From assembly GCF_009742725.1 (NCBI RefSeq), contig NZ_WPHG01000002.1:372001-436000 (forward strand): a DNA stretch of 64,000 nt, read 5' to 3'. Both the position numbers and the translations under genes were made by a program. Shown in pieces: positions 1-64,000 of this stretch (position 1 is its first letter; each line of letters opens with the position of its first letter). Below the pieces are notes generated by a model. It had not been told where the DNA came from and made no database searches. It saw nothing but the letters and a program-made list of their open reading frames with translations. Origin of the DNA: Nitratireductor arenosus. Its GTDB lineage: Bacteria; Pseudomonadota; Alphaproteobacteria; Rhizobiales; Rhizobiaceae.

Positions 1-138
1 GCGGGTGATCGCATGGATGCCGGACTTGCCGGCCGTCAGCGCCTGCCAGTTCTCGCGCTTGCCCACGCCCAGCGCGGTCACGACGCCGATCCCGGTCACT
101 GCCACGGTACGCCTGCCAAAACGATCGTTTTTGCTCAT
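1..138 (-). CDS. beta-ketoacyl-ACP synthase, N-terminus only (partial)
   Basis: The minus strand reads in from an ATG at 138 and is cut by the window edge after 46 codons. The visible protein begins MSKNDRFGRRTVAVTGIGVV and continues with TALGVGK, which is the standard N-terminus of a FabF/KAS II condensing enzyme. It sits 34 bp downstream of another synthase gene and in the same direction as acpXL. In rhizobia this position belongs to fabF1XL, one of the two condensing enzymes that build the very-long-chain hydroxy fatty acid of lipid A. The active site is outside the window, so the catalytic state cannot be judged. Family is clear; the fabF1XL role is inferred from position. Confidence 0.8.
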   Translation of the reverse strand, partial: MSKNDRFGRRTVAVTGIGVVTALGVGKRENWQALTAGKSGIHAITR

Positions 139-172
139 CTCACGCTCCAAACCGCGCCGGCGGCCGCGGTAT

Positions 173-1348
173 TCAGGCCGGTTCGATCAAGGCCGCGCCT
201 TCGCCCCGGCGATACCCGATCGTGGTCGCGACCACGGCGCCGACGGCGGCGGCGGCCGTTTCGCAACCGGCATCGAAGGGGGCAAGGGCATGGTTTTTCT
301 CCACCGCCAGGGCGGCGAGCGCGACGGCGAAGGGAAACTGGGCTTCCTTCAAATGGCCGGTCAGGGAGGAAAAGCCGCGCGCGGCCAGACCGCGTTTGTC
401 GAGAGCGGTCTTTTCCGCGACGGTCGCCGCCGCGGCACCGGATGCGCCGGACATGGCGAAGGCCGGCGTGACACCGTTCGACGCCGTCTCGATGAGCGCG
501 CCGATCCTGTCGGGAAAGGTTTCCGGCGCGCGGCTGCTTCCTTCCGAGACGATCCGGCCGATCATGGCATAGGCTTTGCGTCCGCGCTCTTGTGCGTGCG
601 CGCGCGTTTCCAGAACCAGAAAGGCCGCGCCCGAACCGGTGATGATGCCGCCCCGCTCACCGCGCGCCCATACCGGCGCCCAGTCGCCACGATGCAGAAG
701 GCCGTCCAGCTCGTAGCTCAACAGATAGTCGGGATGCTCGCTCTGGAAGGCGCCGCCGACCAGGAGATGGCTCGACTGGCCGGCGCGGATGCGGGCCACC
801 GCCGTCTCCAGCGCCGAAACGCCGGCACCTTCCTCACCCATGAAGGTGCGCGAGGAGCCGGTGACCTTGTGGACGATCGAGATGTTGCCGGCCAGAAGGT
901 TGGAAAGCTGGGCCAGAAACAGCGTCGGCCTGAGTTCCGTCGTCAGCTTCTCGTTCAACAGCAGGTCCTGGTCGTTGCGCGTCAGCGAAGCGTCCAGGAT
1001 TGCAGTGTCGACGGCCAGGTCGCGCTCGCCGCCGCCGGCGGCCACGATCATGTCCATCGTCGCGCACAGAGCCTCGTCGCCCTTGATGGCGGCGTCGTCG
1101 AGCGCGAGGCCGGCCGCATAGGTGCCGAGCCGCTGCCAGGTCTCCATCTGGCGCTGGTCGCCGCGTCGCGGGATCTGCGCGCTCCAGTCGATTTCGGGCA
1201 GAGGGTGGACGCTGTAGGGGCTGAAGCGCTCGGCGTCGACGACCGGCGCGGGGCTGTCGGCGGTCAGCGCATCCCAATGCGCCTGCCTGCCCACGCCCAG
1301 GCAGGAGACGATGCCGATGCCGGTGATGACGACGTCCTGGTCGCTCAT
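173..1348 (-). CDS. beta-ketoacyl-ACP synthase-like protein lacking the catalytic cysteine (FabF2XL type)
   Basis: A 391-residue thiolase-fold condensing enzyme that directly follows acpXL (36 bp gap), so it probably acts on acyl chains carried by AcpXL for the C28 hydroxy fatty acid of lipid A. The N-terminus (VVITGIGIVSCLGVG) is typical of KAS. At the place where FabF has its nucleophile (a Cys-Ser-Thr-Gly type motif) this protein reads VTGSSRTFMGEEGAG, near residue 163, with no cysteine. The HGTST segment carrying the first active-site histidine is also replaced; the second histidine (SLTGHLKEA) remains. A protein of this kind could be the non-condensing, chain-length-setting half of a heterodimer with the next synthase, as KS/CLF pairs are in type II polyketide systems. 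That partnership is inference. Confidence 0.85.
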   Translation of the reverse strand: MSDQDVVITGIGIVSCLGVGRQAHWDALTADSPAPVVDAERFSPYSVHPLPEIDWSAQIPRRGDQRQMETWQRLGTYAAGLALDDAAIKGDEALCATMDMIVAAGGGERDLAVDTAILDASLTRNDQDLLLNEKLTTELRPTLFLAQLSNLLAGNISIVHKVTGSSRTFMGEEGAGVSALETAVARIRAGQSSHLLVGGAFQSEHPDYLLSYELDGLLHRGDWAPVWARGERGGIITGSGAAFLVLETRAHAQERGRKAYAMIGRIVSEGSSRAPETFPDRIGALIETASNGVTPAFAMSGASGAAAATVAEKTALDKRGLAARGFSSLTGHLKEAQFPFAVALAALAVEKNHALAPFDAGCETAAAAVGAVVATTIGYRRGEGAALIEPA

Positions 1349-1384
1349 GCCCCTGTCACGTCTTTGCGAGTGAATGACGACCCG

Positions 1385-1663
1385 TCAGGCCTTGGCCGCA
1401 ACCAGCGCGTCGATCTTGGCGCACAGGTTCTTCATGACGAAATAATCCTCTGTGGGAACCTTGCCGTCATTGACCTCCTGGGTCCACTTCTCGAGCGGGA
1501 TCTTGATGCCGAATTCCTTGTCGATCGCAAACACGATGTCGAGGAAGTCCAGGCTGTCGATGCCGAGATCGTCGATCGTGTGGCTTTCGGCGGTGATGGT
1601 GTCGCGGTCGATCTCGCTGGTCTCCGCGATGATGTCGGCAACTCTGTCGAACGTGGAGGGCAC
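1385..1663 (-). CDS. acpXL: acyl carrier protein AcpXL
   Basis: A 92-residue acyl carrier protein matching the rhizobial AcpXL closely in length and sequence as I recall it. AcpXL carries the growing 27-hydroxyoctacosanoate chain that LpxXL later transfers to lipid A. Ser37 in the GIDSLDFLD motif is the 4'-phosphopantetheine attachment site. The acidic helix ([16 protein letters not shown]) and the C-terminal alanine/lysine tail are typical of the XL subfamily rather than of housekeeping AcpP. It is the first gene of a minus-strand operon with two synthase genes. The dehydratase gene fabZXL, which normally follows acpXL, is not present in the 36 bp before the next gene. Confidence 0.95.
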
Positions 1664-1874
1664 GGTTTTATCCTTGGGAAATCTCGAAATGGTCGGTCGC
1701 GGTGTCTAGTCCGTTTTTGCCTTTAGGGGAAGGGTGAATTGCCCGCCGCGACGCGCGAAGGGCGTCGTCGACGCGCGCTTGCGGTGTGGCGTAACATCAA
1801 ACAACGGCCGGCGCGGCTCGAAACGGACGACGCCCGGCGGGCACGGCTCGGATTTTCGCAAGGTTATTCTTGTA

Positions 1875-1886
1875 TCTTATATAAGA
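1875..1886. promoter_or_regulatory. GntR operator candidate, left arm
   Basis: TCTTATATAAGA is a perfect 12-bp palindrome ending 52 bp before the kinase start codon. The 17 bases from 1875 (palindrome plus CTTGA) recur exactly in front of suyA at 8832. The AT-rich island stands out in very GC-rich DNA. The GntR gene between the two operons is the obvious candidate binder, which would make this the switch for the sugar-cleaving arm. Confidence 0.7.
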
Positions 1887-1938
1887 CTTGATAGTCTGGT
1901 CAGTGTAACCTCCGCGTGCCTTCAGAGAACCGGTCGCC

Positions 1939-2835
1939 ATGACAAAAATCCTGCTTGCCGGCGTCGCCGTGATCGACATCGTGATGTCGGTCGACGAGAT
2001 GCCGCGGAAGGCCGAAAAATACCGCGCCCGCGATGCGGCGATCGTCGGCGGCGGCTGCGCGGCCAACGCGGCGGTGGCCGTGGCGCGGCTGGGCGGCGAG
2101 GCGTTGCTGTGCGCGCGTGTCGGGCGCGATCCGATCGGCGCCATGATCGTTGCGGAGCTGGAGGCGGAAGGGGTCGATTGCACGCGGGTGCGCCGGCTGG
2201 ACAAGGGGCGTTCGTCGTTTTCCTCGGTGTTTGTCGATGCTGGCGGCGAGCGTCAGATCGTCAATTTCCGCGATATGGAGCTCAGCTTCGATGCCGGGTG
2301 GCTCGAGGCGGACATGCCGCAGAATGTCGACGCGATCCTGGCCGACACGCGCTGGCCGCAAGGCGCGGCTGTCGCGATGCGAGCGGCGCGGCGCTTGGGC
2401 GTGCCCGGCATCCTTGATGCCGAGGCGCCGGTGCGCGAGGCCGAAGAGGCGCTCGCGCATGCCTCCCACATCGCCTTTTCGGCCCAGGGCCTGCGCGATT
2501 TCGCCGGCATGGACGATCTCGACCGCGCTCTGGCGACAGCGCGTGCGGAGACCGGCGCCTGGGTCTGCTACACCAATGGCGCGAAAGGGGTTTTCTTTCT
2601 CGACGGCGCGTCGGGCGGGCGCGTGCCTGCCTTTGCCGTCGACATCGTCGACACGCTCGGCGCGGGCGATGTCTGGCACGGCGCCTTCGCGCTGGCGCTG
2701 GGCGAGGGCCAGGCGGAAGCCGAGGCGATCCGCTTCGCCAATGCGGTGGCGGCGATCAAATGCACCCGCTTTGGCGGCCGCGAAGGAACGCCGGACCGGA
2801 TCGAGGCGGACAGGTTTTTGAGGGCAGCGGCATGA
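1939..2835 (+). CDS. yihV: PfkB-family kinase, probable 6-deoxy-6-sulfofructose kinase (YihV-like)
   Basis: Likely phosphorylates C1 of sulfofructose with ATP to give sulfofructose-1-phosphate. It is a 298-residue ribokinase-fold protein, the same length as E. coli YihV as I recall it, and aligns to it without gaps over the first 140 residues. Shared stretches are GKY/EKY near 27, VGGG at 36-39, GER..IN at 103-109, and ADxRW at 135-139. Lys27, Asn109 and Arg138, which I recall as lying around the sulfonate in the YihV structure, are all kept. The PfkB signature DTLGAGDVWHGA holds the catalytic Asp near 242. It is the first gene after the GntR-type palindrome and overlaps the aldolase gene by 4 bp (ATGA). 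A different hexulose kinase is possible, but the sulfolactate genes nearby favour a sulfosugar. Confidence 0.8.
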   Translation: MTKILLAGVAVIDIVMSVDEMPRKAEKYRARDAAIVGGGCAANAAVAVARLGGEALLCARVGRDPIGAMIVAELEAEGVDCTRVRRLDKGRSSFSSVFVDAGGERQIVNFRDMELSFDAGWLEADMPQNVDAILADTRWPQGAAVAMRAARRLGVPGILDAEAPVREAEEALAHASHIAFSAQGLRDFAGMDDLDRALATARAETGAWVCYTNGAKGVFFLDGASGGRVPAFAVDIVDTLGAGDVWHGAFALALGEGQAEAEAIRFANAVAAIKCTRFGGREGTPDRIEADRFLRAAA

Positions 2836-3878
2836 TCGCGCTTTCGCCGGGAAAATTGTGGGGCATGCGCAGGCTGGCCGATACCGGCGGTCGCTTCAAG
2901 ATGACAGCGGTCGACCAGCGCCCGCCGATCAAGGCGCCGATCGCGGCGCATTACGGCCTCGACGAGGCGCCCTACGACGACGTCGCCGGCTTCAAGGCGC
3001 TGCTGATCGAAACCCTGCAGGCCGAATCCTCGGCGATGCTGCTCGACCCGCATTTTGCCATTCCGCGCGGCCTCCGGTTCCTGTCGCCGCAAAAGGGGCT
3101 GGTGGTCACGCTCGAGGATTCCGTGTTTCGCGAGACCGGGCAGGGGCGGGTGTCGCAGGAGATCGACAACTGGTCCGTCGGCAAGATCAAACGCATGGGC
3201 GGCGATGCGGTCAAGGTTCTGGCCTGGTATCGGCCGGATGCCGGCGCTGCTGTCTGTGCGCAGCAACGTGACTTCACGAAACGAATCGGGGAAGCCTGCC
3301 AGCGCTTTGATATCCCGTTCGTTTTCGAGCTTTTGGTCTATCCGTTGGCGGCCGATGCGCATCAGACGCGCGACTATGTCGAACTGAAGGGCAAGAAGGC
3401 GGACGACGTGCTGAAATCGGTCGAGACCTTCGCTGCCTCCGACTACGGCGTCGATCTGTTCAAGCTCGAAAGCCCGGTCAATGCCGACGACGTGCCGGGC
3501 GCCGATGGCGACGGGGCGGCCGCCGTCCAGGCGCTGTTCGACGAGATGGGCCGGCTTGCGGGGCGGCCCTGGGTGATGCTGTCGGCGGGCGCGGGCGAGG
3601 AGGCGTTCCGCAGGATACTCACCCATGCCTTTCGCGCCGGCGCGTCGGGATATCTCGCCGGCCGGGCGATCTGGCTGGAGGCGTTTTCGCATTTCCCCGA
3701 CTGGCCGCGCATGCGCGCCGCGCTGGAAACCGACGCGGCGGCCTATATGCGCACCCTAAACAGCCTGACCGATGCAAAGGCGATGCCCTGGGACGTCCAT
3801 CCGGCCTATGGCGCGAACGGCGCGCGGTTTTGTCCCGCCGATGCGGGTTTCCGCCACAGCTACGGAGAGCTGGCGTGA
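2832..3878 (+). CDS. class I LacD/YihT-type aldolase, probable sulfofructose-1-phosphate aldolase
   Basis: Likely splits sulfofructose-1-phosphate into DHAP and 3-sulfolactaldehyde. The ATG at 2832 overlaps the kinase stop codon and gives 348 residues. The fold is the LacD/YihT TIM barrel: AVDQR at 26-30 near the N-terminus, Schiff-base Lys211 in DLFKLESP (compare DLYKVEMP in YihT), then GASGYLAGRAIW, whose Arg corresponds to the arginine I recall contacting the sulfonate in YihT. It is about 50 residues longer than YihT, with extra sequence around 100-120 and 175-195, and in overall length is nearer LacD (tagatose-1,6-bisphosphate aldolase). Substrate assignment rests on translational coupling to the YihV-like kinase and on the downstream sulfolactate genes. 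Confidence 0.75.
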   Translation: MIALSPGKLWGMRRLADTGGRFKMTAVDQRPPIKAPIAAHYGLDEAPYDDVAGFKALLIETLQAESSAMLLDPHFAIPRGLRFLSPQKGLVVTLEDSVFRETGQGRVSQEIDNWSVGKIKRMGGDAVKVLAWYRPDAGAAVCAQQRDFTKRIGEACQRFDIPFVFELLVYPLAADAHQTRDYVELKGKKADDVLKSVETFAASDYGVDLFKLESPVNADDVPGADGDGAAAVQALFDEMGRLAGRPWVMLSAGAGEEAFRRILTHAFRAGASGYLAGRAIWLEAFSHFPDWPRMRAALETDAAAYMRTLNSLTDAKAMPWDVHPAYGANGARFCPADAGFRHSYGELA

Positions 3879-3892
3879 GACATCTTGCCGGG

Positions 3893-4447
3893 TCAGTTGA
3901 AGACGATGCGGCCGAGCACGACCAGGCCGGTCTCGTCGGGCGCGACGATCAGCGCCTCGCCCTCGCGCGTCGCGCGTCCGGTGAGCGCCTTGATGACGGT
4001 CAGATCGGCGACCATGATCATGTTGCCGGAGCCGGAAAAGCCATGCACCGCCTCGACGGTTGCGGCCAGAGCCTCGGCGGTGGCCGTCTCGTCCTCGCCG
4101 GGCGGGTCGAGCGGCGCGAAGGCTTCCACCGCGTCGGCGCCGAAGGCCAGACGCGCCGTCTCCAGGGCCCGGCAGAGCCGGCTCGACAGGACGCGTTCCA
4201 CCGGCGCGCCGCGCGCGGCGATCAGCGAGCCGAGACGGCGCGCCTGGTTCCGGCCACGTTCGGACAGGTTGCGCTGGGTGTTGCATTTTTCGATATCGAA
4301 ATTGGGCGGTTCGATCGTGCCGAGCGCATAGGCATGGCGCATCAGCACGACCTGGCCGCCGCCGCGCAGCAGCGCCCATCCGGCTTCGGTCGCCTGGACC
4401 GGCAGGGCGAAAAAAATCAGTGCGAGGGTGGTGAATATCCGGATCAT
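3893..4447 (-). CDS. exported histidine phosphatase (SixA/phosphoglycerate-mutase superfamily)
   Basis: A 184-residue protein on the opposite strand to its neighbours. It starts at the ATG at 4447 with a clear signal peptide (hydrophobic stretch to an ALPVQA cleavage site near residue 19), so it should be periplasmic. The catalytic motif VVLMRHA follows near residue 40, the SxRGxxQA-like motif (LSERGRNQARRLG) near 70-80, and a downstream GNMIMVADL takes the place of the second active-site histidine segment, where the usual GH pair is not obvious. Substrate unknown. It lies convergent to the aldolase (14 bp gap) and divergent from the isomerase (45 bp gap), so it interrupts the sugar operon. 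It could dephosphorylate a periplasmic ester or simply be an inserted neighbour. Confidence 0.75.
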   Translation of the reverse strand: MIRIFTTLALIFFALPVQATEAGWALLRGGGQVVLMRHAYALGTIEPPNFDIEKCNTQRNLSERGRNQARRLGSLIAARGAPVERVLSSRLCRALETARLAFGADAVEAFAPLDPPGEDETATAEALAATVEAVHGFSGSGNMIMVADLTVIKALTGRATREGEALIVAPDETGLVVLGRIVFN

Positions 4448-4492
4448 GCGCCTTCCTGTCGGATCGCCGAACACTGGATATAGGGATACGGG

Positions 4493-5908
4493 ATGGGAAG
4501 CAAAGCCAAAGCGCCCGGCAACGGCAAGATCGCGATCCTGCCGCTCGGGCGGCCGACTTTCGACCTCCCCTTTGCCGAGGAGAGACTGGCGGCGATGCTG
4601 GCCGCGCTCGAGCGCGCCGGCGCCGAACTGACGGGCCCCCGCTCGCTGCTGCTCGACCTTGATGCCGCGCGCGCCGCGATCGCCGACCTGTCGGCGAGCG
4701 TCCCCGACCAGGTGCTTGTGCTGCAGGTCACTTTCACCGATGCCGGCATGGTGGCCGAGGCGGCGCGGGCCTTTTCCGGCCCGTTGTCGATCTGGGCGGT
4801 GCCGGAGCCGCGTCTCGGCGGACGGTTGAGGCTGAACGCGTTTTGCGGGCTCAACCTCGCCGCGCACGCGCTCGGCCTGGCTGAACGGGCGTTCGGCTAT
4901 CTCTACGCCGACCCGCAGGCGGCGGAGGTCGATCGCGATCTGGCTGCGCTGCTTGCGGGCAAGCGCATCGCGCGGCCGGAGCCGACGCGCCCGGCGACAG
5001 GCGGTGATCCGCGCGGGCGGCAGGCCGCCCTCAGCCTGCGCGGTACGCGTATCGGTCGCATCGGCAAGCATCCCGACGGCTTCGATACCTGCGCCTACGA
5101 CGAGGCGAAGATCGCCGCGCTGGCGGGCGTGCATGTCGAAGAACTCGAACTCGACACCCTGTTCCACCGCGCAGGCGCGGCGGAGAACACCGCCGTCGAA
5201 ACGGTCGCGACGCATGCGCAAACGACGCTTGGCGGACTGGACCGCATCGATCAGGGCCAGCTCGACCGGTCCTACCGTCTCAAGGTCGCGCTCGACGGGT
5301 TGCGCGTCGACAATCGCTACGATGCGTTTGCGATCCGCTGCTGGCCGGAAAGCTTTACCGAGTATGGCGGGGCGGTGTGCGGGCCGGTGGCGATGCTGGG
5401 CGAGGCGCGCGTTCCGTGCGCCTGCGAGGCCGACGTCTATGGCGCTTTGTCGAGCCTGCTTCTGCAGCGTGTCGCCGGCACGCCGGCCTTTTTGACCGAC
5501 CTTGTCGATCTCGACGCGGCCGACAATAGCGGTGTTGTGTGGCATTGCGGCCAGGCGCCGCTGTCGATGGCCGATCCGGGTTTCGCGCCGCAGGCGACCA
5601 TCCACACCAACCGCAGGATGCCGCTGCTTTACCAGTTCCCGCTGAGGCCCGGCCGGGTCACCTTTTTGCGCATCAGCCAGGCGCGGGGGCGAACGGTGGC
5701 GGTGATCGGTGGCGGCGAGATGCTCAAGCGGCCGATGGCTTTTACCGGCACGTCGGGCGTGGTGCGCTTCGACACCCCGGCGGCAAAACTGCTCGATCGC
5801 GTCATGGGCGCGGCGCTCGAGCATCACCTCGCGCTCGCTTATGGAGACCATCGCGATGCTCTCGGAGCCGCAGCCGAAACCCTCGGCATCCCGATCCTCG
5901 ACCTCTGA
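4493..5908 (+). CDS. L-fucose isomerase-fold protein, candidate sulfoquinovose isomerase
   Basis: A 471-residue protein of the fucose/arabinose isomerase-like superfamily (COG2407 type). The C-terminal half has the usual metal-site pattern: CEADVYG with Glu312 and Asp314, FLTDLVD with Asp337, and a conserved His351 in VVWHCGQAP. In a sulfoglycolytic pathway it would interconvert SQ and sulfofructose, a job done in E. coli by the unrelated YihS. I recall a COG2407 protein proposed for this step in the Arthrobacter sulfo-EMP variant; that should be verified. It follows kinase and aldolase genes after an intervening opposite-strand gene, and ends 1 bp before the Gfo/Idh/MocA gene, so those two are surely cotranscribed. 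Fold assignment is strong, substrate is inferred. Confidence 0.75.
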   Translation: MGSKAKAPGNGKIAILPLGRPTFDLPFAEERLAAMLAALERAGAELTGPRSLLLDLDAARAAIADLSASVPDQVLVLQVTFTDAGMVAEAARAFSGPLSIWAVPEPRLGGRLRLNAFCGLNLAAHALGLAERAFGYLYADPQAAEVDRDLAALLAGKRIARPEPTRPATGGDPRGRQAALSLRGTRIGRIGKHPDGFDTCAYDEAKIAALAGVHVEELELDTLFHRAGAAENTAVETVATHAQTTLGGLDRIDQGQLDRSYRLKVALDGLRVDNRYDAFAIRCWPESFTEYGGAVCGPVAMLGEARVPCACEADVYGALSSLLLQRVAGTPAFLTDLVDLDAADNSGVVWHCGQAPLSMADPGFAPQATIHTNRRMPLLYQFPLRPGRVTFLRISQARGRTVAVIGGGEMLKRPMAFTGTSGVVRFDTPAAKLLDRVMGAALEHHLALAYGDHRDALGAAAETLGIPILDL

Positions 5909-5909
5909 C

Positions 5910-7001
5910 ATGCGCGCCGGCACGATACGCTACGCCGTGATCGGCACGGGCATGATGGGCCGCGAGCACATGCGCAATATCGCCCTGCTCGAGGGGGCCG
6001 AAATCACCGCGCTCGCCGATCCGAATGCCGACAGCCTGGCGCAGGCGGTGGCGGGCGGCCGCGCCGGACTGGCGCAATACCGGGATCACCGCGCGCTGCT
6101 GTCGGCCGGCGGCTTCGACTGCGTGGTGATCGCCAGTCCCAACGACACCCATGCCGCGGTGCTCGCCGACGTGCTGGCGGCGCAAAAGCCGGTGCTGGTG
6201 GAAAAGCCGCTTTGCGCGACGCTCGAGGATTGCCGCGCGATGCTGCGGCTTGCCGAAAAGGCGGTCGCTCCGGCCTGGGTGGCGATGGAATATCGCTACA
6301 TGCCGCCGGTCGAGCGGCTGATCGACAAATTGCGGGCCGGCGAGGCGGGACGGCTCAAAATGATCGCGATTCGCGAGCATCGCTTTCCGTTTTTGCAGAA
6401 AATCGACGATTGGAACCGGTTTTCCGTGCGTACCGGCGGCACTTTGGTCGAAAAATGCTGTCATTTCTTCGATCTTATGCGGTTTATGGCCGGGGCGGAG
6501 GCCAGGCGCGTCTACGCCTCGGGCGCCATGGACGTCAATTTTGTCGGCGAGACCTATGGCGGCCGGCCGGCGGACATTCTCGACAACGCCTTCGTCGTCG
6601 TCGATTTCGATAACGGCGTGCGCGCCATGCTCGATCTGTGCATGTTTGCCGAAGGGTCCTATTGGCAGGAACAGATCGCCGCGACCGGGGATCTGGCCTC
6701 GATCGAGGCGTTCGTGCCCGGACCGGCCCGATTTTCGCCCGACGGGCGCGTGCGGCTGTCGGAACTGGTCGTTTCGCCACGCGCCACCAAACAGCCCGTG
6801 CGCGAGGAAATCCATGTCGATCCCGTCATCCTGGCGGCGGGCGATCATCACGGCTCGACCTTTTTCCAGCATCAGAAATTTCTCGACATGGTGCGCCACG
6901 GCGGAACGCCCGAAGTCACGCTCGAGGACGGCATGCGCGCGGTGATGATCGGCCAGGCGGCGGAGGAAAGCGCCAGGACGGGCTCGGCGATCGCGCTCTG
7001 A
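5910..7001 (+). CDS. Gfo/Idh/MocA family protein (sulfosugar oxidoreductase or NAD-dependent glycosidase)
   Basis: A 363-residue two-domain protein. The N-terminal Rossmann fold has GTGMMG at residues 12-17 and the family EKP motif at 98-100 (VLVEKPLCA), where the lysine is a usual catalytic residue. The C-terminal beta-sheet domain contains KCCHFFDLMRFM in the place of the family GGG...D/H motif. The ATG at 5910 follows the isomerase stop by 1 bp, indicating tight coupling. Possible roles are SQ (or another hexose sulfonate) dehydrogenase, or an NAD-dependent sulfoquinovosidase of the kind recently described in this fold (GH188, as I recall). No conventional GH31 sulfoquinovosidase is in the window, which makes the second role attractive. 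Family certain, function open. Confidence 0.8.
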   Translation: MRAGTIRYAVIGTGMMGREHMRNIALLEGAEITALADPNADSLAQAVAGGRAGLAQYRDHRALLSAGGFDCVVIASPNDTHAAVLADVLAAQKPVLVEKPLCATLEDCRAMLRLAEKAVAPAWVAMEYRYMPPVERLIDKLRAGEAGRLKMIAIREHRFPFLQKIDDWNRFSVRTGGTLVEKCCHFFDLMRFMAGAEARRVYASGAMDVNFVGETYGGRPADILDNAFVVVDFDNGVRAMLDLCMFAEGSYWQEQIAATGDLASIEAFVPGPARFSPDGRVRLSELVVSPRATKQPVREEIHVDPVILAAGDHHGSTFFQHQKFLDMVRHGGTPEVTLEDGMRAVMIGQAAEESARTGSAIAL

Positions 7002-7060
7002 GGCCGGGCCGGCGGGCGGCGTGCCTTGCCGGCGGCCGCCGACTTGCCTATCAGGCAGGC

Positions 7061-8011
7061 ATGTCCGCCGAAGTCGAAGCCGTGTTGTTCATTTTCGGTC
7101 TGATCGCGCTTGGCTACCTCGCCGGCGTGAGCGGCTATCTGAAGGCGGAGGCCGGCGATGCGCTGGCCGAATTCGCGGTCTCGGTCGCGGTGCCGCTGTT
7201 GTTGTTCAAGACCATGCAAAGCGCCGATTTCCACGGCGCGGCGCCCTGGTCGTTGTGGATTGCCTATTTCGCCTCGGTGGCGATCGCCTGGGCGCTCGGC
7301 CAGTTCGTCACCACGCGGGTCTTCGGTCGCGATGCGCGCGCCGGGGTGGTCGGCGGCGTGTCGGCCTCATTTTCCAACACAGTTCTGCTCGGCATTCCGC
7401 TGGTGCTCGGCGTGTTCGGCCAGGCCGGATTCGAGATCCTGGCGCTGATCGTGTCGGTGCATCTGGTGGTGATGATGGCGGCCTCGATCGTCGTTTTCGC
7501 TATTCTCGACGGCAGCCGCGACGGCGCGCCGCGCCCGTCCGCCATGGTTTCCGATTTTTTCGGCAAGCTTTTGCGCAATCCGATCATCATCGGCATTCTG
7601 GCAGGTCTCGCCTTCCGCTTTACCGGTTGGCAACTGCCCGGCCTCGGCCTGCGTTTCGTCGACGCGCTGGCCGGCATTGCCGGGCCGCTGGCGCTGTTTT
7701 CGATCGGCCTCGGGCTGCGTCGCTACGGCATTGCCGGCAATCTGCGCGCCGGCGTCGCCCTTGCCGGGTTCAAGCTCGTCTTGATGCCGACGCTGACCCT
7801 GGTCCTGGCGCTGGCGCTCGGCCTGCCGCCGCTGGCCGCCCAGGTCGCCGTCATCACCGCGTCGCTGCCGACCGGCGTCAACGCCTATCTGATCGCCGTC
7901 CAGTTCGGAACCGGTCAGGCGATCTCGACAAACGCGATGATGATCGCCACGAGCTGCGCGGTGGTCACGATTTCGCTGTGGCTGTTGGTGCTGCAGGCCG
8001 TGTTCGGCTGA
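7061..8011 (+). CDS. AEC-family membrane transporter
   Basis: A 316-residue integral membrane protein with about ten hydrophobic segments in two similar halves, the pattern of auxin efflux carrier (AEC) family permeases such as malonate and malate transporters. It begins MSAEVEAVLFIFGLIALGYL; an internal loop near 145-170 is charged, and the second half has the conserved FSIGLGL and SLPTGVNAYLIA segments. It is the last plus-strand gene of the left arm, 59 bp after the Gfo/Idh/MocA gene, and converges on the GntR gene. It may move a pathway intermediate such as sulfolactate, or another organic anion, across the inner membrane. It is not of the TauE/SafE type usually linked to sulfite export. 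Confidence 0.85.
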   Translation: MSAEVEAVLFIFGLIALGYLAGVSGYLKAEAGDALAEFAVSVAVPLLLFKTMQSADFHGAAPWSLWIAYFASVAIAWALGQFVTTRVFGRDARAGVVGGVSASFSNTVLLGIPLVLGVFGQAGFEILALIVSVHLVVMMAASIVVFAILDGSRDGAPRPSAMVSDFFGKLLRNPIIIGILAGLAFRFTGWQLPGLGLRFVDALAGIAGPLALFSIGLGLRRYGIAGNLRAGVALAGFKLVLMPTLTLVLALALGLPPLAAQVAVITASLPTGVNAYLIAVQFGTGQAISTNAMMIATSCAVVTISLWLLVLQAVFG

Positions 8012-8023
8012 GGCGGGGCGGGA

Positions 8024-8758
8024 TCAGCGCAGTTCGGCGGCGTAATGGGCCATGTCGGTCAGGCAGCGCGAGACGCGCAGCTCGACCGGCTTGTTTTCCA
8101 GGTCGAAGGCCACGCGCGTGATCTCCAGCAGCGGCGTGTGCGTTGCGCAGCCGAGATGGGCCGCGTCCGCCTCTGACGCCGCGACCGCCTTCAACCGCTC
8201 GCTGGCCCTTGCGATGGTGACACCCCAACGCTGCGAATAGAGGCCGTAAACGTTGTTGGGCAGGTCGGCGACGTCGCCAAAGCCCGCAAACCGCGCCGCG
8301 GGCAGGCGGATCGTTTCCACCAGGAGCGGCTTGTCGCGGATCGAGCGCAGCCGCTCGGTCAGCCACACGGCCTCGCCGGCCTGCAGGTCCAGCGCCCGGG
8401 CGTCGCGGCGGGTCGCGCGAGCCCGGTCGCGCTTGAGGATGCGCGATTGCGGAAACGAGGTCTCGCCGTCGTCCGGCACCATCCGGAAGAACTGGAACAG
8501 GATGCGGCTTTCCTCCGGGCTGGCGACGAAGGTGCCGCGACCCTGGCGCCGGATCAAAAGGTTCTCCGCCGTCATCGCGTCGAGCGCCTTGCGGATCGTG
8601 CCCTGGCTGACCCCGACCTGGCGCGCCAGCTCCATCTCGGAGGGGATCAACTGGCCCGGCTGCCACTCGCCGTCGATCAGGCGCCGGACGAGTTGGTCCT
8701 TCACCTGCATGTAGAGCGGCTTGTAGGCGAATGTGGTGGCTGGCGCGTTCTCGTTCAT
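8024..8758 (-). CDS. GntR-family regulator, HutC/FarR subfamily
   Basis: A 244-residue transcription factor with an N-terminal winged helix (residues 15-80: LYMQVKDQLV...IPSEMELARQVGVSQGTIRKALDAM...RRQGRGTF) and a C-terminal UTRA ligand-binding domain, which puts it in the HutC group; these usually sense small metabolites and repress. It sits between the two arms of the sulfosugar locus, convergent with the permease and divergent from suyA. The 14-bp palindrome in the shared promoter (72 bp from its start) and a copy in front of the kinase gene are its probable operators, so it should control itself as well. SQ, sulfofructose or a phosphorylated intermediate are likely effectors; this is inference. 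Confidence 0.9.
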   Translation of the reverse strand: MNENAPATTFAYKPLYMQVKDQLVRRLIDGEWQPGQLIPSEMELARQVGVSQGTIRKALDAMTAENLLIRRQGRGTFVASPEESRILFQFFRMVPDDGETSFPQSRILKRDRARATRRDARALDLQAGEAVWLTERLRSIRDKPLLVETIRLPAARFAGFGDVADLPNNVYGLYSQRWGVTIARASERLKAVAASEADAAHLGCATHTPLLEITRVAFDLENKPVELRVSRCLTDMAHYAAELR

Positions 8759-8830
8759 GACCGAATCCCCGTATCGGACCCCGATTTTCTAGCCGGTCGG
8801 AATTGACTTTGCCAGAATTTTATATCTTAT

Positions 8831-8844
8831 GTCTTATATAAGAC
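8831..8844. promoter_or_regulatory. GntR operator candidate, right arm
   Basis: GTCTTATATAAGAC is a perfect 14-bp palindrome in the 119 bp between the divergent gntR and suyA genes, ending 33 bp before suyA. Its core and the following bases match the site at 1875 over 17 positions. An additional half-like TATCTTAT lies just upstream at 8823-8830. The position suits repression of both genes. Confidence 0.75.
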
Positions 8845-8877
8845 TTGAGCATTCCAAATGGGGGCTGACGGGATTTC

Positions 8878-9165
8878 ATGACCATTCCACACCTGCTCGT
8901 GCATGATCGGAAGGACAATGTCGGCGTTGTCGTGGTCGAGGGGCTGACGGCGGGAACCCGCATGCTGGCCGCCGTCACCGAGGACGATTCCAGCTTCGAG
9001 ATCGAAGCCGGAAACGACGTTCCGATCGGTCACAAAGTGGCGCTTCGCGACATCGCCGACGGCGACACCGCGATCAAATATGGCGAGGATATCGGGCGCT
9101 TCGTAGCCGATGTGGCGCGCGGCGAACACGTGCACGTCCACAATCTGAAGACCAAGCGCTGGTAG
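8878..9165 (+). CDS. suyA: sulfolactate sulfo-lyase small subunit SuyA
   Basis: A 95-residue SAF-domain protein equivalent to the N-terminal part of altronate dehydratase UxaA, ending in the typical [14 protein letters not shown]. As an independent small gene immediately before a large-subunit gene, it matches SuyA, the alpha subunit of (2R)-3-sulfolactate sulfo-lyase, which eliminates sulfite from sulfolactate to give pyruvate. Split UxaA-type dehydratases for altronate or galactarate have the same layout, so the identification leans on the neighbours: suyB with the sulfo-lyase-like sequence, then slcC and comC. It is the first gene of the right arm, 33 bp after the GntR palindrome. Confidence 0.85.
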
Positions 9166-9224
9166 GCGCCGGACGCGGGAACGGGTTTTCCGCATCGCAC
9201 GAAATTGGCACGGGAAAAGCGAAG

Positions 9225-10406
9225 ATGGCCGCGAACTATTCCAATCTGACATTCAAGGGCTACCGGCGCGACAATGGCCGGGTGGGCGTCAGGAACCACG
9301 TCGTCATCCTGCCGGTGGACGACATCTCCAATGCCGCCTGCGAGGCGGTGGCCAACAATATCAAGGGCACGCTGGCGCTGCCGCACGCCTATGGCAGGCT
9401 GCAGTTCGGCGCCGACCTCGACCTGCATTTCCGCACCATGATCGGCACCGGCGCCAACCCGAACGTGGCCGCCTGCATCGTGATCGGCATCGAGCCGGGC
9501 TGGACCAAAAAGATCGTCGACGGAATCGCTGAAACCGGCAAGCCGGTGGCCGGGTTCTCGATCGAGCAGAACGGCGACCTGAAGACGATCATGGACGCCT
9601 CGCGCAAGGCGAAGGAATTCGTCCATTACGCCACCGAGCTGCAGCGCGAGGATTGCGCGGTTGGCGAGCTGTGGGTGTCCACCAAATGCGGCGAGAGCGA
9701 CACGACAACCGGGCTCGGCTCGTGCCCGACGGTCGGCAACATGTACGACAAGCTGCTGCCGGAAGGCATTTACGGCTGTTTCGGCGAGACCTCCGAGATC
9801 ACGGGCGCCGAGCATATCTGCAAGCAGCGCGCCGCCAGCCCGGAGGTCGGCGAGCGCTGGTACGCGATGTGGAAGGCCTATCAGGACGACGTCATTTTCG
9901 CGCATCAGACCGACGATCTGTCGGAGAGCCAGCCCACCAAGGGCAATATCGAGGGCGGGCTGACGACGATCGAGGAAAAGGCGCTCGGCAATCTGGAAAA
10001 GATCGGCCGCACGTCGAAATTCATCGACATATTGGAGCCGGCCGAGGCGCCCCGATCGGGCAAGGGGCTCTATTTCATGGACAGTTCGTCGGCGGCAGCC
10101 GAATGCGTGACGCTGATGGCGGCCGGCGGTTATGTCGTGCACACGTTTCCGACCGGCCAGGGCAATGTGATCGGCAACCCGATCGTGCCGGTGATCAAGA
10201 TCACCGCCAATCCGCGCACGGTGCGCACGATGGGCGAACATGTCGACCTCGACGTGTCCGGCATCTTGCGCCGGGAGATGACGATCGACGATGCCGGTGA
10301 CGCGCTGATCGACATGATCGTGCGCACGGCGAGCGGCCGCAGCACCGCCGCCGAGGCGCTTGGCCATCGCGAATTCGTCATGACCAAGCTCTACCGGAGC
10401 GCCTGA
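9225..10406 (+). CDS. suyB: sulfolactate sulfo-lyase large subunit SuyB
   Basis: A 393-residue UxaA C-terminal-domain protein, the catalytic subunit that cleaves the C-S bond of (2R)-sulfolactate, releasing sulfite and pyruvate in the cytoplasm. Hallmarks: [21 protein letters not shown] at the N-terminus, [59 protein letters not shown] with cysteines suited to an iron site, and [15 protein letters not shown]. These stretches agree with SuyB sequences as I recall them. It follows suyA by 59 bp. The gap to slcC (170 bp) includes possible hairpins (10479-10508 and 10531-10548), so part of the operon may have its own control. Altronate dehydratase is the fallback reading. Confidence 0.85.
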
Positions 10407-10576
10407 GCGCTCCAGTTGCGGAGATCGGGCTCCATCGCCCGCAATTTCGCGACGATCCTGTCGCGGCTCATCCTTTTGCCGCCGCTCGTGCCGATTATCG
10501 GCCGGCGGCGGCGATTTGATATTATCGGAGGCCCGCCTGATGCCGGGCGGCGTTCAAACGGGAAACCGCATTGCCC

Positions 10577-11506
10577 ATGCCTGAAATCGTGATCGCCGAA
10601 TTCATGGACGAGACCGCCGTGGAGCACATGCGTCAGCGCCACGACACGCTCTACGACGCCACGCTCGTCGACCGGCCGGATGCCCTGGCCGCCGCCCTTG
10701 CCGAAGCGCGCGTGCTCGTGGTGCGCAACCGCACCCAGGTGCGCGGCGCGCTGCTGGCGGCGGCGCCGCGCCTGGAGATGGTCGGCCGTCTCGGTGTCGG
10801 CCTCGACAATATCGACCTGGCCGCCTGCGCGGCGCGCGCCATCGCCGTGGTTCCGGCGACCGGCGCCAACGACCTGTCGGTGGCCGAATATGTGATCACG
10901 ACGGCGATGACGCTGTTGCGCGGCGCCTATGCGGCAAGCGGCGCGGTGGCCGCCGGCGCCTGGCCGCGCCAGACGCTGATCGGCCGCGAATTGTCGGGCC
11001 GGACGATCGGGCTGCTCGGCTACGGCGCGATCGCGCGCGAGGTCGCGGCGCGGGCGCGCGCGCTCGGCATGGCGGTCGTTGCGCACGACCCGCTGCTCGA
11101 CGCGGCCGATCCGGCCTGGGGAACGACGCGGCCGATGACGCTCGACGCGCTGCTTGTGGCGGCCGATGTCGTCAGCCTGCACGTGCCTTTGACGGAGGCC
11201 ACCCGACACATGATCGGCGCGGCGGAACTCGCGCGCATGAAGGACGATGCGATCCTCGTCAACGCGGCGCGCGGTGGGGTGATCGACGAGACGGCCCTTG
11301 CCGCCGCATTGCGTGCGGGAAGGATCGGCGGGGCCGCGCTCGACGTTTTCGAGGCCGAGCCGCTGACGGCCGAGGCCGGGAAAAAATTCGTCGGCCTGCC
11401 CAATCTGATCCTGACGCCGCATATTGCCGGGGTGACGGTGGAATCGAATATCCGCGTCTCGGCGGTGATCGCCGACGCGGTGCTGGCGCATCTGGAGGCG
11501 CGGTGA
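10577..11506 (+). CDS. slcC: (S)-sulfolactate dehydrogenase SlcC (D-2-hydroxyacid dehydrogenase family)
   Basis: Oxidises (S)-sulfolactate to 3-sulfopyruvate with NAD. The ATG at 10577 gives 309 residues, the length I recall for SlcC of Chromohalobacter; a TTG two codons upstream is an alternative start. Features of the D-3-phosphoglycerate dehydrogenase family are complete: NAD-binding GLLGYGAIA near 146-153, and the catalytic triad Arg232 (NAARGG), Glu261 (DVFEAEP) and His282 (TPHIAG). The stop codon overlaps the comC ATG by one base. Placement between suyB and comC reproduces the known sulfolactate-inversion set. Another 2-hydroxyacid dehydrogenase function cannot be excluded from sequence alone. 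Confidence 0.8.
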   Translation: MPEIVIAEFMDETAVEHMRQRHDTLYDATLVDRPDALAAALAEARVLVVRNRTQVRGALLAAAPRLEMVGRLGVGLDNIDLAACAARAIAVVPATGANDLSVAEYVITTAMTLLRGAYAASGAVAAGAWPRQTLIGRELSGRTIGLLGYGAIAREVAARARALGMAVVAHDPLLDAADPAWGTTRPMTLDALLVAADVVSLHVPLTEATRHMIGAAELARMKDDAILVNAARGGVIDETALAAALRAGRIGGAALDVFEAEPLTAEAGKKFVGLPNLILTPHIAGVTVESNIRVSAVIADAVLAHLEAR

Positions 11507-12513
11507 TGGGCGAACGTCTTTTGACGGCCGACGACGCGCATCGCCTGTGCGTGGCGGCGCTGACGGCCTCGCGCACGACGGCCAACAATGCCGAGGCGGT
11601 GGCGCGCGCGCTGGTCGGCGCCGAACTGGCCGGGCAGGGCGGTCACGGCCTGAGCCGGGTGCCGGCCTATGCCGCCCAGGCGCGGGCGGGCAAGGTCGAC
11701 GGCTTCGCCACCGCGACTGCGACCCTGACCCGGCCGGGCGCCGTCCAGATCGACGCCGCGCACGGTTTTGCCTATCCCGCGCTCGAACTCGCCGTCGCCC
11801 GGCTTGCCGAGATCGCGCCGGCCCAGGGCGTGGCGCTTGCCGGCATCAGGCGCTCGCACCATGCCGGGGTGGCCGGGCTGACGGTGGAGGCATTGGCCGA
11901 ACGGGGGCTGGTGGCGCTGCTTTTTGCCAACGCGCCGGCGGCGATGGCGCCCTGGGGCGGACGGCGGCCGCTCTACGGCACCGATCCGATCGCCTTTGCC
12001 TGTCCGGTGGAGGGCGGCGCGCCGGTGGTGGTCGACGTGTCGCTGTCGAAAGTCGCCCGCGGCAGGATCATGGCCGCACGGCAGAAGGGCGAACCGATTG
12101 CCGAGGGCTGGGCGCTCGACAGCGCCGGCAACCCGACCACCGACGCCGAGGCCGCGCTTGCCGGCACGATGGTGCCGCTCGGCGATGCCAAGGGCACCGC
12201 GCTGGCGCTGATGGTGGAATTGCTGGCGGCCGGGCTGACCGGCGCCAACTATGCTTACGAACAGACCTCGTTCTTCGATGCCGAGGGCGCGCCGCCGGGA
12301 ACCGGCCAGCTTCTGATTGCGATTGATCCAGCCGCCTTCGGTGCTGTCAGCGCGGTTGCCCGTTTTGCCGAAATGTCGCAAATTGTCGCCGAAACGGATG
12401 GAGCGCGAGTGCCGGGGCAAAGACGGCACGAAATCCGACACCGTTTGCGGCGCGACGGCATTCCGCTCGATTCGGCGCTTATTCAGGATATTGAAACCAT
12501 TGCCGCCGGGTAG
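11506..12513 (+). CDS. comC: (R)-sulfolactate dehydrogenase ComC (Ldh2/malate dehydrogenase type)
   Basis: A 335-residue member of the Ldh2/MdlH family, which includes ComC. Here it would reduce 3-sulfopyruvate to (R)-sulfolactate, the only enantiomer SuyAB accepts, completing inversion together with SlcC. Motifs seen: LVGAELAGQGGHGLSRVP with the substrate-binding His/Arg segment near 40-52, RRSHHAGVAGLTVE near 113-125 with the catalytic histidine, the nucleotide-binding NAPAAMAPWGG and YGTDPIAFACP, and a GDAKGTALALMVELL helix near 225. The ATG at 11506 shares its A with the slcC stop. The C-terminus is short and arginine-rich compared with the rest, but still in frame. Confidence 0.8.
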   Translation: MGERLLTADDAHRLCVAALTASRTTANNAEAVARALVGAELAGQGGHGLSRVPAYAAQARAGKVDGFATATATLTRPGAVQIDAAHGFAYPALELAVARLAEIAPAQGVALAGIRRSHHAGVAGLTVEALAERGLVALLFANAPAAMAPWGGRRPLYGTDPIAFACPVEGGAPVVVDVSLSKVARGRIMAARQKGEPIAEGWALDSAGNPTTDAEAALAGTMVPLGDAKGTALALMVELLAAGLTGANYAYEQTSFFDAEGAPPGTGQLLIAIDPAAFGAVSAVARFAEMSQIVAETDGARVPGQRRHEIRHRLRRDGIPLDSALIQDIETIAAG

Positions 12514-12532
12514 CGCGGTACGGAGGCGATTT

Positions 12533-13990
12533 ATGTTGCAGAAGACCAGCCACTATATGCGTCAGGCCAACCTGATCGGCGGCGAATGGGTCGATGCCGA
12601 TTCCGGCGCGACGCTGGACGTGACCAACCCGGCCAACGGGCAAACGATCGGCACGGTGCCGAAATCGGGCACGGCGGAGACCCGGCGCGCCATCGAGGCG
12701 GCCGAAAAGGCTTTCCAGTCGTGGAAGAAGACGTCGGCCAACGAACGGTCCAAATTGCTGCGCCGGCTGCACGACCTCATCCTGGAGAACCAGGACCCGC
12801 TGGCCGAGCTCCTGACGATGGAGCAGGGCAAGTCGCTTGCCGAGGCCAAGGGCGAGGTGGCGATCTCGGCCGCCTATATTCTGTGGTTCGCGGAGGAGGG
12901 GCGGCGCACCTATGGCGACGTGGTGCCGAGCCCGTGGGCGGACCGTCGCCTGCTGGTCACCAAGGAGCCGGTGGGCGTGGTCGCGGCGATCACGCCGTGG
13001 AACTTTCCCTCCTCGATGCTGGCCCGCAAGATCGGTCCGGCGCTTGCCGCCGGCTGCACGGCGGTGGTCAAGCCCGCCTCGCAGACGCCCTATTCGGGGC
13101 TTGCCTGGGGCGCGCTGTGCGAGGAGGCGGGTTTCCCGAAGGGCGTCATCAATATCGTCACCGGCTCGGCGAGCGAGATCGGCGACGAATTGTGCTCCAA
13201 TCCGCTGGTGCGCAAGATCACCTTCACCGGCTCGACCGAGATCGGCAAGATGCTGATCGAGAAATCGGCCTCGACGGTGAAGAAGGTGTCGATGGAACTC
13301 GGCGGCAATGCGCCGTTCGTGGTTTTCGACGATGCCGATATCGACCGCGCCGTCGAAGGCGCGATGGTGGCCAAATACCGCAATTCCGGCCAGACCTGCG
13401 TGTGCACCAACCGGTTTTTCGTCCAGGCCGGCGTCTATGACACCTTCGTCGAGAAGCTCGCCGCCGCCTCGCGCAAGCTGAAGGTCGGCGCCGGGCTCGA
13501 CGACGGCACCCAGCAGGGGCCGCTGATCGACGTGAAGGCGGTCGAGAAGGTCGAGGAACTGATCGCCGACGCGACCGCGAAGGGCGGCACGGTCGTCACC
13601 GGCGGCAAGCGCCACGACCTCGGCGGCTCGTTCTTCGAGCCGACGGTGATTTCCGGCGCCACCACCGCCATGCGGGTGATGAAGGAGGAGATTTTCGGTC
13701 CGGTCGCGCCGGTGTTCCGTTTCGAGACCGAGGACGAGGCGGTCGCCATGGCCAACGACACCGAATTCGGCCTGGCCTGCTATTTCTATTCCGGCGATCT
13801 CGGCCGCGCCTTCCGGGTCACCGAGGCGCTGAAATATGGCATGGTCGGTGTCAATGAGGGCCTGATCACCACGGTCGAGGTGCCGTTCGGCGGGGTCAAG
13901 GAGTCCGGTCTCGGGCGCGAGGGCGGCCATCAGGGCATCGACGATTATCTCGACACCAAATATGTCTGCATCGGCGGCCTCGGCCTCTGA
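12533..13990 (+). CDS. NAD(P)-dependent aldehyde dehydrogenase, probable sulfolactaldehyde dehydrogenase
   Basis: A 485-residue aldehyde dehydrogenase most like succinate-semialdehyde dehydrogenases (GabD), the group from which known 3-sulfolactaldehyde dehydrogenases come. The ATG at 12533 is preceded by a good ribosome site (GGAGG, 7 bp away). Catalytic residues are present: Asn157 in ITPWNFP, Glu255 in MELGG, Cys289 in NSGQTCVC. The C-terminal YGMVGVNEGLITT/PFGGVKESGLGREGG is SSADH-like. In this locus it would oxidise sulfolactaldehyde from the aldolase to sulfolactate for SlcC/ComC/SuyAB. Start lies 19 bp after comC, within the same operon. A GABA-shunt role is the alternative. Confidence 0.8.
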   Translation: MLQKTSHYMRQANLIGGEWVDADSGATLDVTNPANGQTIGTVPKSGTAETRRAIEAAEKAFQSWKKTSANERSKLLRRLHDLILENQDPLAELLTMEQGKSLAEAKGEVAISAAYILWFAEEGRRTYGDVVPSPWADRRLLVTKEPVGVVAAITPWNFPSSMLARKIGPALAAGCTAVVKPASQTPYSGLAWGALCEEAGFPKGVINIVTGSASEIGDELCSNPLVRKITFTGSTEIGKMLIEKSASTVKKVSMELGGNAPFVVFDDADIDRAVEGAMVAKYRNSGQTCVCTNRFFVQAGVYDTFVEKLAAASRKLKVGAGLDDGTQQGPLIDVKAVEKVEELIADATAKGGTVVTGGKRHDLGGSFFEPTVISGATTAMRVMKEEIFGPVAPVFRFETEDEAVAMANDTEFGLACYFYSGDLGRAFRVTEALKYGMVGVNEGLITTVEVPFGGVKESGLGREGGHQGIDDYLDTKYVCIGGLGL

Positions 13991-14013
13991 TGCGACGCAG
14001 CCGCCGGCCCCGC

Positions 14014-14024
14014 GGGGGGGGGGG
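14014..14024 (+). repeat. run of eleven G
   Basis: An uninterrupted 11-G homopolymer in the 72 bp between the aldehyde dehydrogenase and epimerase genes, 38 bp before the epimerase ATG. Runs this long are slippage-prone and can alter promoter or leader spacing. They are also a common source of assembly error, so the true length is uncertain. Confidence 0.9.
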
Positions 14025-14062
14025 CGGCGATCCACCGATTGTAGCCATCGACGGAGCGGGAC

Positions 14063-15079
14063 ATGGCAGGCCCCGAATTGTTCGGCACGACCGAGGCGGG
14101 CGAGACGGTGCACCGCCTCGCCATTTCCGGCGGCGGGCTGCGGGCCAACATCCTGACCTGGGGCGCCGTCGTCCAGGATCTGCGTTTGTCGGGCCATGAC
14201 GCGCCGCTGGTGCTGGGATTTGAGCGTTTTGCCGATTATCCGGCGCATTCGCCCTATTTCGGGGCGATTGCCGGTCGTTACGCCAACCGGATCCGCGACG
14301 GACATTTCACCATCGAGGGCCAGCGCTTCGAGACCGACCGCAATTTTCTCGGCAAGCACACGCTGCATGGCGGCTCGACGGGGACCGGCAAGCGCGTCTG
14401 GCGGCTCGAGGCACACGGCGAGGATTTCGTCGCCCTGTCGCTGAAGGATGCCGACGGCACGATGGGGTTTCCGGGCGAGCTCGACATGTCGTGCACCTAT
14501 CGGCTGAAGCTTCCGGGCACGCTGTCGGTGGAACTGAGCGCGACCGCGGAGGCGCCGACGCTGTGCAATCTCGCCCATCACTCCTATTTCAACCTCGACG
14601 ACGGCGGCACCGGCGACATTCTGGACCATCGGGCGATGATCGCGGCCCTGGCCTATCTGCCGGTCGACGCGGAGATGATCCCGACCGGCGTGGTGGAGCC
14701 GGTGGAAGGCACGGCGTTCGACTTTCTGCTGCCGCGGCCGATCCGTCATGCCGACGAACACAACGCTCAACTCGCCTACGACCACAATTTCTGCCTGGCG
14801 GCCGCGCGCGGCCCCCTGCGCCAGGCGGCCTGGGTGCAGAGCGCGCATTCGGGCGTGGAGATGGAGGTGTGGACCACCGAGCCCGGCATCCAGTTTTACG
14901 CCGGCCACAAGCTCGCGCCGCAGGCCGACGGGCTCGGCGGGCGCCGCTACCGTGCGCATGCCGGTTTCTGCCTCGAACCGCAGGTCTGGCCGGATGCGCC
15001 GAACCGGCCCTATTTTCCGCAGGCCGTTCTGTGGCCCGGCGACCGCTACCGCCAGGTGACGGAATACCGTTTCAGATAG
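14063..15079 (+). CDS. aldose 1-epimerase, candidate sulfoquinovose mutarotase
   Basis: A 338-residue GalM-type mutarotase. Recognisable segments are GRYANRIRDG near 70-80, HGGSTGTGKRVW with the first active-site histidine near 100, LAHHSYFNLDD with the histidine pair near 173, and AYDHNFCL. Mutarotases of this family accompany sulfoglycolytic operons (YihR, SquM) because glycosidases release one SQ anomer and the next enzyme uses another. It is the last gene of the right arm. Its 3' end overlaps the convergent sugar kinase gene by 8 bp. General hexose mutarotation is possible, but operon membership supports SQ. Confidence 0.8.
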   Translation: MAGPELFGTTEAGETVHRLAISGGGLRANILTWGAVVQDLRLSGHDAPLVLGFERFADYPAHSPYFGAIAGRYANRIRDGHFTIEGQRFETDRNFLGKHTLHGGSTGTGKRVWRLEAHGEDFVALSLKDADGTMGFPGELDMSCTYRLKLPGTLSVELSATAEAPTLCNLAHHSYFNLDDGGTGDILDHRAMIAALAYLPVDAEMIPTGVVEPVEGTAFDFLLPRPIRHADEHNAQLAYDHNFCLAAARGPLRQAAWVQSAHSGVEMEVWTTEPGIQFYAGHKLAPQADGLGGRRYRAHAGFCLEPQVWPDAPNRPYFPQAVLWPGDRYRQVTEYRFR

Positions 15080-16001
15080 GCTCGAACGCCGCCCGCAGGA
15101 TCGAAAACGGCGCCAGCGCGCCGCGCACCTGGACCACGGCCGCTGCGACCTGGTGGGCGCGTCGCGCCGCCTCGTGCGGCGGATGGCCGGAAAGGCGCGC
15201 GGCCAGATAGCCGCCATTGAAGGAATCGCCGGCGCCGGTGGTGTCGACTGGGTTTTCCACCGCGACAGCGGCAATCGGTTCGGCACGGCCGTTGCAGACA
15301 ACCAGCGCGGGATCGGCGCCGTCCTTGACGACGATTTCGCCGATGCCGGCCTTGGCCAGCCGGTCGGCGGTCGCCTGCGGCTTTGGGTCGGCGAAAAGCG
15401 CGTTTTCGTCGGGAAAGGTCGGCAGGGCGATGTCGGTGAGCGCCAGCGCCTCGCCGATCGCGGCCTTGGCGGCGGCGGCCGACGGCCACAGGCGCGGGCG
15501 GTAATTGGGATCGAAGGCGACCGTCGCGCCGGCGGCGCGCGCGGTGGCGAGCGCGTCGAGCAGATGTTGCCGGGCGGGCACGTCGAGAATTGCCAAAGTG
15601 ATTCCGGAAAAATAGATAAGCGTCCGGTTTTGAAGGCTTTTCGCCAATGGGTCTGCGTCGTCGGCGAGCCGGCGGGCGGCGGCGTCGGAGCGCCAGTAGG
15701 TAAAGGAGCGTTCGGCGCCATCGAGCGTGATGGCGTAAAGGCCGGGGCGGGCGCCGGCGATTTTCGGACTTGCCGCGACGCCGATGCCGTTTTCCTGCAT
15801 GAAGCCGATCTGCGCGGCCGAGAACGGGTCGTCGCCGAAGGCCGACACGTAGTCGCATGCGTGCGCGGTGTCGGTCAGCGCGCGGAGCGCCCACAGCGTG
15901 TTGAACGTGTCGCCGGCATGGCCCATGCGCCACAATCCGTCCTCGGCGCCGGCAAGCTCCAGCATGCATTCCCCGACCGCCGCGATATGTCCTGCCCGCA
16001 T
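15072..16001 (-). CDS. PfkB-family sugar kinase, 2-keto-3-deoxygluconate kinase type
   Basis: A 309-residue ribokinase-fold protein close to KdgK: GECMLEL near the start, GHAGDTFNTLWALRAL, a mid-region YFSGITLAIL, FDPNYRPRLW near 165-175, and the signature PVDTTGAGDSFNGGYLA with catalytic Asp near 258. KdgK phosphorylates KDG in the Entner-Doudoroff branch of uronate breakdown. It faces the epimerase gene and overlaps it by 8 bp, so the two transcripts are complementary at their ends. There is no KDPG aldolase here. It may be unrelated to the sulfosugar locus, or act on a deoxy-sulfo-keto acid; I have no evidence for the second. Confidence 0.8.
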   Translation of the reverse strand: MRAGHIAAVGECMLELAGAEDGLWRMGHAGDTFNTLWALRALTDTAHACDYVSAFGDDPFSAAQIGFMQENGIGVAASPKIAGARPGLYAITLDGAERSFTYWRSDAAARRLADDADPLAKSLQNRTLIYFSGITLAILDVPARQHLLDALATARAAGATVAFDPNYRPRLWPSAAAAKAAIGEALALTDIALPTFPDENALFADPKPQATADRLAKAGIGEIVVKDGADPALVVCNGRAEPIAAVAVENPVDTTGAGDSFNGGYLAARLSGHPPHEAARRAHQVAAAVVQVRGALAPFSILRAAFEPI

Positions 16002-16156
16002 TCCGTCTCTCTCCGATCCTGGACCTTGCTCCTACACGGGTCGACACTGGGATGTCGATTGTCGGATTGGCTCGTTGCGAGAGTGCTGTGGTGCGTTCTG
16101 CCGTCCCGAGGTCGCGAAGCGGTTGTCTTCGGCGCGATTTGGTTCGAAAAGGACCC

Positions 16157-16588
16157 ATGAGCAGATTCCTTGTCGCCCTGGTTGCCGCAGCCGTCCTGGC
16201 CCTCGGCGTGATCTATTTCTACGACCCCGGCGGGGCGGGCTCGGAGACGCTCGATCTGGCGCGTTCCAAACCGTCGGTGAACGGGCTTTACATCGTCGCC
16301 ATCGCGCCCGAGGCGGAACCCGTCGAAACCGGTGTCTTGCACGGTTGGGTGTTGACGCTGACCGTGCCCGACGGCGCGCCGGTCGAGGATGCGCAGATCG
16401 AGGTCGGCGGCGGCATGCCCGATCACGGCCACGGCCTGCCGACCAGCCCCGAGATGACGACCTATCTCGGCGAGGGGCGCTACCGGATCGAGGGGGTGCG
16501 GTTCAACATGGGCGGCTGGTGGGTGCTGGACTTCACCGTGCGGGCCGGACCCGGCGAGGATACGGTCCGCTTCAACATCAGACTGTGA
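16157..16588 (+). CDS. YtkA-like/FixH-like exported or membrane-anchored protein
   Basis: A 143-residue protein with one N-terminal hydrophobic segment (residues 4-22) that acts as anchor or signal, followed by a small beta-rich domain. The sequence GGGMPDHGHGLPTSPEMTTYLGEGRYRIEGVRFNMGGWWVLDF is the signature of the YtkA-like group, whose histidine/methionine-rich loop may bind copper. It lies 10 bp before the di-heme peroxidase gene and is clearly cotranscribed with it. The pairing suggests a periplasmic accessory to the peroxidase. Exact role unknown. Confidence 0.75.
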   Translation: MSRFLVALVAAAVLALGVIYFYDPGGAGSETLDLARSKPSVNGLYIVAIAPEAEPVETGVLHGWVLTLTVPDGAPVEDAQIEVGGGMPDHGHGLPTSPEMTTYLGEGRYRIEGVRFNMGGWWVLDFTVRAGPGEDTVRFNIRL

Positions 16589-16598
16589 CCGTGAGACC

Positions 16599-17804
16599 AT
16601 GGCCAGCCTGAATACTCTCGCCCGCGTCCTTGTCGCCGCCGCGCCGGCGTTGCTTGGGGGCTGCGGCGAGGACGGGCTGAGCCTGGCCGAGCGCGAGGCC
16701 GTCGCCTCGCTGTCGCTGGCCGCGCTCGGCGCTGCGCCGGCATCCGTTTCCAACAAGGTGGCCGACGATCCGGGCGCGGCCGCCCTCGGCGAGGCGCTGT
16801 TTTTCGACACGCGGCTGAGCGCCAACGGCGCCGTCGCCTGCGCTACCTGCCACGATCCGCAACGCCAGTTCCAGGACGACCTGCCGCGCGCCCAGGCGCT
16901 CGGCACCGGCCCGCGCCGCACCATGCCGCTCGCCGGCGCGGCGTGGAACCTGTTCTTCTTCTGGGACGGGCGCAAGGATTCGCTGTGGAGCCAGGCGCTC
17001 GAGCCGCTGGAAAACCCGCTCGAGCACGGGCTGACGCGCACCGCTGTCGTTCGGTTGGTCGCGCGTCATCATCGCGCCGGCTACGAGGCGGTGTTCGGGC
17101 CGCTGCCGGCGCTTGCGGTTCTGCCGGCGGCCGCCGGCCCGTTCGGCACTGGTTCCGAGCGGGCGGCCTGGGCTGGGCTGGACGAGACGGCGCGACGGGC
17201 CGTCAACGGCGCTTTCGCCAATGTCGGCAAGGCGATTGCGGCCTTCGAACGCACGATCCCGCCGGTCAAGACACGCTTCGACCGTTATGCGGCCGCGCTC
17301 GCGCGCGGCGAGCCGCCCGAAGGCGATGCCGCCTTCAGCGATCTCGAACGGGAAGGGCTCCGGCTGTTCGTCGGCAGCGCCAACTGTCTGGAATGCCACA
17401 ACGGACCGCGCTTCACCGACGACCATTTCCACAATACCGGTGTTGCCGACGATCCGCAGGCGCCGGCCGGCCGCGAGCGCGCGGGAGCGATTGCGCGGCT
17501 TCTGGCCGACCCGTTCAACTGCCAGGGCGATTTCAGCGACGCAGCCGAAGGCGACTGCGCGGAGCTGCGTTTCATGCTGCGCAACGGTCCCGAGCTGGAA
17601 CGGGCGTTCAAGACGCCGTCGCTGCGCGGCGTGGCGCTGCGCGCGCCCTATATGCATGCCGGGCAGATCGCGACGCTGGAAGCGGTGGTCGAGCACTATG
17701 CGAACGCGCCGACATCGCCGGCCGGCGCAAGCGAGCTGCGGCCGGTGCGGCTGACCGAGCGCGGCAAGGCGGCGCTGGTGGCGTTTCTGAAGACGCTGAA
17801 CTAG
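16599..17804 (+). CDS. di-heme cytochrome c peroxidase/MauG-family lipoprotein
   Basis: A 401-residue periplasmic protein with two c-type heme sites: CATCH at residues 81-85 and CLECH at 263-267. The N-terminus has a lipoprotein box (LLGGC, Cys22), so it is probably anchored in a membrane. The C-terminal YMHAGQIATLEAVVEHY supplies a likely Met heme ligand. Bacterial CCPs reduce hydrogen peroxide using electrons from small cytochromes; MauG relatives instead oxidise protein side chains. The partner gene upstream is YtkA-like, a combination also seen in copper- or methanol-linked clusters. The family is certain; peroxidase or MauG-like activity is not decided by the sequence. Confidence 0.88.
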   Translation: MASLNTLARVLVAAAPALLGGCGEDGLSLAEREAVASLSLAALGAAPASVSNKVADDPGAAALGEALFFDTRLSANGAVACATCHDPQRQFQDDLPRAQALGTGPRRTMPLAGAAWNLFFFWDGRKDSLWSQALEPLENPLEHGLTRTAVVRLVARHHRAGYEAVFGPLPALAVLPAAAGPFGTGSERAAWAGLDETARRAVNGAFANVGKAIAAFERTIPPVKTRFDRYAAALARGEPPEGDAAFSDLEREGLRLFVGSANCLECHNGPRFTDDHFHNTGVADDPQAPAGRERAGAIARLLADPFNCQGDFSDAAEGDCAELRFMLRNGPELERAFKTPSLRGVALRAPYMHAGQIATLEAVVEHYANAPTSPAGASELRPVRLTERGKAALVAFLKTLN

Positions 17805-17827
17805 GCCTTCGGTTGCGAAGAACCCCC

Positions 17828-18277
17828 TCAGCGGTCCTTGACGGTTTCCATCGCCACATAGGTCGAGGTCTGCGCCACATGGGGCAGGGCGGAGATCTTT
17901 TCGCCCAGCACGCGGCGATAGGCGGCGATGTCCCTGGTGCGCACCTTCAACAGATAGTCGAAGCTCGCCGCGATCATGTGGCACTGCTCGATCTCGGGCA
18001 CGCCGAGTACGGCGCGGTTGAAGGCGTCGAGCGCGGCCGAACGGGTGTCGGAGAGCTTGACCTGGACGAAGGCGATATGGCCTTCGCCCATGCGCTCGCG
18101 ATCGACGATTGCCGCGTAGCCGCGAATATAGCCGTCGGCCTCCAGCCGCCGGACCCGCGCCTGCACCGGCGTCTTGGACAGGCCGACCTTGGCGGCGAGT
18201 TCGGCCATGGACAGCCGGCCCTGGCGCGCCAGCGCCGCGACGATGTTGCGGTCTATACGGTCCAAACGATCTGTCAT
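17828..18277 (-). CDS. Lrp/AsnC-family regulator, probable activator of putA
   Basis: A 149-residue protein with an N-terminal helix-turn-helix (RIDRNIVAALARQGRLSMAELAAKVGLSKTPVQARVRRLEADGYI) and a C-terminal RAM ligand-binding domain. It is divergent from putA across 171 bp, which is the arrangement of PutR in Agrobacterium and Rhodobacter, where an Lrp-type protein activates proline catabolism in response to proline. The AT-rich shared promoter contains a perfect AAATC-TATT-GATTT repeat 12 bp from its start codon. It converges on the peroxidase gene. Confidence 0.85.
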   Translation of the reverse strand: MTDRLDRIDRNIVAALARQGRLSMAELAAKVGLSKTPVQARVRRLEADGYIRGYAAIVDRERMGEGHIAFVQVKLSDTRSAALDAFNRAVLGVPEIEQCHMIAASFDYLLKVRTRDIAAYRRVLGEKISALPHVAQTSTYVAMETVKDR

Positions 18278-18289
18278 TGCTCGTTCAGT

Positions 18290-18303
18290 AAATCTATTGA
18301 TTT
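18290..18303. promoter_or_regulatory. candidate Lrp/PutR site
   Basis: AAATC-N4-GATTT, a perfect 5-bp inverted repeat inside the AT-rich stretch between the divergent lrp and putA genes. Lrp-type proteins prefer short AT-rich dyads of this size. It lies just ahead of the regulator's own start and 145 bp upstream of putA. Confidence 0.4.
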
Positions 18304-18448
18304 GAGATGATCCGTATTTTTAGGTCAATTGCGCCGAAAATGCCAGCGTTTTGGGCGTTGCCATGCCTGGCGAAATGGTATGACCGTTCCCGACGGCTCA
18401 GCTTGACCGCTCTACGGCAGGCAAGCCTATTGTGACGAGAGGAGGTCC

Positions 18449-21400
18449 ATGACGATGTCCGCACTTTCCAAGCATCGGGCGCTGATCCGCGCCAATTATC
18501 TGCCCGACGAGGATGCCGCGCTCGAACGCCTGGTCGCACTGGCCGGATTGCAGGCCGAAGAGCGTATGGCGATCTCGGCGCGGGCGACCGATCTGGTGCG
18601 GGCCGTGCGCGGCTCGTCCGATCCGCAGATGATGGAAGTGTTCTTGTCGGAATACGGGCTTTCGACCAAGGAGGGCGTGGCGCTGATGTGCCTGGCGGAG
18701 GCGCTGCTCAGGGTGCCCGACGCCGAGACCGTCGACGATCTGATCCGCGACAAGATCGCGCCGCACGACTGGTCGGCGCATTCGGGCGAATCGAGCTCGA
18801 TCTTCGTCAACGCCTCGACCTGGGCGCTGATGCTGACCGGACGGGTTCTGGAGGAAGGCGAGGGCGGCATCGAACGCACCCTGCGCGGCATGGTGCGCCG
18901 GCTCGGCGAACCGGTGATCCGCACCGCTGTGTCGGCGGCGATGCGCGAGATGGGCGAGCAGTTCGTGCTCGGCCGCACCATCGCCGAGGCGGTCAAGCGC
19001 GGCCGCGCCTATACGCAGAAAGCCTATCTCTATTCCTACGACATGCTCGGCGAGGCGGCGCGTACGGAGACCGACGCCAAGCGGTATCATCGCGCCTATG
19101 CCGATGCGATCGCGGCGCTGGCTGTTCATGCTTCGGGCGACGACATTCGCCGCAATCCCGGCATTTCGGTCAAGCTCTCGGCACTGCATCCGCGTTACGA
19201 ATTCGCCCAGCGCGAACGCATGCTGCCGGTGATGGTCGAGCGTCTCAGCGCGCTTGCCTATGCCGCGCGCGATGCCCGCATGGGGCTCAATATCGACGCC
19301 GAGGAGGCCGAGCGGCTCGACCTGTCGCTCGACGTGATCGAACAGGTGCTGGCCGACCCGGAGCTCGCCGGCTGGGATGGGTTCGGCGTGGTCGTGCAGG
19401 CCTACGGGCCACGCGCGGCCTTCACCATCGACTGGCTGCACGCACTCGCCGAAAAGCTCGACCGCAGGATCATGGTGCGGCTCGTCAAGGGCGCCTATTG
19501 GGATACCGAGATCAAGCGCGCCCAGGTGCTCGGGCTTGCCGGCTATCCGGTGTTCACCCGCAAGGTCAACACCGACGTGTCCTACATCGCCTGCGCGCGC
19601 AAGCTGCTCGCCATGACCGACCGCATCTATCCGCAATTCGCCACCCACAACGCCCACACCGTGGCCGCGATCCTGGCGATTGCCGACGACAGAAGCAGCT
19701 TCGAGTTCCAGCGCCTGCACGGCATGGGCGAGGCGCTGCACGAGGCGGTGCGCAAGCGCGAAGGCACGCGCTGCCGCATCTATGCGCCGGTCGGCGCGCA
19801 TTCCGACCTTCTGGCCTATCTCGTGCGCCGGTTGCTCGAAAACGGGGCCAATTCCTCGTTCGTGCACCAGATCGTCGACGAGGAGGTGAGCGCGGAGGAG
19901 ATCGCGCGCGATCCGTTCGCCGTGATCGCCGGCCAGGGCCGCGCCCACAATCCGGCAATCCCGATGCCGGCCGGGATTTATGGCCGCGGACGGCGCAACG
20001 CCAGGGGATGGGACCTGACCGACCCGGTCACCTTCGCCGAGATCGAGGCGGCGCGCAAACCGTTCGATGCCGGCTTCACCTGGACGGCAAAACCGATCAC
20101 GCCGGCCGCCGGCGCGGGCGCAAAACGGGTGATCGTCAATCCGGCCCGGCCCGACGACACGGTCGGCACGGTGGAGGAGGCGACGGCGGATATCGTCAAG
20201 GACGCTGTCCGGGTCGCGGCCGCCGCGCAGCCGGACTGGGCCATGCTACCGGTCGCGACTCGCGCGGCCATGCTTGCCAAAGCCGCCGATCTTTACGAGG
20301 ACAATGCGGCCGAGTTTTTCGCGCTGTGCACCCGCGAGGCCGGCAAGACCTTGGCCGACGGCGTGGCGGAACTGCGCGAGGCGGTCGATTTTTTGCGCTA
20401 CTACGCGGCCGAGGCGGCGAAGGCACAGCCCAACAGCCAGGCGCGCGGGGTGATCGCCTGCATCTCGCCTTGGAATTTTCCGCTCGCCATCTTCACCGGC
20501 CAGATCGCGGCCGCGCTCGTCACCGGCAATGCGGTGATCGCCAAGCCGGCCGAGCAGACGCCGCTGATCGCCGCCAGGGCGGTGGCGCTCCTGCACGAGG
20601 CCGGCATTCCCGCCGCAATCCTGCAGCTTCTGCCGGGTGACGGCCCGTCGGTGGGCGCGCCGCTGGTGGCGCGGCCCGAGATCGCCGGGGTGTGTTTTAC
20701 CGGCTCGACCGAGGTCGCACGGCTGATCGAGCGCCAGCTCGCCGAGACGGCGCCGCCGGACGCGATGCTGATCGCCGAAACCGGCGGGCTCAACGCCATG
20801 GTGGTGGATTCGACCGCCCTGCCCGAACAGGCGGTGCGCGACATTCTCGCCTCGTCGTTCCAGAGCGCCGGCCAGCGCTGTTCGGCGCTGCGCGTGCTTT
20901 ACGTGCAAAAGGACGTCGAAAAGAAGATGATGGAGATGCTGCGCGGGGCGGCCGAGGCGCTGGTGGTCGGCGATCCGCGCGACATCGCCTGCGATGTCGG
21001 TCCGGTGATCGACGACGAGGCGCAGACGACGATCAACGCCTATTGCGCCGAGATGGAGGCCAAGGGCAAGGTCGCGCTCAAGCTGCCGGTGCCGGCCGAG
21101 GGCCGGTTCGTGGCCCCGCACATCGTGCGCGTATCGGGGATCGGCGAACTGGAGCGCGAGATTTTCGGACCCGTGCTGCACGTGGCGACTTTTGGAGCCG
21201 ACGAGATCGACCGGGTGATCGCGGCGGTCAACCTGAAGGGGTACGGGCTGACCTTCGGCCTGCACACGCGCATCGAGGAGCGCGTGCAGCGTTTCGTCGA
21301 CGGCGTGCATGCCGGCAATCTCTACGTCAACCGCAACCAGATCGGCGCCGTCGTCGGCGCGCAGCCGTTCGGCGGCGAGGGACTGTCGGGCACCGGGCCG

Positions 21401-22066
21401 AAGGCGGGCGGGCCGCATTATCTGCGCCGTTTCCGCAAGTCCGGCGCAGACCGCCCGGCGCCGGTGGCGGGCGAGCCGGTCAACGCCACCATGATCGTGG
21501 AGCATTTCGTCGATCCGGTGAAGCACGGCTGGGCCGGACGCGGCGACCGCATCGCCATCCTGAGAAAGCACCTGCGCGGCAAGGGCGCCGAAGCGGTGGC
21601 GGCCGCCGCCAGCCTCGATCTCGGACCCTACGACCTGCCGGGGCCGACCGGCGAGGCGAACACCTTGATGCTGCCGCCGCGCGGGCGGGTGCTGTGCCTG
21701 GGGCCGGAGCCCGACATGCTCCTGGCCCAGACCGTGCAGGCGCTGGCCGCCGGCAACGCGGTCGTGGCGGTCGCGCCGGGGGCCATGCAGGCCTTGCAGC
21801 CGCTTCTGTCAAAAGGGCTGCCGCTCAACGCGCTCGACGGCGTGGTGGCGCCGGCGGTGCTTTCCGAGATCGCCGTCGACCTGGTCGCCTTCGCAGCCGA
21901 GGACGGGGCGCTGCGGGCTGTCAGGACAGAGCTTGCGCAGCGCACCGGGCCGATCGTGCCGGTGCTGGTGGAGGTGATCGATCCGGCGGCCTATGCGCAT
22001 GAGCGGGCTGTGTGCGTCGACACCACGGCGGCCGGCGGCAATGCGAGCCTGCTCGCCGCCGTGTGA
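18449..22066 (+). CDS. putA: bifunctional proline dehydrogenase/P5C dehydrogenase
   Basis: Converts proline to glutamate in two steps, with FAD in the first and NAD in the second. The protein has 1205 residues: an alpha-helical arm, a PRODH barrel (about 150-480, including YAFEFAQRERM-like and RIYAPVGAHSDLLAYLVRRLLENGANSSFVHQ), a P5C dehydrogenase domain (about 530-1000, with CISPWNFPLAIFTGQ, ETGGLNAM and catalytic Cys near 811 in QRCSALR), and a C-terminal ALDH-like flap domain. There is no N-terminal ribbon-helix-helix, so it does not regulate itself; the divergent Lrp gene probably does. The ATG follows a strong GAGGAGGT ribosome site. Confidence 0.96.
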   Translation: MTMSALSKHRALIRANYLPDEDAALERLVALAGLQAEERMAISARATDLVRAVRGSSDPQMMEVFLSEYGLSTKEGVALMCLAEALLRVPDAETVDDLIRDKIAPHDWSAHSGESSSIFVNASTWALMLTGRVLEEGEGGIERTLRGMVRRLGEPVIRTAVSAAMREMGEQFVLGRTIAEAVKRGRAYTQKAYLYSYDMLGEAARTETDAKRYHRAYADAIAALAVHASGDDIRRNPGISVKLSALHPRYEFAQRERMLPVMVERLSALAYAARDARMGLNIDAEEAERLDLSLDVIEQVLADPELAGWDGFGVVVQAYGPRAAFTIDWLHALAEKLDRRIMVRLVKGAYWDTEIKRAQVLGLAGYPVFTRKVNTDVSYIACARKLLAMTDRIYPQFATHNAHTVAAILAIADDRSSFEFQRLHGMGEALHEAVRKREGTRCRIYAPVGAHSDLLAYLVRRLLENGANSSFVHQIVDEEVSAEEIARDPFAVIAGQGRAHNPAIPMPAGIYGRGRRNARGWDLTDPVTFAEIEAARKPFDAGFTWTAKPITPAAGAGAKRVIVNPARPDDTVGTVEEATADIVKDAVRVAAAAQPDWAMLPVATRAAMLAKAADLYEDNAAEFFALCTREAGKTLADGVAELREAVDFLRYYAAEAAKAQPNSQARGVIACISPWNFPLAIFTGQIAAALVTGNAVIAKPAEQTPLIAARAVALLHEAGIPAAILQLLPGDGPSVGAPLVARPEIAGVCFTGSTEVARLIERQLAETAPPDAMLIAETGGLNAMVVDSTALPEQAVRDILASSFQSAGQRCSALRVLYVQKDVEKKMMEMLRGAAEALVVGDPRDIACDVGPVIDDEAQTTINAYCAEMEAKGKVALKLPVPAEGRFVAPHIVRVSGIGELEREIFGPVLHVATFGADEIDRVIAAVNLKGYGLTFGLHTRIEERVQRFVDGVHAGNLYVNRNQIGAVVGAQPFGGEGLSGTGPKAGGPHYLRRFRKSGADRPAPVAGEPVNATMIVEHFVDPVKHGWAGRGDRIAILRKHLRGKGAEAVAAAASLDLGPYDLPGPTGEANTLMLPPRGRVLCLGPEPDMLLAQTVQALAAGNAVVAVAPGAMQALQPLLSKGLPLNALDGVVAPAVLSEIAVDLVAFAAEDGALRAVRTELAQRTGPIVPVLVEVIDPAAYAHERAVCVDTTAAGGNASLLAAV

Positions 22067-22119
22067 GCCCGGATCGGGCCGGGACGGCGCAACGGCGAGG
22101 TGAGGTTCGTCGGCGCGTC

Positions 22120-23832
22120 TCAGGATTTTTCGCGGACAGGCCGGTCGAGCGCGCCGCCGAATTTTTCTTCCGCCTCGGCTTCGGTGTAATAGCCGAGTGC
22201 GACGTCGCGGCGCACCAGGGCGGGATCGCGTTCGCGCGGGTTCCCGTAACCGCCGCCGCCCGGCGTGCCGACGCTGACGCGGTCGCCGGGCTTGAGCGCG
22301 ATGTCCTGTTCCTTGGACAGATGTTGCGGCACATGGGCGACGCCGTCGCGCCACACGGTGACGGTGTTGACGCCGCCGTCGGCGCCGCCGAGCACACCCT
22401 GCGGGCCGAACCGGCCATGGTCCATGACGAAGGAGGCGCGCGCCTCGCCGCGCAGGAGCTCGACCTCGTAGGCAAGCCCGAAGCCGCCGCGATGCCGGCC
22501 CGCGCCGCCGGAGCCCTCGCGCAGCGCGTAGTGGCGGTAGAGGATCGGATAGGCCTGCTCCATCACCTCGATCGGCGGCGATTTGGAAATACCGATGGTC
22601 GAACAGCCATTGCTGAGCCCGTCATGGTCGCTGTTGCCGCCATAACCGCCGCCGGAAATCTGGTACATCACATAGTCGCGCCCGCGCGCCGGATCGTGGC
22701 CGCCGAGGGCGAAATTGCCGGACGAGCCGGCCGGTGCCGCCGTCACGTGCTCTGGCAGAGCCTGGACCAGGGCGGCGAACACCGCTTCGGCGATGCGCTG
22801 CGAGACCTCGGCCGCGCAGCCGGAGACCGGGCGCGGATAATGCGCGTCGAGAAACGTGCCCTCGGGACGCCGGATCTCCAGCGGCTCGAACGCGCCGGCG
22901 CTGAGCGGCACGTCGGGAAAGATATGGCGCATGGCCAGATAGACCGACGACAGCGTGGTGGCGAGCACGCTGTTCATCGGCCCCGCGCAGGGCGGGCTTG
23001 AGCCGGCAAAGTCGAACACCAGCCGCTCGCCGGTCTTTTCGACCGCAAGCGCGATCGTCAGCGGCCGGTCGACGACCCCGTCGGAATCGACATGGGCCGT
23101 CGCGCGATAAACGCCGTCGGCGATGTCGGCGATACGCGCGCGCATCTGCTCGGCCGCGCGCCGGCGCAATTCGGCGATCGCGGCCAGAACGGTGTCGTCG
23201 CCGTAGCGATCGAGCAGGGCGCACAGCCGCTCCTCGCCGACCATCAGCGCGGCGGCCTGGGCCTTGATGTCGCCGATGCGCTGGTCGGCGACGCGGATAT
23301 TGGAGGCGATGATGGCGTGGATTTCGGGATCGAGTTCGCCGCGCTTGAAAAGCTTGACCGGCGGCAGCCGCAGCCCCTCCTGCTCGACGGCGGTGGCCGA
23401 CGCCGAAAACCCGCCCGGAACCGAGCCGCCAATGTCGGGCCAGTGGCCGGTATTGGACAGCCAGCAGAAAATTTCGCCGTTGCGCCACACCGGCCGGGCA
23501 AAACGCACGTCCATCAAATGGGTGCCGCCGAGATAAGGGTCGTTGACGATATAGATGTCGCCCGGCTCGGGCGGCAGGCAGCGCCCGTCGGCGATCATCT
23601 CGATCAGCGTACGGGTGGAATATTCCATCACGCCGACAAATACCGGCAGCCCGCCGACGCCCTGGGCGATCAGCGCGCCGTCGCCGGCGGCATAGATGCC
23701 GTCGGAGCGGTCATTGGCCTCGGCGATCACCGGCGAGAACGCCGCGCGCGAAAAGGCCAGATCCATCTCGTCGCAGACCTGTTGTAGCGCGGCCTGGATG
23801 ACGGTCAGGGTGATCGGGTCGAGCTCGGCCAT
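22120..23832 (-). CDS. hyuB: hydantoinase B/oxoprolinase family protein
   Basis: A 570-residue HyuB-type subunit (HydantoinaseB_C/N-methylhydantoinase B family). Visible family segments are LTVIQAALQQVCDEMDLAF at the start, GGTHLMDVR and LSNTGHWPDIGGSVPGG near 105-145, NSVLATTLSSVYLAM near 295, and RHRGGFG..YEVE late in the protein. With HyuA it forms an ATP-dependent hydrolase for a cyclic amide such as N-methylhydantoin or 5-oxoproline, or an acetophenone/acetone carboxylase-like complex. Its start codon is 3 bp after the hyuA stop, so the two are translationally linked. Substrate cannot be read from the sequence. Confidence 0.9.
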   Translation of the reverse strand: MAELDPITLTVIQAALQQVCDEMDLAFSRAAFSPVIAEANDRSDGIYAAGDGALIAQGVGGLPVFVGVMEYSTRTLIEMIADGRCLPPEPGDIYIVNDPYLGGTHLMDVRFARPVWRNGEIFCWLSNTGHWPDIGGSVPGGFSASATAVEQEGLRLPPVKLFKRGELDPEIHAIIASNIRVADQRIGDIKAQAAALMVGEERLCALLDRYGDDTVLAAIAELRRRAAEQMRARIADIADGVYRATAHVDSDGVVDRPLTIALAVEKTGERLVFDFAGSSPPCAGPMNSVLATTLSSVYLAMRHIFPDVPLSAGAFEPLEIRRPEGTFLDAHYPRPVSGCAAEVSQRIAEAVFAALVQALPEHVTAAPAGSSGNFALGGHDPARGRDYVMYQISGGGYGGNSDHDGLSNGCSTIGISKSPPIEVMEQAYPILYRHYALREGSGGAGRHRGGFGLAYEVELLRGEARASFVMDHGRFGPQGVLGGADGGVNTVTVWRDGVAHVPQHLSKEQDIALKPGDRVSVGTPGGGGYGNPRERDPALVRRDVALGYYTEAEAEEKFGGALDRPVREKS

Positions 23833-23835
23833 CGC

Positions 23836-25908
23836 TCACGCCTTTGCAACGGTGATGATCAAATTGCCGTCGCCGTCGCTCACGGCCCGGTCGCCGGGTT
23901 CCAGCACGGTGGTGGCGTCCATCTGTTCCAGGATCGCCGGGCCGTCGATGCGGGCGGCAAGCGGCAGTTTTTCGCGGGCATAGACGGGCGTGTCCAGCCA
24001 GTCGCCGGCAAACCAGACCGGCCGCGTCTCGGTGCGCGCGGCGGCGAGCGTGTCGGCGCGTCCGGCCGGATCGATCAGCGTCGACAGGTCGAGCTCGGGG
24101 CGGATGCCGATCACCGAGGTGTTGAGATTGACCAGATTGGCGCGGATTTCCGGCAGTTTCACCTTGAAACGGGCGAAATACGCCTCCTCGAACAACGCCT
24201 GCAGCGTCGCGCGGTCGACCTCGGGCCCAGGCAGGGCGACATTGAGCAGATGGGTCTGGCCGACGAACTGCATGTCGGCGGAATGGGCGACCTCGACGCG
24301 TTCCGGGCGCACCGCCTCGCGTGCGATCTGGTCGTGGCCGTCGTCGGCCTGTTCTTCCAGGATCGCGTGCACCGTCGCCATGTCGACGCTCGCCAGCGGG
24401 CGGTTCAGCGTTCTGACGAAATCGTGCCTGAGATCGGCCACCACGCAGCCGAGCGCGTTGGTGATGCCGGGCCGGGCCGGCACGATCACCCGCGGGATAC
24501 CCAGTTCGCGGGCGAGCGCGCAGGCATGCAGCGGGCCTGCGCCGCCGAAGGCGAACAGCGAAAAGTCGCGCGGGTCGTGCCCCTTGGCGATCGAGACCAT
24601 GCGGATGGCGCCGGCCATCCTGAGATTGCCGATCTTCAAAACCGCGCCGGCCGCCTCGGTCGCGTCGAGCCCGAGCGGGGCGCCGAGCGTGTGCGAAAAA
24701 ACCGCCCGCACGGCTTTGATGTCGGCCGCGCCGTCGACGGCGAGCAGCTTTTGCGCGTTGAGCCGGCCAAGCAGCAGATTGGCGTCCGACACGGTCGGCC
24801 GGGTGCCGCCGCGCCCGTAACAGATCGGCCCGGGCACCGCGCCGGCGCTCTCGGGGCCGACCTCCAACAGACCGGCATCGTTGACGCGGGCGATCGAGCC
24901 GCCGCCGGCGCCGACCGTGCGCACGTCCACCATCGGCACATGGATCGGCATGGCGTATTCGATCTCGATCTCGTTGGAGACCGCCGGGCGGCTGGCGCGG
25001 ACCATGGCGACGTCGGTCGAGGTGCCGCCCATGTCGTAGGTGACGACGTCGCCGAAACCGGCGCGCCGCGCGGTATAGGCGGCCGCCATCACGCCGGAGG
25101 CCGGACCCGACATCACCGTCTTGGCGGCCTCGCGCGCCACCAGCCCGGCGGAGATCATGCCGCCATTGCCGTTCATGACCAAAAATTCGCGCTTGTAGCC
25201 CTGGCCACGCAGGTCGCGGCGCAGCCGCTCGACGTAACGTTTCAGGATCGGCTGCACGGCGGCGTTGACGGCCGCGGTCACGCCGCGCTCGAACTCGCGC
25301 GCCTCCGACAAAAGCGCGTGCGCCATGGTGATGTGGTCGTTGGGCCAGAGCTCGGCCGCGATCTCGGCCGCCCGCAGCTCGTGGCGAGGATTGGCGTAGG
25401 CGTGCAGGAAATGGATGACAAGCGCCTCGCAGCCGAGATCGCGCAGCCGGATCACGGCGTCACGCAATTCCGCCTCGTCGAGCGGCGTGTGCACGGTGCC
25501 GCCCGCCATCATGCGTTCGCCGACCTCGAGCCTTAGATCGCGCGCGATCACCGGCACGAAACGGCCGGTCATGCCGTAGGGCTGCGGCCGGGTGCGCCGG
25601 CCGAGCTCGATAATGTCGCGAAAGCCGCGCGTGGTGATCATGCCGGTGCGCGCCAGCCGGCGTTCCAAGACCGCGTTGGTGGTGGTGGTGGTGCCGTGCA
25701 CGATCAGGTCGATCGCCTCGACGGCAAAGCCGGTCTGGGCGAGCGCATCGACCACGCCCTCGGCCTGGTTAGCGCCGGTGGTGGGGGTCTTGGCAAGCCG
25801 GACGCGTCCACCCGATGCAGCGTCGATAAGGATCAGGTCGGTAAACGTGCCGCCAACGTCGATGCCGGCCACGGTTGAGGCGGGGCCGGCGCGGTTTTTT
25901 TCGTCCAT
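23836..25908 (-). CDS. hyuA: hydantoinase A/oxoprolinase family ATPase subunit
   Basis: A 690-residue HyuA subunit, begun here at the ATG at 25908. The N-terminal GIDVGGTFTDLILID is the actin-like ATP-binding phosphate loop; HGTTTTTNAVLERR, GNGGMISA, TYDMGGTSTDVA and SIARVNDAGLLEVGPESAGAVPGPICY are diagnostic for the family. It activates the ring carbonyl by phosphorylation for hydrolysis with HyuB. A GTATAC-centred dyad 84 bp upstream is a likely operator, perhaps for a GntR-type regulator located elsewhere. No transporter or regulator for the pathway is adjacent. Confidence 0.92.
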   Translation of the reverse strand: MDEKNRAGPASTVAGIDVGGTFTDLILIDAASGGRVRLAKTPTTGANQAEGVVDALAQTGFAVEAIDLIVHGTTTTTNAVLERRLARTGMITTRGFRDIIELGRRTRPQPYGMTGRFVPVIARDLRLEVGERMMAGGTVHTPLDEAELRDAVIRLRDLGCEALVIHFLHAYANPRHELRAAEIAAELWPNDHITMAHALLSEAREFERGVTAAVNAAVQPILKRYVERLRRDLRGQGYKREFLVMNGNGGMISAGLVAREAAKTVMSGPASGVMAAAYTARRAGFGDVVTYDMGGTSTDVAMVRASRPAVSNEIEIEYAMPIHVPMVDVRTVGAGGGSIARVNDAGLLEVGPESAGAVPGPICYGRGGTRPTVSDANLLLGRLNAQKLLAVDGAADIKAVRAVFSHTLGAPLGLDATEAAGAVLKIGNLRMAGAIRMVSIAKGHDPRDFSLFAFGGAGPLHACALARELGIPRVIVPARPGITNALGCVVADLRHDFVRTLNRPLASVDMATVHAILEEQADDGHDQIAREAVRPERVEVAHSADMQFVGQTHLLNVALPGPEVDRATLQALFEEAYFARFKVKLPEIRANLVNLNTSVIGIRPELDLSTLIDPAGRADTLAAARTETRPVWFAGDWLDTPVYAREKLPLAARIDGPAILEQMDATTVLEPGDRAVSDGDGNLIITVAKA

Positions 25909-25991
25909 CTCGGTTTTCCCGAACGCGCGGCCTAACAATGGCCGGCAATTTGGAACAGCTCTCCCGGTCTCGATCTTGACCCGATATTCAT

Positions 25992-26002
25992 TTGTATACT
26001 AA
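25992..26002. promoter_or_regulatory. candidate operator upstream of hyuAB
   Basis: TTGTATACTAA: a GTATAC core with TT and AA flanks, resembling GntR-type TTGTATACAA sites. It is in an AT-rich patch between the divergent hyuA and ferredoxin reductase genes, 84 bp from the hyuA start. Confidence 0.4.
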
Positions 26003-26125
26003 TTAATTTCGCGAGCAAGAGACAGGGGCGAACAACCCCGCGAACGGGCCTGGCCGGGCACCGTTTGTCACAACCGGCCGCCGACGCGGCCATTTCAACC
26101 GACGCTTGCCAGGAAGGTGCACCGG

Positions 26126-26953
26126 ATGACGAATGTCGCCGCCAATAGCAACGAGATTGTCCGCCAGTCGGATTTTCCCATTCCCGCCGGCGTGCATGCC
26201 GAGACCGTGGTTTCGGTGAAACATCATACCGACCGGCTGTTCTCCTTCCGCATCTCCCGCCCGCAAAGCTTCCGCTTCCGCTCCGGCGAATTCGTCATGA
26301 TCGGCCTGCCCAACGCCGAAAAGCCGGTGTTCCGCGCCTATTCGATCGCCAGCCCGGCCTGGGACGAGGAACTGGAGTTTTATTCCATCAAGGTGCCGAA
26401 CGGGCCGCTGACGTCGGAATTGCAGAAGATCGTGCCCGGCGACACCGTTTTGTTGCGCCAGAAATCGACCGGCACGCTGGTCAACGACGCGCTGAGCCCG
26501 GCCAAAAGGCTCTACATGATCGCCACCGGCACCGGCATCGCGCCCTTCGCCAGTCTGGTCCGCGACCCCGACACTTATGAAAAATTCGACGAGATCGTGC
26601 TGACCAATACCTGCCGGGACGTCGCCGAGCTCGCCTACGGCGACGAGCTGATCGCCGGGTTGCGGGCCGATCCGCTGATCGGCGAGCTGGTCGCCGGACG
26701 CGTGCATTATTATCCCACCACCACGCGCGAGGACGGTGAGCGGACCGGCCGCATCACCACGCTGATCGAATCGGGCAAGCTGTTCTCCGATCTCGGCGTC
26801 GCGCCGTTCGACCCCGCCAGCGACCGGGTGATGATCTGCGGATCGCTCGACATGATCCGCGACGTCAAGGCGCTGGTCGAAAAATCCGGCCTGGTCGAGG
26901 GATCGAACGCCGCGCCGGCCGACTTCGTCGTCGAACGCGCCTTCGTCGGCTAG
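26126..26953 (+). CDS. fpr: ferredoxin--NADP(+) reductase
   Basis: A 275-residue FAD flavoprotein that shuttles electrons between NADPH and ferredoxin or flavodoxin. Motifs: FAD-binding RAYSIASPAW near 70-80 and PLTSEL near 95, NADP-binding GTGIAPFASLVRD near 135-147, and MICGSLDMI near 235; it ends VERAFVG as bacterial Fpr of the Azotobacter type does. The ATG at 26126 was chosen over a GTG three codons upstream because an AGGAAGG ribosome site sits 8 bp before it. It is a single-gene unit followed by a strong terminator. In alphaproteobacteria it serves iron-sulfur and oxidative-stress needs. Confidence 0.93.
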   Translation: MTNVAANSNEIVRQSDFPIPAGVHAETVVSVKHHTDRLFSFRISRPQSFRFRSGEFVMIGLPNAEKPVFRAYSIASPAWDEELEFYSIKVPNGPLTSELQKIVPGDTVLLRQKSTGTLVNDALSPAKRLYMIATGTGIAPFASLVRDPDTYEKFDEIVLTNTCRDVAELAYGDELIAGLRADPLIGELVAGRVHYYPTTTREDGERTGRITTLIESGKLFSDLGVAPFDPASDRVMICGSLDMIRDVKALVEKSGLVEGSNAAPADFVVERAFVG

Positions 26954-27281
26954 GTCGCCGAATCCCGGGCGACACGGAACGACATCGTAAAAAACCGCCT
27001 GGCGTCGCCCGATGCCGGCGGTTTTTTTCACGAGGGCCCCTGCCCATGCCTCGTCCACGGGCAGGGGACGGACCGTGCCACCCGAATGTTGCCAGATCGC
27101 GTGGGAGATACGCTTTCGGGAATCACGGTCCGCAGCCGCAAACTCACCCATGACGCTCGCCGCGTGTATGGTGCGATCACGCACCCCGTCGTCACGGCGT
27201 GGCCGACCGGCGCCCGTGGCAGCAATATTGGCGGTCGTCGCGGACACGACGATGCCTCTCATGCATGAAGGATGCGGATGT
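26954..27281. other. intergenic stretch with terminator only
   Basis: Between the ferredoxin reductase and tRNA-Lys genes. The first 75 bp hold the rho-independent terminator of the reductase gene; in the remaining 250 bp I see no convincing gene or motif. Confidence 0.7.
26989..27028 (+). terminator. rho-independent terminator after the ferredoxin reductase gene
   Basis: A-run then CCGCC at 26989-26999, a loop, then GGCGG followed by seven T at 27017-27028. The A-run and T-run extend the stem and allow it to work in either direction. Confidence 0.75.
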
Positions 27282-27357
27282 TGGTGAGCGCGCAGGGGCT
27301 CGAACCCTGGACCTACTGATTAAAAGTCAGTTGCTCTACCAGCTGAGCTACGCGCTC
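27282..27357 (-). tRNA. tRNA-Lys (anticodon TTT)
   Basis: A 76-nt tRNA on the minus strand. The acceptor stem GAGCGCG (27357-27351) pairs fully with CGCGCTC (27292-27286), followed by discriminator A and an encoded CCA. The D arm contains AGCTCAGCTGGTAGAGCA, the anticodon stem-loop CTGACTTTTAATCAG reads TTT (lysine), and the T arm contains GGTTCGAGC. It is isolated, with no other tRNA near it. Confidence 0.96.
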
Positions 27358-27594
27358 CCGCAGGGCCTGTTCGGCCCCGAAAGTGGGCGGAAAATAGGGA
27401 GGCGGCATCCTCGGGTCAACCGCAAAAGCGCGTCATCGGCGATCTTGTTGGTGAAAGGCGGGACACGGTGCGCTGACCGGGACAATTCGCCCACGAAAGG
27501 GTGATTGGCAGGCCCCGTCCCGGGAGGCTATAGCCGGATCGCACGCCCTGGCCGGCACGGGCCGGGCGCGCGGGCACGAGGTGTAAGGGCCGTC

Positions 27595-28341
27595 ATGGCG
27601 ATCGATGTCGGATATGCGAGCGCGGTCGGGGCAGGGGCGCTGTCCTTCCTGTCGCCGTGCGTGCTGCCGCTGGTGCCGCCTTATCTGTGCTATATGGCCG
27701 GCGTCTCGGTCGAGGATTTCCGTGACGGCAAGGCCGCTGCGCAGGTCACCGGCACAAGGCTTGCCCTGCTCGGCGCGGCGGCTGCCTTCGTGCTCGGCTT
27801 TTCCACCGTCTTCGTCGCGCTTGGCGCCGGCGCCTCGACCATAGGCGGCCTGTTGCGGGCCTGGCAGCAGGAACTGGCGATCGTCGCCGGCATTCTGATC
27901 ATCCTGATGGGGCTGAATTTTCTCGGCCTGATCCGCATTCCCTTCCTGTCGCGCGAGGCCCGTTTCCAGGCTGGCGGCGCGCAGGCCGGGCCGGCCGCGG
28001 CCTATCTGATGGGGCTGGCCTTCGCCTTCGGCTGGACGCCGTGCATCGGTCCCGTTCTCGGCCCGATCCTGACCCTGGCCGGCGGGCGCGGCACGGTCGG
28101 CGAGGGCGCGGCGCTTTTGTTTGCCTATTCGCTCGGCCTCGGCATTCCCTTCCTGCTGGCGGCGCTGTTTTCGGGCGCCTTCATGCGCTTCCTTAGTCGG
28201 TTCCGCCTGCATCTGGGACGGGTGGAAAAGGTGATGGGCGGGCTGCTGGTGATTGCCGGCGTGCTGTTTCTGACCGGCGGCATCCAGGCCGCCTCCTACT
28301 GGCTTTTGGAAACCTTTCCCGCGCTCGGCCAACTGGGATAG
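27595..28341 (+). CDS. ccdA: cytochrome c biogenesis protein CcdA
   Basis: A 248-residue membrane protein of the CcdA/DsbD transmembrane family with six hydrophobic segments. The paired cysteines that relay electrons from cytoplasmic thioredoxin lie in [12 protein letters not shown] (near residue 22) and [11 protein letters not shown] (near 149). It supplies reducing equivalents to the periplasm for cytochrome c maturation or disulfide isomerisation. The ATG at 27595 is used because the upstream open frame is arginine-rich and lacks family similarity. It precedes glmU by 89 bp in the same direction. Confidence 0.92.
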
Positions 28342-28430
28342 GCTCCCGCGCCCGCCGGGGCGATTGGATTGCCGGGCGCGCGATGATAAAGACGGCGCGA
28401 ACCGTCCCCAATCGCGATACGGAAATCCCC

Positions 28431-29822
28431 ATGAGAGAACGCAGCTGCCTGTCGATCATCCTCGCCGCCGGCGAGGGCACGCGGATGAAAAGCGATCTGC
28501 CGAAAGTGCTGCACCCGGTCGCCGGCCTGCCGCTGGCCGCCCATGTGCTCGGCGCGGCGCGCGCCGCCGGCAGCGGAGCGCTCGCCCTGGTGGTCGGCCA
28601 TGGCGCCGAAACCGTCTCCGAAACGCTCAAGACCCACGCTGCCGGCTGCCGGACCTTCGTCCAGGCCGAACGGCTGGGCACGGCCCATGCCGTGCTTGCC
28701 GCCCGCGACGCGATCGCCGACGGGTTCGACGATATTTTGGTGATGTTCGGCGACACGCCGCTGATCGAGGCCGAGGCGCTGGCCGAGGCGCGACAAGGCC
28801 TGGCCGACGGCGCCGCCGTGGTGGTGATGGGCTTTCGCACCGACAAGCCGGCCGGTTATGGCCGTCTGGTGGAACAGGGCGGCGAGCTGGTGGCGATTCG
28901 CGAGGACCGCGACTGCAGCGCGGCGGAACGGGCGATCACGTTTTGCAATGGCGGGCTGATGGCGATCGACGGCGCCCGGGCGCTCGCCCTGCTCGAGGCG
29001 GTCGGCAACGACAACGCCAAGGGCGAATATTACCTGACCGACATCGTCGAGATCGCGCGGGCGCAGGGCTTGCGCGTGGTCGCGGCCGAAGTGGCGTTCG
29101 AAAACGTGCTCGGCATCAACAACCGCGCCGAACTGGCCGAGGCCGAGGCGATCTGGCAGACCCGCCGGCGCCGGCGCATGCTGCTCGACGGCGTGTCGAT
29201 GACGGCGCCGGAGACGGTGTTTTTCGCCCACGACACGGCGATCGGCCGCGACACGGCGATCGAGCCGCATGTCGTGTTCGGGCCGGGGGTGCAGATCGGC
29301 GACCGCGTGCGCGTGCGCGGCTTTTCCCATATCGAGGGCGCCACGATCGCCGACGGTGCCGAAGTGGGTCCCTTCGCGCGGCTGCGGCCGGGCGCGGATC
29401 TGGCCGAAGGCGCCAAGGTCGGCAATTTCTGCGAGGTCAAGGCCGCCGAGATCGGGCCGGGCGCCAAGGTCAACCATCTCACCTATATTGGCGACGCCAC
29501 GATCGGCGCCAGGGCCAATATCGGCGCCGGCACCATCACCTGCAACTATAACGGATTTACCAAGGACCGCACCGAAATCGGCGCCGAGGCCTTTATCGGC
29601 TCGAATTCCTCGCTGGTCGCGCCGGTTTCGATCGGCGCCGGCGCCTATGTCGCCTCCGGCAGCGTGATCGTGGCCGACGTGCCCGACGACGCGCTTGCCT
29701 TCGGCCGCGCTCCGCAGACCGTCAAGGAAGGCCGGGCGTCCAAGCTGAAGGCGCGTTACCAGGCCGAAAAAGACCGCCGCGCCGCCGAAAAGGCCGCCAG
29801 GAACCAAGCCGCGACCGGGTAA
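28431..29822 (+). CDS. glmU: bifunctional UDP-GlcNAc pyrophosphorylase/GlcN-1-P acetyltransferase
   Basis: A 463-residue essential enzyme making UDP-GlcNAc for peptidoglycan and lipid A. The N-terminal uridyltransferase has [20 protein letters not shown] (residues 11-30) and the GDTPLI metal-binding segment; the C-terminal left-handed beta-helix carries [20 protein letters not shown] and [13 protein letters not shown] with the catalytic histidine region. The ATG at 28431 matches the usual start; an in-frame ATG 16 codons upstream is less likely. Length is normal (450-460 is usual). Confidence 0.96.
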
Positions 29823-29843
29823 CCACCCGCGCCGCCGCGGGCT

Positions 29844-30392
29844 CTACAGCCGCGACAGGAATTTCGCCAGCAGCAGCGAACCCTCGGGCCAGGGGCCGAA
29901 ACCCGATTCGGCGTTGAGATGCCCGGCCTCGCCGGCATCGACAAACAGCGATCCCCAGGCGGCGGCGATGTCCTCGGCGACGTCGAAGGCGCAGAACTCG
30001 TCGTTGCGGCTCGCCACCACCACCGAGGGAAACGGCAGCGGCTCGCGCGGATAGGGTCCGAAGGTCATCAGATGTTTCGGCCTGATCTTCGGGTTGGCCA
30101 CGTCCGGTGGGGCGACGAAAAACGCGCCCGCAACCGGTTTTTCGATCACCGGCAAAGCGTGGATGGCTGTTGGAATGCCGAGTGAATGCGCCACGAGCAG
30201 GATCGGCCGCTCGGCCCGGTTGGCCTCCTCGGCGACGCGCGCGATCCAGTCGCCACGCACCGGCTTCGACCATTCGCGCTGCTCGACCCGGCGCGCCGTC
30301 GACAGTTTCGACTGCCAGCGGCTTTGCCAGTGGCCGGGGCCGGAATTGGTGTAGCCGGGGATGATCAGGATATCGGTGTCTTTGGCCTTCAT
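29844..30392 (-). CDS. RBBP9/YdeN-family alpha/beta hydrolase
   Basis: A 182-residue serine hydrolase. It opens with DILIIPGYTNSGPGHWQSRW, the hallmark of this small family; the nucleophile elbow is VAHSLG near residue 72, the acid is likely in SRNDEFC, and the histidine in AGHLNAESGFGPWPEG near the end. These are cytoplasmic esterase-like proteins without a settled substrate. The ATG at 30392 is chosen because it starts the conserved domain; an ATG 14 codons upstream also exists. It is convergent with glmU (21 bp gap). Confidence 0.85.
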   Translation of the reverse strand: MKAKDTDILIIPGYTNSGPGHWQSRWQSKLSTARRVEQREWSKPVRGDWIARVAEEANRAERPILLVAHSLGIPTAIHALPVIEKPVAGAFFVAPPDVANPKIRPKHLMTFGPYPREPLPFPSVVVASRNDEFCAFDVAEDIAAAWGSLFVDAGEAGHLNAESGFGPWPEGSLLLAKFLSRL

Positions 30393-30482
30393 GGCCGCCC
30401 ATGTAGCGAGGCGATCCGCGCTGGGCAAGGCCACCCGGCTTCAGGCCGGCAAAGCAAGGCAGGCACCGGCACGCCGATCGTC

Positions 30483-31790
30483 TCAGTCGCGCCCGAACAC
30501 GCGGGCAAAAATCGTGTCGACATGCTTGGTGTGGTAGCCGATGTCGAATTTTTCACGGATTTCGTCTTCCGAAAGCGCGGCGCGCACCTCGGCGTCGGCG
30601 AGCAATTCTTCAAGGAAATCCTTGCCTTGCTCCCAGACCTTCATGGCATTGCGCTGCACCAGCCGATAGGCGTCCTCGCGCGACACCCCGGCCTGGGTCA
30701 GCGCCAGCAGCACGCGTTGCGAGTGCACCAACCCGCGGAACCGGTCGAGATTCTTCTGCATCGTCTCGGGATAGACCAGAAGCTTGTCGACGACCCCGGT
30801 CAACCTGGCCAGCGCGAAATCGAGCGTGACGGTGGCGTCGGGCCCGATCATGCGCTCGACCGAGGAATGCGAGATGTCGCGCTCGTGCCACAAGGCGACG
30901 TTTTCCATCGCCGGCAGCGCGTAGGCGCGCACCATGCGGGCAAGCCCGGTGAGGTTTTCCGTCAGCACCGGATTGCGCTTGTGCGGCATGGCCGACGAGC
31001 CCTTCTGGCCGGGCGCGAAATATTCCTCCGCCTCCAGCACCTCGGTGCGCTGTAAATGGCGCACCTCGACGGCGAGCCGCTCGACCGACGAGGCGATCAC
31101 CCCGAGCACGACAAAAAACATCGCGTGGCGGTCGCGCGGGATCACCTGGGTCGACACCGTCTCCGGCTCCAGCCCCATCTTGTCGGCGACATGCTCCTCC
31201 ACGCGCGGGTCGATATTGGCGAACGTGCCGACGGCGCCCGAGATCGCGCAGGTCGCGACCTCCTTGCGGGCGAAGACCAGCCGCTCGCGGCAGCGCGAAA
31301 ATTCCGCATAGGCCTGGGCGAGCTTGACGCCGAAAGTGGTCGGTTCGGCGTGAATGCCGTGCGAACGGCCGATGGTGATCGTGTCCTTGTGCTCGAAGGC
31401 GCGTTTTTTCAGCGCGGCGAGCAGGGCGTCGAGATCGGCCAGGAGCAGATCGGCGGCGCGCACCAGCTGCACGTTGAAACAGGTGTCGAGCACGTCGGAC
31501 GAGGTCATGCCCTGGTGGACGAAACGCGCCTCCGGCCCGACGATCTCGGCCAGATGGGTCAAAAAGGCGATAACGTCGTGTTTGGTCTCGGCCTCGATCT
31601 GGTCGATGCGTTCAATGTCGAACGTGGCCTTGCCGCCCTTGTCCCAGATGGTTCTGGCTGCCTCTTTCGGGATCACGCCGAGTTCGGCGAGCGCGTCGCA
31701 GGCATGCGCCTCGATTTCGAACCAGATGCGGAACTTCGTCGCGGGCGACCAGATTGCGACCATATCGGGCCGCGAATAGCGCGGGATCAT
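30483..31790 (-). CDS. purB: adenylosuccinate lyase
   Basis: A 435-residue fumarase/aspartase-superfamily lyase acting twice in purine synthesis (SAICAR to AICAR, adenylosuccinate to AMP). It begins [27 protein letters not shown] as PurB does; [12 protein letters not shown] (near 93) and [12 protein letters not shown] (near 140) contribute the catalytic histidines, and the signature loop is [12 protein letters not shown] near 262. Length is standard. It stands 57 bp downstream of the small membrane protein gene and in the same direction. Confidence 0.97.
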
Positions 31791-31847
31791 GCTTGTATCC
31801 TGTGAACGGAAAGAGTGGCTGCGTCGTAACAGAGCCGCCGGCCCGGC

Positions 31848-32372
31848 TCAACGCGCTTTCGCGGCATGCCATAGGGCAAACAGGCAAAGCGCCGGAATGC
31901 CGATCGGCAGATAGAGCCGCATGCCGAACGCGGCGAACTGGTAAAACGCGCCGGCCACGGTGAAAAAATACTGGATCGACCAGGTGACCGTGAACGGCGC
32001 GGCGTGCCACTGGGAAAAATAGGCGCGATGGTCGAGCCCGTAAAACGCCGCCGTCAGCCCGAGCGTGCCGGCGCCGAGCAGGAAGAGATGGGCGGCAAGC
32101 CGCGTGTCGAATTTCTTGCCGCCGCTCGCCCAGCCGGCCAGGATCACGGCAACGGGATAGGCGAGGAAGGCCGCCAGGCCGAACAAGACCGCGACCGCGC
32201 GGATATGGGCCGGTTCCTGCCAGCCGTCGCGGCAAAGCGTCAGCACGGCACTGGCCGCCATCAGCAGCGACCAGGCCAGTGCGCCGGCCGCCAGGGTCGC
32301 GAGCGTTCGCCTGCCGGTGCCGCGGGCGCGGGACAACGGCACGGCCGGCTGGTTTGTTCTTTCAGCGCTCAC
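31848..32372 (-). CDS. multi-pass membrane protein, unknown function
   Basis: A 174-residue hydrophobic protein with about four to five membrane spans and a short positively charged N-terminus. I start it at the GTG at 32372, which overlaps the stop codon of the DUF2259 gene (GTGA), since no ATG is available and the predicted protein then begins just before the first membrane span. It ends in ALWHAAKAR. No motif indicates a function. Coupling to the DUF2259 secreted protein suggests a shared envelope role. Confidence 0.6.
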   Translation of the reverse strand: MSAERTNQPAVPLSRARGTGRRTLATLAAGALAWSLLMAASAVLTLCRDGWQEPAHIRAVAVLFGLAAFLAYPVAVILAGWASGGKKFDTRLAAHLFLLGAGTLGLTAAFYGLDHRAYFSQWHAAPFTVTWSIQYFFTVAGAFYQFAAFGMRLYLPIGIPALCLFALWHAAKAR

Positions 32373-33097
32373 AGCCGGCCGGTCACGGCCAGCCAGCGGA
32401 TGTCGGGCCCTTCGAACCCGAAGCCGCGCACCGCGATCATCACCGCGAAGGAGGGCGGCCCGCCCTGCGGATAGACAGTCTGCACCGCGCCGAGCCGGTA
32501 TCCGAGCGGGCAGCCGCGGCTTTGCGGGATCGTTTCGTCTTGATGCAGGCGCACGAACGCGCCGCCCGGTTCGAGATCGACGCGCGACAGGCGGTAGCCG
32601 ACGACCGGGCCGAAGGCGGCGCATCGTTCCGGCGCGGCCAAACCGATCTCCTCGAGATGGAAGGCGACCGCCGCGTCGATCGGCGGCAGAACCGGCCGCG
32701 GATTGATCGCCATCCGGCCCGGATCGCCCGACAATTCGGTGACAGGGCTGTAGGCGGCAAGCCAGCCCTTGTTGCGCGCCAGCTCGGCATCGGCAACGAC
32801 GGTTTCGGCGGCGGCCTTGACCTGGGCGCGTACGGTATCGAGGCTTACCGTTTCGTCCCTGACAAGCACGCGGAACGGCGAACCGGGCAAAAAACTGTCG
32901 TTCTCGACGTCGATGTAATAGCGGTTGGCGTAGGCAAAACCCGACCCGTCCTGAACGCCGTATTCCTCGAAAGCGAAGATCGAGGCGTCATCCGAGAAGC
33001 CGAGAATCTCGAGCTCGGCCACATCGCCGGCCGAGGCCGCCGGCGCGCACAGGAAAAAGGCTGCGGCCCAAAACATCGCGGCAGCACGGTCGAGCAT
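32369..33097 (-). CDS. DUF2259 secreted protein
   Basis: A 242-residue exported protein with a signal peptide (cleavage after PAASA, near residue 23). The mature part starts DVAELEILGFSDDASIFAFEEYGVQDGSGFAYANRYYIDVENDSF, the conserved start of DUF2259 proteins, which are common in alphaproteobacteria and have no known role. It is the first gene of a two-gene unit with the membrane protein gene, overlapping it by 4 bp. Confidence 0.8.
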   Translation of the reverse strand: MLDRAAAMFWAAAFFLCAPAASAGDVAELEILGFSDDASIFAFEEYGVQDGSGFAYANRYYIDVENDSFLPGSPFRVLVRDETVSLDTVRAQVKAAAETVVADAELARNKGWLAAYSPVTELSGDPGRMAINPRPVLPPIDAAVAFHLEEIGLAAPERCAAFGPVVGYRLSRVDLEPGGAFVRLHQDETIPQSRGCPLGYRLGAVQTVYPQGGPPSFAVMIAVRGFGFEGPDIRWLAVTGRL

Positions 33098-33193
33098 GGC
33101 GAAATCCTTGTTGCGGATCGATTCTGAACCAAGTCTATCACGGGCGCGTGCCGGGCGGGACAGGCGCGGCCGGCCTCTCGATAGGGGTAGGAG

Positions 33194-34198
33194 TTAGGTG
33201 AGGCTCGACCAGGCCGGCATCACGTCGCGCGAACCGGGGCGCGCCGCATGGACGCCGCGCGCGATCGCGCGCGCCAGCGTGGCCGCGCCCACGGCGTAAA
33301 GTTCCATCATCGCCACATTGTCAGGCGCCGGCCGGACGCCGGTCGAAAGCGCGAAGACGAGATCGCCGTCGGCCGGCGTGTGGGCGGGCCAGATCGCACG
33401 GGCGATCCCGTCATGGGCGGTGACGGCCAGGCGCTTGGCCTCGGCCTTGGTCAGAGCGGCATCGGTGGCCACCACCGCGATGGTGGTGTTGGCGGCAAGG
33501 CCCGGATCGCGGAACTTCAGCCGCACCTCGCCGGCATCGTCGGGCAGCGGGCTGGGCAGGCCGAGGCCGCCGAATTCGGAGCCGGCCTCGAACGGGGCCG
33601 CCCAGAAATGGCGCGTGCTGCCGACCGTCACCGAGCCGACCGCGTTGACCGCGACCAGGGCGGCGACCGTGGTGCCGTCGGCAAGCCGCGTCGAGGCCGA
33701 GCCGAGCCCGCCTTTCAACCCGGCCGTCAGTGCGCCGTAGCCGGCGCCGGCCGTGCCGAGGTCGAACGTGCCCGCTGCGTTCTGCGCCGCCTGGTAGCCG
33801 AGCTCGCGATAGGGCGGGTAGCGCCCCCAACCCTTGTCGCCGCCATTGACGAGGTCGAACAGGATCGCCGCCGGCACGATCGGCACGCGCTGGTCGTGCA
33901 CCTGAAGCCCGATATGGTGCTTACGCAGCCAGGCCTGGACGCCGGAGGCCGCGTCGAGGCCGAACGCCGAACCGCCCGCAAGCACGAGTGCGTTGACGGT
34001 CTCGACACTGTTGTGCGGCTCCAGAAGATCGGTCTCGCGTGTGCCGGGCGCGCCGCCCATCACCTGCACCGAGGCCACCGCCGGCGTGTCGCACAGCACG
34101 ACGGTGGCACCCGAATTGAGCCTGTCGTCGTGGGCCGAGCCGACGCGCAGGCCGGCAATGTCGGTCAAAAGGTTGCGCGGGCCGGGGGTAAAACTCAT
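33194..34198 (-). CDS. P1-family peptidase (DmpA/S58 type)
   Basis: A 334-residue N-terminal-nucleophile hydrolase of the DmpA aminopeptidase family. Family marks: ITDIAGLRVG-like start (LLTDIAGLRVGSAHD), LAGGSAFGLDAASGVQ near 75-90, GYGALTAGLKGGLGSAST near 155-170, and NTTIAVVATDAAL near 240, where self-cleavage before the Thr/Ser would expose the nucleophile. Such enzymes trim N-terminal D- or L-residues or beta-amino peptides. The gene overlaps the stop of the binding-protein gene by 4 bp, so they form an operon, suggesting that the binding protein may take up its substrate. Confidence 0.85.
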   Translation of the reverse strand: MSFTPGPRNLLTDIAGLRVGSAHDDRLNSGATVVLCDTPAVASVQVMGGAPGTRETDLLEPHNSVETVNALVLAGGSAFGLDAASGVQAWLRKHHIGLQVHDQRVPIVPAAILFDLVNGGDKGWGRYPPYRELGYQAAQNAAGTFDLGTAGAGYGALTAGLKGGLGSASTRLADGTTVAALVAVNAVGSVTVGSTRHFWAAPFEAGSEFGGLGLPSPLPDDAGEVRLKFRDPGLAANTTIAVVATDAALTKAEAKRLAVTAHDGIARAIWPAHTPADGDLVFALSTGVRPAPDNVAMMELYAVGAATLARAIARGVHAARPGSRDVMPAWSSLT

Positions 34199-35265
34199 TC
34201 CAGATCGACCTGTTCGAAGGTTTGGCCGTCATAGCGAAACAGCCGGTAGCGCGTCCCGGCCCAGTCGCCGATATCGTTGAAGCGCACCGCTCCGAGCGCG
34301 GTCTCAAACCGCGTCGCCGCGAGCACGTCGGCGGCGGGTGCGTCGCCGGCGGTGCGTCTTGCCGCCAGCGCGATCTCGACCGCCGCGTAGGCCGGCAGGA
34401 CGTAGCCGTCCGGCTCGACACCGGTCCGGCGCAGCGCGGCGACAATTCCGGGATCGGCGATGTCGGCCCAGTCGGGCGGACCGATCATCAAGGTGCCGGC
34501 GACAAGGTCGGCCTCGTCGCGCGCGGCGCGCAAGGCCTCGCCGCCGGCGATCTGCAGGGGATAGCCAAGCTCGGCCGCCGCCTGGCCGAGAAGGGCGATG
34601 TCGGCCCGGTCGCCACCGGCAAACACATGGGTCGCGCCCGCCTTGCGCAGCCGGCCGGCGAGCGCGATCTGGTTGGGCAGCTGCGGCCGGAACGTATCGA
34701 TGAACACCGGATCGAGACCGGCCAGTTCGGCCGCCACGCGCAGGCTTTCGGCCAGTTCGCGTCCGTAAATGGTGCCGTCGTCGATGATCGCGAACAATTC
34801 GCTTCGCCATGCCCGGGTCAGAATACGGGCGACGGCCTGCGCCTCGGCGTCGGCGCGCGGGGCGAGACGAAATACCGGCCAGCCGGTCTTGTCGCGCCGG
34901 TCGGTAAGCGCGTCGACGCGCACGCCGGTGACGATGACGGGAATGCCCGCGCCCGAAAGCACCGGCAAGGCGGCTTCGATCGCCTCGATGCACACAAAGC
35001 CGGTGACCAGATCGACGCCTTCGGCGATCAGGGCGTTGGCGGCAACCGCGCCGCCCACCGCCGAACAGCCGGTGTCCTTGACCACCAGCGCAGCCTTGCC
35101 GTCGGCCTTGGCGGCCGCCGTCGCGCCAGCCTCCATCTGTGCGCCCAGCAAGGCGCTCGCGCCCGACAACGGCGCGGCCAGGCCGATGCGCGGCTCGGCC
35201 GCATGGGCCGGCAGCGCGGCACAGATGGCGGCAAAAAGGATCGCCAATCGCTTCGACATGCGCAT
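34195..35265 (-). CDS. periplasmic binding protein, branched-chain amino acid (LivJ) type
   Basis: A 356-residue type I periplasmic binding protein with a signal peptide (ILFAAICAALPAHA). It has the two-lobed receptor pattern of the Leu/Ile/Val family: IGLAAPLSGASALLGAQMEAGATAAAK near the start and FAIIDDGTIYGRELAESL mid-protein. No ABC permease or ATPase genes adjoin it, so it either serves a distant transporter or has a sensory role. The next gene, overlapping by 4 bp, is a P1 peptidase. The ATG at 35265 was preferred over a long, atypical upstream extension. Confidence 0.82.
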   Translation of the reverse strand: MRMSKRLAILFAAICAALPAHAAEPRIGLAAPLSGASALLGAQMEAGATAAAKADGKAALVVKDTGCSAVGGAVAANALIAEGVDLVTGFVCIEAIEAALPVLSGAGIPVIVTGVRVDALTDRRDKTGWPVFRLAPRADAEAQAVARILTRAWRSELFAIIDDGTIYGRELAESLRVAAELAGLDPVFIDTFRPQLPNQIALAGRLRKAGATHVFAGGDRADIALLGQAAAELGYPLQIAGGEALRAARDEADLVAGTLMIGPPDWADIADPGIVAALRRTGVEPDGYVLPAYAAVEIALAARRTAGDAPAADVLAATRFETALGAVRFNDIGDWAGTRYRLFRYDGQTFEQVDLE

Positions 35266-35399
35266 CGCGTGATGGTTTCCGCTTGCGGGACCGCTACCGC
35301 CGTTTCGTAAAGAAGCCGCTGGATCAGCGCAACTCGTCTTGCGCGTATACGGCTTGTGGCGTAAGCGCGCGGGCCTATATTGCTTGTCAGTAGGGCCAG

Positions 35400-35924
35400 G
35401 TGTTTGCTGGCGGAAAGGCCGGGCGGCAGGTGTTGAAGAAAAGCGAAATCGAACCACGCCATTATCGCGACGCGATGGCGCAGTTTGCCGGCGCGGTTCA
35501 CGTGATCACGACCGACGGGCCGTTCGGCCGGCGTGGCGTGACGGCGATCGCCGCCTGCTCGGTGACCGACAATCCGCCGACGATCCTGGTCTGCCTCAAT
35601 CGCGAGAACGAAAACAACGACTGTTTCCTGCGCAACGGCGTCTTCGCACTCAACACCCTGGCGGCCTCGCACGAAGCCCTGTCGTCGGATTTCTCCGGCC
35701 TGACCGGCAAGAGCCAGGACGCGCGCTTCGCCGCCGCCGAGTGGGACCGCATTTCAACCGGCGCGCCGGTGCTGAAAGGCGCGCTGGCGGTGTTCGACTG
35801 CGAAATCGTCGATACCAAGGAACTGGGCACCCACCGGGTCTATTTCGGCAGGGTGACAGGCCTCGATATCGGCGATAGCCTTGATCCGCTTGTCTATCAC
35901 AACCGCGCCTACCGCGTGCTCTGA
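35400..35924 (+). CDS. flavin reductase-domain protein
   Basis: A 174-residue protein of the flavin reductase-like family that reduces FMN/FAD with NAD(P)H to feed a monooxygenase. Typical pattern: YRDAMAQFAGAVHVITTDGPFGRRGVTAIAACSVTDNPPTILVCLNRENENN then FALNTLA. The start is uncertain: GTG at 35400 or GTG at 35430; the second gives a protein beginning VLKKSEIEP, closer to the family norm. No partner oxygenase is nearby. It precedes the cox-like operon by 50 bp in the same direction. Confidence 0.82.
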   Translation: MFAGGKAGRQVLKKSEIEPRHYRDAMAQFAGAVHVITTDGPFGRRGVTAIAACSVTDNPPTILVCLNRENENNDCFLRNGVFALNTLAASHEALSSDFSGLTGKSQDARFAAAEWDRISTGAPVLKGALAVFDCEIVDTKELGTHRVYFGRVTGLDIGDSLDPLVYHNRAYRVL

Positions 35925-35974
35925 CGGTCGGGCGGCAAACCGCTTCCAGGGTCGATCCCTTATCCGGAGACGCA

Positions 35975-36904
35975 ATGACGCGCCCGACACCGCCCGCCCT
36001 TCCGCAATCGATCGACGAAACGCTCGCCCTTTTGCAGGACGCCGACTACGTCGCCGATCGCGCGCTGGCGACCGTGCTCTTCCTTGCGCTTCGCATGCAG
36101 CGGCCGCTTTTTCTGGAAGGCGAAGCCGGGGTCGGAAAGACCGAAATCGCCAAGGTTCTGGCGAGCGCGCTCGACCGGCGCTTGATTCGCCTGCAATGCT
36201 ATGAGGGTCTCGACGTCGCCTCGGCCGTCTATGAGTGGAACTACGCCGCCCAGATGATCGAAATCCGCATGGAGGAGGCCGCCGGCGCGGTCGACCGCGG
36301 CACGATGGAAAAGAACGTCTTTTCCGAAAAATACCTGATCCGCCGGCCGATCCTGGACGCGCTCTCCGGCACAAACGGCCGCGCGCCGGTGCTTTTGATC
36401 GACGAGCTCGACCGCACCGACGAGGCTTTTGAGGCCTTTTTGCTCGAAATCCTGTCCGATTTCCAGGTCACCGTGCCCGAGCTCGGCACGATCCGCGCCG
36501 CCGAACCGCCGATCGTGGTGATCACCACCAACCGCACGCGCGAGATCCACGACGCGCTCAAGCGCCGCTGCCTCTATCACTGGGTCGACTATCCCGATGC
36601 CCAGCGCGAGCTCGAGATCGTCCATCGCAAGGTGCCGCAGGCCAATGAGCGCCTGTCGCAGGAAGTGGTCGGCTTCATCCAGAGATTGCGCCAGATGGAC
36701 CTGTTCAAGGCGCCGGGCGTTGCCGAGACGATCGACTGGGCGAGCGCGCTGACCGAACTCGACAAGGTCGCGCTCGATCCCGAGACCGTGTCGGACACGA
36801 TCGGCGTGCTTTTGAAATATCAAGACGACATCGCCCGCATCGAGGAAGGCGAGGGGCGCAAGCTGCTCGACGAGGTGCGCAGCGAACTCGCGGCGAGCGA
36901 CTAG
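35975..36904 (+). CDS. coxD: MoxR-type AAA+ ATPase (CoxD-like)
   Basis: A 309-residue AAA+ protein with Walker A GEAGVGKTEIAK near residues 50-60, Walker B LLIDELDRTD near 138-147 and sensor-type TTNRTREIHDAL near 186. MoxR proteins pair with VWA proteins as chaperones that insert metal centres; CoxD matures the copper-sulfur-molybdenum site of CO dehydrogenase. The next gene, 14 bp on, is CoxE-like, followed by XdhC-type genes, so this is a molybdoenzyme maturation operon. No CO dehydrogenase structural genes occur in the window. Confidence 0.9.
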   Translation: MTRPTPPALPQSIDETLALLQDADYVADRALATVLFLALRMQRPLFLEGEAGVGKTEIAKVLASALDRRLIRLQCYEGLDVASAVYEWNYAAQMIEIRMEEAAGAVDRGTMEKNVFSEKYLIRRPILDALSGTNGRAPVLLIDELDRTDEAFEAFLLEILSDFQVTVPELGTIRAAEPPIVVITTNRTREIHDALKRRCLYHWVDYPDAQRELEIVHRKVPQANERLSQEVVGFIQRLRQMDLFKAPGVAETIDWASALTELDKVALDPETVSDTIGVLLKYQDDIARIEEGEGRKLLDEVRSELAASD

Positions 36905-36918
36905 GGCCGGCCGGGGCC

Positions 36919-38178
36919 ATGGATCAGCAGGTTTCCGCTTCCCGCACGCCACCGCCGGACGGGCGTATCGCCGACAATATCGTCTATTTCGCCCGCGCGT
37001 TGCGCAAGGCCGGCATGCGCGTCGGCCCGGCCGCGGTCAAGGATGCGATCGAGGCCGTGCTGGCCGGCGGCATCGGCACCCGCGACGATTTCTACTGGAC
37101 CCTGCATGCCGTGCTGGTGACGCGCCGCGAGGACCACGCGGTGTTCGACGAGGCGTTCCGGCTGTTTTGGAAATCGCGCGAGCTGGTGGAAAAAATGCTG
37201 GCGATGTTTTCGCCGCAGGCGGTCGACCAGCGGGAAAGGGAACGGCCGCGCGCGGCCGAATCGCGCGTCGCCGACGCCATGTTCGAAGGCCACGAGAAAA
37301 ACCGGCCGCGTGAGGAGATACCCGAGATCGAGGTCGACGCGCGGCTGACCACCTCGACCAGCGAGATCCTGCGCGGCAAGGATTTTTCGCAGATGACGGC
37401 CGTCGAACTGGCCGAGGCGAAGCGGGCGATCGCGGCATTGCGGCTGCCATTCGACCAGGTGCGCACCCGCCGCTGGCGGCCGGACCCGCGCGGCGCGCGC
37501 ACTGATCCGCGCGCCATGCTGCGGGCCGGACTGCGCACCGGCGGCGAACTGATCCTGCCGAAATTCCGCTCCGTGCGCGAAGTCCATCCGCCGCTGGTGG
37601 CGATTGCCGATATTTCCGGCTCGATGAGCCAGTATACCCGCATCTTCCTGCATTTCCTGCATGCGCTGACAGAAAAACGCCAGCGCGTGCACTCCTTCGT
37701 GTTCGGCACCAGGCTGACCAATCTGACCCGGCAGATGCGCCATCGCGATCCCGACGAGGCGCTCGCCGACTGCGCCGCGGCGGTCAAGGACTGGTCGGGC
37801 GGCACGCGCATCGGCCACACGCTTTATGAATTCAACCGGCTGTGGTCGCGCCGCGTGCTGGGCCAGGGCGCGATCGTGCTGTTGATCACCGACGGGCTCG
37901 AGCGCGACGACATCGACCTGCTCGGGCGCGAGATGGAACGGCTGCACAAATCGTGCCGGCGGCTGATCTGGCTCAATCCGCTGTTGCGTTTCGACGGGTT
38001 CGAGGCGCGCGCGCGCGGCGTGCGCGCCATGCTGCCGCATGTCGACGAGTTCCGCGCCGTGCATACGCTGGAGGCGCTGGACGATCTGTGCGCGGCCCTG
38101 TCGTCGCGGCGCGGCGCGCGCGCGGCCGATCCGCGCCGTTTTCTGGAAGCGGTTTCCCTTGGCAAGCGTGCGGCGTGA
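36919..38178 (+). CDS. coxE: VWA-domain protein (CoxE-like)
   Basis: A 419-residue cytoplasmic protein with a C-terminal von Willebrand A domain. The metal-ion-dependent adhesion motif is ADISGSMSQY near residue 230, followed by FGTRLTNLTRQM and DWSGGTRIGHTLYEFNR. An acidic, charged linker (about 100-150) separates an N-terminal helical part. CoxE works with the CoxD ATPase in maturation of molybdenum hydroxylases. It lies between coxD (14 bp) and an XdhC N-terminal-domain gene (28 bp). Confidence 0.9.
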   Translation: MDQQVSASRTPPPDGRIADNIVYFARALRKAGMRVGPAAVKDAIEAVLAGGIGTRDDFYWTLHAVLVTRREDHAVFDEAFRLFWKSRELVEKMLAMFSPQAVDQRERERPRAAESRVADAMFEGHEKNRPREEIPEIEVDARLTTSTSEILRGKDFSQMTAVELAEAKRAIAALRLPFDQVRTRRWRPDPRGARTDPRAMLRAGLRTGGELILPKFRSVREVHPPLVAIADISGSMSQYTRIFLHFLHALTEKRQRVHSFVFGTRLTNLTRQMRHRDPDEALADCAAAVKDWSGGTRIGHTLYEFNRLWSRRVLGQGAIVLLITDGLERDDIDLLGREMERLHKSCRRLIWLNPLLRFDGFEARARGVRAMLPHVDEFRAVHTLEALDDLCAALSSRRGARAADPRRFLEAVSLGKRAA

Positions 38179-38206
38179 TCCTAGTGTCGGGCAAAGGAGT
38201 GCAGTC

Positions 38207-38545
38207 ATGGAGAACCTCTCGGTCCTCGACGAACGGCGCGATCCGCTGCTGATCGCCGAACGCTGGATGAAGGACGGGCGCACGCTCGCGATCGCAACCG
38301 TGGTGGAAACCTGGGGCTCGGCGCCGCGCCCGGTCGGCAGCCATCTGGTCATCGATACCGAGGGCAATTTCGAGGGCTCGGTCTCCGGCGGCTGCGTGGA
38401 AGGCGCGGTGGTGGCCGAGGCCGCCGACGTGATCGAGACGGGCGCGCCGCGCCTGCTCGAATTCGGCGTCGCCGACGAGACCGCCTGGGAGGTGGGACTG
38501 TCCTGCGGCGGGCGCATCAAAGTCTATGTCGAACCTCTCGGCTGA
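38207..38545 (+). CDS. XdhC/CoxI family, N-terminal domain protein
   Basis: A 112-residue protein corresponding to the N-terminal half of XdhC/CoxI: TLAIATVVETWGSAPRPVGSHLVID near 30-55 and GSVSGGCVEGAVVAEA near 64-80, ending LSCGGRIKVYVEPLG. XdhC proteins hold and sulfurate molybdenum cofactor before insertion into xanthine dehydrogenase or CO dehydrogenase. Here the two halves of XdhC are separate genes, this one first, the Rossmann half 12 bp later. The GGC cysteine and CGG near 99 could bind the cofactor. Confidence 0.88.
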   Translation: MENLSVLDERRDPLLIAERWMKDGRTLAIATVVETWGSAPRPVGSHLVIDTEGNFEGSVSGGCVEGAVVAEAADVIETGAPRLLEFGVADETAWEVGLSCGGRIKVYVEPLG

Positions 38546-38557
38546 GCGGAGGACGCC

Positions 38558-39268
38558 ATGCATGCTCAAACCCTGAGGTCGCTGAACGCCGAACGGCGCA
38601 CGCGCCGCGCGGCGATCCTCGTCACCGACCTTGCGAATGGAAAAGACCGGCTGGTGCGCGAGGGCGATGTGCTTTCGGGCCATCTCGGCGAGGCACTGCA
38701 GCGCGCGTTCCGCTCCGGCAAGTCCGGCACCGTGGAGGCCGGGGGCGGGTCGTTTTTCCTCAACGTGCATCTGCCGCCGCCGCGCATCGTGGCGATCGGC
38801 GCGGTCCATATCAGCCAGGCGCTGGCGCCGATGGCCCGGATCGCCGGTTTCGACATCGAGATCATCGACCCGCGCACCGCCTTCGCTACGCCGGAACGTT
38901 TTCCCGAGACGCGGCTTGCGGCCGATTGGCCCGAGGACGTGTTCAAACGGCGGCCGCTCGACGCCTATACCGCGCTGGCCGCGCTCACCCACGATCCCAA
39001 GATCGACGATTTTCCGCTCAAGGCGGCGCTGGAGACGGGTTGTTTTTACGTCGGCGCGCTCGGCAGCCGCAAGACCCACGCCAAGCGCCTGGCACGGCTT
39101 GCCGAGGCCGGTGTGACGGATGAGGCGAGCACCCGCATCCAGGCGCCGATCGGCCTCGATATCGGCGCGGCGAGCCCGGCCGAGATCGCCGTGGCGGTGC
39201 TGGCCCAGATCGTCGCTGCCTTGCGCTCGCGCGGACTGGCGGCGGCAACGGAAAGCCGCGCGGCATGA
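38558..39268 (+). CDS. XdhC family, C-terminal Rossmann-domain protein
   Basis: A 236-residue protein equivalent to the C-terminal half of XdhC. After a short N-terminal segment, PPRIVAIGAVHISQALAPMARIAGFDIEIIDPRTAFATPERFP forms the nucleotide-binding fold; ALTHDPKIDDFPLKAAL and FYVGALGSRKTHAKR follow near 145-175, and IGLDIGAASPAEIAVAVLAQIV is the family ending. It partners the preceding N-domain protein in molybdenum cofactor handling. The stop overlaps the next gene by 4 bp. Confidence 0.88.
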   Translation: MHAQTLRSLNAERRTRRAAILVTDLANGKDRLVREGDVLSGHLGEALQRAFRSGKSGTVEAGGGSFFLNVHLPPPRIVAIGAVHISQALAPMARIAGFDIEIIDPRTAFATPERFPETRLAADWPEDVFKRRPLDAYTALAALTHDPKIDDFPLKAALETGCFYVGALGSRKTHAKRLARLAEAGVTDEASTRIQAPIGLDIGAASPAEIAVAVLAQIVAALRSRGLAAATESRAA

Positions 39269-40887
39269 AATTCGGTCCCGTACCGGTTCGTGATGCGCTT
39301 GGCGCGATTCTCGCTCACGCCACCCAGGCCGGGACGCGCCGGATCAAGAAGGGCACCCGCCTTGGCGAAGTCGAGATCGCGGCCTTGCGGGAGGCCGGCA
39401 TCGCGGAGGTCGCCGCGGCCGTGCTCGACCCCGGCGACCTGGACGAAAACGAGGCCGCCCGCCGGATCGCCGCGGCGCTGAAAAGCCGCGCCGTCGAGAT
39501 CCGCGACGCGGCGACCGGACGTGTCAATTTGCATGCCGGGCCGGCAGGCGTGTTTTGCGTCGACCGGGCGCTGGTCGACGCGATCAACGCCGTCGATCCG
39601 GCGATCACCATCGCGACGCTGAACGACCACGTTCGCGTCGAACCGGGCCGGATGGTGGCCACGGTAAAAATCATTCCGTTCGCCGTCGCCGGCACGCTGG
39701 TCGACGCGGTCGAGGCGATCGCCGCGCGCGGCGCGGTGTTCGGCGTGCATCCGTTCACCGCCCGACGCGTCGCCCTGATCCAGACCAGCCTGCCGGGCAC
39801 CAAGCCGGGCGTGCTCGACAAGACGGTCAAGACGATGCGCGCGCGGCTGGAACCCTCGGGCAGCGCGATCGCCTTCGAGCGCCGCACCCCGCACGACGAG
39901 GCGAGCCTGGCGCGGGCGCTGGCCGACGCCACAGCCGGCAGCGATATCGTGATCGCCTTCGGCGCGTCGGCCGTCAGCGACGGCGACGACGTGATCCCGG
40001 CCGCGATCCGCGGCGCCGGCGGTACGGTCGAACGCTTCGGCATGCCGGTCGATCCCGGCAATCTGCTGGTCAAGGGGCGGATCGGCGCTGTGCCGGTTCT
40101 CGGCGCGCCGGGCTGCGCGCGCAGCCCGAAGGAAAACGGTTTCGACTGGGTGCTCGACCGCATGCTGGCCGGTCTCGAAGTCGATGCCGGCACGATCGCC
40201 GGCATGGGCGTCGGCGGGCTGTTGATGGAGATCGCCACCCGGCCGCAGCCGCGCGAGGCGCCAGCGCCGGCCGACGCGCCGGCAGCGCCGCCGAAAGTGC
40301 ACGCCGTGCTGCTGGCGGCAGGGCGCTCAAGCCGCATGGGCGGACCGAACAAGCTTCTGGCCTCGTTCGACGACACACCGCTGGTGCGGCGCAGCGCCGA
40401 GCGTGCCCTGGCCAGTCGCGCGGACGGGCTGACCGTCATCGTCGGCCATCAGGCCGAACGCGTGGCCGCGGCCCTTGCCGGGCTTGCCGTCGAGACGCGC
40501 CAGAACCCCGATTTCGCCCAGGGCCTGTCGACTTCGCTGAAGGCGGGCCTGCACGCCGTGCCGGAGGCGGCCGATGGCGCGCTGGTGCTGCTTGCCGACA
40601 TGCCCGCGATCGGCACGGCGGCACTCGATGCGCTGATCGGCGCCTTCGAGCGTTCCGGCGGGCGCGCCGTGGTGCGCGCCACCCATAACGGCAAGCGCGG
40701 CAACCCCGTCATCCTGCCGCGCGCGGTGTTTGCGGCAGTCGACGGACTTGCCGGCGATACCGGCGCCCGCCATCTGGTCGAAAGCGGGCTTGCCGAGGTG
40801 ATCGACGTGGAAATCGGCGCGGCGGCGAGCATCGATGTCGACACGCAAGACGCCCTCGTGCGGGCAGGCGGCGTGCTCGAGGGGTAG
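39265..40887 (+). CDS. fusion of MoeA/MogA-like molybdopterin-binding domain and MobA-like cytidylyltransferase
   Basis: A 540-residue two-domain protein. Residues 1-335 resemble molybdopterin-binding proteins (MoeA-like, with TRRIKKGTRLGEVEIAALREAGI at the start and GSDIVIAFGASAVSDGDDVIPAAI near 230-255, then GAPGCARSPKENGFDWVLDRML). After a proline/alanine linker (about 330-345), residues 348-540 are a MobA/MocA-type nucleotidyltransferase: VLLAAGRSSRMGGPNKLL, LLADMPAIG and GKRGNPVILPR. It likely attaches CMP to molybdopterin for a xanthine-oxidase-family enzyme. As the last gene of the cox-like operon it supplies cofactor to the same target. Confidence 0.88.
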   Translation: MKFGPVPVRDALGAILAHATQAGTRRIKKGTRLGEVEIAALREAGIAEVAAAVLDPGDLDENEAARRIAAALKSRAVEIRDAATGRVNLHAGPAGVFCVDRALVDAINAVDPAITIATLNDHVRVEPGRMVATVKIIPFAVAGTLVDAVEAIAARGAVFGVHPFTARRVALIQTSLPGTKPGVLDKTVKTMRARLEPSGSAIAFERRTPHDEASLARALADATAGSDIVIAFGASAVSDGDDVIPAAIRGAGGTVERFGMPVDPGNLLVKGRIGAVPVLGAPGCARSPKENGFDWVLDRMLAGLEVDAGTIAGMGVGGLLMEIATRPQPREAPAPADAPAAPPKVHAVLLAAGRSSRMGGPNKLLASFDDTPLVRRSAERALASRADGLTVIVGHQAERVAAALAGLAVETRQNPDFAQGLSTSLKAGLHAVPEAADGALVLLADMPAIGTAALDALIGAFERSGGRAVVRATHNGKRGNPVILPRAVFAAVDGLAGDTGARHLVESGLAEVIDVEIGAAASIDVDTQDALVRAGGVLEG

Positions 40888-40949
40888 ACCCGCATCAGCG
40901 CCCCATGCCGGGCTTGCCAAGCCCGGCGGCGGACGGCACAGTCGCGGCG

Positions 40950-41816
40950 ATGACCGGGATGTTTTGCCGTTTTCTGCTTTTCGCCGCCCTTTTGCTTGCC
41001 GCGGGCAGCGCCGGCGCTTTCGAACTCGCCCCCCACAAGGACCGGCTGTTCGCCTATCCGGCGACGCTCGGCTCGGCAGATGGCGGCCGATACCGCGTCG
41101 TCGACTATCGCGAGATGCGCGATATCAACGGCCGCGACGCCGTGCCGGAACGGCGGGTGCGCGACGACTACGTCTCCTTGCGCGTGCGCGCGTCCCAGCA
41201 GCAATACGCGCTCGGCGAGTTGCGCCACTACGCGGTCGGCCGGCGCGAGGGCGCCAAGATCATCACCATCTACCTGCACGGCCAGGGCGGCAGCCGCCGG
41301 CAGGGGGTCGACGACTTCACCTTCGGCGGCAATTTCAATCGCATCAAGAATTTGATGATGCGCAATGACGGGCTCTATCTGTCGCCCGACTTTCCCGATT
41401 TCGGCGCCGGCGGCAAGAACGCCATTGCCGCGTTGATCGAGCATTACGCCGCGCGCTCGCCGGCGGCGCCGGTCTTCGTCGCGTGCGGCTCGATGGGCGG
41501 GGCGCTGTGTTACGCGCTGGCAGAGGACGCGCGCGTTGCCGCGCGCCTCGGCGGACTGATTCTGCTCGGCTCGCACTGGGATGCGGATTTCCTCAAAAGC
41601 CCGGCCTTCAAGCGGAAAACCCCCGTCTTCATCGGCCAGGGCAGCCGCGACACGGTGTTTCCGGTCGAAAAACAGGAAGCGTTTTTCCGCGCGATCCTCG
41701 CGGCCGCGCCGGACTATCCCGTCCGTTTCGTGCGCTTCGAGACCGGCACGCACGGAACGCCGATCCGCATGACCGACTGGCGCGAGACGCTCAACTGGAT
41801 GCTGACACGGCGCTGA
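40950..41816 (+). CDS. secreted alpha/beta hydrolase
   Basis: A 288-residue exported protein. From the ATG at 40950 it has a signal peptide (FLLFAALLLAAGSAGA) followed by a hydrolase fold: oxyanion-region ITIYLHGQGGSRRQG near 100-115, nucleophile elbow ACGSMGGALCYALAE near 178-190, acid in GQGSRDTVFP near 235, histidine in TGTHGTPIRM near 270. Substrate unknown. It follows the cox-like operon by about 60 bp and precedes a DUF1330 gene by 22 bp. Confidence 0.78.
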   Translation: MTGMFCRFLLFAALLLAAGSAGAFELAPHKDRLFAYPATLGSADGGRYRVVDYREMRDINGRDAVPERRVRDDYVSLRVRASQQQYALGELRHYAVGRREGAKIITIYLHGQGGSRRQGVDDFTFGGNFNRIKNLMMRNDGLYLSPDFPDFGAGGKNAIAALIEHYAARSPAAPVFVACGSMGGALCYALAEDARVAARLGGLILLGSHWDADFLKSPAFKRKTPVFIGQGSRDTVFPVEKQEAFFRAILAAAPDYPVRFVRFETGTHGTPIRMTDWRETLNWMLTRR

Positions 41817-41838
41817 CGCGAATTCTTGGAGATCGTTC

Positions 41839-42258
41839 ATGACCGGCTTCATCGATCCGACCCGCGAGACATTCGGCGAATTCAGGCAAATGCCGGAGGA
41901 GGGGGCCGTCCATATGCTCAATCTGGTGCGGCTGCGCGAGCGCGCGGCCTATCCGGACGGGCGCCGGGCGACCGGCGCGCAGGCCTACGCCGCCTACGGG
42001 AGCGAAAGCGGGCCGATCTTTCGCCGGGTCGGCGGCAAGATCGCCTGGGCCGGAGATTTCCGGTTGATGCTGATCGGCCCCGAAGACGAGCGCTGGGACC
42101 ATTGCTTCATCGCCGAATATCCGTCGGGCGCCGCCTTCGTGGAGATGGTCAAGGATCCCGCCTACCAAAAGGCGGTCGTTCACCGTCAGGCGGCCGTCGC
42201 CGATTCCCGCCTGATTCGCCTGGCGCCGAAGGCAATTGGTGCCGGATTTGGCGAATAA
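41839..42258 (+). CDS. DUF1330 family protein
   Basis: A 139-residue ferredoxin-like alpha/beta barrel protein of the DUF1330/dimeric barrel superfamily. The stretch GAVHMLNLVRLRERAAYPDGR near 22-42 and FIAEYPSGAAFVEMVKDPAYQKAVVHRQAAVADSRLIRL near 95-133 are characteristic. Function is unknown. It follows the hydrolase gene closely and converges with the DUF1176 gene (6 bp). Confidence 0.85.
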   Translation: MTGFIDPTRETFGEFRQMPEEGAVHMLNLVRLRERAAYPDGRRATGAQAYAAYGSESGPIFRRVGGKIAWAGDFRLMLIGPEDERWDHCFIAEYPSGAAFVEMVKDPAYQKAVVHRQAAVADSRLIRLAPKAIGAGFGE

Positions 42259-42264
42259 AGCCGT

Positions 42265-43305
42265 TCACGGCGCCGAATAATAGTCGAGCAGCAATTCCGG
42301 ATTGATCTCGCCGTCATAGGAGGCGTCGACCTCGTATTTGACCAGCGAAAAGCGGCCATGGCGGAACAGCCAGGTACCGGAGGCGGCCGCGTCGCCCAGT
42401 CCGCGCCATTTGGCGTAGGAGGTGATGGTGTAGTTTTCCGGATCGTAATCTGAATTCACCAGCTGGTTTTCGGCGGTGAAGCCGATGACGCGCATGGAAT
42501 CGACCGGACCGTCGCTGTCGTCGTTTTCATAGCGAATGTCGAGTTCGGGTGTCGAAAAATGCAGTTCGCGCACGCCGTCGATCTCGTCTTCCACGTAATA
42601 GATATGCATCTCGTTATAGGCGCCGGCCCGGCAGTAAAACCGAAACAGCCGCAGCTGGCGCTCCGGGGCGTCGGCGTCGTCATAGCTGTAGCGGAAGCCG
42701 ATCGTGTGGATGTCCGGCGCCTGCGGCCTGTCGCTGCCGGGCGGCGTCCCGTCGCAGGTCTGGTCGTAGGCGGCGTCGAACAGCGCCCTGGCGCGCTCGA
42801 TGCCGGCGTCGCGCGGCGGGCTTGCCGGTGCGTCGCCGCATTGCGCCGGCAATGCATCCTCCAGCGGTTCGGAGGCCGGCTCAAGACTGGCTGCGACGAT
42901 GAATAGCGGGCGGAACGGCTCGTCCTGGATCTGCGGATCGATCAGCCGGGCCGTGTAGCAGCCGGCATAAAGGTTTTGGCCGCCGCCTGCCTCCGTCGCA
43001 CGGATCGCGACCGGGACCTGGAAAAACACGCTGCCGGCCGCGCCGTCTTCAGCCGCAGCGCCGGCGACGAGTTCCACGCTTTCGGTCGTGGCGTAGCCGT
43101 TAGCAAACGCGTCGAGGTCGGCCGCCGGCTTGTCCTCGCCGAAATAGCTCCAGGCGCGGGCATATTCCTTGCGGTTGACGGCGTTGTAGTAGGAGGCGAT
43201 CAGCGCGGCCGCGTCGGAACGGTCGTCGCGATAGGGCCGGTCCTGCGCGCCGGCCGGCACGGCGGCGGTGATAGTCGCGACAAGGCAAAACAAACCGGTG
43301 CGCAT
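42265..43305 (-). CDS. secreted DUF1176-type protein
   Basis: A 346-residue exported protein. The ATG at 43305 gives a signal peptide (GLFCLVATITAAVPAGAQ). The mature part has a first domain with SDAAALIASYYNAVNRKEYARAWSYFG (a repeat-like segment common in envelope proteins) and a C-terminal DUF1176-like domain (HTIGFRYSYDDADAPERQLRLFRFYCRAGAYNEMHIYY) . Role unknown, probably periplasmic. Four cysteines in the mature part could form disulfides. Confidence 0.75.
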   Translation of the reverse strand: MRTGLFCLVATITAAVPAGAQDRPYRDDRSDAAALIASYYNAVNRKEYARAWSYFGEDKPAADLDAFANGYATTESVELVAGAAAEDGAAGSVFFQVPVAIRATEAGGGQNLYAGCYTARLIDPQIQDEPFRPLFIVAASLEPASEPLEDALPAQCGDAPASPPRDAGIERARALFDAAYDQTCDGTPPGSDRPQAPDIHTIGFRYSYDDADAPERQLRLFRFYCRAGAYNEMHIYYVEDEIDGVRELHFSTPELDIRYENDDSDGPVDSMRVIGFTAENQLVNSDYDPENYTITSYAKWRGLGDAAASGTWLFRHGRFSLVKYEVDASYDGEINPELLLDYYSAP

Positions 43306-43516
43306 GCTGGTTCTCCTGCGATTCTCGTGTTGCGATCGCGCCCGAGCATAAACGACGATGGCGGCGAAGCTGTGAACACTCTCACCCAGCGGCCCGACGA
43401 GGCAAGCCGCACCGCCGCTACGATGACTCAATTTGGTCCGGTTTTTTGGCCAGCTTGTTAATTCCTTGTGCCTATCGTGCCGGCGCGTTCATGGCAAAAC
43501 CCTTGGAGCAGGTGGT

Positions 43517-43981
43517 TTGAGCGGCTTCTCGACCAGCGAGTTTGCGACACTTCTCGACGAACTCATCGCGGCAAAGGCCGACGAGAGCGAGGCGGAGTGC
43601 GCCGGGCCGTCGGTGCCGTTCGGCTTCGTGCCGTCCTCCGAGGCCGTCGAGGAATTGTGGGCCAATGTTCCAGGCGAAGTGGTGGCGAGCCTTTATCGCC
43701 GCACCGGACTGGAGAGCCTGGCCGAGAACGCGCCTGGCATCGAAACGCCCGATCCGCCGGAAGAACCGCTGCCGCCGGCCGATCCGGCCGCGATAGCGGC
43801 CGAACTCAAGATCGCCTATGCGCGCTGGCCGAAGGATTTCGACCGGATCCGGCGCGAATTCGCCCGCGACAACCACCCCGACAAGGTGGCGCCGGATCGG
43901 CGCGAGCGGGCGCTTGCGCGCATGCAGATCGCCAACATGCTGATCGACCGGGCCAAGCGCAACGCAGCCGCCAAGCGCTGA
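43517..43981 (+). CDS. protein with C-terminal J-domain-like segment
   Basis: I start it at the TTG at 43517, which has a GGAG ribosome site 8 bp upstream; an open frame continues farther up but reads less like protein. The resulting 154 residues begin with a region containing FATLLDELIAAKADE and WANVPGEVVASLYRRTGLESL, then a proline-rich linker, then IAYARWPKDFDRIRREFARDNHPDKVAPDRRERALARMQIANMLIDRAK. The HPD tripeptide with flanking helices is the core of a DnaJ J-domain, so it may stimulate a DnaK-type ATPase. The rest of the usual DnaJ is absent. Confidence 0.65.
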   Translation: MSGFSTSEFATLLDELIAAKADESEAECAGPSVPFGFVPSSEAVEELWANVPGEVVASLYRRTGLESLAENAPGIETPDPPEEPLPPADPAAIAAELKIAYARWPKDFDRIRREFARDNHPDKVAPDRRERALARMQIANMLIDRAKRNAAAKR

Positions 43982-43992
43982 TCGCTTTAACT

Positions 43993-44007
43993 TGACTATT
44001 TTTATCA
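43993..44007. promoter_or_regulatory. possible RirA iron-responsive (IRO) box
   Basis: TGA-CTATTTTTA-TCA fits the rhizobial IRO consensus TGA-N9-TCA and lies in an AT-rich patch 63 bp before the DUF2218 gene. A direct repeat TTTAACTTG (43986 and 44010) flanks it. The consensus has only six fixed bases, so chance occurrence is common. Confidence 0.35.
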
Positions 44008-44069
44008 GATTTAACTTGCGTTCCGGGCCCCGCTGACCGATCTCTCCTCCATGATGTCATGAGGAGACG

Positions 44070-44372
44070 ATGATGAGCGACCACGAAAGCGATCCGCTGA
44101 CCTCTACCGCGATGGTGACGACCGATAAGGCCAGCCGCTACCTGCAGCAATTGTGCAAGCATTTCGGCCATAAGCGCCCCGTCAACTTCACCCCTGAACA
44201 CGGCTCGATCGAATTCGATTTCGGCGCCTGCACACTCTCAGCCGGCGAAAAAATGCTGACCATGACGGTGAGCGCCGGCACGCCGGAAGACCTGGAGCGT
44301 ATGCGTTCGGTGATCGCCAGCCATCTCGAGCGTTTCGCCTTCCGCGAACCGCCGGCGATCGACTGGCGCTGA
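44070..44372 (+). CDS. DUF2218 family protein
   Basis: A 100-residue protein of DUF2218: VTTDKASRYLQQLCKHFGHKRPVNFTPEHGSIEFDFG then LERMRSVIASHLERFAFREPPAIDW. Members often sit beside siderophore or iron-uptake genes, though the function is unknown. The ribosome site GAGGAG at 44060 is part of a hairpin with CTCCTC upstream (44046-44068), which could hide it from the ribosome. The IRO-like box upstream suggests iron control. Confidence 0.88.
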   Translation: MMSDHESDPLTSTAMVTTDKASRYLQQLCKHFGHKRPVNFTPEHGSIEFDFGACTLSAGEKMLTMTVSAGTPEDLERMRSVIASHLERFAFREPPAIDWR

Positions 44373-44478
44373 CCCCTATGCCGTCCTTTGGCCACGCGGA
44401 CGCTTTTGCGCGCGGTGGTTGGTGGCTATAGTCGCCACTTCAAGATCCGCCCGGATCGACCAATCCCGGAGAGTTTTT

Positions 44479-45534
44479 ATGCAAAAGCGCCGCATCGGCC
44501 GCACGGACCTGTTTGTTTCGCAAATCTGCCTCGGTTCGATGACCTGGGGCGAGCAGAACACCGAGGCCGAGGGCCACGCGCAGATGGATATCGCCTTCGC
44601 GCGCGGGGTGAATTTCATCGACACGGCCGAGCTTTACCCGATCCCGCCAAAGGCGGAGACCCAGGGCCGCACGGAGACGATCATCGGCACGTGGATGAAG
44701 GCGCGCGGCAATCGCGGCGATGTCGTCCTGGCGTCGAAAGTCGTCGGACGGACCGCGAATGAATGGTTTCGCGGCGGGCGGCCGTCCAAACTCGTGCGCG
44801 CCGACATTTTCGACGCCATCGACAAGTCTTTGAAAAAACTCCAAACCGACTATCTCGACCTCTACCAGATCCACTGGCCCGAGCGGCCGATCCCCTGGGG
44901 CTCAAACCCGACCCGCGTCGGCGCGGCCGACCAGGCCGACGGACCCGCCGACGAAACGCCGATCGCCGAAACGCTGGCTGTGTTCGACGAATTGGTGAAG
45001 GCCGGCAAGATCCGCCATTTCGGCCTGTCGAACGAAAGCGGTTGGGGCCTGATGCGGTTCGTTGCCGAAAGCGACCGGCAGGTCGGGCCGCGCGCGGCCT
45101 CGATCCAGAACGCCTACAATCTCGTCAACCGCACGTTCGAGGTGAACCTCGCCGAGGCCTGCCGCCGCGAGGATGTCGCGCTTTTAGCCTATTCGCCGCT
45201 GGCGCAAGGATATCTGACCGGAAAATACGAGGACGGCGCCTTGCCGAAGGGCTCGCGCAAGCAGCTCTTCGACAGGCTGCAACGTTACGAGACCCCGAAC
45301 GCGGCCGAGGCCTTTGGCGCCTATAACGCGCTCGCCCGGCAGTTCGGCATGGAACCGGCGCTATTTGCCAACGCGTTCGTCACCCACAGTCCCGTGGTGA
45401 CGTCCAACATCATCGGCGCTACGTCGATCGCGCAACTGGAAACCGCTCTGGATTCCGCCGAGGTGGATTGGAGCGAGGAGATGCGGGACGCCGTTGACGC
45501 CGTTCATCAGCGGGTCGGAAACCCCTGCCCGTGA
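44479..45534 (+). CDS. aldo/keto reductase (Tas-like)
   Basis: A 351-residue AKR with a TIM-barrel fold. Catalytic tetrad segments are FIDTAELYP (Asp and Tyr, near 50-58), VVLASKVVG (Lys near 88) and DLYQIHWPERP (His near 137). The C-terminal part has AYSPLAQGYLTGKY and NIIGATSIAQLETAL for NADPH binding. It resembles E. coli Tas and plant-type AKRs that reduce small carbonyls. It is a single gene, ended by a strong terminator shared with the convergent yjhX gene. Confidence 0.9.
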   Translation: MQKRRIGRTDLFVSQICLGSMTWGEQNTEAEGHAQMDIAFARGVNFIDTAELYPIPPKAETQGRTETIIGTWMKARGNRGDVVLASKVVGRTANEWFRGGRPSKLVRADIFDAIDKSLKKLQTDYLDLYQIHWPERPIPWGSNPTRVGAADQADGPADETPIAETLAVFDELVKAGKIRHFGLSNESGWGLMRFVAESDRQVGPRAASIQNAYNLVNRTFEVNLAEACRREDVALLAYSPLAQGYLTGKYEDGALPKGSRKQLFDRLQRYETPNAAEAFGAYNALARQFGMEPALFANAFVTHSPVVTSNIIGATSIAQLETALDSAEVDWSEEMRDAVDAVHQRVGNPCP

Positions 45535-45541
45535 CGATGCT

Positions 45542-45589
45542 GCCCGTCCCGGCCGGCCGCAAGGCGCGGCGGTCGGGACGGGCGCTTTT
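45542..45589. terminator. terminator between aldo/keto reductase and yjhX genes
   Basis: Perfect 10-bp stem GCCCGTCCCG (45542-45551) and CGGGACGGGC (45574-45583), followed by GCTTTT on the plus strand. It separates two convergent genes. Confidence 0.7.
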
Positions 45590-45846
45590 CAGCGGTTGTC
45601 GAGCTGCGCGCGCACCAGGGCAAGCCCGCGCCGCGTGATGCGGTAGGGGCCGCCCTGGCTTGAGGCGATGGCGCGCTTGCGCCTGAGCTTACGGAACAGG
45701 AACTGGTCGAAATGCGTGAACATCCAGCCTTCGCGGCTGTAGCATTCGATCTGTCCGATCTTACCGTCTTCGTTGCGCGCCAGACGGATGAATCCGCCCT
45801 GCGCCAGCACGTGCAGCACGCGCTGTTCCTTGCGTGAAATATCCAT
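45589..45846 (-). CDS. yjhX: YjhX-family protein (UPF0386)
   Basis: An 85-residue protein, the same length as E. coli YjhX as I recall it: MDISRKEQRVLHVLAQGGFIRLARNEDGKIGQIECYSREGW then FRKLRRKRAIASSQGGPYRITRRGLALVRAQLDNR. In E. coli YjhX was reported as a toxin countered by YjhQ. The fold looks like a winged helix. No acetyltransferase-like YjhQ gene adjoins it here, so it may be an orphan regulator rather than a toxin. Short start region upstream is AT-poor with no clear promoter. Confidence 0.85.
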   Translation of the reverse strand: MDISRKEQRVLHVLAQGGFIRLARNEDGKIGQIECYSREGWMFTHFDQFLFRKLRRKRAIASSQGGPYRITRRGLALVRAQLDNR

Positions 45847-46119
45847 TTGTCGGTGAAGTCCACGATGCGCGGCGCATATGCGCCGCGGCCACGACAAGCA
45901 GCGGCGTGCCACCGGGCGCGCCGTGCCGGCTCATGGTCGGGCCCGATCCGTCGCCGGATCGGGCTTTATCGGGATTCAGACAAGGTGGACATAAAAGCTC
46001 CGAATTGCCGGGACATAGACGAAAACGGCGTCGGGTCAATCCGCTACGACAGTTGCGAATTGTCGAAGGCCGCGAGCGTTGATAATTTGCAACAGGGGCA
46101 TGGGTGGGAAGACGGACAT

Positions 46120-46746
46120 ATGAGTGATGTGAGGGATCGGGCCGACGGCATGCCGGCGCGCCGACAGGGGCGGATTGTCATCCGCGAAACCGAGGACGGC
46201 ATCGGCGTCTACAACCCCGCCCGGCGCGAACCGCTGGCCTTAGGGTTCCTGTTGTTCTGGCTGATCGGCTGGGGGGCAGGCGAGGTCTTCGTCGTGTGGC
46301 AAGTGCTGAGCGGCGGCCCGGCGGCGCTCGACCTCTTCTTGCTGTTTTGGCTCGCCGGCTGGACCGCCGGCGGTTTCATGATCGGCGGGGTGGTGCTGTG
46401 GCAATTGATCGGCGTCGAAAAACTGTTCCTGGTCAGTGCCGGCGCGATCGTCGTCGAACGCGGCTTCCGGCCGTTCGGCCGCAAACAGGTCTACCCGGTC
46501 GAAAACGTGTCGTCCGTCGGGCTGATGCCCGACAAGCCGCCGGAAGTGCCGAGCATTTTCGCGCCGCGCCGGATCGGCTTCGTCGCCGGCGGCAAGACGC
46601 GCAGCTTCGGCATCGGGCTCGACGACGCGGAAGCCGCCGCCGTGCTTGCCGAGCTGCGCCGGTTCGTTGACCGATTCGCGCCGCCAGAACCGGATACGAC
46701 CGACCGGCCGGATACGGACGAACAGGAAGACGCCGTCCGGCCCTGA
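46120..46746 (+). CDS. membrane protein with PH-like cytoplasmic domain, unknown function
   Basis: A 208-residue protein starting at the ATG at 46120. After a charged N-terminus it has two membrane spans (about 42-65 and 73-97) and then a domain LFLVSAGAIVVERGFRPFGRKQVYPVENVSSVGLMP resembling the PH-like fold of YdbT/bPH proteins, and ends with an acidic tail. It is followed by ydcF within 38 bp, suggesting an envelope-linked operon. Confidence 0.7.
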   Translation: MSDVRDRADGMPARRQGRIVIRETEDGIGVYNPARREPLALGFLLFWLIGWGAGEVFVVWQVLSGGPAALDLFLLFWLAGWTAGGFMIGGVVLWQLIGVEKLFLVSAGAIVVERGFRPFGRKQVYPVENVSSVGLMPDKPPEVPSIFAPRRIGFVAGGKTRSFGIGLDDAEAAAVLAELRRFVDRFAPPEPDTTDRPDTDEQEDAVRP

Positions 46747-46784
46747 GTCGGAGCGGCGCCGATGCGCCAGGGGAGAAATCCAGC

Positions 46785-47582
46785 TTGTTTTACGTCGTAT
46801 CGAAGATTTTCTGGGCGTTGGCCAATCCTCTCAGCCTGTCGGTCCTGCTGCTGATAACGGCACTGACCGCCGGCCTGTTGGGCTGGCGGCGCAGCGCCGG
46901 CGCGGCGACATTCGCGGCAACGGCTATCCTCCTGCTCGGTGGGTGGACGACGGCGGGCGCGCTTTTGCTGCACCCGCTCGAGGACCGCTTTCGCCGGCCC
47001 GACAGGCTGCCCGAAACCGTTGCCGGGATCGTGGTCCTCGGCGGTGGCTTCGAAGGCGGCGTCAACCGGGTGCGCGGCGGCTACGAATTGAACCGGAGCG
47101 GCGACCGCTTCGTGGAGACGGCGGTCCTGGCGCGGCGCCTGCCTGACGCCAAAATCCTGATCTCGGGCGGCAGCGGCGCGTTGCTGTTGAAAGGCGAGAG
47201 CGACGCTGAGACCGCGCCGCGTCTCCTGGAAGCGCTCGGCGTTGATCCCGGCCGGCTGCTGTTGGAAAACCAGTCGCGCAACACCTATGAGAACGCGCAG
47301 TTCTCCCACCGGCTCGCCAAGCCCGCGCCTGGAGAGCGTTGGCTGCTTGTCACCTCCGCCTTTCACATGCCACGCTCGATGGGGCTTTTCCGTAAGGCCG
47401 GCTTCGACGTTATTGCCTGGCCGACAGACTACCGCACGAGCGGTCAGGAAACGCCCGGACTGACGCAGGACAATCCGATCGATTCCCTGCACAACATGGT
47501 GCTGGCCGTACGTGAATGGATCGGGCTTGTCGCTTATCGGCTGGCAGGGTGGACCGGCGCGCTCTTGCCAGCGCCGCGCTAG
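46785..47582 (+). CDS. YdcF/ElyC-family membrane protein (DUF218)
   Basis: A 265-residue protein starting at TTG (46785), with GGGGAGA as ribosome site. Two membrane spans at the N-terminus (PLSLSVLLLITALTAGLLGW and AATFAATAILLLGGW) precede a DUF218 domain: VVLGGGFEG near 82, ILISGGSGALL near 123, ENQSRNTYENAQ near 160 and WLLVTSAFHMPRSMGLFRKAGF near 183. ElyC and SanA of this family act in envelope and peptidoglycan lipid carrier metabolism. Catalytic activity is not established. Confidence 0.88.
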   Translation: MFYVVSKIFWALANPLSLSVLLLITALTAGLLGWRRSAGAATFAATAILLLGGWTTAGALLLHPLEDRFRRPDRLPETVAGIVVLGGGFEGGVNRVRGGYELNRSGDRFVETAVLARRLPDAKILISGGSGALLLKGESDAETAPRLLEALGVDPGRLLLENQSRNTYENAQFSHRLAKPAPGERWLLVTSAFHMPRSMGLFRKAGFDVIAWPTDYRTSGQETPGLTQDNPIDSLHNMVLAVREWIGLVAYRLAGWTGALLPAPR

Positions 47583-47948
47583 AGCCGTCCGAGCCGGGGA
47601 ACGCCCGTGGTTTTGATATCGCCCGTCAAACTATAATCGCCCGACCTTGGTCTTTCGCGCGTCTTACGGCGTCACGCGCGGCTCGCGGTGCCTGCACCGC
47701 ATCGCCGCGCGCTCCTGGCCAGACGACGAAATCCCGGCGGTCAAACGATCCCATTTTAAGATGAACGGCTTGAGGCCGAAATCCTGTCCCAGCGGCGGTG
47801 GTGCGTCGACGAGGACGGTTTGCCGATCGGCCTCCACCATCGCTCGCTCGATGCCGGCCAGCGCCACGAGGTCGACAAGGCGATGGCGCACAGCGTCCTG
47901 CGCGCGATCGTCGTCACCTCCACGCCCAAACCGCGGGAGGCTGCATGT
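47583..47948. other. 366 bp without a supportable gene
   Basis: Between the convergent ydcF and haem monooxygenase genes. Both strands contain open frames with coding-like third positions (minus 47664-47891 from a GTG; plus about 47763-47960 with no start codon after a TAA at 47757). Neither matches a family I know, and neither has a ribosome site. This may be a decayed gene, but I cannot show it. Confidence 0.5.
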
Positions 47949-48263
47949 CTACGCGCCCTCGACCACGGAAAAGCCCTCGAACTGGGGATGGCCGAGATAA
48001 AGCGGCGTGTTGGAGCCCGCATTCTTGTGCGCGTCGCGGAACTGCTGCGACTTGGTCCAGGCGAGGAAGTCTTCGTGGCTCGCCCAGACGGTATGGGAGG
48101 CGAACAAGGTGTAACCTTCGTCTTCATTGCGCGCGCCGCGCAAAAGGTGGAAGGATTTGAAGCCGTTCATCTCCGACAGGCTGGAATCGCGCCCTTTCCA
48201 GACTTGTTCGAAATCGGCTTCCGACCCGGTTTTGACCTTGAAACGGTTCATGGCGATATACAT
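47949..48263 (-). CDS. hmuQ: haem-degrading monooxygenase (HmuQ/IsdG type)
   Basis: A 104-residue ABM-fold protein, the size of the rhizobial HmuQ and of IsdG. Asn6 in MYIAMNRF, a Trp in VWASHEDFLAW and a His in RDAHKNAG match the Asn/Trp/His set that ruffles and cleaves haem in this family. It frees iron from imported haem in the cytoplasm. It is the last gene of the minus-strand haem receptor/TonB operon, 12 bp after an 89-residue unknown. Confidence 0.88.
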   Translation of the reverse strand: MYIAMNRFKVKTGSEADFEQVWKGRDSSLSEMNGFKSFHLLRGARNEDEGYTLFASHTVWASHEDFLAWTKSQQFRDAHKNAGSNTPLYLGHPQFEGFSVVEGA

Positions 48264-48275
48264 GGCGGTGTCCTT

Positions 48276-48545
48276 TCAGGCTTTGGAGAGGGGTGTTGGC
48301 GTGCGCTCGCAGCGGTCCGTTTCCGGCTCGGGAAAGGACACCACGCCGGCCGGCAGCCGGGCCGGCCGGTCGCGGAACGGGTTCGGGCCGGCCTGGCAAA
48401 GATCGGCGGGCCGCTTGCCGTCGAGGTCGACGATGCCGCCGCGCCGGCGGTCGAATTGGTCCTCAAACAGCGCGCGCAGGCGCGGGTCCAGCCCGTCGCC
48501 ATGGCGCTGCGCGACGAGGCGGTCGAAGGCGAGCATGCCGGTCAT
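48276..48545 (-). CDS. small protein of unknown function in the haem operon
   Basis: An 89-residue, proline- and arginine-rich protein with a fair ribosome site (AAAGGA) before the ATG at 48545. No membrane segment or signal. It contains GKRPADLCQAGPNPFRDRPARLP, a phrase that might bind or scaffold but matches no motif I recognise; it has one haem-ligand candidate (Cys-Gln). It lies between tonB and the haem monooxygenase, so it is probably part of haem use. It is not HemP, which is encoded elsewhere in the window. Confidence 0.6.
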   Translation of the reverse strand: MTGMLAFDRLVAQRHGDGLDPRLRALFEDQFDRRRGGIVDLDGKRPADLCQAGPNPFRDRPARLPAGVVSFPEPETDRCERTPTPLSKA

Positions 48546-48568
48546 GACTATCCTTTCGCGGTTGGGTG

Positions 48569-49699
48569 TCAGCGTGCCAGGCCGAGCGGGACGGAAAACT
48601 TCCAGTTCGAACGGCCCGCCGCGGCCGGTATTGGCGGGAACGGAGCCGCGCGCCGCACCGAGGCGAGGGCGGCCTTGTCCAGCGTGTCGGAGCCGGAGCT
48701 CTGGATGATGCGCACCGAGCCGAGACCGCCATTGCGGGTGACGACGAAGTGGACATGGACGTCGCGCCGGGCGTCGCGCCGGGCGGCGCGAGACACGCCG
48801 CGCAGCGCCCTGCGGAGCTTGCGCGCCACCTTGCCGGGATAGTTGGAGACGGCGGCGTTGCCGGCCGCGCCCTGCTTGCGGCTGCCGGTGCCCTGTGCGG
48901 CCGCGCGGCCGCGTTCGTTGCCGTTGGCCTCGCCGCGCCGCGTGCTCTGCTCGGCTCGGCCGCCCTGGCCGGAGGCCTGCTTTTTCTTGCGTTGCTTGCG
49001 CGGGGTTTCGGCCTTCTTGCGCGGGGCTTCCCTGGCGCGCGGTTTTTCAGGCCGTACCAGCGCCTGCTGGACTTTCGGCGGTTGCGGGCGCGCGGTCGGC
49101 AAGGGCACGTCGTCGGGGATGGCGATCTCGTCGACGGGCGCCAGCGCCTCGGACGTCTTAACGGGGGTAATCCGGGCGCGTGCGGTCACGACCGGCTCGG
49201 CCTCCGGCGCCGGCTCGGGCGCGGTCGTTGCCGCGTTGACAGGCTCGACCCCGACCGGGGCGATCGCCTCGGCCGGCACCAGCACCTGCGCCGGTTGCGG
49301 CGCCTGCGGCGCGACGGCTTCCGTGACATCGGCCACCCGAGGCTCGGCTTTGGTCGTCTCGGCTGCGTCGGCCGCCCGGGCGGCGATTTCGCGGCTTTCC
49401 GTTTCGGGTATCGGGCGGGGCTGGACGGCTTCGTCCGGTTCGACGGTTTCGCCGGCCGGCGCCTCCCTGGCGGCCGCCGTTTCGGCCGGCGTGTCGACGG
49501 GCTCGACAATCTCGCTGTCGGGCGCCGGCTCGCCGGCGGCGAAGGCTTCTTCGAACGAGCCGAGCAGCGCGACCTCCATCGCCGCCGAGCCGGCGATGTC
49601 GACCGCCTCGGGCCGTTCGGCGAGCAGATAGGCGGCAGCGCCGGCATGCACCAGGCCCGAGGCGAGCACCGCGATCGACCATTTCCAGGCGGACCTCAT
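48569..49699 (-). CDS. tonB: TonB energy-transducing protein
   Basis: A 376-residue inner-membrane protein with one N-terminal span (SIAVLASGLVHAGAAAYLLA), a long proline/glutamate/alanine-rich periplasmic stretch (about 40-280) and a C-terminal TonB domain (NYPGKVARKLRRAL ... VHVHFVVTRNGGLGSVRIIQSSGSDTLDKAALASVRRAAPFPPIP). It transmits proton-motive force from ExbBD to the haem receptor. The start overlaps the upstream exbD stop by 4 bp. A dedicated TonB in the receptor operon is usual in Hyphomicrobiales. Confidence 0.93.
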   Translation of the reverse strand: MRSAWKWSIAVLASGLVHAGAAAYLLAERPEAVDIAGSAAMEVALLGSFEEAFAAGEPAPDSEIVEPVDTPAETAAAREAPAGETVEPDEAVQPRPIPETESREIAARAADAAETTKAEPRVADVTEAVAPQAPQPAQVLVPAEAIAPVGVEPVNAATTAPEPAPEAEPVVTARARITPVKTSEALAPVDEIAIPDDVPLPTARPQPPKVQQALVRPEKPRAREAPRKKAETPRKQRKKKQASGQGGRAEQSTRRGEANGNERGRAAAQGTGSRKQGAAGNAAVSNYPGKVARKLRRALRGVSRAARRDARRDVHVHFVVTRNGGLGSVRIIQSSGSDTLDKAALASVRRAAPFPPIPAAAGRSNWKFSVPLGLAR

Positions 49700-50100
49700 G
49701 GCGTCTCCCGCTCGGTGACGAGGGCGATCCGGCCGGCGCCGGCGTCGCGCAGCGCCGCCACGATGCCGATCAGCTCCTGTGCCGGCAGTGCGCGGTCGGC
49801 CGCGACCTTGACAACCGGTATGGCTCCGTCCGCGCCGGAGGCGGCGCGCAACCGCTCGACATAATCGGCTGCCGTGACGGGTTCGCCGCCGGCGCTGAGG
49901 GCGCCGTCGCTGGTCACGAACAGCGCGCGCGGCGGCTCGGCACGATCGGATTGCGAGGTGGTGATCAGGGCGACGTCCCGTTCCATCGGCGGCGTCAGCG
50001 TGCCGGCGATCAGGAAAAAGATCAGCATCAAAAAGACGATGTTGATCAGGGTGATCGTCGATTCGTGCCTTGTACGGGGGCGTGGGCGTGGCAGCTTCAT
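49696..50100 (-). CDS. exbD: ExbD/TolR-family protein, second copy
   Basis: A 134-residue single-span protein with a short cytoplasmic N-terminus, span INIVFLMLIFFLIAGTL (about 20-36) and a periplasmic ExbD domain ending VAALRDAGAGRIALVTERE. The key polar residue is replaced: other ExbD/TolR proteins have Asp in the span (as in the preceding gene, LIDVIFLLLLFFML), whereas this one reads LINIVFLMLIFFLI with Asn in that place. It is 5 bp from the other exbD gene and overlaps tonB. Confidence 0.88.
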   Translation of the reverse strand: MKLPRPRPRTRHESTITLINIVFLMLIFFLIAGTLTPPMERDVALITTSQSDRAEPPRALFVTSDGALSAGGEPVTAADYVERLRAASGADGAIPVVKVAADRALPAQELIGIVAALRDAGAGRIALVTERETP

Positions 50101-50105
50101 GGCGG

Positions 50106-50489
50106 CTACCGCGCGACGGAAAGCGACAGGCCGGTGCCGCGGCGGATCGCCTCGATGGCGCCGACCATGGCCTGGGAGGTCATATCGCCACGTACCAGAA
50201 TCACGGCGGTTTCGGCGCCGGCCTGCTCCAGGCGGCCGATTTCCACAAGCGCGTCGGCTTCGGTGAGAGGTCGCCCGTTCACGCGCCAGTCCGTCTCCGA
50301 CAGCCGAACGATGATATCGGGGGGCTTGCCGGCGACAGCCTCGCCGGCGCGGCCGCCGGTGATCTCGACCTCGGAGAATTTGGCGAAGGTGGAGGTCAGC
50401 ATGAAAAACAGCAGCAGCAGGAAGATGACGTCGATCAGCGATGTCACGGAGACCGGACGCCGGGGTCGGCGGGCGGTTTCAATGCGCAT
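50106..50489 (-). CDS. exbD: ExbD/TolR-family protein, first copy
   Basis: A 127-residue protein with span SLIDVIFLLLLFFMLTSTF (near 17-35) carrying the Asp needed for proton flow, followed by a periplasmic domain. With ExbB it powers TonB. It overlaps the end of exbB by 11 bp and precedes the second exbD by 5 bp. The Asp here, and its lack in the sister protein, suggests an asymmetric ExbD pair. Confidence 0.92.
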   Translation of the reverse strand: MRIETARRPRRPVSVTSLIDVIFLLLLFFMLTSTFAKFSEVEITGGRAGEAVAGKPPDIIVRLSETDWRVNGRPLTEADALVEIGRLEQAGAETAVILVRGDMTSQAMVGAIEAIRRGTGLSLSVAR

Positions 50490-51192
50490 GGCTTCGTTCC
50501 ACCGCGGCCGGCTGGGCGGCTTCGGGCGTATTTGGTTCCAGCCGGGTGCCGGCCGTGCCGAGTGCCTGCTGCGACAGGAACGCGGTGGTGACGGTCTCGA
50601 TCGCCACGCGCTCGTTTTCGATGCGGGTCTCGAACCAGGTCAGCACCAGCGAAACCGGCATCGCCACGGCAAGGCCGGCCGCCGTCGTCAAAAGAGCGAC
50701 CCAGATGCCGCCGGCCAGGAGGGACGGGTCGACGGCGCTGCCGGCGCCCTGCAACTGCCGGAACGCCTCGATCATGCCGAGCACCGTGCCGAACAGGCCG
50801 AGCAGCGGCGCGATCTGGGCGATGGCGTCGAGCGCGCGCAATCCGCGCTGCAGGTCGTGCAGGCGCGTGACGGCCACACGGCCGATCTCGTCCTCGATCA
50901 CCGCCTTGGACGCGGCACGGTTTGCCGAAAGCCGCATCGCAGTCGCCAATGCGCCGCCAACCGGCGAGGGATCCGTCTCGGCCATCTGGCGGCCATCGCC
51001 GACGCTGCCGTGAACCCACAGATGCAAGGCGCGGTTGGCCACTGCACCGGAACCGACGCGCTCGCGCCAGAACTGGGTCAGCTTGATCAGGATCAGCGCC
51101 AGCGCGAACACCGACAGCACGAGCAGGATGGCCACCACCGGGCCACCGAGCTCGAGAAAGGCGCGCACATCGTCGAGAATGTTGGGCTTCAT
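50479..51192 (-). CDS. exbB: ExbB/TolQ/MotA proton-channel protein
   Basis: A 237-residue inner-membrane protein with three spans: about 15-38, 115-140 and 155-178. LRALDAIAQIAPLLGLFGTVLGMIEAF and WVALLTTAAGLAVAMPVSLV are typical for ExbB/TolQ. The ATG at 51192 lies 4 bp after the end of the secreted-protein gene. It is shorter than ExbB proteins with long N-terminal extensions. It is the pentameric part of the motor for the haem receptor. Confidence 0.93.
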   Translation of the reverse strand: MKPNILDDVRAFLELGGPVVAILLVLSVFALALILIKLTQFWRERVGSGAVANRALHLWVHGSVGDGRQMAETDPSPVGGALATAMRLSANRAASKAVIEDEIGRVAVTRLHDLQRGLRALDAIAQIAPLLGLFGTVLGMIEAFRQLQGAGSAVDPSLLAGGIWVALLTTAAGLAVAMPVSLVLTWFETRIENERVAIETVTTAFLSQQALGTAGTRLEPNTPEAAQPAAVERSHAH

Positions 51193-51196
51193 GGCG

Positions 51197-51646
51197 TCAC
51201 ACTCCGAATTCGATGGCCGTCTTGGTCGCCGGTTCGAGGGCGCGCAGACAGGCCGTCGCATCGACGCCGGCTCCCTCGCACTGGGTGGCGTCGTTGACCA
51301 GCACCCGGCCGACACCGGCACAGTCCACGCCGGGCAGGTCGAACTGCCTGACCTTGGTCTTGCCCTGCGGCAGGGCCTTGAAATCGAGCGTCACCAGCCG
51401 GTCGACCATGCCGGCCTTGTCGAACAGCACGATCTCGAAGGCCGCCTTGTCGAGGGCCGCACCGAGCTGGTTGGCAATCACGAAAGTGAAACGGCAGCCG
51501 CCGTCACCCGGCTCGATCGCGTTCAGCTCCAGTGCGAGCGAGGGGCCCGGCTCGCCCGTTTGAGCGAGGGCCGGGCCGCCCGCGACGGGCGACAGCACAA
51601 GGATCGCGGTCAGAATACGACTTGCGGTCGTCACCCGTTTTTTCAT
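51197..51646 (-). CDS. small secreted protein in the haem operon
   Basis: A 149-residue exported protein with a signal peptide (ILTAILVLSPVAGGPALAQ). The mature domain is beta-rich, with four cysteines (GGCRF, GVDCAG, TQCEG, TACLR) likely forming two disulfides, and reads FTFVIANQLGAALDKAAFEIVLFDKAGMVDRLVTLDFKALPQGKTKVRQFDLPG. Such proteins are found next to haem receptor genes in Hyphomicrobiales, but I know no function. It lies 2 bp after the receptor stop, between receptor and exbB, so a periplasmic role in haem transfer is possible. Confidence 0.75.
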   Translation of the reverse strand: MKKRVTTASRILTAILVLSPVAGGPALAQTGEPGPSLALELNAIEPGDGGCRFTFVIANQLGAALDKAAFEIVLFDKAGMVDRLVTLDFKALPQGKTKVRQFDLPGVDCAGVGRVLVNDATQCEGAGVDATACLRALEPATKTAIEFGV

Positions 51647-51648
51647 CG

Positions 51649-53805
51649 TTACCATCCGAACTGCTTGCTGAGGGAAAGCTTGAACGTGCGGCCCTTGGCT
51701 GCGTCGTTGTGCAGGAACTCCTTAAACTCGGTGTCGAAAAGATTGTCGACACCGAATTCGGCTTCCCAGCCGGCGAACTGGTCGTCCTGGGGCGTCCAGC
51801 TCACGAAAACGTCGTGCACGTCGAAGCTGTCGGCGAACCGTGTCGAGGTGCCTGTCCAGTTTGCCTGCGAGGAGCGCAGGGCGGGATCCTGCGGCGCGGC
51901 GACCACGCGTGCCTTCCAGCCAAACCTGAGGTCGTGCTGCGGCAGCTTGCCGCCGAGCGTGAAGGCCAGCTCGTGCGGGGCGACCGTGGTCAGATAGGCG
52001 CCGGTCGTCTGGTCCTTGCCGACGACGTGCGAATAACCGGCATTGGCGAAGATGAAGTCCGATTCGTAGGCGAGTTCGACCTCGAAGCCGTAGATACGCG
52101 CCTTGTCGATATTGACGTAGCCGGGCAGGGCGTTCGGCCCGGGACGGAGCGCCGGATTGAGGCTGATCAGGTCGCTGATGTCGTTGTAGAAGCCGGTCGT
52201 CTTCAACTGCACGCCGTCGCCCGGCTGAAAAATGTCGTAGCCCGACAGCGCAAAGCCGATCTCGTAATTGTTCGAGGCTTCCTTGTTCAGGTCGAGGCTG
52301 GGCAGGAAGGAATTGCGCGAGCCGCCAGTCGAAAACACCTCATCGAGCGTGGCGAAGCGTTCGGTATGGGCGATCGAGCCGAACACGGCGACATGGTCGT
52401 TGAAGCGGTAGTGGGCGGCGATCTTGGGCGAGACGGCGGTGTCGGTGTCGGAGGCGGTCAGCCCGGTGCTCGTGCCCGGCGACAGACGGTGCCAGTCCAG
52501 CCGGACGCCGGGAATGATCGTCAGACGCTCGTCCCAGATGAATTCGTTCTGCACGAACAGGCCGGTCTTCAGGTCGGTGCCTTCTGGATGGAAATTGATG
52601 CCGCCCGGCGTGCCGGCCAGCGTCATCGGCTCGGCGGTGCGGACCTGGTAGGCGGTCTGCCAGCCATAGGTGAGAAAGTTCTCCCAGTTCTCGCCGCGCC
52701 ACTCGCTGGTGTTTTGCACGTTGAACTGCCAGGTCCGGTAGCCGTATTCGGTGTCGCAGAACAAAAGGCTTGTCGCGCAGGTCAGCCCGAACATCGGGTT
52801 GCCGGTTGCGTCGGTCTGGTCGACCTTGGTGTCGGAATAGGAGGCCGAAACCTTCAGGTCGAGCCAGTCATTGTCGCTGAACGGATTTTCGTAGGAAACG
52901 ACGCCGGTGCGGTCGACGACGTGGCGGTCGACCGTGCCGAACAGCGATTCGGTGCCGACCTGGGCATAATCCTGATCGTCGGCATCCGAATCCCACTGCT
53001 GGTAGGAGAGCCTGAGCCGGCCTTCCTCGCCGACATTGAACGTGCCCTTGGCAAGACCCGACCAGGCGGAAAAGTCGGAGCTGCGGATTTCGGTGCCGTT
53101 GCCGGTGACATAGGGATCGGCGCGGCGGAAATTGCCCGACAGCAGGAATTCGGCGTCGGCGCTCATGCGCTGGGCAAACACCACCGAGCCGAGCCAGCCG
53201 TTACGGTTGGAATTGAAGCCGCCCTTCAGGCGGAGCGCGCCGGTGTCGCCGTCGGCGATGAAGTCGGAGGCGTCCTTGGTGACGAAATTGATCACCCCGC
53301 CAAGCGCGCCCGAGCCGTAGAGCGTCGAGGAAGCCGGTCCGCGCAGCACCTCGACTTTCTTGTAGAGCTCGGGATCGGAGAAAAAGCCGCCCATGCGATA
53401 CTGTTCGTAGAATTTGGTCGCGCCATCGACGGTGACGATGATGCGGCCTTCCTCGCCGGCCGATTCGGGCGCGCCGATCCCGCGGATGTTGAAGGTCTGG
53501 CCGAACACGCGGTCGGAGCCGGAGGTGTTGACGCCGGGGATACGTTTCAGGACATCGCCAACGGTCGTCGCCTGTTCCTGATCGATATCTTCCTGCTCGA
53601 CGACACTGACGGATTGCGGGGTGTCGATGGCAATTTTTTCGACGCCGGCGCCAAGCACGAGACGCTGCAGCAGCGTCACGCGCCCTTGCTTGTCGGCGAC
53701 ATTCGTTTGCGCGCCGTCTTGGGCATGCGTCACGCTGGCCGTCGCGACCGCGACGACGGCGGCACTCCCCAAAAGACAAAATACGTTACGAGACACGAGC
53801 CCCAT
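51649..53805 (-). CDS. hmuR: TonB-dependent haem/haemoglobin receptor
   Basis: A 718-residue outer-membrane receptor. From the ATG at 53805 (with an AGGAG ribosome site) it has a signal peptide ending THAQ near 29, a TonB-box/plug region (IAIDTPQSVSVVEQEDIDQEQATTVGDVLKRIPGV, RGPASSTLYGSGALGGVINFVTKDA) and a 22-strand barrel ending LSLSKQFGW. The receptor family is TonB-hemoglobin/transferrin/lactoferrin. It is first in the minus-strand operon with secreted protein, exbB, exbD, exbD, tonB and the haem monooxygenase. The intergenic IRO box suggests RirA repression. Confidence 0.92.
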   Translation of the reverse strand: MGLVSRNVFCLLGSAAVVAVATASVTHAQDGAQTNVADKQGRVTLLQRLVLGAGVEKIAIDTPQSVSVVEQEDIDQEQATTVGDVLKRIPGVNTSGSDRVFGQTFNIRGIGAPESAGEEGRIIVTVDGATKFYEQYRMGGFFSDPELYKKVEVLRGPASSTLYGSGALGGVINFVTKDASDFIADGDTGALRLKGGFNSNRNGWLGSVVFAQRMSADAEFLLSGNFRRADPYVTGNGTEIRSSDFSAWSGLAKGTFNVGEEGRLRLSYQQWDSDADDQDYAQVGTESLFGTVDRHVVDRTGVVSYENPFSDNDWLDLKVSASYSDTKVDQTDATGNPMFGLTCATSLLFCDTEYGYRTWQFNVQNTSEWRGENWENFLTYGWQTAYQVRTAEPMTLAGTPGGINFHPEGTDLKTGLFVQNEFIWDERLTIIPGVRLDWHRLSPGTSTGLTASDTDTAVSPKIAAHYRFNDHVAVFGSIAHTERFATLDEVFSTGGSRNSFLPSLDLNKEASNNYEIGFALSGYDIFQPGDGVQLKTTGFYNDISDLISLNPALRPGPNALPGYVNIDKARIYGFEVELAYESDFIFANAGYSHVVGKDQTTGAYLTTVAPHELAFTLGGKLPQHDLRFGWKARVVAAPQDPALRSSQANWTGTSTRFADSFDVHDVFVSWTPQDDQFAGWEAEFGVDNLFDTEFKEFLHNDAAKGRTFKLSLSKQFGW

Positions 53806-53927
53806 CACCCAACTCCTGATTCCATAGGCTGAGATGCTGGCTGGCCCGGGGCTTGCTCGCATGTGATTGTTCTTGCCGGGCTTTAAACTTGAATTTCAAA
53901 CTCCGGTATTGCGCTTCGTAATTAACC

Positions 53928-53942
53928 TGACTAAAGCTGTCA
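53928..53942. promoter_or_regulatory. RirA iron-responsive (IRO) box
   Basis: TGA-CTAAAGCTG-TCA matches the rhizobial IRO consensus TGA-N9-TCA and lies in the 210 bp between the divergent receptor and hemP genes, 123 bp and 74 bp from their starts. rirA is 4 kb away. The position suits control of both haem operons by iron. Confidence 0.6.
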
Positions 53943-54015
53943 AGAAATCAATCGACCGTTTCACGACGCCCAGCCAGCTCCTCTGCAAGCCCGGCGCGAA
54001 TGGAGGCTCTGTGAC

Positions 54016-54228
54016 GTGAACACCGATCGCGCAAAAATCGATTCGCCTGGATACAGGCCCCATGCCGCCCTTCGACCGGGCGCCGACACGGGCAGCCAGA
54101 AATCGCTGCCGCGCACCGTGACCAGCGAAGCCCTGTTCGACGGGGCTCAGGAAATCGGCATCGAGCACGGCGACGCGCTCTACCGGTTGAAAATCACCCG
54201 CCAGGGCAAACTCATTCTCAACAAATAG
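54016..54228 (+). CDS. hemP: haemin uptake protein HemP/HmuP
   Basis: A 70-residue protein starting at GTG (54016) with a GGAGG ribosome site 9 bp upstream. The C-terminal half is the HemP domain: VTSEALFDGAQEIGIEHGDALYRLKITRQGKLILNK. In rhizobia HmuP is needed for haem uptake, as a co-activator of receptor expression. It is the first gene of the hmuSTUV operon, 9 bp before hmuS. Confidence 0.93.
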   Translation: MNTDRAKIDSPGYRPHAALRPGADTGSQKSLPRTVTSEALFDGAQEIGIEHGDALYRLKITRQGKLILNK

Positions 54229-54237
54229 GGGCGGGCC

Positions 54238-55317
54238 ATGAACGTCAGCACGACCATGAATGTAGACACGAAAACAACGCCGGCCGATATCCGCCAGACG
54301 CGGATCGACAATCCCAAGCTGCGCGAGCGCGATCTGGCCGAGCGGCTTGGGATCAGCGAAGCCGAATTGGTCGCGGCCCATTGCGGCCACGGCGTGCGGC
54401 GCATCGCCCCCGATCTCGACAGGCTTCTGGCCGGACTCGGCGCGCTCGGCGAAGTGATGGCGCTGACGCGCAATGAAAGCGCGGTGCACGAAAAGATCGG
54501 CCCCTACGACAAACCGGTGCCCGGCAAGCATGCGGCGATGCTTTTGGGCAAGGACATCGATTTGCGGCTGTTTCCGCGCCATTTCGTGCATGGGTTCGCG
54601 GTCGAAAAGCGCGACGAGACCAATGTGCGGCGCAGCCTGCAGTTTTTCGACGCCCACGGCGATGCCGTTCACAAGATCCATCTGCGTCCGGCCTCCGACG
54701 TCAACGCCTACGAGGGACTGGTCGCAACCCTGCTTTCCGACGATCAGACCGCCTCGGTCGCGATCGCGCCGCCGCCCGCCACCGGTGGGGCGGAGCCGAC
54801 CGACACGCCAGTCGATACCGACGCGCTGCGCACGCGCTGGGCGGATATGCGCGACGTGCATCAGTTCATCGGCATTTTGCGCGACCTGAAATTGACGCGG
54901 CGGCGCGCCGTCGAACTGGTCGGGCGGGATTTCGCCTATCGGCTCGACAATGAAGCCGTGGCGGCGATGATGCATGAGGCCGCGCGCATTGCGCTGCCGA
55001 TCATGTGTTTCGTCGGCAGCCGCGGCTGTATCCAGATTCATTCCGGGCCGATCCGCACGCTGAAGCCGATGGGCCCCTGGCTCAACGTCATGGATCCGAG
55101 CTTTCACCTGCATTTGCGCACCGACCACATCAGCGATGCGTGGGCGGTGAAAAAGCCGACCAAGGACGGTCATGTCACCTCGATCGAGGCGTATGACGCC
55201 CGGGGAAGCCTGATCATCCAGTTTTTCGGCCAGCGCGAGGAAGGCACTGTCGAGCGCACCGCGTGGCGTTCGCTGGTCGCCGACCTTCCCGCTTATGCCC
55301 AGTCCACAGCCGCGTGA
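54238..55317 (+). CDS. hmuS: haemin-degrading/trafficking factor HmuS
   Basis: A 359-residue cytoplasmic haem-binding protein of the HmuS/ChuS/HemS family with two repeated halves. LRERDLAERLGISEAELVAAHCG and ALTRNESAVHEKIGPYDK are N-half signatures; FVGSRGCIQIHSGPI, MGPWLNVMDPSFHLHLRTDHISDAWAVKKPTKDG are C-half signatures. It receives haem from the ABC transporter and passes it on or breaks it down. The start at 54238 has GGGGCGGG upstream. Confidence 0.95.
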   Translation: MNVSTTMNVDTKTTPADIRQTRIDNPKLRERDLAERLGISEAELVAAHCGHGVRRIAPDLDRLLAGLGALGEVMALTRNESAVHEKIGPYDKPVPGKHAAMLLGKDIDLRLFPRHFVHGFAVEKRDETNVRRSLQFFDAHGDAVHKIHLRPASDVNAYEGLVATLLSDDQTASVAIAPPPATGGAEPTDTPVDTDALRTRWADMRDVHQFIGILRDLKLTRRRAVELVGRDFAYRLDNEAVAAMMHEAARIALPIMCFVGSRGCIQIHSGPIRTLKPMGPWLNVMDPSFHLHLRTDHISDAWAVKKPTKDGHVTSIEAYDARGSLIIQFFGQREEGTVERTAWRSLVADLPAYAQSTAA

Positions 55318-55328
55318 GGAGCAAGCCC

Positions 55329-56252
55329 ATGAAGACCTGGAATTCGCGCCGCAGCCTGTTGCGCGCCGGCGCCTGCCTGTTGACCGCGGCGCTGACGATG
55401 GCCCCGCTTGTCGCGCCGCGGCCAGGCGGGCATGCGCAGGCCTCCGAAACCGCCGCGCTCGCCGACAGCGAACGGCTGGTGTCGATCGGCGGCTCGGTGA
55501 CGGAGATCATCTATGAACTCGGCGAGCAGGGCCGGCTGGTGGCGCGCGATTCGACCGGGCAATATCCCCCGGCGGCGATCGCGCTACCCGACGTCGGTTA
55601 TATGCGCCGGCTGTCGCCCGAAGGCGTGCTGTCGGTCGATCCCGACGCCATCCTGGCCTTGGAGGGCAGCGGCCCGCCCGAGGCGATCGATGTGCTCGAA
55701 AAGGCGCGCGTGCCGATGGTGATGGTGCCCGAGCGGTTCGACGGCGAGGGGATCTTGGCCAAGATTCGCAGCATCGGCAAGGCGCTCGGTGTCGAGGATA
55801 AGGCCACTGCGCTGGTTGACAAGGTGGGCGGCGAACTGGAGGCCGCGCGGCAATTGACGGCCGACATTGCTCCGCGCAAGCGGGTTTTGTTCGTGCTGAG
55901 CCTGCAGGGCGGCAAGATCCTGGCCGCTGGCGCCGACACGGCAGCAAGCGGCATCGTCGCGCTTGCCGGCGCCGAAAACGCGGTGTCGGGGTTCGAAGGT
56001 TACAAGCAACTGACCGACGAGGCGGTGATCGAGGCACAACCCGATGTCGTCCTGATGATGGCGCGCGGCGACGATCTCGAGATTTCGGAACAGGAACTGT
56101 TCGCGCATCCGGCGATCGCCCAGACGCCGGCGGGGACGAACCGGCAGCTTGTGCGCATGGACGGGCTTTATCTGCTCGGCTTCGGACCGCGTACCGCTGC
56201 GGCCGCGCGCGATCTGGCGCTCCGCCTTTACGGCGATCGTGTCTCCAACTGA
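55329..56252 (+). CDS. hmuT: haem ABC transporter, substrate-binding protein HmuT
   Basis: A 307-residue periplasmic haem-binding protein of the type III class. It has a Tat-like/Sec signal (RRSLLRAGACLLTAALTMAP) and motifs ERLVSIGGSVTEIIYELGEQGRLVARDSTGQYP, VGYMRRLSPEGVLSVDPDAILALEGSGPPEA, and LAGAENAVSGFEGYKQLTDEAV. It delivers haem to HmuUV. It lies 11 bp after hmuS. Confidence 0.95.
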   Translation: MKTWNSRRSLLRAGACLLTAALTMAPLVAPRPGGHAQASETAALADSERLVSIGGSVTEIIYELGEQGRLVARDSTGQYPPAAIALPDVGYMRRLSPEGVLSVDPDAILALEGSGPPEAIDVLEKARVPMVMVPERFDGEGILAKIRSIGKALGVEDKATALVDKVGGELEAARQLTADIAPRKRVLFVLSLQGGKILAAGADTAASGIVALAGAENAVSGFEGYKQLTDEAVIEAQPDVVLMMARGDDLEISEQELFAHPAIAQTPAGTNRQLVRMDGLYLLGFGPRTAAAARDLALRLYGDRVSN

Positions 56253-56262
56253 CGGCGTGGCG

Positions 56263-57366
56263 ATGTCTCAGTCGACCGCTGCGATGCCCGTAGGCGTGCA
56301 CGAACAAGGCGGCGCGGGCGACCGGTCGTCCCGTGCGCGCCTTGCCCTTGTCGTGCTGAGCGTTCTCCTGGCCGCGACCGTGGTCGCCAGTCTGGGTTAT
56401 GGCGCGTCGGATGCCTCGATTTGGGGTGTGGTTGCCGATCTCGCCGCGCGTGCGCGCGGCGGCGAGGCCGCGATGTCGTTGCGCGACCAGGTGATTGTTT
56501 ATGACATTCGCCTGCCGCGCACGATCCTGGGGCTTCTGATCGGGGCCGCGCTCGCCGTCTCGGGCGCGGTGATGCAAGGGCTGTTCCGCAACCCGCTGGC
56601 CGATCCGGGCCTAGTGGGCGTGTCCGCCGGTGCGAGCCTGGGAGCGGTATCTGTCATCGTTTTGGGCGGCTCGACGTTGGCGCCGCTGGTCGCGGTGTTC
56701 GGCCTCTACGCGCTGCCGGCGGCCGCTTTCGCCGGCGGGCTGGTGGTGACGTTGTCGCTCTACCGCATCTCGACGCGCAGCGGCCGGACCTCGGTCGCGA
56801 CCATGCTGTTGGCCGGCATCGCGCTCGGCGCCCTGGCGATGGCGTTTACCGGCGTGCTGATCTTCATGGCCGACGACCGGCAGTTGCGCGACCTCACCTT
56901 CTGGACCCTGGGATCGCTGGCCGGGGCGACCTGGGCCAAGATCGCCGCCGCCGGCCCGGTGATCGTGCTGGCGCTGGCGGCCACGCCCTTTGTCGCGCGC
57001 GGGCTCAACGCGTTGGCGCTCGGCGAGGCGACCGCCCACCATATCGGCGTGCCCGTGCAACGGCTGAAGAACGTTTCGATTGTCGGTGTGGCTGCGGCGG
57101 TGGGCGCGTCGGTTGCCGTTTCCGGCGGCATCGGCTTCGTCGGCATCGTGGTGCCGCATCTGCTCAGGCTCCTGATCGGACCGGACAACCGCTACCTGCT
57201 GCCGGCCTCGGCACTTTTGGGCGCAAGCCTGCTGCTTGCGGCCGACGCCGTCAGCCGCACCATCGTCGCGCCGGCCGAACTGCCGATCGGCATCGTGACC
57301 GCGGCCGTCGGCGCGCCGTTCTTCCTGTGGATCCTGCTGCGCCGGCGCGGGCTCCTCGACCTCTAA
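56263..57366 (+). CDS. hmuU: haem ABC transporter, permease HmuU
   Basis: A 367-residue FecCD-type permease with about ten membrane spans. RLPRTILGLLIGAALAVSGAVMQGLFRNPLADPGLVGVSAGA is the family hallmark; GGIGFVGIVVPHLLRLLIGPDNRYLLPASALLGASLL marks the coupling region. The ATG at 56263 is 10 bp after the hmuT stop; a GTG overlapping that stop is a possible earlier start. It pairs with HmuV. Confidence 0.95.
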   Translation: MSQSTAAMPVGVHEQGGAGDRSSRARLALVVLSVLLAATVVASLGYGASDASIWGVVADLAARARGGEAAMSLRDQVIVYDIRLPRTILGLLIGAALAVSGAVMQGLFRNPLADPGLVGVSAGASLGAVSVIVLGGSTLAPLVAVFGLYALPAAAFAGGLVVTLSLYRISTRSGRTSVATMLLAGIALGALAMAFTGVLIFMADDRQLRDLTFWTLGSLAGATWAKIAAAGPVIVLALAATPFVARGLNALALGEATAHHIGVPVQRLKNVSIVGVAAAVGASVAVSGGIGFVGIVVPHLLRLLIGPDNRYLLPASALLGASLLLAADAVSRTIVAPAELPIGIVTAAVGAPFFLWILLRRRGLLDL

Positions 57367-57382
57367 ACACGGATGCTACTCA

Positions 57383-58174
57383 ATGATCAAGGCACGCAAT
57401 GTTTCGGTCTCGATCGGCCGCAAGCGCATCGTTTCCGGCGCCGATCTCGAGGCGCCGGCGGGTACGCTGGTGGCGATCGTCGGGCCGAACGGATCGGGTA
57501 AGACCACGTTTTTGCGGGCGTTGTCGGCCGACCTTGCCTATGAGGGCGAGATCGGCATTAACGGTCACGACCTGGCGGGCCTGAAACCCTATCAGCTTGC
57601 CGGCATGAGGGCCGTCCTGCCGCAGGCGACGGCCCTGTCGTTTCCCTTCACCGTGCGCGAGGTGGTGGGGCTGGGACTTTCGGGCGGCAGGTCCGGCGCA
57701 CTGGCCGGCGAACAGCAACACCTGCCCGAACGGGCGCTCGCCAGGGTCGATCTCGACGGGTTCGCCGGCCGTTTTTACCAGGAGCTTTCAGGTGGCGAGC
57801 AGCAGCGCGTCCAGCTCGCGCGCGTGTTATGCCAGGTCTGGGCGCCGGTGCTGGAGGGGCGGCCGCGCTACCTGTTCCTGGACGAACCCGTCTCCAGCCT
57901 CGACATCAAGCACCAGCTCGTCATCATGCGCATCGCGCGCGACTTTGCGGCACGCGGCGGCGGGGTGATCGCCATTCTGCACGACCTCAACCTGGCCGCG
58001 ATGTTCGCCGACCGGATCGTCGTCATGCATCGCGGGCGCGTGGCCGCGACCGGCACGCCGCAAGACGTGCTGAGCGACGGGCTGATGTCGCGTGTGTTCG
58101 AGTGTGAGCTCAGGGTCTGCGTGCCGCCGGAGGCGGGCCTGCCTTATGTATTGCCGCACGCCGCCTCGCTGTAA
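57383..58174 (+). CDS. hmuV: haem ABC transporter, ATP-binding protein HmuV
   Basis: A 263-residue ATPase: Walker A GPNGSGKTT (near 37), the Q-loop LPQATAL, signature LSGGEQQRVQLARVL (near 143), Walker B RYLFLDEPVSSLD (near 168) and the switch His in AILHDLNL. It powers haem import. It is last in the operon and ends 98 bp before the convergent rirA gene, with no obvious terminator hairpin. Confidence 0.95.
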   Translation: MIKARNVSVSIGRKRIVSGADLEAPAGTLVAIVGPNGSGKTTFLRALSADLAYEGEIGINGHDLAGLKPYQLAGMRAVLPQATALSFPFTVREVVGLGLSGGRSGALAGEQQHLPERALARVDLDGFAGRFYQELSGGEQQRVQLARVLCQVWAPVLEGRPRYLFLDEPVSSLDIKHQLVIMRIARDFAARGGGVIAILHDLNLAAMFADRIVVMHRGRVAATGTPQDVLSDGLMSRVFECELRVCVPPEAGLPYVLPHAASL

Positions 58175-58272
58175 GCAATTCGACGGGTCGGCATAGGACG
58201 GGCCGTTCGTTCACTCGCCGGCTATTTTCGGACGCGCGTTGGTTGTTCTTGGCTGCGACGCGGAAACGCGGA

Positions 58273-58734
58273 TCAGTTGATGGCGGCGCGCACTTCGGGC
58301 AGCGCGATGCCCAGCCTGACCTGCATGGCGGGGCTGTCGTTGACCAGATCGGCGATGCTGTGGCGCCCCAGAACCTCGAAAAACGCACCGAGCGCCTCGC
58401 GCAGGGCGCTGTTGAGGGCGCAGGAGTCAATTAGCGGACAGTCGGCCGTGTCGTTTTCGAAACACTCGGCCATGGCGAAACTTTCCTCGGTGACGCGCAC
58501 GACGTCGAACAAGGTGATCTCCTCGGCCGGCCTGGCGAGTTTGACGCCGCCCTTGCGGCCGCGCACCGTGGTGACCAGCTTGTGCTCTACCAAGGGCTGC
58601 AGGATCTTGAACAAAAACAGTTCCGACACCGTATAGGCTGCGGCGATTTCGGGGATACGGCTGAGCTGGCCGTCATTGGCCGCGCAATACATCAGGATAC
58701 GCACAGCGTAGTTGGTCTGACGGGTAAGCCTCAT
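58273..58734 (-). CDS. rirA: Rrf2-family iron regulator RirA
   Basis: A 153-residue Rrf2 protein, the main iron-responsive repressor of rhizobia. It begins MRLTRQTNYAVRILMYCAAND as RirA does. Cys91, Cys99 and Cys105 (AECFEN, ADCPLIDSCALNS) are the exact positions of the iron-sulfur ligands known for RirA. When iron is enough it represses uptake genes such as hmu. The gene lies next to the hmu operon it should control, and an Irr-type motif 50 bp upstream of its start suggests that Irr in turn represses it when iron is short. Confidence 0.95.
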   Translation of the reverse strand: MRLTRQTNYAVRILMYCAANDGQLSRIPEIAAAYTVSELFLFKILQPLVEHKLVTTVRGRKGGVKLARPAEEITLFDVVRVTEESFAMAECFENDTADCPLIDSCALNSALREALGAFFEVLGRHSIADLVNDSPAMQVRLGIALPEVRAAIN

Positions 58735-58783
58735 GATCGTCCTCTTCGGGATCGCCGCCGGTACGCGGCTTGTCCTCCCCTTG

Positions 58784-58800
58784 TTTAGAAGGATTCCAAA
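58784..58800. promoter_or_regulatory. Irr-type ICE motif in front of rirA
   Basis: TTTAGAA-GGA-TTCCAAA, matching TTTAGAA-N3-TTCTAAA at 13 of 14 fixed positions, 50 bp upstream of the rirA start. Irr represses rirA through such a site in Agrobacterium, as I recall. A near-IRO element (TGA-N9-TCC, 58830-58844) lies beyond. Confidence 0.65.
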
Positions 58801-58874
58801 TCGGACGCTAGGGCAAAGCGAAAAATACCTGAACTTTTTTGTCCAGTATTGTGGCGGCGCTGGCGATGACAGCC

Positions 58875-59318
58875 CTACCGGGCCTTGACCGTCCGTTCGA
58901 GCGCTTTGAGGCCGCCAAGGAAGACCTCGTCGCGTACGAAGGGCCCCCATTTGTCCGGCTCGCCGTCGCCTGCCCGGAATTCGGCCGTCCACACGGCGAA
59001 GGTGCGATCGCCGTCGGTAACCGGCTCGAAGCGGAGCACGGAAACATAGTCGAGGAAGGGCAGGGGGCCGCCCACCATGTCGTAAATGATCGTATGGTCG
59101 ATCGAGGAGGCGGCCAGCAGCGTTTCGCGCACGCGGCCGGAGCCGTCCTTGAGGGCAAAATTGCGCACGCAGCCGATTTCGTTGTTCGCCTTGCCCGCTT
59201 CAATATGGCTTTCGGCGGCGGCCGGATGCCAGGCCGGCAGGCCGTTGAAATCGGACGCCAGCGCCCAGACGGCTTCGATCGGCGCGTCGATGACGGTTGA
59301 TGTGCGGACCTTGATCAT
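58875..59318 (-). CDS. SRPBCC-superfamily protein
   Basis: A 147-residue START/Bet v1-fold protein: MIKVRTSTVIDAPIEAVWALASDFNGLPAWHPAAAESHIEAGKANNEIGCVRNFALKDGSGRVRETLLAAS. Members bind hydrophobic ligands in a deep cavity and are called polyketide cyclase or lipid-transport-like. The ATG at 59318 is chosen because the upstream extension is arginine-rich and without family similarity. It is 23 bp downstream of the TIM-barrel gene and probably ends that minus-strand operon. Confidence 0.85.
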   Translation of the reverse strand: MIKVRTSTVIDAPIEAVWALASDFNGLPAWHPAAAESHIEAGKANNEIGCVRNFALKDGSGRVRETLLAASSIDHTIIYDMVGGPLPFLDYVSVLRFEPVTDGDRTFAVWTAEFRAGDGEPDKWGPFVRDEVFLGGLKALERTVKAR

Positions 59319-59341
59319 CGTTTTCCTCCCACCGGGCCGCC

Positions 59342-60181
59342 TCAGCGGTCGAACGTGATTGCCTTGAACCTGCGTGTCTGCTCGGCCAGCGCGGTTTCCA
59401 CCGGCAGCCGCTCCATCGAACTGGCGCCGTAGAACCCGTGGCAGGACTGGGCTTTGCCGAGCACGTATTCGGCGTCGTCCGGCATTGCGATCGGGCCGCC
59501 GTGGCACAGCACGATGACGTCGTCGCGCACGGCGCGCGCGGCCGCGGCGATGGCGTCGATCTCGGCCACGCAGGCGTCGAGCGACTTGGCCGATGTCGCG
59601 CCGATCGAGCCGCCGGTGGTCACGCCCATATGGGCAACGATGATGTCGGCGCCGGCCCTGGTCATGGCGTCGGCCTCGTCGGGATTGAACACGTAGGGCG
59701 TGGTCAAAAGGTCGAGCGCGGCCGCCTGGGCGATCATGTCGACCTCAAGCCCGTACCCCATGCCGGTTTCCTCGAAACTCTGCCGCATGACGCCGTCGAA
59801 CAGGCCGACAGTGGGGAAATTCTGCACCCCGGAAAAGCCCATCGCGCGCAGTTCGGCCAGAAATTGCGGCATCAGCACGAAAGGATCGGTGCCGTTGACG
59901 CCGGCCAGAACCGGCGTCTTCTTGACAACCGGCAGCACCTCGACCGCCATCTCCTTGACGATCTCGTTGGCGTTGCCATAGGCGAGCAGCCCGGCCGCCG
60001 AGCCGCGTCCGGCCATGCGGTAGCGGCCGGAATTGTAGATGATAATCAGGTCGATGCCGCCATCCTCCTCGCCCTTGGCCGACAGACCGGTGCCGGCGCC
60101 GCCCCCGACGATGGGAATGCGCCGGCTGACCATGTCGTGTAGGCGTCGAAGAATCTGGCGGCGGGGAATGGCTGGCATCAT
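59342..60181 (-). CDS. TIM-barrel phosphoenolpyruvate hydrolase-family protein
   Basis: A 279-residue protein of the COG5564 TIM-barrel group annotated as phosphoenolpyruvate hydrolase-like: [53 protein letters not shown] near 25-75, then [36 protein letters not shown] and [17 protein letters not shown]. The Gly-rich early segment is typical. It is always coupled to Tm-1-like proteins, and here its ATG overlaps the Tm-1-like stop. The activity of the pair is unknown to me. Confidence 0.88.
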
Positions 60182-61401
60182 TTGCCCTTCTTGGCGGTGA
60201 TTTCGCGATAGGCCTCGGCGAGCGCGGCGGCAAAGGCGGGGTCGTTGATATGCAGCGGCAGGCGTTGCAGCCGGCGGTTTTGCGTCCATTCGACGGTGTT
60301 TTCGAGTGTGTCGAACAGTACCGCGTCGGCATGCGGATCGAAGAACGGGCCGCCCTCGACGTCGAGCGCGGAGACGCCCTTTTCCGGGATCAGGATGCGA
60401 ACCGGGCCCGGGCAGGCATTGAGTTTGTTGCCGATCCAGGCGCCGATGCGCCGGCATTCGTCTTTTGTGGTGCGCATCAGCGTGACGTTGGGGTTGTGCT
60501 CGTAGAAGGTGCGGCCTTCGAACGCGGCCGGCACGGTGTCGGGCGCCCAGAAATTGACCATGTCGAGCGCGCCGAGCGAGCCGACATAAGGCAGTCCTGT
60601 TGTCGCCACCACGTCGAGCCGGTCGTCGCGCGCCGGCAGCACCCCGCCGACCAGCAAGTCGCAGATCTCCGTGGTGGTGACGTCGAGCATGCCTTCCAAC
60701 ATGCCGGAGGCGGCAAGCGTTTCCATCGTGCGCCCGCCGGTGCCGGTGGCGTGGAAAACCAGGCAGTCGCGCGACGACTTCAGCGTCTCGACGACGGCGG
60801 TCACGCAGGCGGTGGTGACGCCGAACATGGTCAGCCCGACGGCAGGCCGGTCGTCTGCCGGTGCGGCCGGCTGCGTGGCCATCGCGGCGATCGCCCGGGC
60901 GGCGTTGTCCAGGATGACGCGGCTGATGCGGTTGAGGCCGGCCATGTCGGTGATCGACGGCATCATGATGATGTCGGACACGTCGACATAGGGCGCCACG
61001 TCGCCCGAGGCCAGCGTGGAGACCATGAGCTTGGGCAGGCCGATCGGCAGGGCGCGCATGCCCGCCGTCGCCATCACCGTGCCGCCGCCGCCGCCGATGC
61101 CGATCATGCCGGCAATGTCGGTGCGGGTTGTCACGAAGCCGCAAAACGCCTCCGTCATGGCGGCAACGGCGCTGCCGCGGTCCGACGCGGCCACCGCCTG
61201 CAGCGTCGCGCCGCCGCCATGGGTGGCAATTTCGGAGGCGGGCACGAAATCAACGCCTGCAAAGGCCGATGCATCGGCTCTGCCGCTGGTTCCCAGGTCC
61301 ACCACGGTCACAGCCGCGCCGCAGGCCGCGATTTGTGCGGCGAGATAGGCCAGTTCGGCGCCTTTAGTGTCGGCCGTGCCGACGACATAAACCCGTTTCA
61401 T
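60178..61401 (-). CDS. Tm-1-like ATP-binding domain protein (UPF0261)
   Basis: A 407-residue protein of the Tm-1/UPF0261 family, named for the tomato mosaic virus resistance protein Tm-1, whose N-terminal domain binds ATP. Key segments: [19 protein letters not shown] at the start, [35 protein letters not shown] near 93-130, [27 protein letters not shown] near 223-237. In plants and fungi the same two domains are fused, so the adjacent TIM-barrel protein is a natural partner. Starts at the ATG at 61401, 77 bp from the divergent tetR gene. Confidence 0.88.
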
Positions 61402-61451
61402 GCCTGTTTGGCCGTGATCGTTGCGCACGGATGACGTGCCGGTTGCGTAAA

Positions 61452-61492
61452 ATTTGAGACGAGCGTATCGTAATGATATGAATATCTCAAAT
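61452..61492. promoter_or_regulatory. concentric inverted repeat between the Tm-1-like and tetR genes
   Basis: Two dyads share one centre at 61472: ATTTGAGA (61452-61459) pairs with TCTCAAAT (61485-61492), and TATC (61466-61469) pairs with GATA (61475-61478), with equal 6-bp gaps on both sides. It covers the tetR start codon, so it is a strong candidate operator for that regulator, which would repress itself and the divergent operon. Confidence 0.6.
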
Positions 61493-62137
61493 CAAGCCGC
61501 AAATCCCACCGCCGAACCGGAAAAGGGTCCGCGGGCCAGGACACGGCGGTTGATGATCGAAACCGCGGTACGGATGATGCAGGCCGGCATCGTGCCCTCC
61601 GTCGCCGAGGTGGCGGAGGAGGCCGAAGTATCGCGCGCCACCGCCTATCGTTATTTTCCCAGCCAGGCCGCTCTGGTCGGCACGGTGGTCGACCGGGCGC
61701 TCGGCCCGATCCTCGACTGGCGTTGCGAGGCGAACGACCCCGCAGAGCGCGTCCGCGATCTGTTCGCGTCGTCATGGCCGCGCATGGACGAGTTCGAGGC
61801 CACGTTCCGGGCCGCGCTGAAACTGGCGCTCGACCAGCGCGAACCGTCACAGGCCGGCCGGCCTGACGACGAAACCCGGTTTCGTCGCGGCCACCGGGTC
61901 GCCTTGCTGCGCGATGCGCTGAGCCCGCTGGCGGGCGATCTGCCGGATGCCGAGTTCGACCGTCTCGCCAAGGCGCTGTCGCTGGTTTTCGGCGTCGAAG
62001 CCTTCGTGGTGCTTAAGGATATCTGGGGCTGCGACGCCGACGAGACCGCCCGTATCGTGGCCTGGACGGCCCAGGCGCTGCTGCGCGCCGCGACAGCGGG
62101 CGACATGATGGCGGCGGAGGCGACTGATAAGGCATAA
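61478..62137 (+). CDS. TetR-family regulator
   Basis: A 219-residue protein starting at the ATG at 61478. The N-terminal helix-turn-helix is ARTRRLMIETAVRMMQAGIVPSVAEVAEEAEVSRATAYRYFPSQAALVGTVVDRAL. The C-terminal ligand domain is leucine- and alanine-rich and shows no known effector site. It is divergent from the Tm-1-like/TIM-barrel/SRPBCC operon and its likely operator overlaps its own start. The true ligand is unknown. Confidence 0.88.
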   Translation: MNISNQAANPTAEPEKGPRARTRRLMIETAVRMMQAGIVPSVAEVAEEAEVSRATAYRYFPSQAALVGTVVDRALGPILDWRCEANDPAERVRDLFASSWPRMDEFEATFRAALKLALDQREPSQAGRPDDETRFRRGHRVALLRDALSPLAGDLPDAEFDRLAKALSLVFGVEAFVVLKDIWGCDADETARIVAWTAQALLRAATAGDMMAAEATDKA

Positions 62138-62487
62138 CTGGTCTTACCAAAGATGGATGTTTTCGGCGTTTCCGTCCACATCCCTAAACGGAACAGCGGG
62201 AACGGCGTGATGGGCAGCCAGTATAGAAGCGTCATAAGGCGCTGATTTTCAAAACGGTTTAGAGCCGTGCCGAAAAGGGGAAAAAGAAGCTTGACCGCCC
62301 CTGTCAATTGGTACTACCAGTTTTAGGAAGCGACGCCCGCCGCACCGCTTTGGCTGCTGGCGGGTCGTTGGCGACTATGCCGGCATGTGGAGGTTGCCGG
62401 CAAAAGGCGACGCGGCAGCCGGGCCAGACGTAGTCGGCCCGCGACGGCGGCGACGCGTCAAACGGCGCAACAGGGAGGAGCAAGATC
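62138..62487. promoter_or_regulatory. intergenic promoter region with two TGGT-N3-ACCA dyads
   Basis: The 350 bp ahead of the sugar-binding protein gene hold TGGTCTTACCA at 62139-62149 and TGGTACTACCA at 62309-62319, 170 bp apart. This is the consensus of FadR-subfamily GntR regulators (LldR type: TGGT-N3-ACCA). A TTGACC box at 62291 could be the -35 element just ahead of the second copy. The regulator is not in the window. No gene is supported in this stretch. Confidence 0.5.
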
Positions 62488-63798
62488 ATGCGAAGAAAAA
62501 TCGCCGGCATCGCAGCCGGCATAGGCCTTATGCTCGCCAGCGGCACGTCGGTGCTGGCGCAGGAACTGACCATCTTCTGGGCGGAGTGGGATCCGGCCAA
62601 CTATTTGCAGGAACTCGTCAACGAATATGAGACCGAAACCGGCGTTCGGGTGACGGTCGAGACGACACCATGGTCGGATTTCCAGACCAAGGCCTTTACC
62701 GAATTCAATGCGCGTGGCGATGCCTACGACCTGGTCGTGGGCGATTCGCAGTGGCTCGGCGCGGGCTCGACCGGCGGCCACTATGTCGATTTGAGCGATT
62801 TCTTCAAGGAGCACAATCTCGGCGAGGTGATGGCCCCGGCGACGGTGAAATATTACGCCGAATATCCCGGCAACAGCGGTAAATACTGGGCGATCCCGCT
62901 CGAAGGCGACGCCGTCGGCTGGTCCTATCGCAAGGACTGGTTCGAGGACCCGAAGGAGATGGAGGCCTTCAAGGCGAAATACGGCTACGATCTCGCGCCG
63001 CCGAAGGATTGGAAGCAGCTTCGCGACATCGCCGAATTTTTCCATCGCCCCGACGAAAAGCGCTACGGCGTGGCGATCTATACGGATAATTCCTACGACG
63101 CGCTGGTGATGGGCGTGGAAAACGCCATCTTCAGCTACGGCGGGGAACTCGGCAATTACGAGACCTACGAGGTCGACGGTTACATCAATTCCGACAAGGC
63201 GGTCGCCGCGCTGGAAGCCTACAAGGAACTCTACCAGTTCACGCCTCCGGGCTGGGCGAAGACCTTCTTCGTGGAAAACAACCAGGCGATCACCGAGGGC
63301 CTGGCCGCGATGAGCATGAACTATTTCGCTTTCTTCCCGGCGCTGCTCAACGAGGCGACCAACCCGCACGCCAAGAATACCGGCTTCTTCGCCAATCCGG
63401 CCGGACCGGGTGGCGACCAGTTCGCCGCGCTCGGCGGGCAGGGGATCTCCATCGTTTCCTATTCCCAGAACAAGGACGAGGCGATGAAGTTCCTGGAGTG
63501 GTTCATCCGCGCCGACGTGCAGAAGCGCTGGGCGGAACTGGGCGGCTATACCTGCCACGCCAAGACGCTTGAATCGGAGGAGTTCCGCAACGCAACGCCC
63601 TATAACGAGGCCTTCTACCAGACGATGTTCAAGGTGAAGGATTTCTGGGCGGTACCGGAATTCGCCGAGCTGCTGCAGCAGATCAACCAGCGCATCTACC
63701 CTTATATCGTTGGTGGCGAAGGCACCGCCAAGGAGGCGCTCGACGCGCTGGCGACGGATTGGACCGACACCTTCAAGAAGTACGACCGACTGAAATAG
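62488..63798 (+). CDS. sugar ABC transporter substrate-binding protein
   Basis: A 436-residue type 1 extracellular solute-binding protein. Signal peptide: RRKIAGIAAGIGLMLASGTSVLAQ; mature start ELTIFWAEWDPANYLQELVNEYETETGVRVTVETTPW. Family segments: DLVVGDSQWLGAGSTGGHYVDLSDFF near 80-105, YWAIPLEGDAVGWSYRKDWFED near 130-152, then FGGQGIS-like ALGGQGISIVSYSQNKDEAMKFLEWF near 310-335. Sugar type is not evident; binding proteins of this group take up oligosaccharides or polyols. The ribosome site GGAGGAGC is good. Permease genes would be expected beyond the window. Confidence 0.92.
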   Translation: MRRKIAGIAAGIGLMLASGTSVLAQELTIFWAEWDPANYLQELVNEYETETGVRVTVETTPWSDFQTKAFTEFNARGDAYDLVVGDSQWLGAGSTGGHYVDLSDFFKEHNLGEVMAPATVKYYAEYPGNSGKYWAIPLEGDAVGWSYRKDWFEDPKEMEAFKAKYGYDLAPPKDWKQLRDIAEFFHRPDEKRYGVAIYTDNSYDALVMGVENAIFSYGGELGNYETYEVDGYINSDKAVAALEAYKELYQFTPPGWAKTFFVENNQAITEGLAAMSMNYFAFFPALLNEATNPHAKNTGFFANPAGPGGDQFAALGGQGISIVSYSQNKDEAMKFLEWFIRADVQKRWAELGGYTCHAKTLESEEFRNATPYNEAFYQTMFKVKDFWAVPEFAELLQQINQRIYPYIVGGEGTAKEALDALATDWTDTFKKYDRLK

Positions 63799-63809
63799 CC
63801 GATATGGCG

Positions 63810-63831
63810 GGAGGGGCCAGGCGCCCCTTCC
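63810..63831 (+). terminator. hairpin after the binding-protein gene
   Basis: GGAGGGGC and GCGCCCCTTCC form a GC-rich stem just after the stop codon. Without a T-run it is more likely an mRNA-stabilising or attenuating hairpin, as commonly seen between a binding-protein gene and its permease genes. The last 170 bp of the window show no clear gene start. Confidence 0.35.
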
Positions 63832-64000
63832 GCACCTCACCGACGTCCGCTTTCGAGGATCGCAGGTTCTCGAGCGACCGAGCGCGCCTCGCAAACGGAC
63901 GACACGCAGGCAAATCGTTCCGCGACCACCGCGGCCAGGCCGTGCATCACGGCGAAACGTCCTGTTTCGTCCGGCGACCGTGCCGGCCCGCTTTGATCAT

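Follow-up and report, generated by a model that had tools for sequence, protein, structure and literature searches.

Based on its family membership, residues, predicted fold and gene order, we assign with high confidence the protein encoded at 5910-7001 (+), SqgA, to GH188, a family of NAD-dependent sulfoquinovosidases. The gene lies in a 64,000-nucleotide stretch of the Nitratireductor arenosus genome (contig C8, 372001-436000), which is called the window here; the activity of SqgA and its substrate in the organism we infer from sequence and a structural model. An earlier note on this DNA had suggested a possible NAD-dependent sulfoquinovosidase, and scores, residues, tree, predicted fold and neighbourhood all point to the same placement. 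A GH188 member is expected here and is not novel as such; the family is widespread, Alphaproteobacteria included (PMC10755693, the founding paper of GH188). The assignment would give a MocA-fold gene, which in general family searches is merely an oxidoreductase, the role of gateway enzyme for sulfoquinovose (SQ), one of the most abundant organosulfur compounds.

The 363 amino acid reading frame is intact and SqgA carries both Gfo/Idh/MocA domains (PF01408, 90 bits; PF02894, 89 bits), the fold that the earlier note had given for GH188. In a phmmer search against all PDB chains the top matches were 8zn9 (6e-114), 8qc3 (ArSqgA, 2e-111) and 8qc2 (FlSqgA, 9e-111); 8zn9 bears no GH188 label and its entry title names marine sulfoquinovosidases. 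These solved enzymes score 374-384 bits; the next MocA protein reaches 83. They are followed by the MocA dehydrogenase 3ezy (2e-22) and the inositol dehydrogenase 4hkt (4e-19), and glucose-fructose oxidoreductases reach at most 42 bits. A search of its own genome with SqgA returned SqgA itself at 814 bits and the next best protein at 82 bits. Among the best 80 of 587 confirmed relatives, the closest named one is a Nitratireductor alexandrii protein with 96% identity. None of the NCBIfam matches of SqgA names GH188. The best of these models is myo-inositol 2-dehydrogenase at 132 bits, far under its cut-off of 355 bits, and the IolG identity was rejected on this score.

For ArSqgA, the residues K107, Y136, Glu163, R166, L170, K172, E189, H193 and H321 were reported (PMC10755693), where Glu163 falls on E164 once the other residues fix the numbering. 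SqgA has the corresponding catalytic residues K99, Y128, E156, E181, H185 and H313 (ArSqgA K107, Y136, E163/164, E189, H193 and H321) and the sulfonate triad R158, L162 and K164 (ArSqgA R166, L170 and K172). All nine are kept in 107/107 homologue rows, a count from which two incomplete rows (L023, L077) and copies of SqgA itself were dropped, and in which some rows are one gene from two collections. Other MocA proteins, represented by 13 rows (11 from paralogues in the own genome, one of these a duplicate, and two from the PDB), consistently keep only K107 (13/13) and H193 (12/13). A quick tree of 97 of the 124 aligned rows, with the duplicate MocA row removed and very long outgroup branches, splits 85 GH188-type rows from 12 other MocA rows by a branch with SH-aLRT 97. 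SqgA groups on the GH188 side with the solved sulfoquinovosidases, which form two branches there while SqgA forms a third. The non-GH188 rows of this tree are inositol-type and own-genome MocA proteins and contain no glucose-fructose oxidoreductase. The earlier note had named a position among inositol or glucose-fructose oxidoreductases as evidence against its proposal; such a position was not found, by the tree for the inositol type and by the PDB scores for the glucose-fructose type, and both identities were set aside on the PDB scores, the NCBIfam cut-off and the tree.

The SqgA model structure (pLDDT 90) fits 8QC2, 8QC6 and 8ZN9 with TM 0.94-0.96, compared with ~0.80 for other MocA proteins, and both Pfam and the model indicate an NAD-binding Rossmann domain followed by a C-terminal alpha/beta domain. 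ArSqgA (8QC3/8QC6), FlSqgA (8QC2/8QC8) and 8ZN9 share ~50% full-length identity with SqgA, together with its predicted fold, the reported catalytic and sulfonate residues and the kind of gene neighbourhood; unlike them, SqgA lies on a separate tree branch and is known here from sequence. The mechanism that we propose for it is the oxidoreductive one of ArSqgA and FlSqgA (PMC10755693). NAD+ would be bound in the Rossmann domain, C3 of an SQ glycoside such as SQ-glycerol would be transiently oxidised, the aglycone eliminated, water added and C3 reduced back, so that the reaction would release free SQ and consume no NAD+ overall. The sulfonate would be held by R158, K164 and the backbone of L162. 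The same chemistry could serve the glycoside of another sulfosugar, e.g. a sulfofucoside, given that sulfofucose, a rare sulfosugar, is catabolised by a Paracoccus (PMC12421959). As all the ArSqgA residues that contact SQ are kept in SqgA, and as the sulfofucose breakdown described in PMC12421959 is an ED-type route with different enzymes, we consider this very improbable.

SqgA as a sulfoquinovosidase fits the genes around it, which are listed below.

1939..2835 (+): YihV-like sulfofructose kinase (PfkB); 42% identity to E. coli YihV over 294 aa; PF00294
2832..3878 (+): class I sulfofructose-1-phosphate aldolase candidate, YihT/LacD family; PRK12858 330 bits, over cut-off
4493..5908 (+): SqvD/SftI-like sulfoquinovose isomerase, fucose/arabinose isomerase superfamily; NCBIfam SftI, PF02952
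5910..7001 (+): sqgA, predicted GH188 NAD-dependent sulfoquinovosidase; 363 aa; phmmer, residues, tree, fold
7061..8011 (+): AEC-type membrane carrier; PF03547; 59 bp downstream of sqgA
8024..8758 (-): GntR regulator with UTRA domain (HutC type), probable cluster regulator; domain search
8878..9165 (+): SuyA-like small subunit, SAF domain; domain search
9225..10406 (+): SuyB-like sulfolactate sulfo-lyase large subunit, galactarate dehydratase family; PF04295, PF20629
10571..11506 (+): SlcC-like 2-hydroxyacid (sulfolactate) dehydrogenase; PF02826, neighbourhood
11503..12513 (+): ComC-like sulfolactate dehydrogenase (Ldh_2); best NCBIfam model L-sulfolactate dehydrogenase
12533..13990 (+): GabD-like sulfolactaldehyde dehydrogenase candidate, start codon chosen; TIGR01780 706 bits, over cut-off
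14063..15079 (+): aldose 1-epimerase, candidate SQ mutarotase; PF01263; 26% identity to YihR over 152 aa only

The gene order places a kinase-aldolase-isomerase-sqgA operon beside a sulfolactate-to-pyruvate module. The isomerase gene ends with TGA at 5906-5908 and the ATG of sqgA is at 5910, which agrees with the 1-bp gap given in the earlier note. Its statement that GH188 genes lie in similar clusters also fits, as this is a sulfo-EMP-type neighbourhood like those published for the family. By homology, the genes for SQ isomerase, sulfofructose (SF) kinase, sulfofructose-1-phosphate (SFP) aldolase and sulfolactaldehyde (SLA) oxidation or reduction are together in the window. The single calls differ in closeness. 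For the aldolase a start codon at 2832 was chosen in a longer frame from 2760; its best model, PRK12858, is named tagatose 1,6-diphosphate aldolase, and its identity to E. coli YihT is 28%. The isomerase reaches 261 bits (E 1e-77) on NCBIfam SftI, under the cut-off of 700 bits. A phmmer search of the PDB gave no match for it at 0.001; in a Foldseek comparison its model resembles arabinose and fucose isomerases, with E down to 2e-22 and a TM of only 0.48-0.58. The ComC-like protein scores 186 bits on the L-sulfolactate dehydrogenase model (cut-off 500), TIGR01780 is a succinate-semialdehyde dehydrogenase subfamily model, and the SuyB-like call was made from Pfam domains only. The mutarotase that the earlier note had seen is indeed present, although the gene by itself does not imply a glycosidase step as had been argued, since YihR-type mutarotases may also supply open-chain SQ to SqvD-type isomerases (PMC9594981).

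In the proposed pathway SQ would be isomerised, phosphorylated and then split by aldol cleavage, SLA would be oxidised to sulfolactate, the sulfolactate would be inverted by SlcC and ComC, and C-S cleavage by SuyAB would yield pyruvate and sulfite. Judged from its sequences, the gene set could thus take SQ-glycerol via sulfofructose-1-phosphate and sulfolactate to pyruvate and sulfite, and a single genome could carry out this conversion by itself. The AEC carrier could serve to take up the substrate or to release sulfite or a sulfonate. The mix of a YihV-like kinase, a class I aldolase and a FucI-type isomerase is shared with the hybrid sulfo-EMP/EMP2 pathway; unlike those hybrid sets, the window mix adjoins SlcC, ComC and SuyAB candidates and could end in pyruvate and sulfite. 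There are published examples of hybrid sulfo-EMP/EMP2 sets and of extended pathways that finish with SuyAB (PMC9594981, PMC12890257, PMC10599462). Another close likeness is the Y160 cluster described in PMC11465081, where GH188 also stands beside a fucose isomerase, sulfo-lyase subunits, a PGDH-like dehydrogenase, an SFP aldolase, an SF kinase and an SLA dehydrogenase. That cluster differs from the window in being actinobacterial and in having ABC transporter genes inside, and in the Y160 and Y158 clusters Tyr replaces Leu170, where SqgA has the usual Leu (L162) (PMC11465081).

Further genes were observed in and around this row. Strong matches to the AEC carrier (at least 284 bits) occur only in the loci L002-L004, L010, L023, L032 and L033, with L002-L031 being short stretches. 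A SixA-like histidine-phosphatase gene lies on the opposite strand between the aldolase and the isomerase (3893-4379, -) and is also matched in L032-L037 and L107. The mutarotase gene adjoins the end of a second PfkB-type kinase gene (15072-16001, -), which is on the opposite strand.

The neighbourhoods of sqgA in relatives were looked at in named loci from the best 80 of the 587 confirmed relatives, a sample biased to close kin. With at least 300 bp upstream, 43 of 77 such loci have the isomerase directly upstream on the same strand; it is elsewhere in 2/77, and in 32/77 no isomerase reaches 150 bits. Where at least 5 kb is available on each side (51 loci of the same best 80), the isomerase is found in 31, an alkanesulfonate-monooxygenase-like (luciferase-like) gene in 8 and an IlvD/EDD dehydratase in 4, while 8/51 have none of these three pathway markers. 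In 24 of these 51 the kinase, aldolase and isomerase genes are all present, and the eight that bear SuyB all have kinase, aldolase, isomerase, SlcC, ComC and SuyA as well. The representative monooxygenase is nearest to alkanesulfonate monooxygenase, under the cut-off, and the representative dehydratase is over the L-arabinonate dehydratase cut-off; our guess, guided by PMC10755693, is that these two kinds of loci are sulfo-SMO and sulfo-ED. Three marker sets near sqgA are what is expected of an enzyme acting before the pathways diverge, and, being common to different SQ pathways, SqgA should act on SQ or the SQ glycoside that they share.

This bears on the option that SqgA is no glycosidase at all and is an SQ dehydrogenase making sulfogluconolactone, the entry to sulfo-ED. 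Most MocA proteins are dehydrogenases, as is the best NCBIfam model of SqgA. Yet the one characterised SQ dehydrogenase taken into account belongs to the SDR family (PMC12133307), the isomerase, kinase and aldolase candidates of the operon need SQ itself, and sqgA accompanies three different pathway gene sets. In addition, six loci labelled as having EDD only also have an SDR gene, within 41 bp in five and 1.3 kb away in one, and its nearness argues against SqgA as the SQ dehydrogenase; the best model for the SDR representative is D-xylose 1-dehydrogenase, under the cut-off. Taken together, we regard a dehydrogenase as the least probable reading of SqgA, slightly below even that of a glycosidase for another sulfosugar.

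The sulfoquinovosidase reading of SqgA can also be compared with the distribution of the GH31 sulfoquinovosidase YihQ. No YihQ-type gene was found in the Nitratireductor arenosus genome. Among 297 genomes of the family, 73 have GH188 (E 1e-30), 16 have a YihQ-type gene (E 1e-130) and none has both, a complementary distribution with p = 0.015, kinship ignored. The YihQ model passed its cut-off in 0/14 control genomes, E. coli included, and the E. coli YihQ protein itself was therefore taken as the control in place of that cut-off.

A shared operator probably places the window operons and a third operon under one regulator, a proposal drawn from sequence and comparative genomics. The two sites in the window are as follows.

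1867..1891 (no strand): operator heading the kinase-aldolase-isomerase-sqgA operon; 20-mer on the minus strand, 0 mismatches
8824..8850 (no strand): operator between gntR and suyA, SdhR-like palindrome; 20-mer, 0 mismatches

The sequence TCTTATATAAGACTTGA occurs exactly at 1875-1891 and at 8832-8848 and in none of 100 shuffles. The 12-mer core is found at three places in the 4.8-Mb genome, the third being on contig C1. The 20-mer TCTTATATAAGAYAYAAGAW, a pattern built from the very sites it then counted, finds these three places and no others at up to 3 mismatches, the sites having 0, 0 and 1, and its reversed control finds none. The window regulator (8024-8758) has GntR and UTRA domains, which we take as the mark of the HutC type, and its mode of action is assumed here to be repression. 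The HutC-subfamily regulator SdhR has the motif TCTTATGTCTTATATAAGACATAAGA (PMC4494728, a GntR motif review). This 26-bp motif matches 8825-8850 with 3 mismatches (0 in 100 shuffles) and the other two sites with 5. The sites thus share with the SdhR operator the core TCTTATATAAGA and the flanking half-repeat, differ from it by 3 to 5 mismatches in 26 bp, and here adjoin SQ-linked genes.

Among the best 80 of 587 relatives, the 12-mer (at most 1 mismatch) is present in 11/11 loci with a close relative of the window GntR (at least 200 bits) and in 2/69 loci lacking one. Within the genus, three sites were found in each of the three genomes with GH188 and none in the one that lacks it. At the family level the exact 12-mer is linked to GH188, yet it is not confined to GH188 genomes: of the 49/297 genomes that have it, 29 have GH188 and 20 do not (p = 1e-8, kinship ignored), so that it is absent in 44/73 GH188 genomes and present in 20/224 others. 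The reversed control pattern occurs in 21/297 genomes, and lone exact matches in other genomes can therefore be due to chance. Loci L033-L037 and L107, which come from Mesorhizobium, Hoeflea, Aquibium and another Nitratireductor, also carry the operator core (at most 1 mismatch). In L035, from Hoeflea, the core by its coordinates also stands just upstream of TRAP transporter genes, which suggests that different importers have been placed under one regulator.

The third site, on contig C1, lies ~90 bp upstream of genes for a solute-binding protein, two permeases, an ATPase and a GH31 protein. An FCD-type GntR gene adjoins it in the window genome (G000) and in six relatives, and it is one of the sites with 5 mismatches to the 26-bp SdhR motif; the operator might accordingly belong to that adjacent regulator, with the ABC-GH31 operon outside the SQ regulon. 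We find this unlikely, though less so than the alternatives for SqgA above: the motif core matches that of the HutC-subfamily SdhR (PMC4494728), it tracks the HutC-type regulator (the 11/11 against 2/69 loci among the best 80 of 587), a single 20-bp pattern covers all three sites (0, 0 and 1 mismatch), and both the site and the GH31 are missing from the genome of the genus that lacks GH188. Our preferred reading is that the two window operons and the ABC transporter-GH31 operon are probably all controlled by the HutC-type GntR, acting at the shared operator. The operator thereby offers a testable regulon which points to a transporter and a GH31. In the literature searched we found nothing that ties such a regulon, transporter or companion GH31 to sulfoglycolysis, and no paper with both Nitratireductor and sulfoquinovose; we do not claim that they are unpublished.

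With such a GH31 in the regulon, sqgA could be redundant. A PF01055 search found one GH31 gene in the whole genome, that of C1, and none in the window. The statement of the earlier note that no GH31 sulfoquinovosidase is seen therefore stands within the window and for the YihQ type, and does not extend to the genome, which has this one non-YihQ and seemingly co-regulated GH31. Its best PDB matches are alpha-glucosidases (229 and 220 bits), with YihQ at most at 99 bits. On the YihQ model PRK10426 it scores 146 bits, compared with a cut-off of 553 and with 1247 for E. coli YihQ. Although it belongs to the same GH31 family as the sulfoquinovosidase YihQ, the two share 24% identity. At the YihQ positions R301, W304 and Y508, which we take to be the sulfonate residues in number and role, orthologues of this GH31 have R, F and F in 19/19, where YihQ-type enzymes have R, W and Y in 5/5; the nucleophile column D405 was misaligned for the GH31 and was left out of the comparison. 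A YihQ-type identity was rejected on the PRK10426 score and on the change of W304 and Y508 to F. Solved structures are only distantly related to the solute-binding protein of the operon (best E 4e-11).

Close orthologues of the GH31 (over 900 bits, a border set after a gap from 962 to 629 bits was noticed) are found in 19/297 family genomes from 9 genera. All 19 have a sulfoquinovosidase (SQase), 14 of the GH188 and 5 of the YihQ type, against 70/278 of the others (Fisher p = 2.6e-11, kinship ignored), while for distant GH31 genes (39-44% identity) the figure is 4/10 genomes (p = 0.49). In G131 the solute-binding protein, permease, permease, ATPase, GH31 and sqgA genes follow in this order on one strand, with GH31 directly upstream of sqgA. 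The five GH188-negative genomes carry a YihQ-like gene (45-48% identity) on the same strand as the GH31, 1.7-2.7 kb further downstream. Of the 17 genomes having the solute-binding gene there, 14 have the operator (at most 1 mismatch) in front of it; the operator is absent at the head of the GH31 operon in G131, G020 and G295, and in G082 and G276 the operon is without the solute-binding gene.

Could the C1 GH31 then be the main sulfoquinovosidase, with SqgA secondary? The operator that heads its operon, the single gene row with sqgA in G131, the SQase in 19/19 genomes with an orthologue and the Arg matching R301 in 19/19 speak for it. We nevertheless judge it improbable, at 24% identity to YihQ and 146 against 1247 bits on the YihQ model, with F in place of W304 and Y508 in 19/19 when YihQ-type enzymes keep R, W and Y in 5/5. 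The YihQ-type SQase gene 1.7-2.7 kb away in five genomes argues that the GH31 is no replacement for one. The C1 GH31 accompanies SQases and does not replace them. In our reading it most likely acts on a glycoside imported by the ABC transporter, before or beside SqgA. Whether the ABC importer and this non-YihQ GH31 form a second arm of Rhizobiales sulfolipid-sugar catabolism under the same GntR is, in our judgment, evenly balanced. In such an arm the GH31 would be a new SQ-glycoside hydrolase with a different sulfonate pocket, or a trimmer of a further sugar, e.g. on galactolipid headgroups or a glycosylated SQ compound, and this trimming would let SqgA act.

Some other contexts of GH188 were observed among the best 80 of 587 relatives. 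Genes for a MauG-like di-haem protein (~588 aa) and a TRAP transporter stand beside GH188 in 26 loci (L034, L035, L039-L042, L044, L045, L048, L052, L056, L065-L069, L071, L089, L090, L093, L095, L096, L104-L106 and L108), a context that spans isomerase-type, monooxygenase-type and Pelagibacteraceae loci. In the Pelagibacteraceae loci L093, L104, L105 and L106 the TRAP and MauG-like genes are upstream of the GH188 gene, and no isomerase, monooxygenase or dehydratase marker was found in these four, of which L104 and L105 offer only 1.6 kb downstream. In L106, the one locus named by Pfam, PhyH and 2OG-Fe(II) oxygenase genes lie downstream of GH188; these Pelagibacteraceae loci are possibly of an SQ dioxygenase type. 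GH188 genes were also found in Desulfofustis and Desulfobulbaceae assemblies (L062, L072), and in L072 isomerase- and kinase-like genes are near the GH188 gene.
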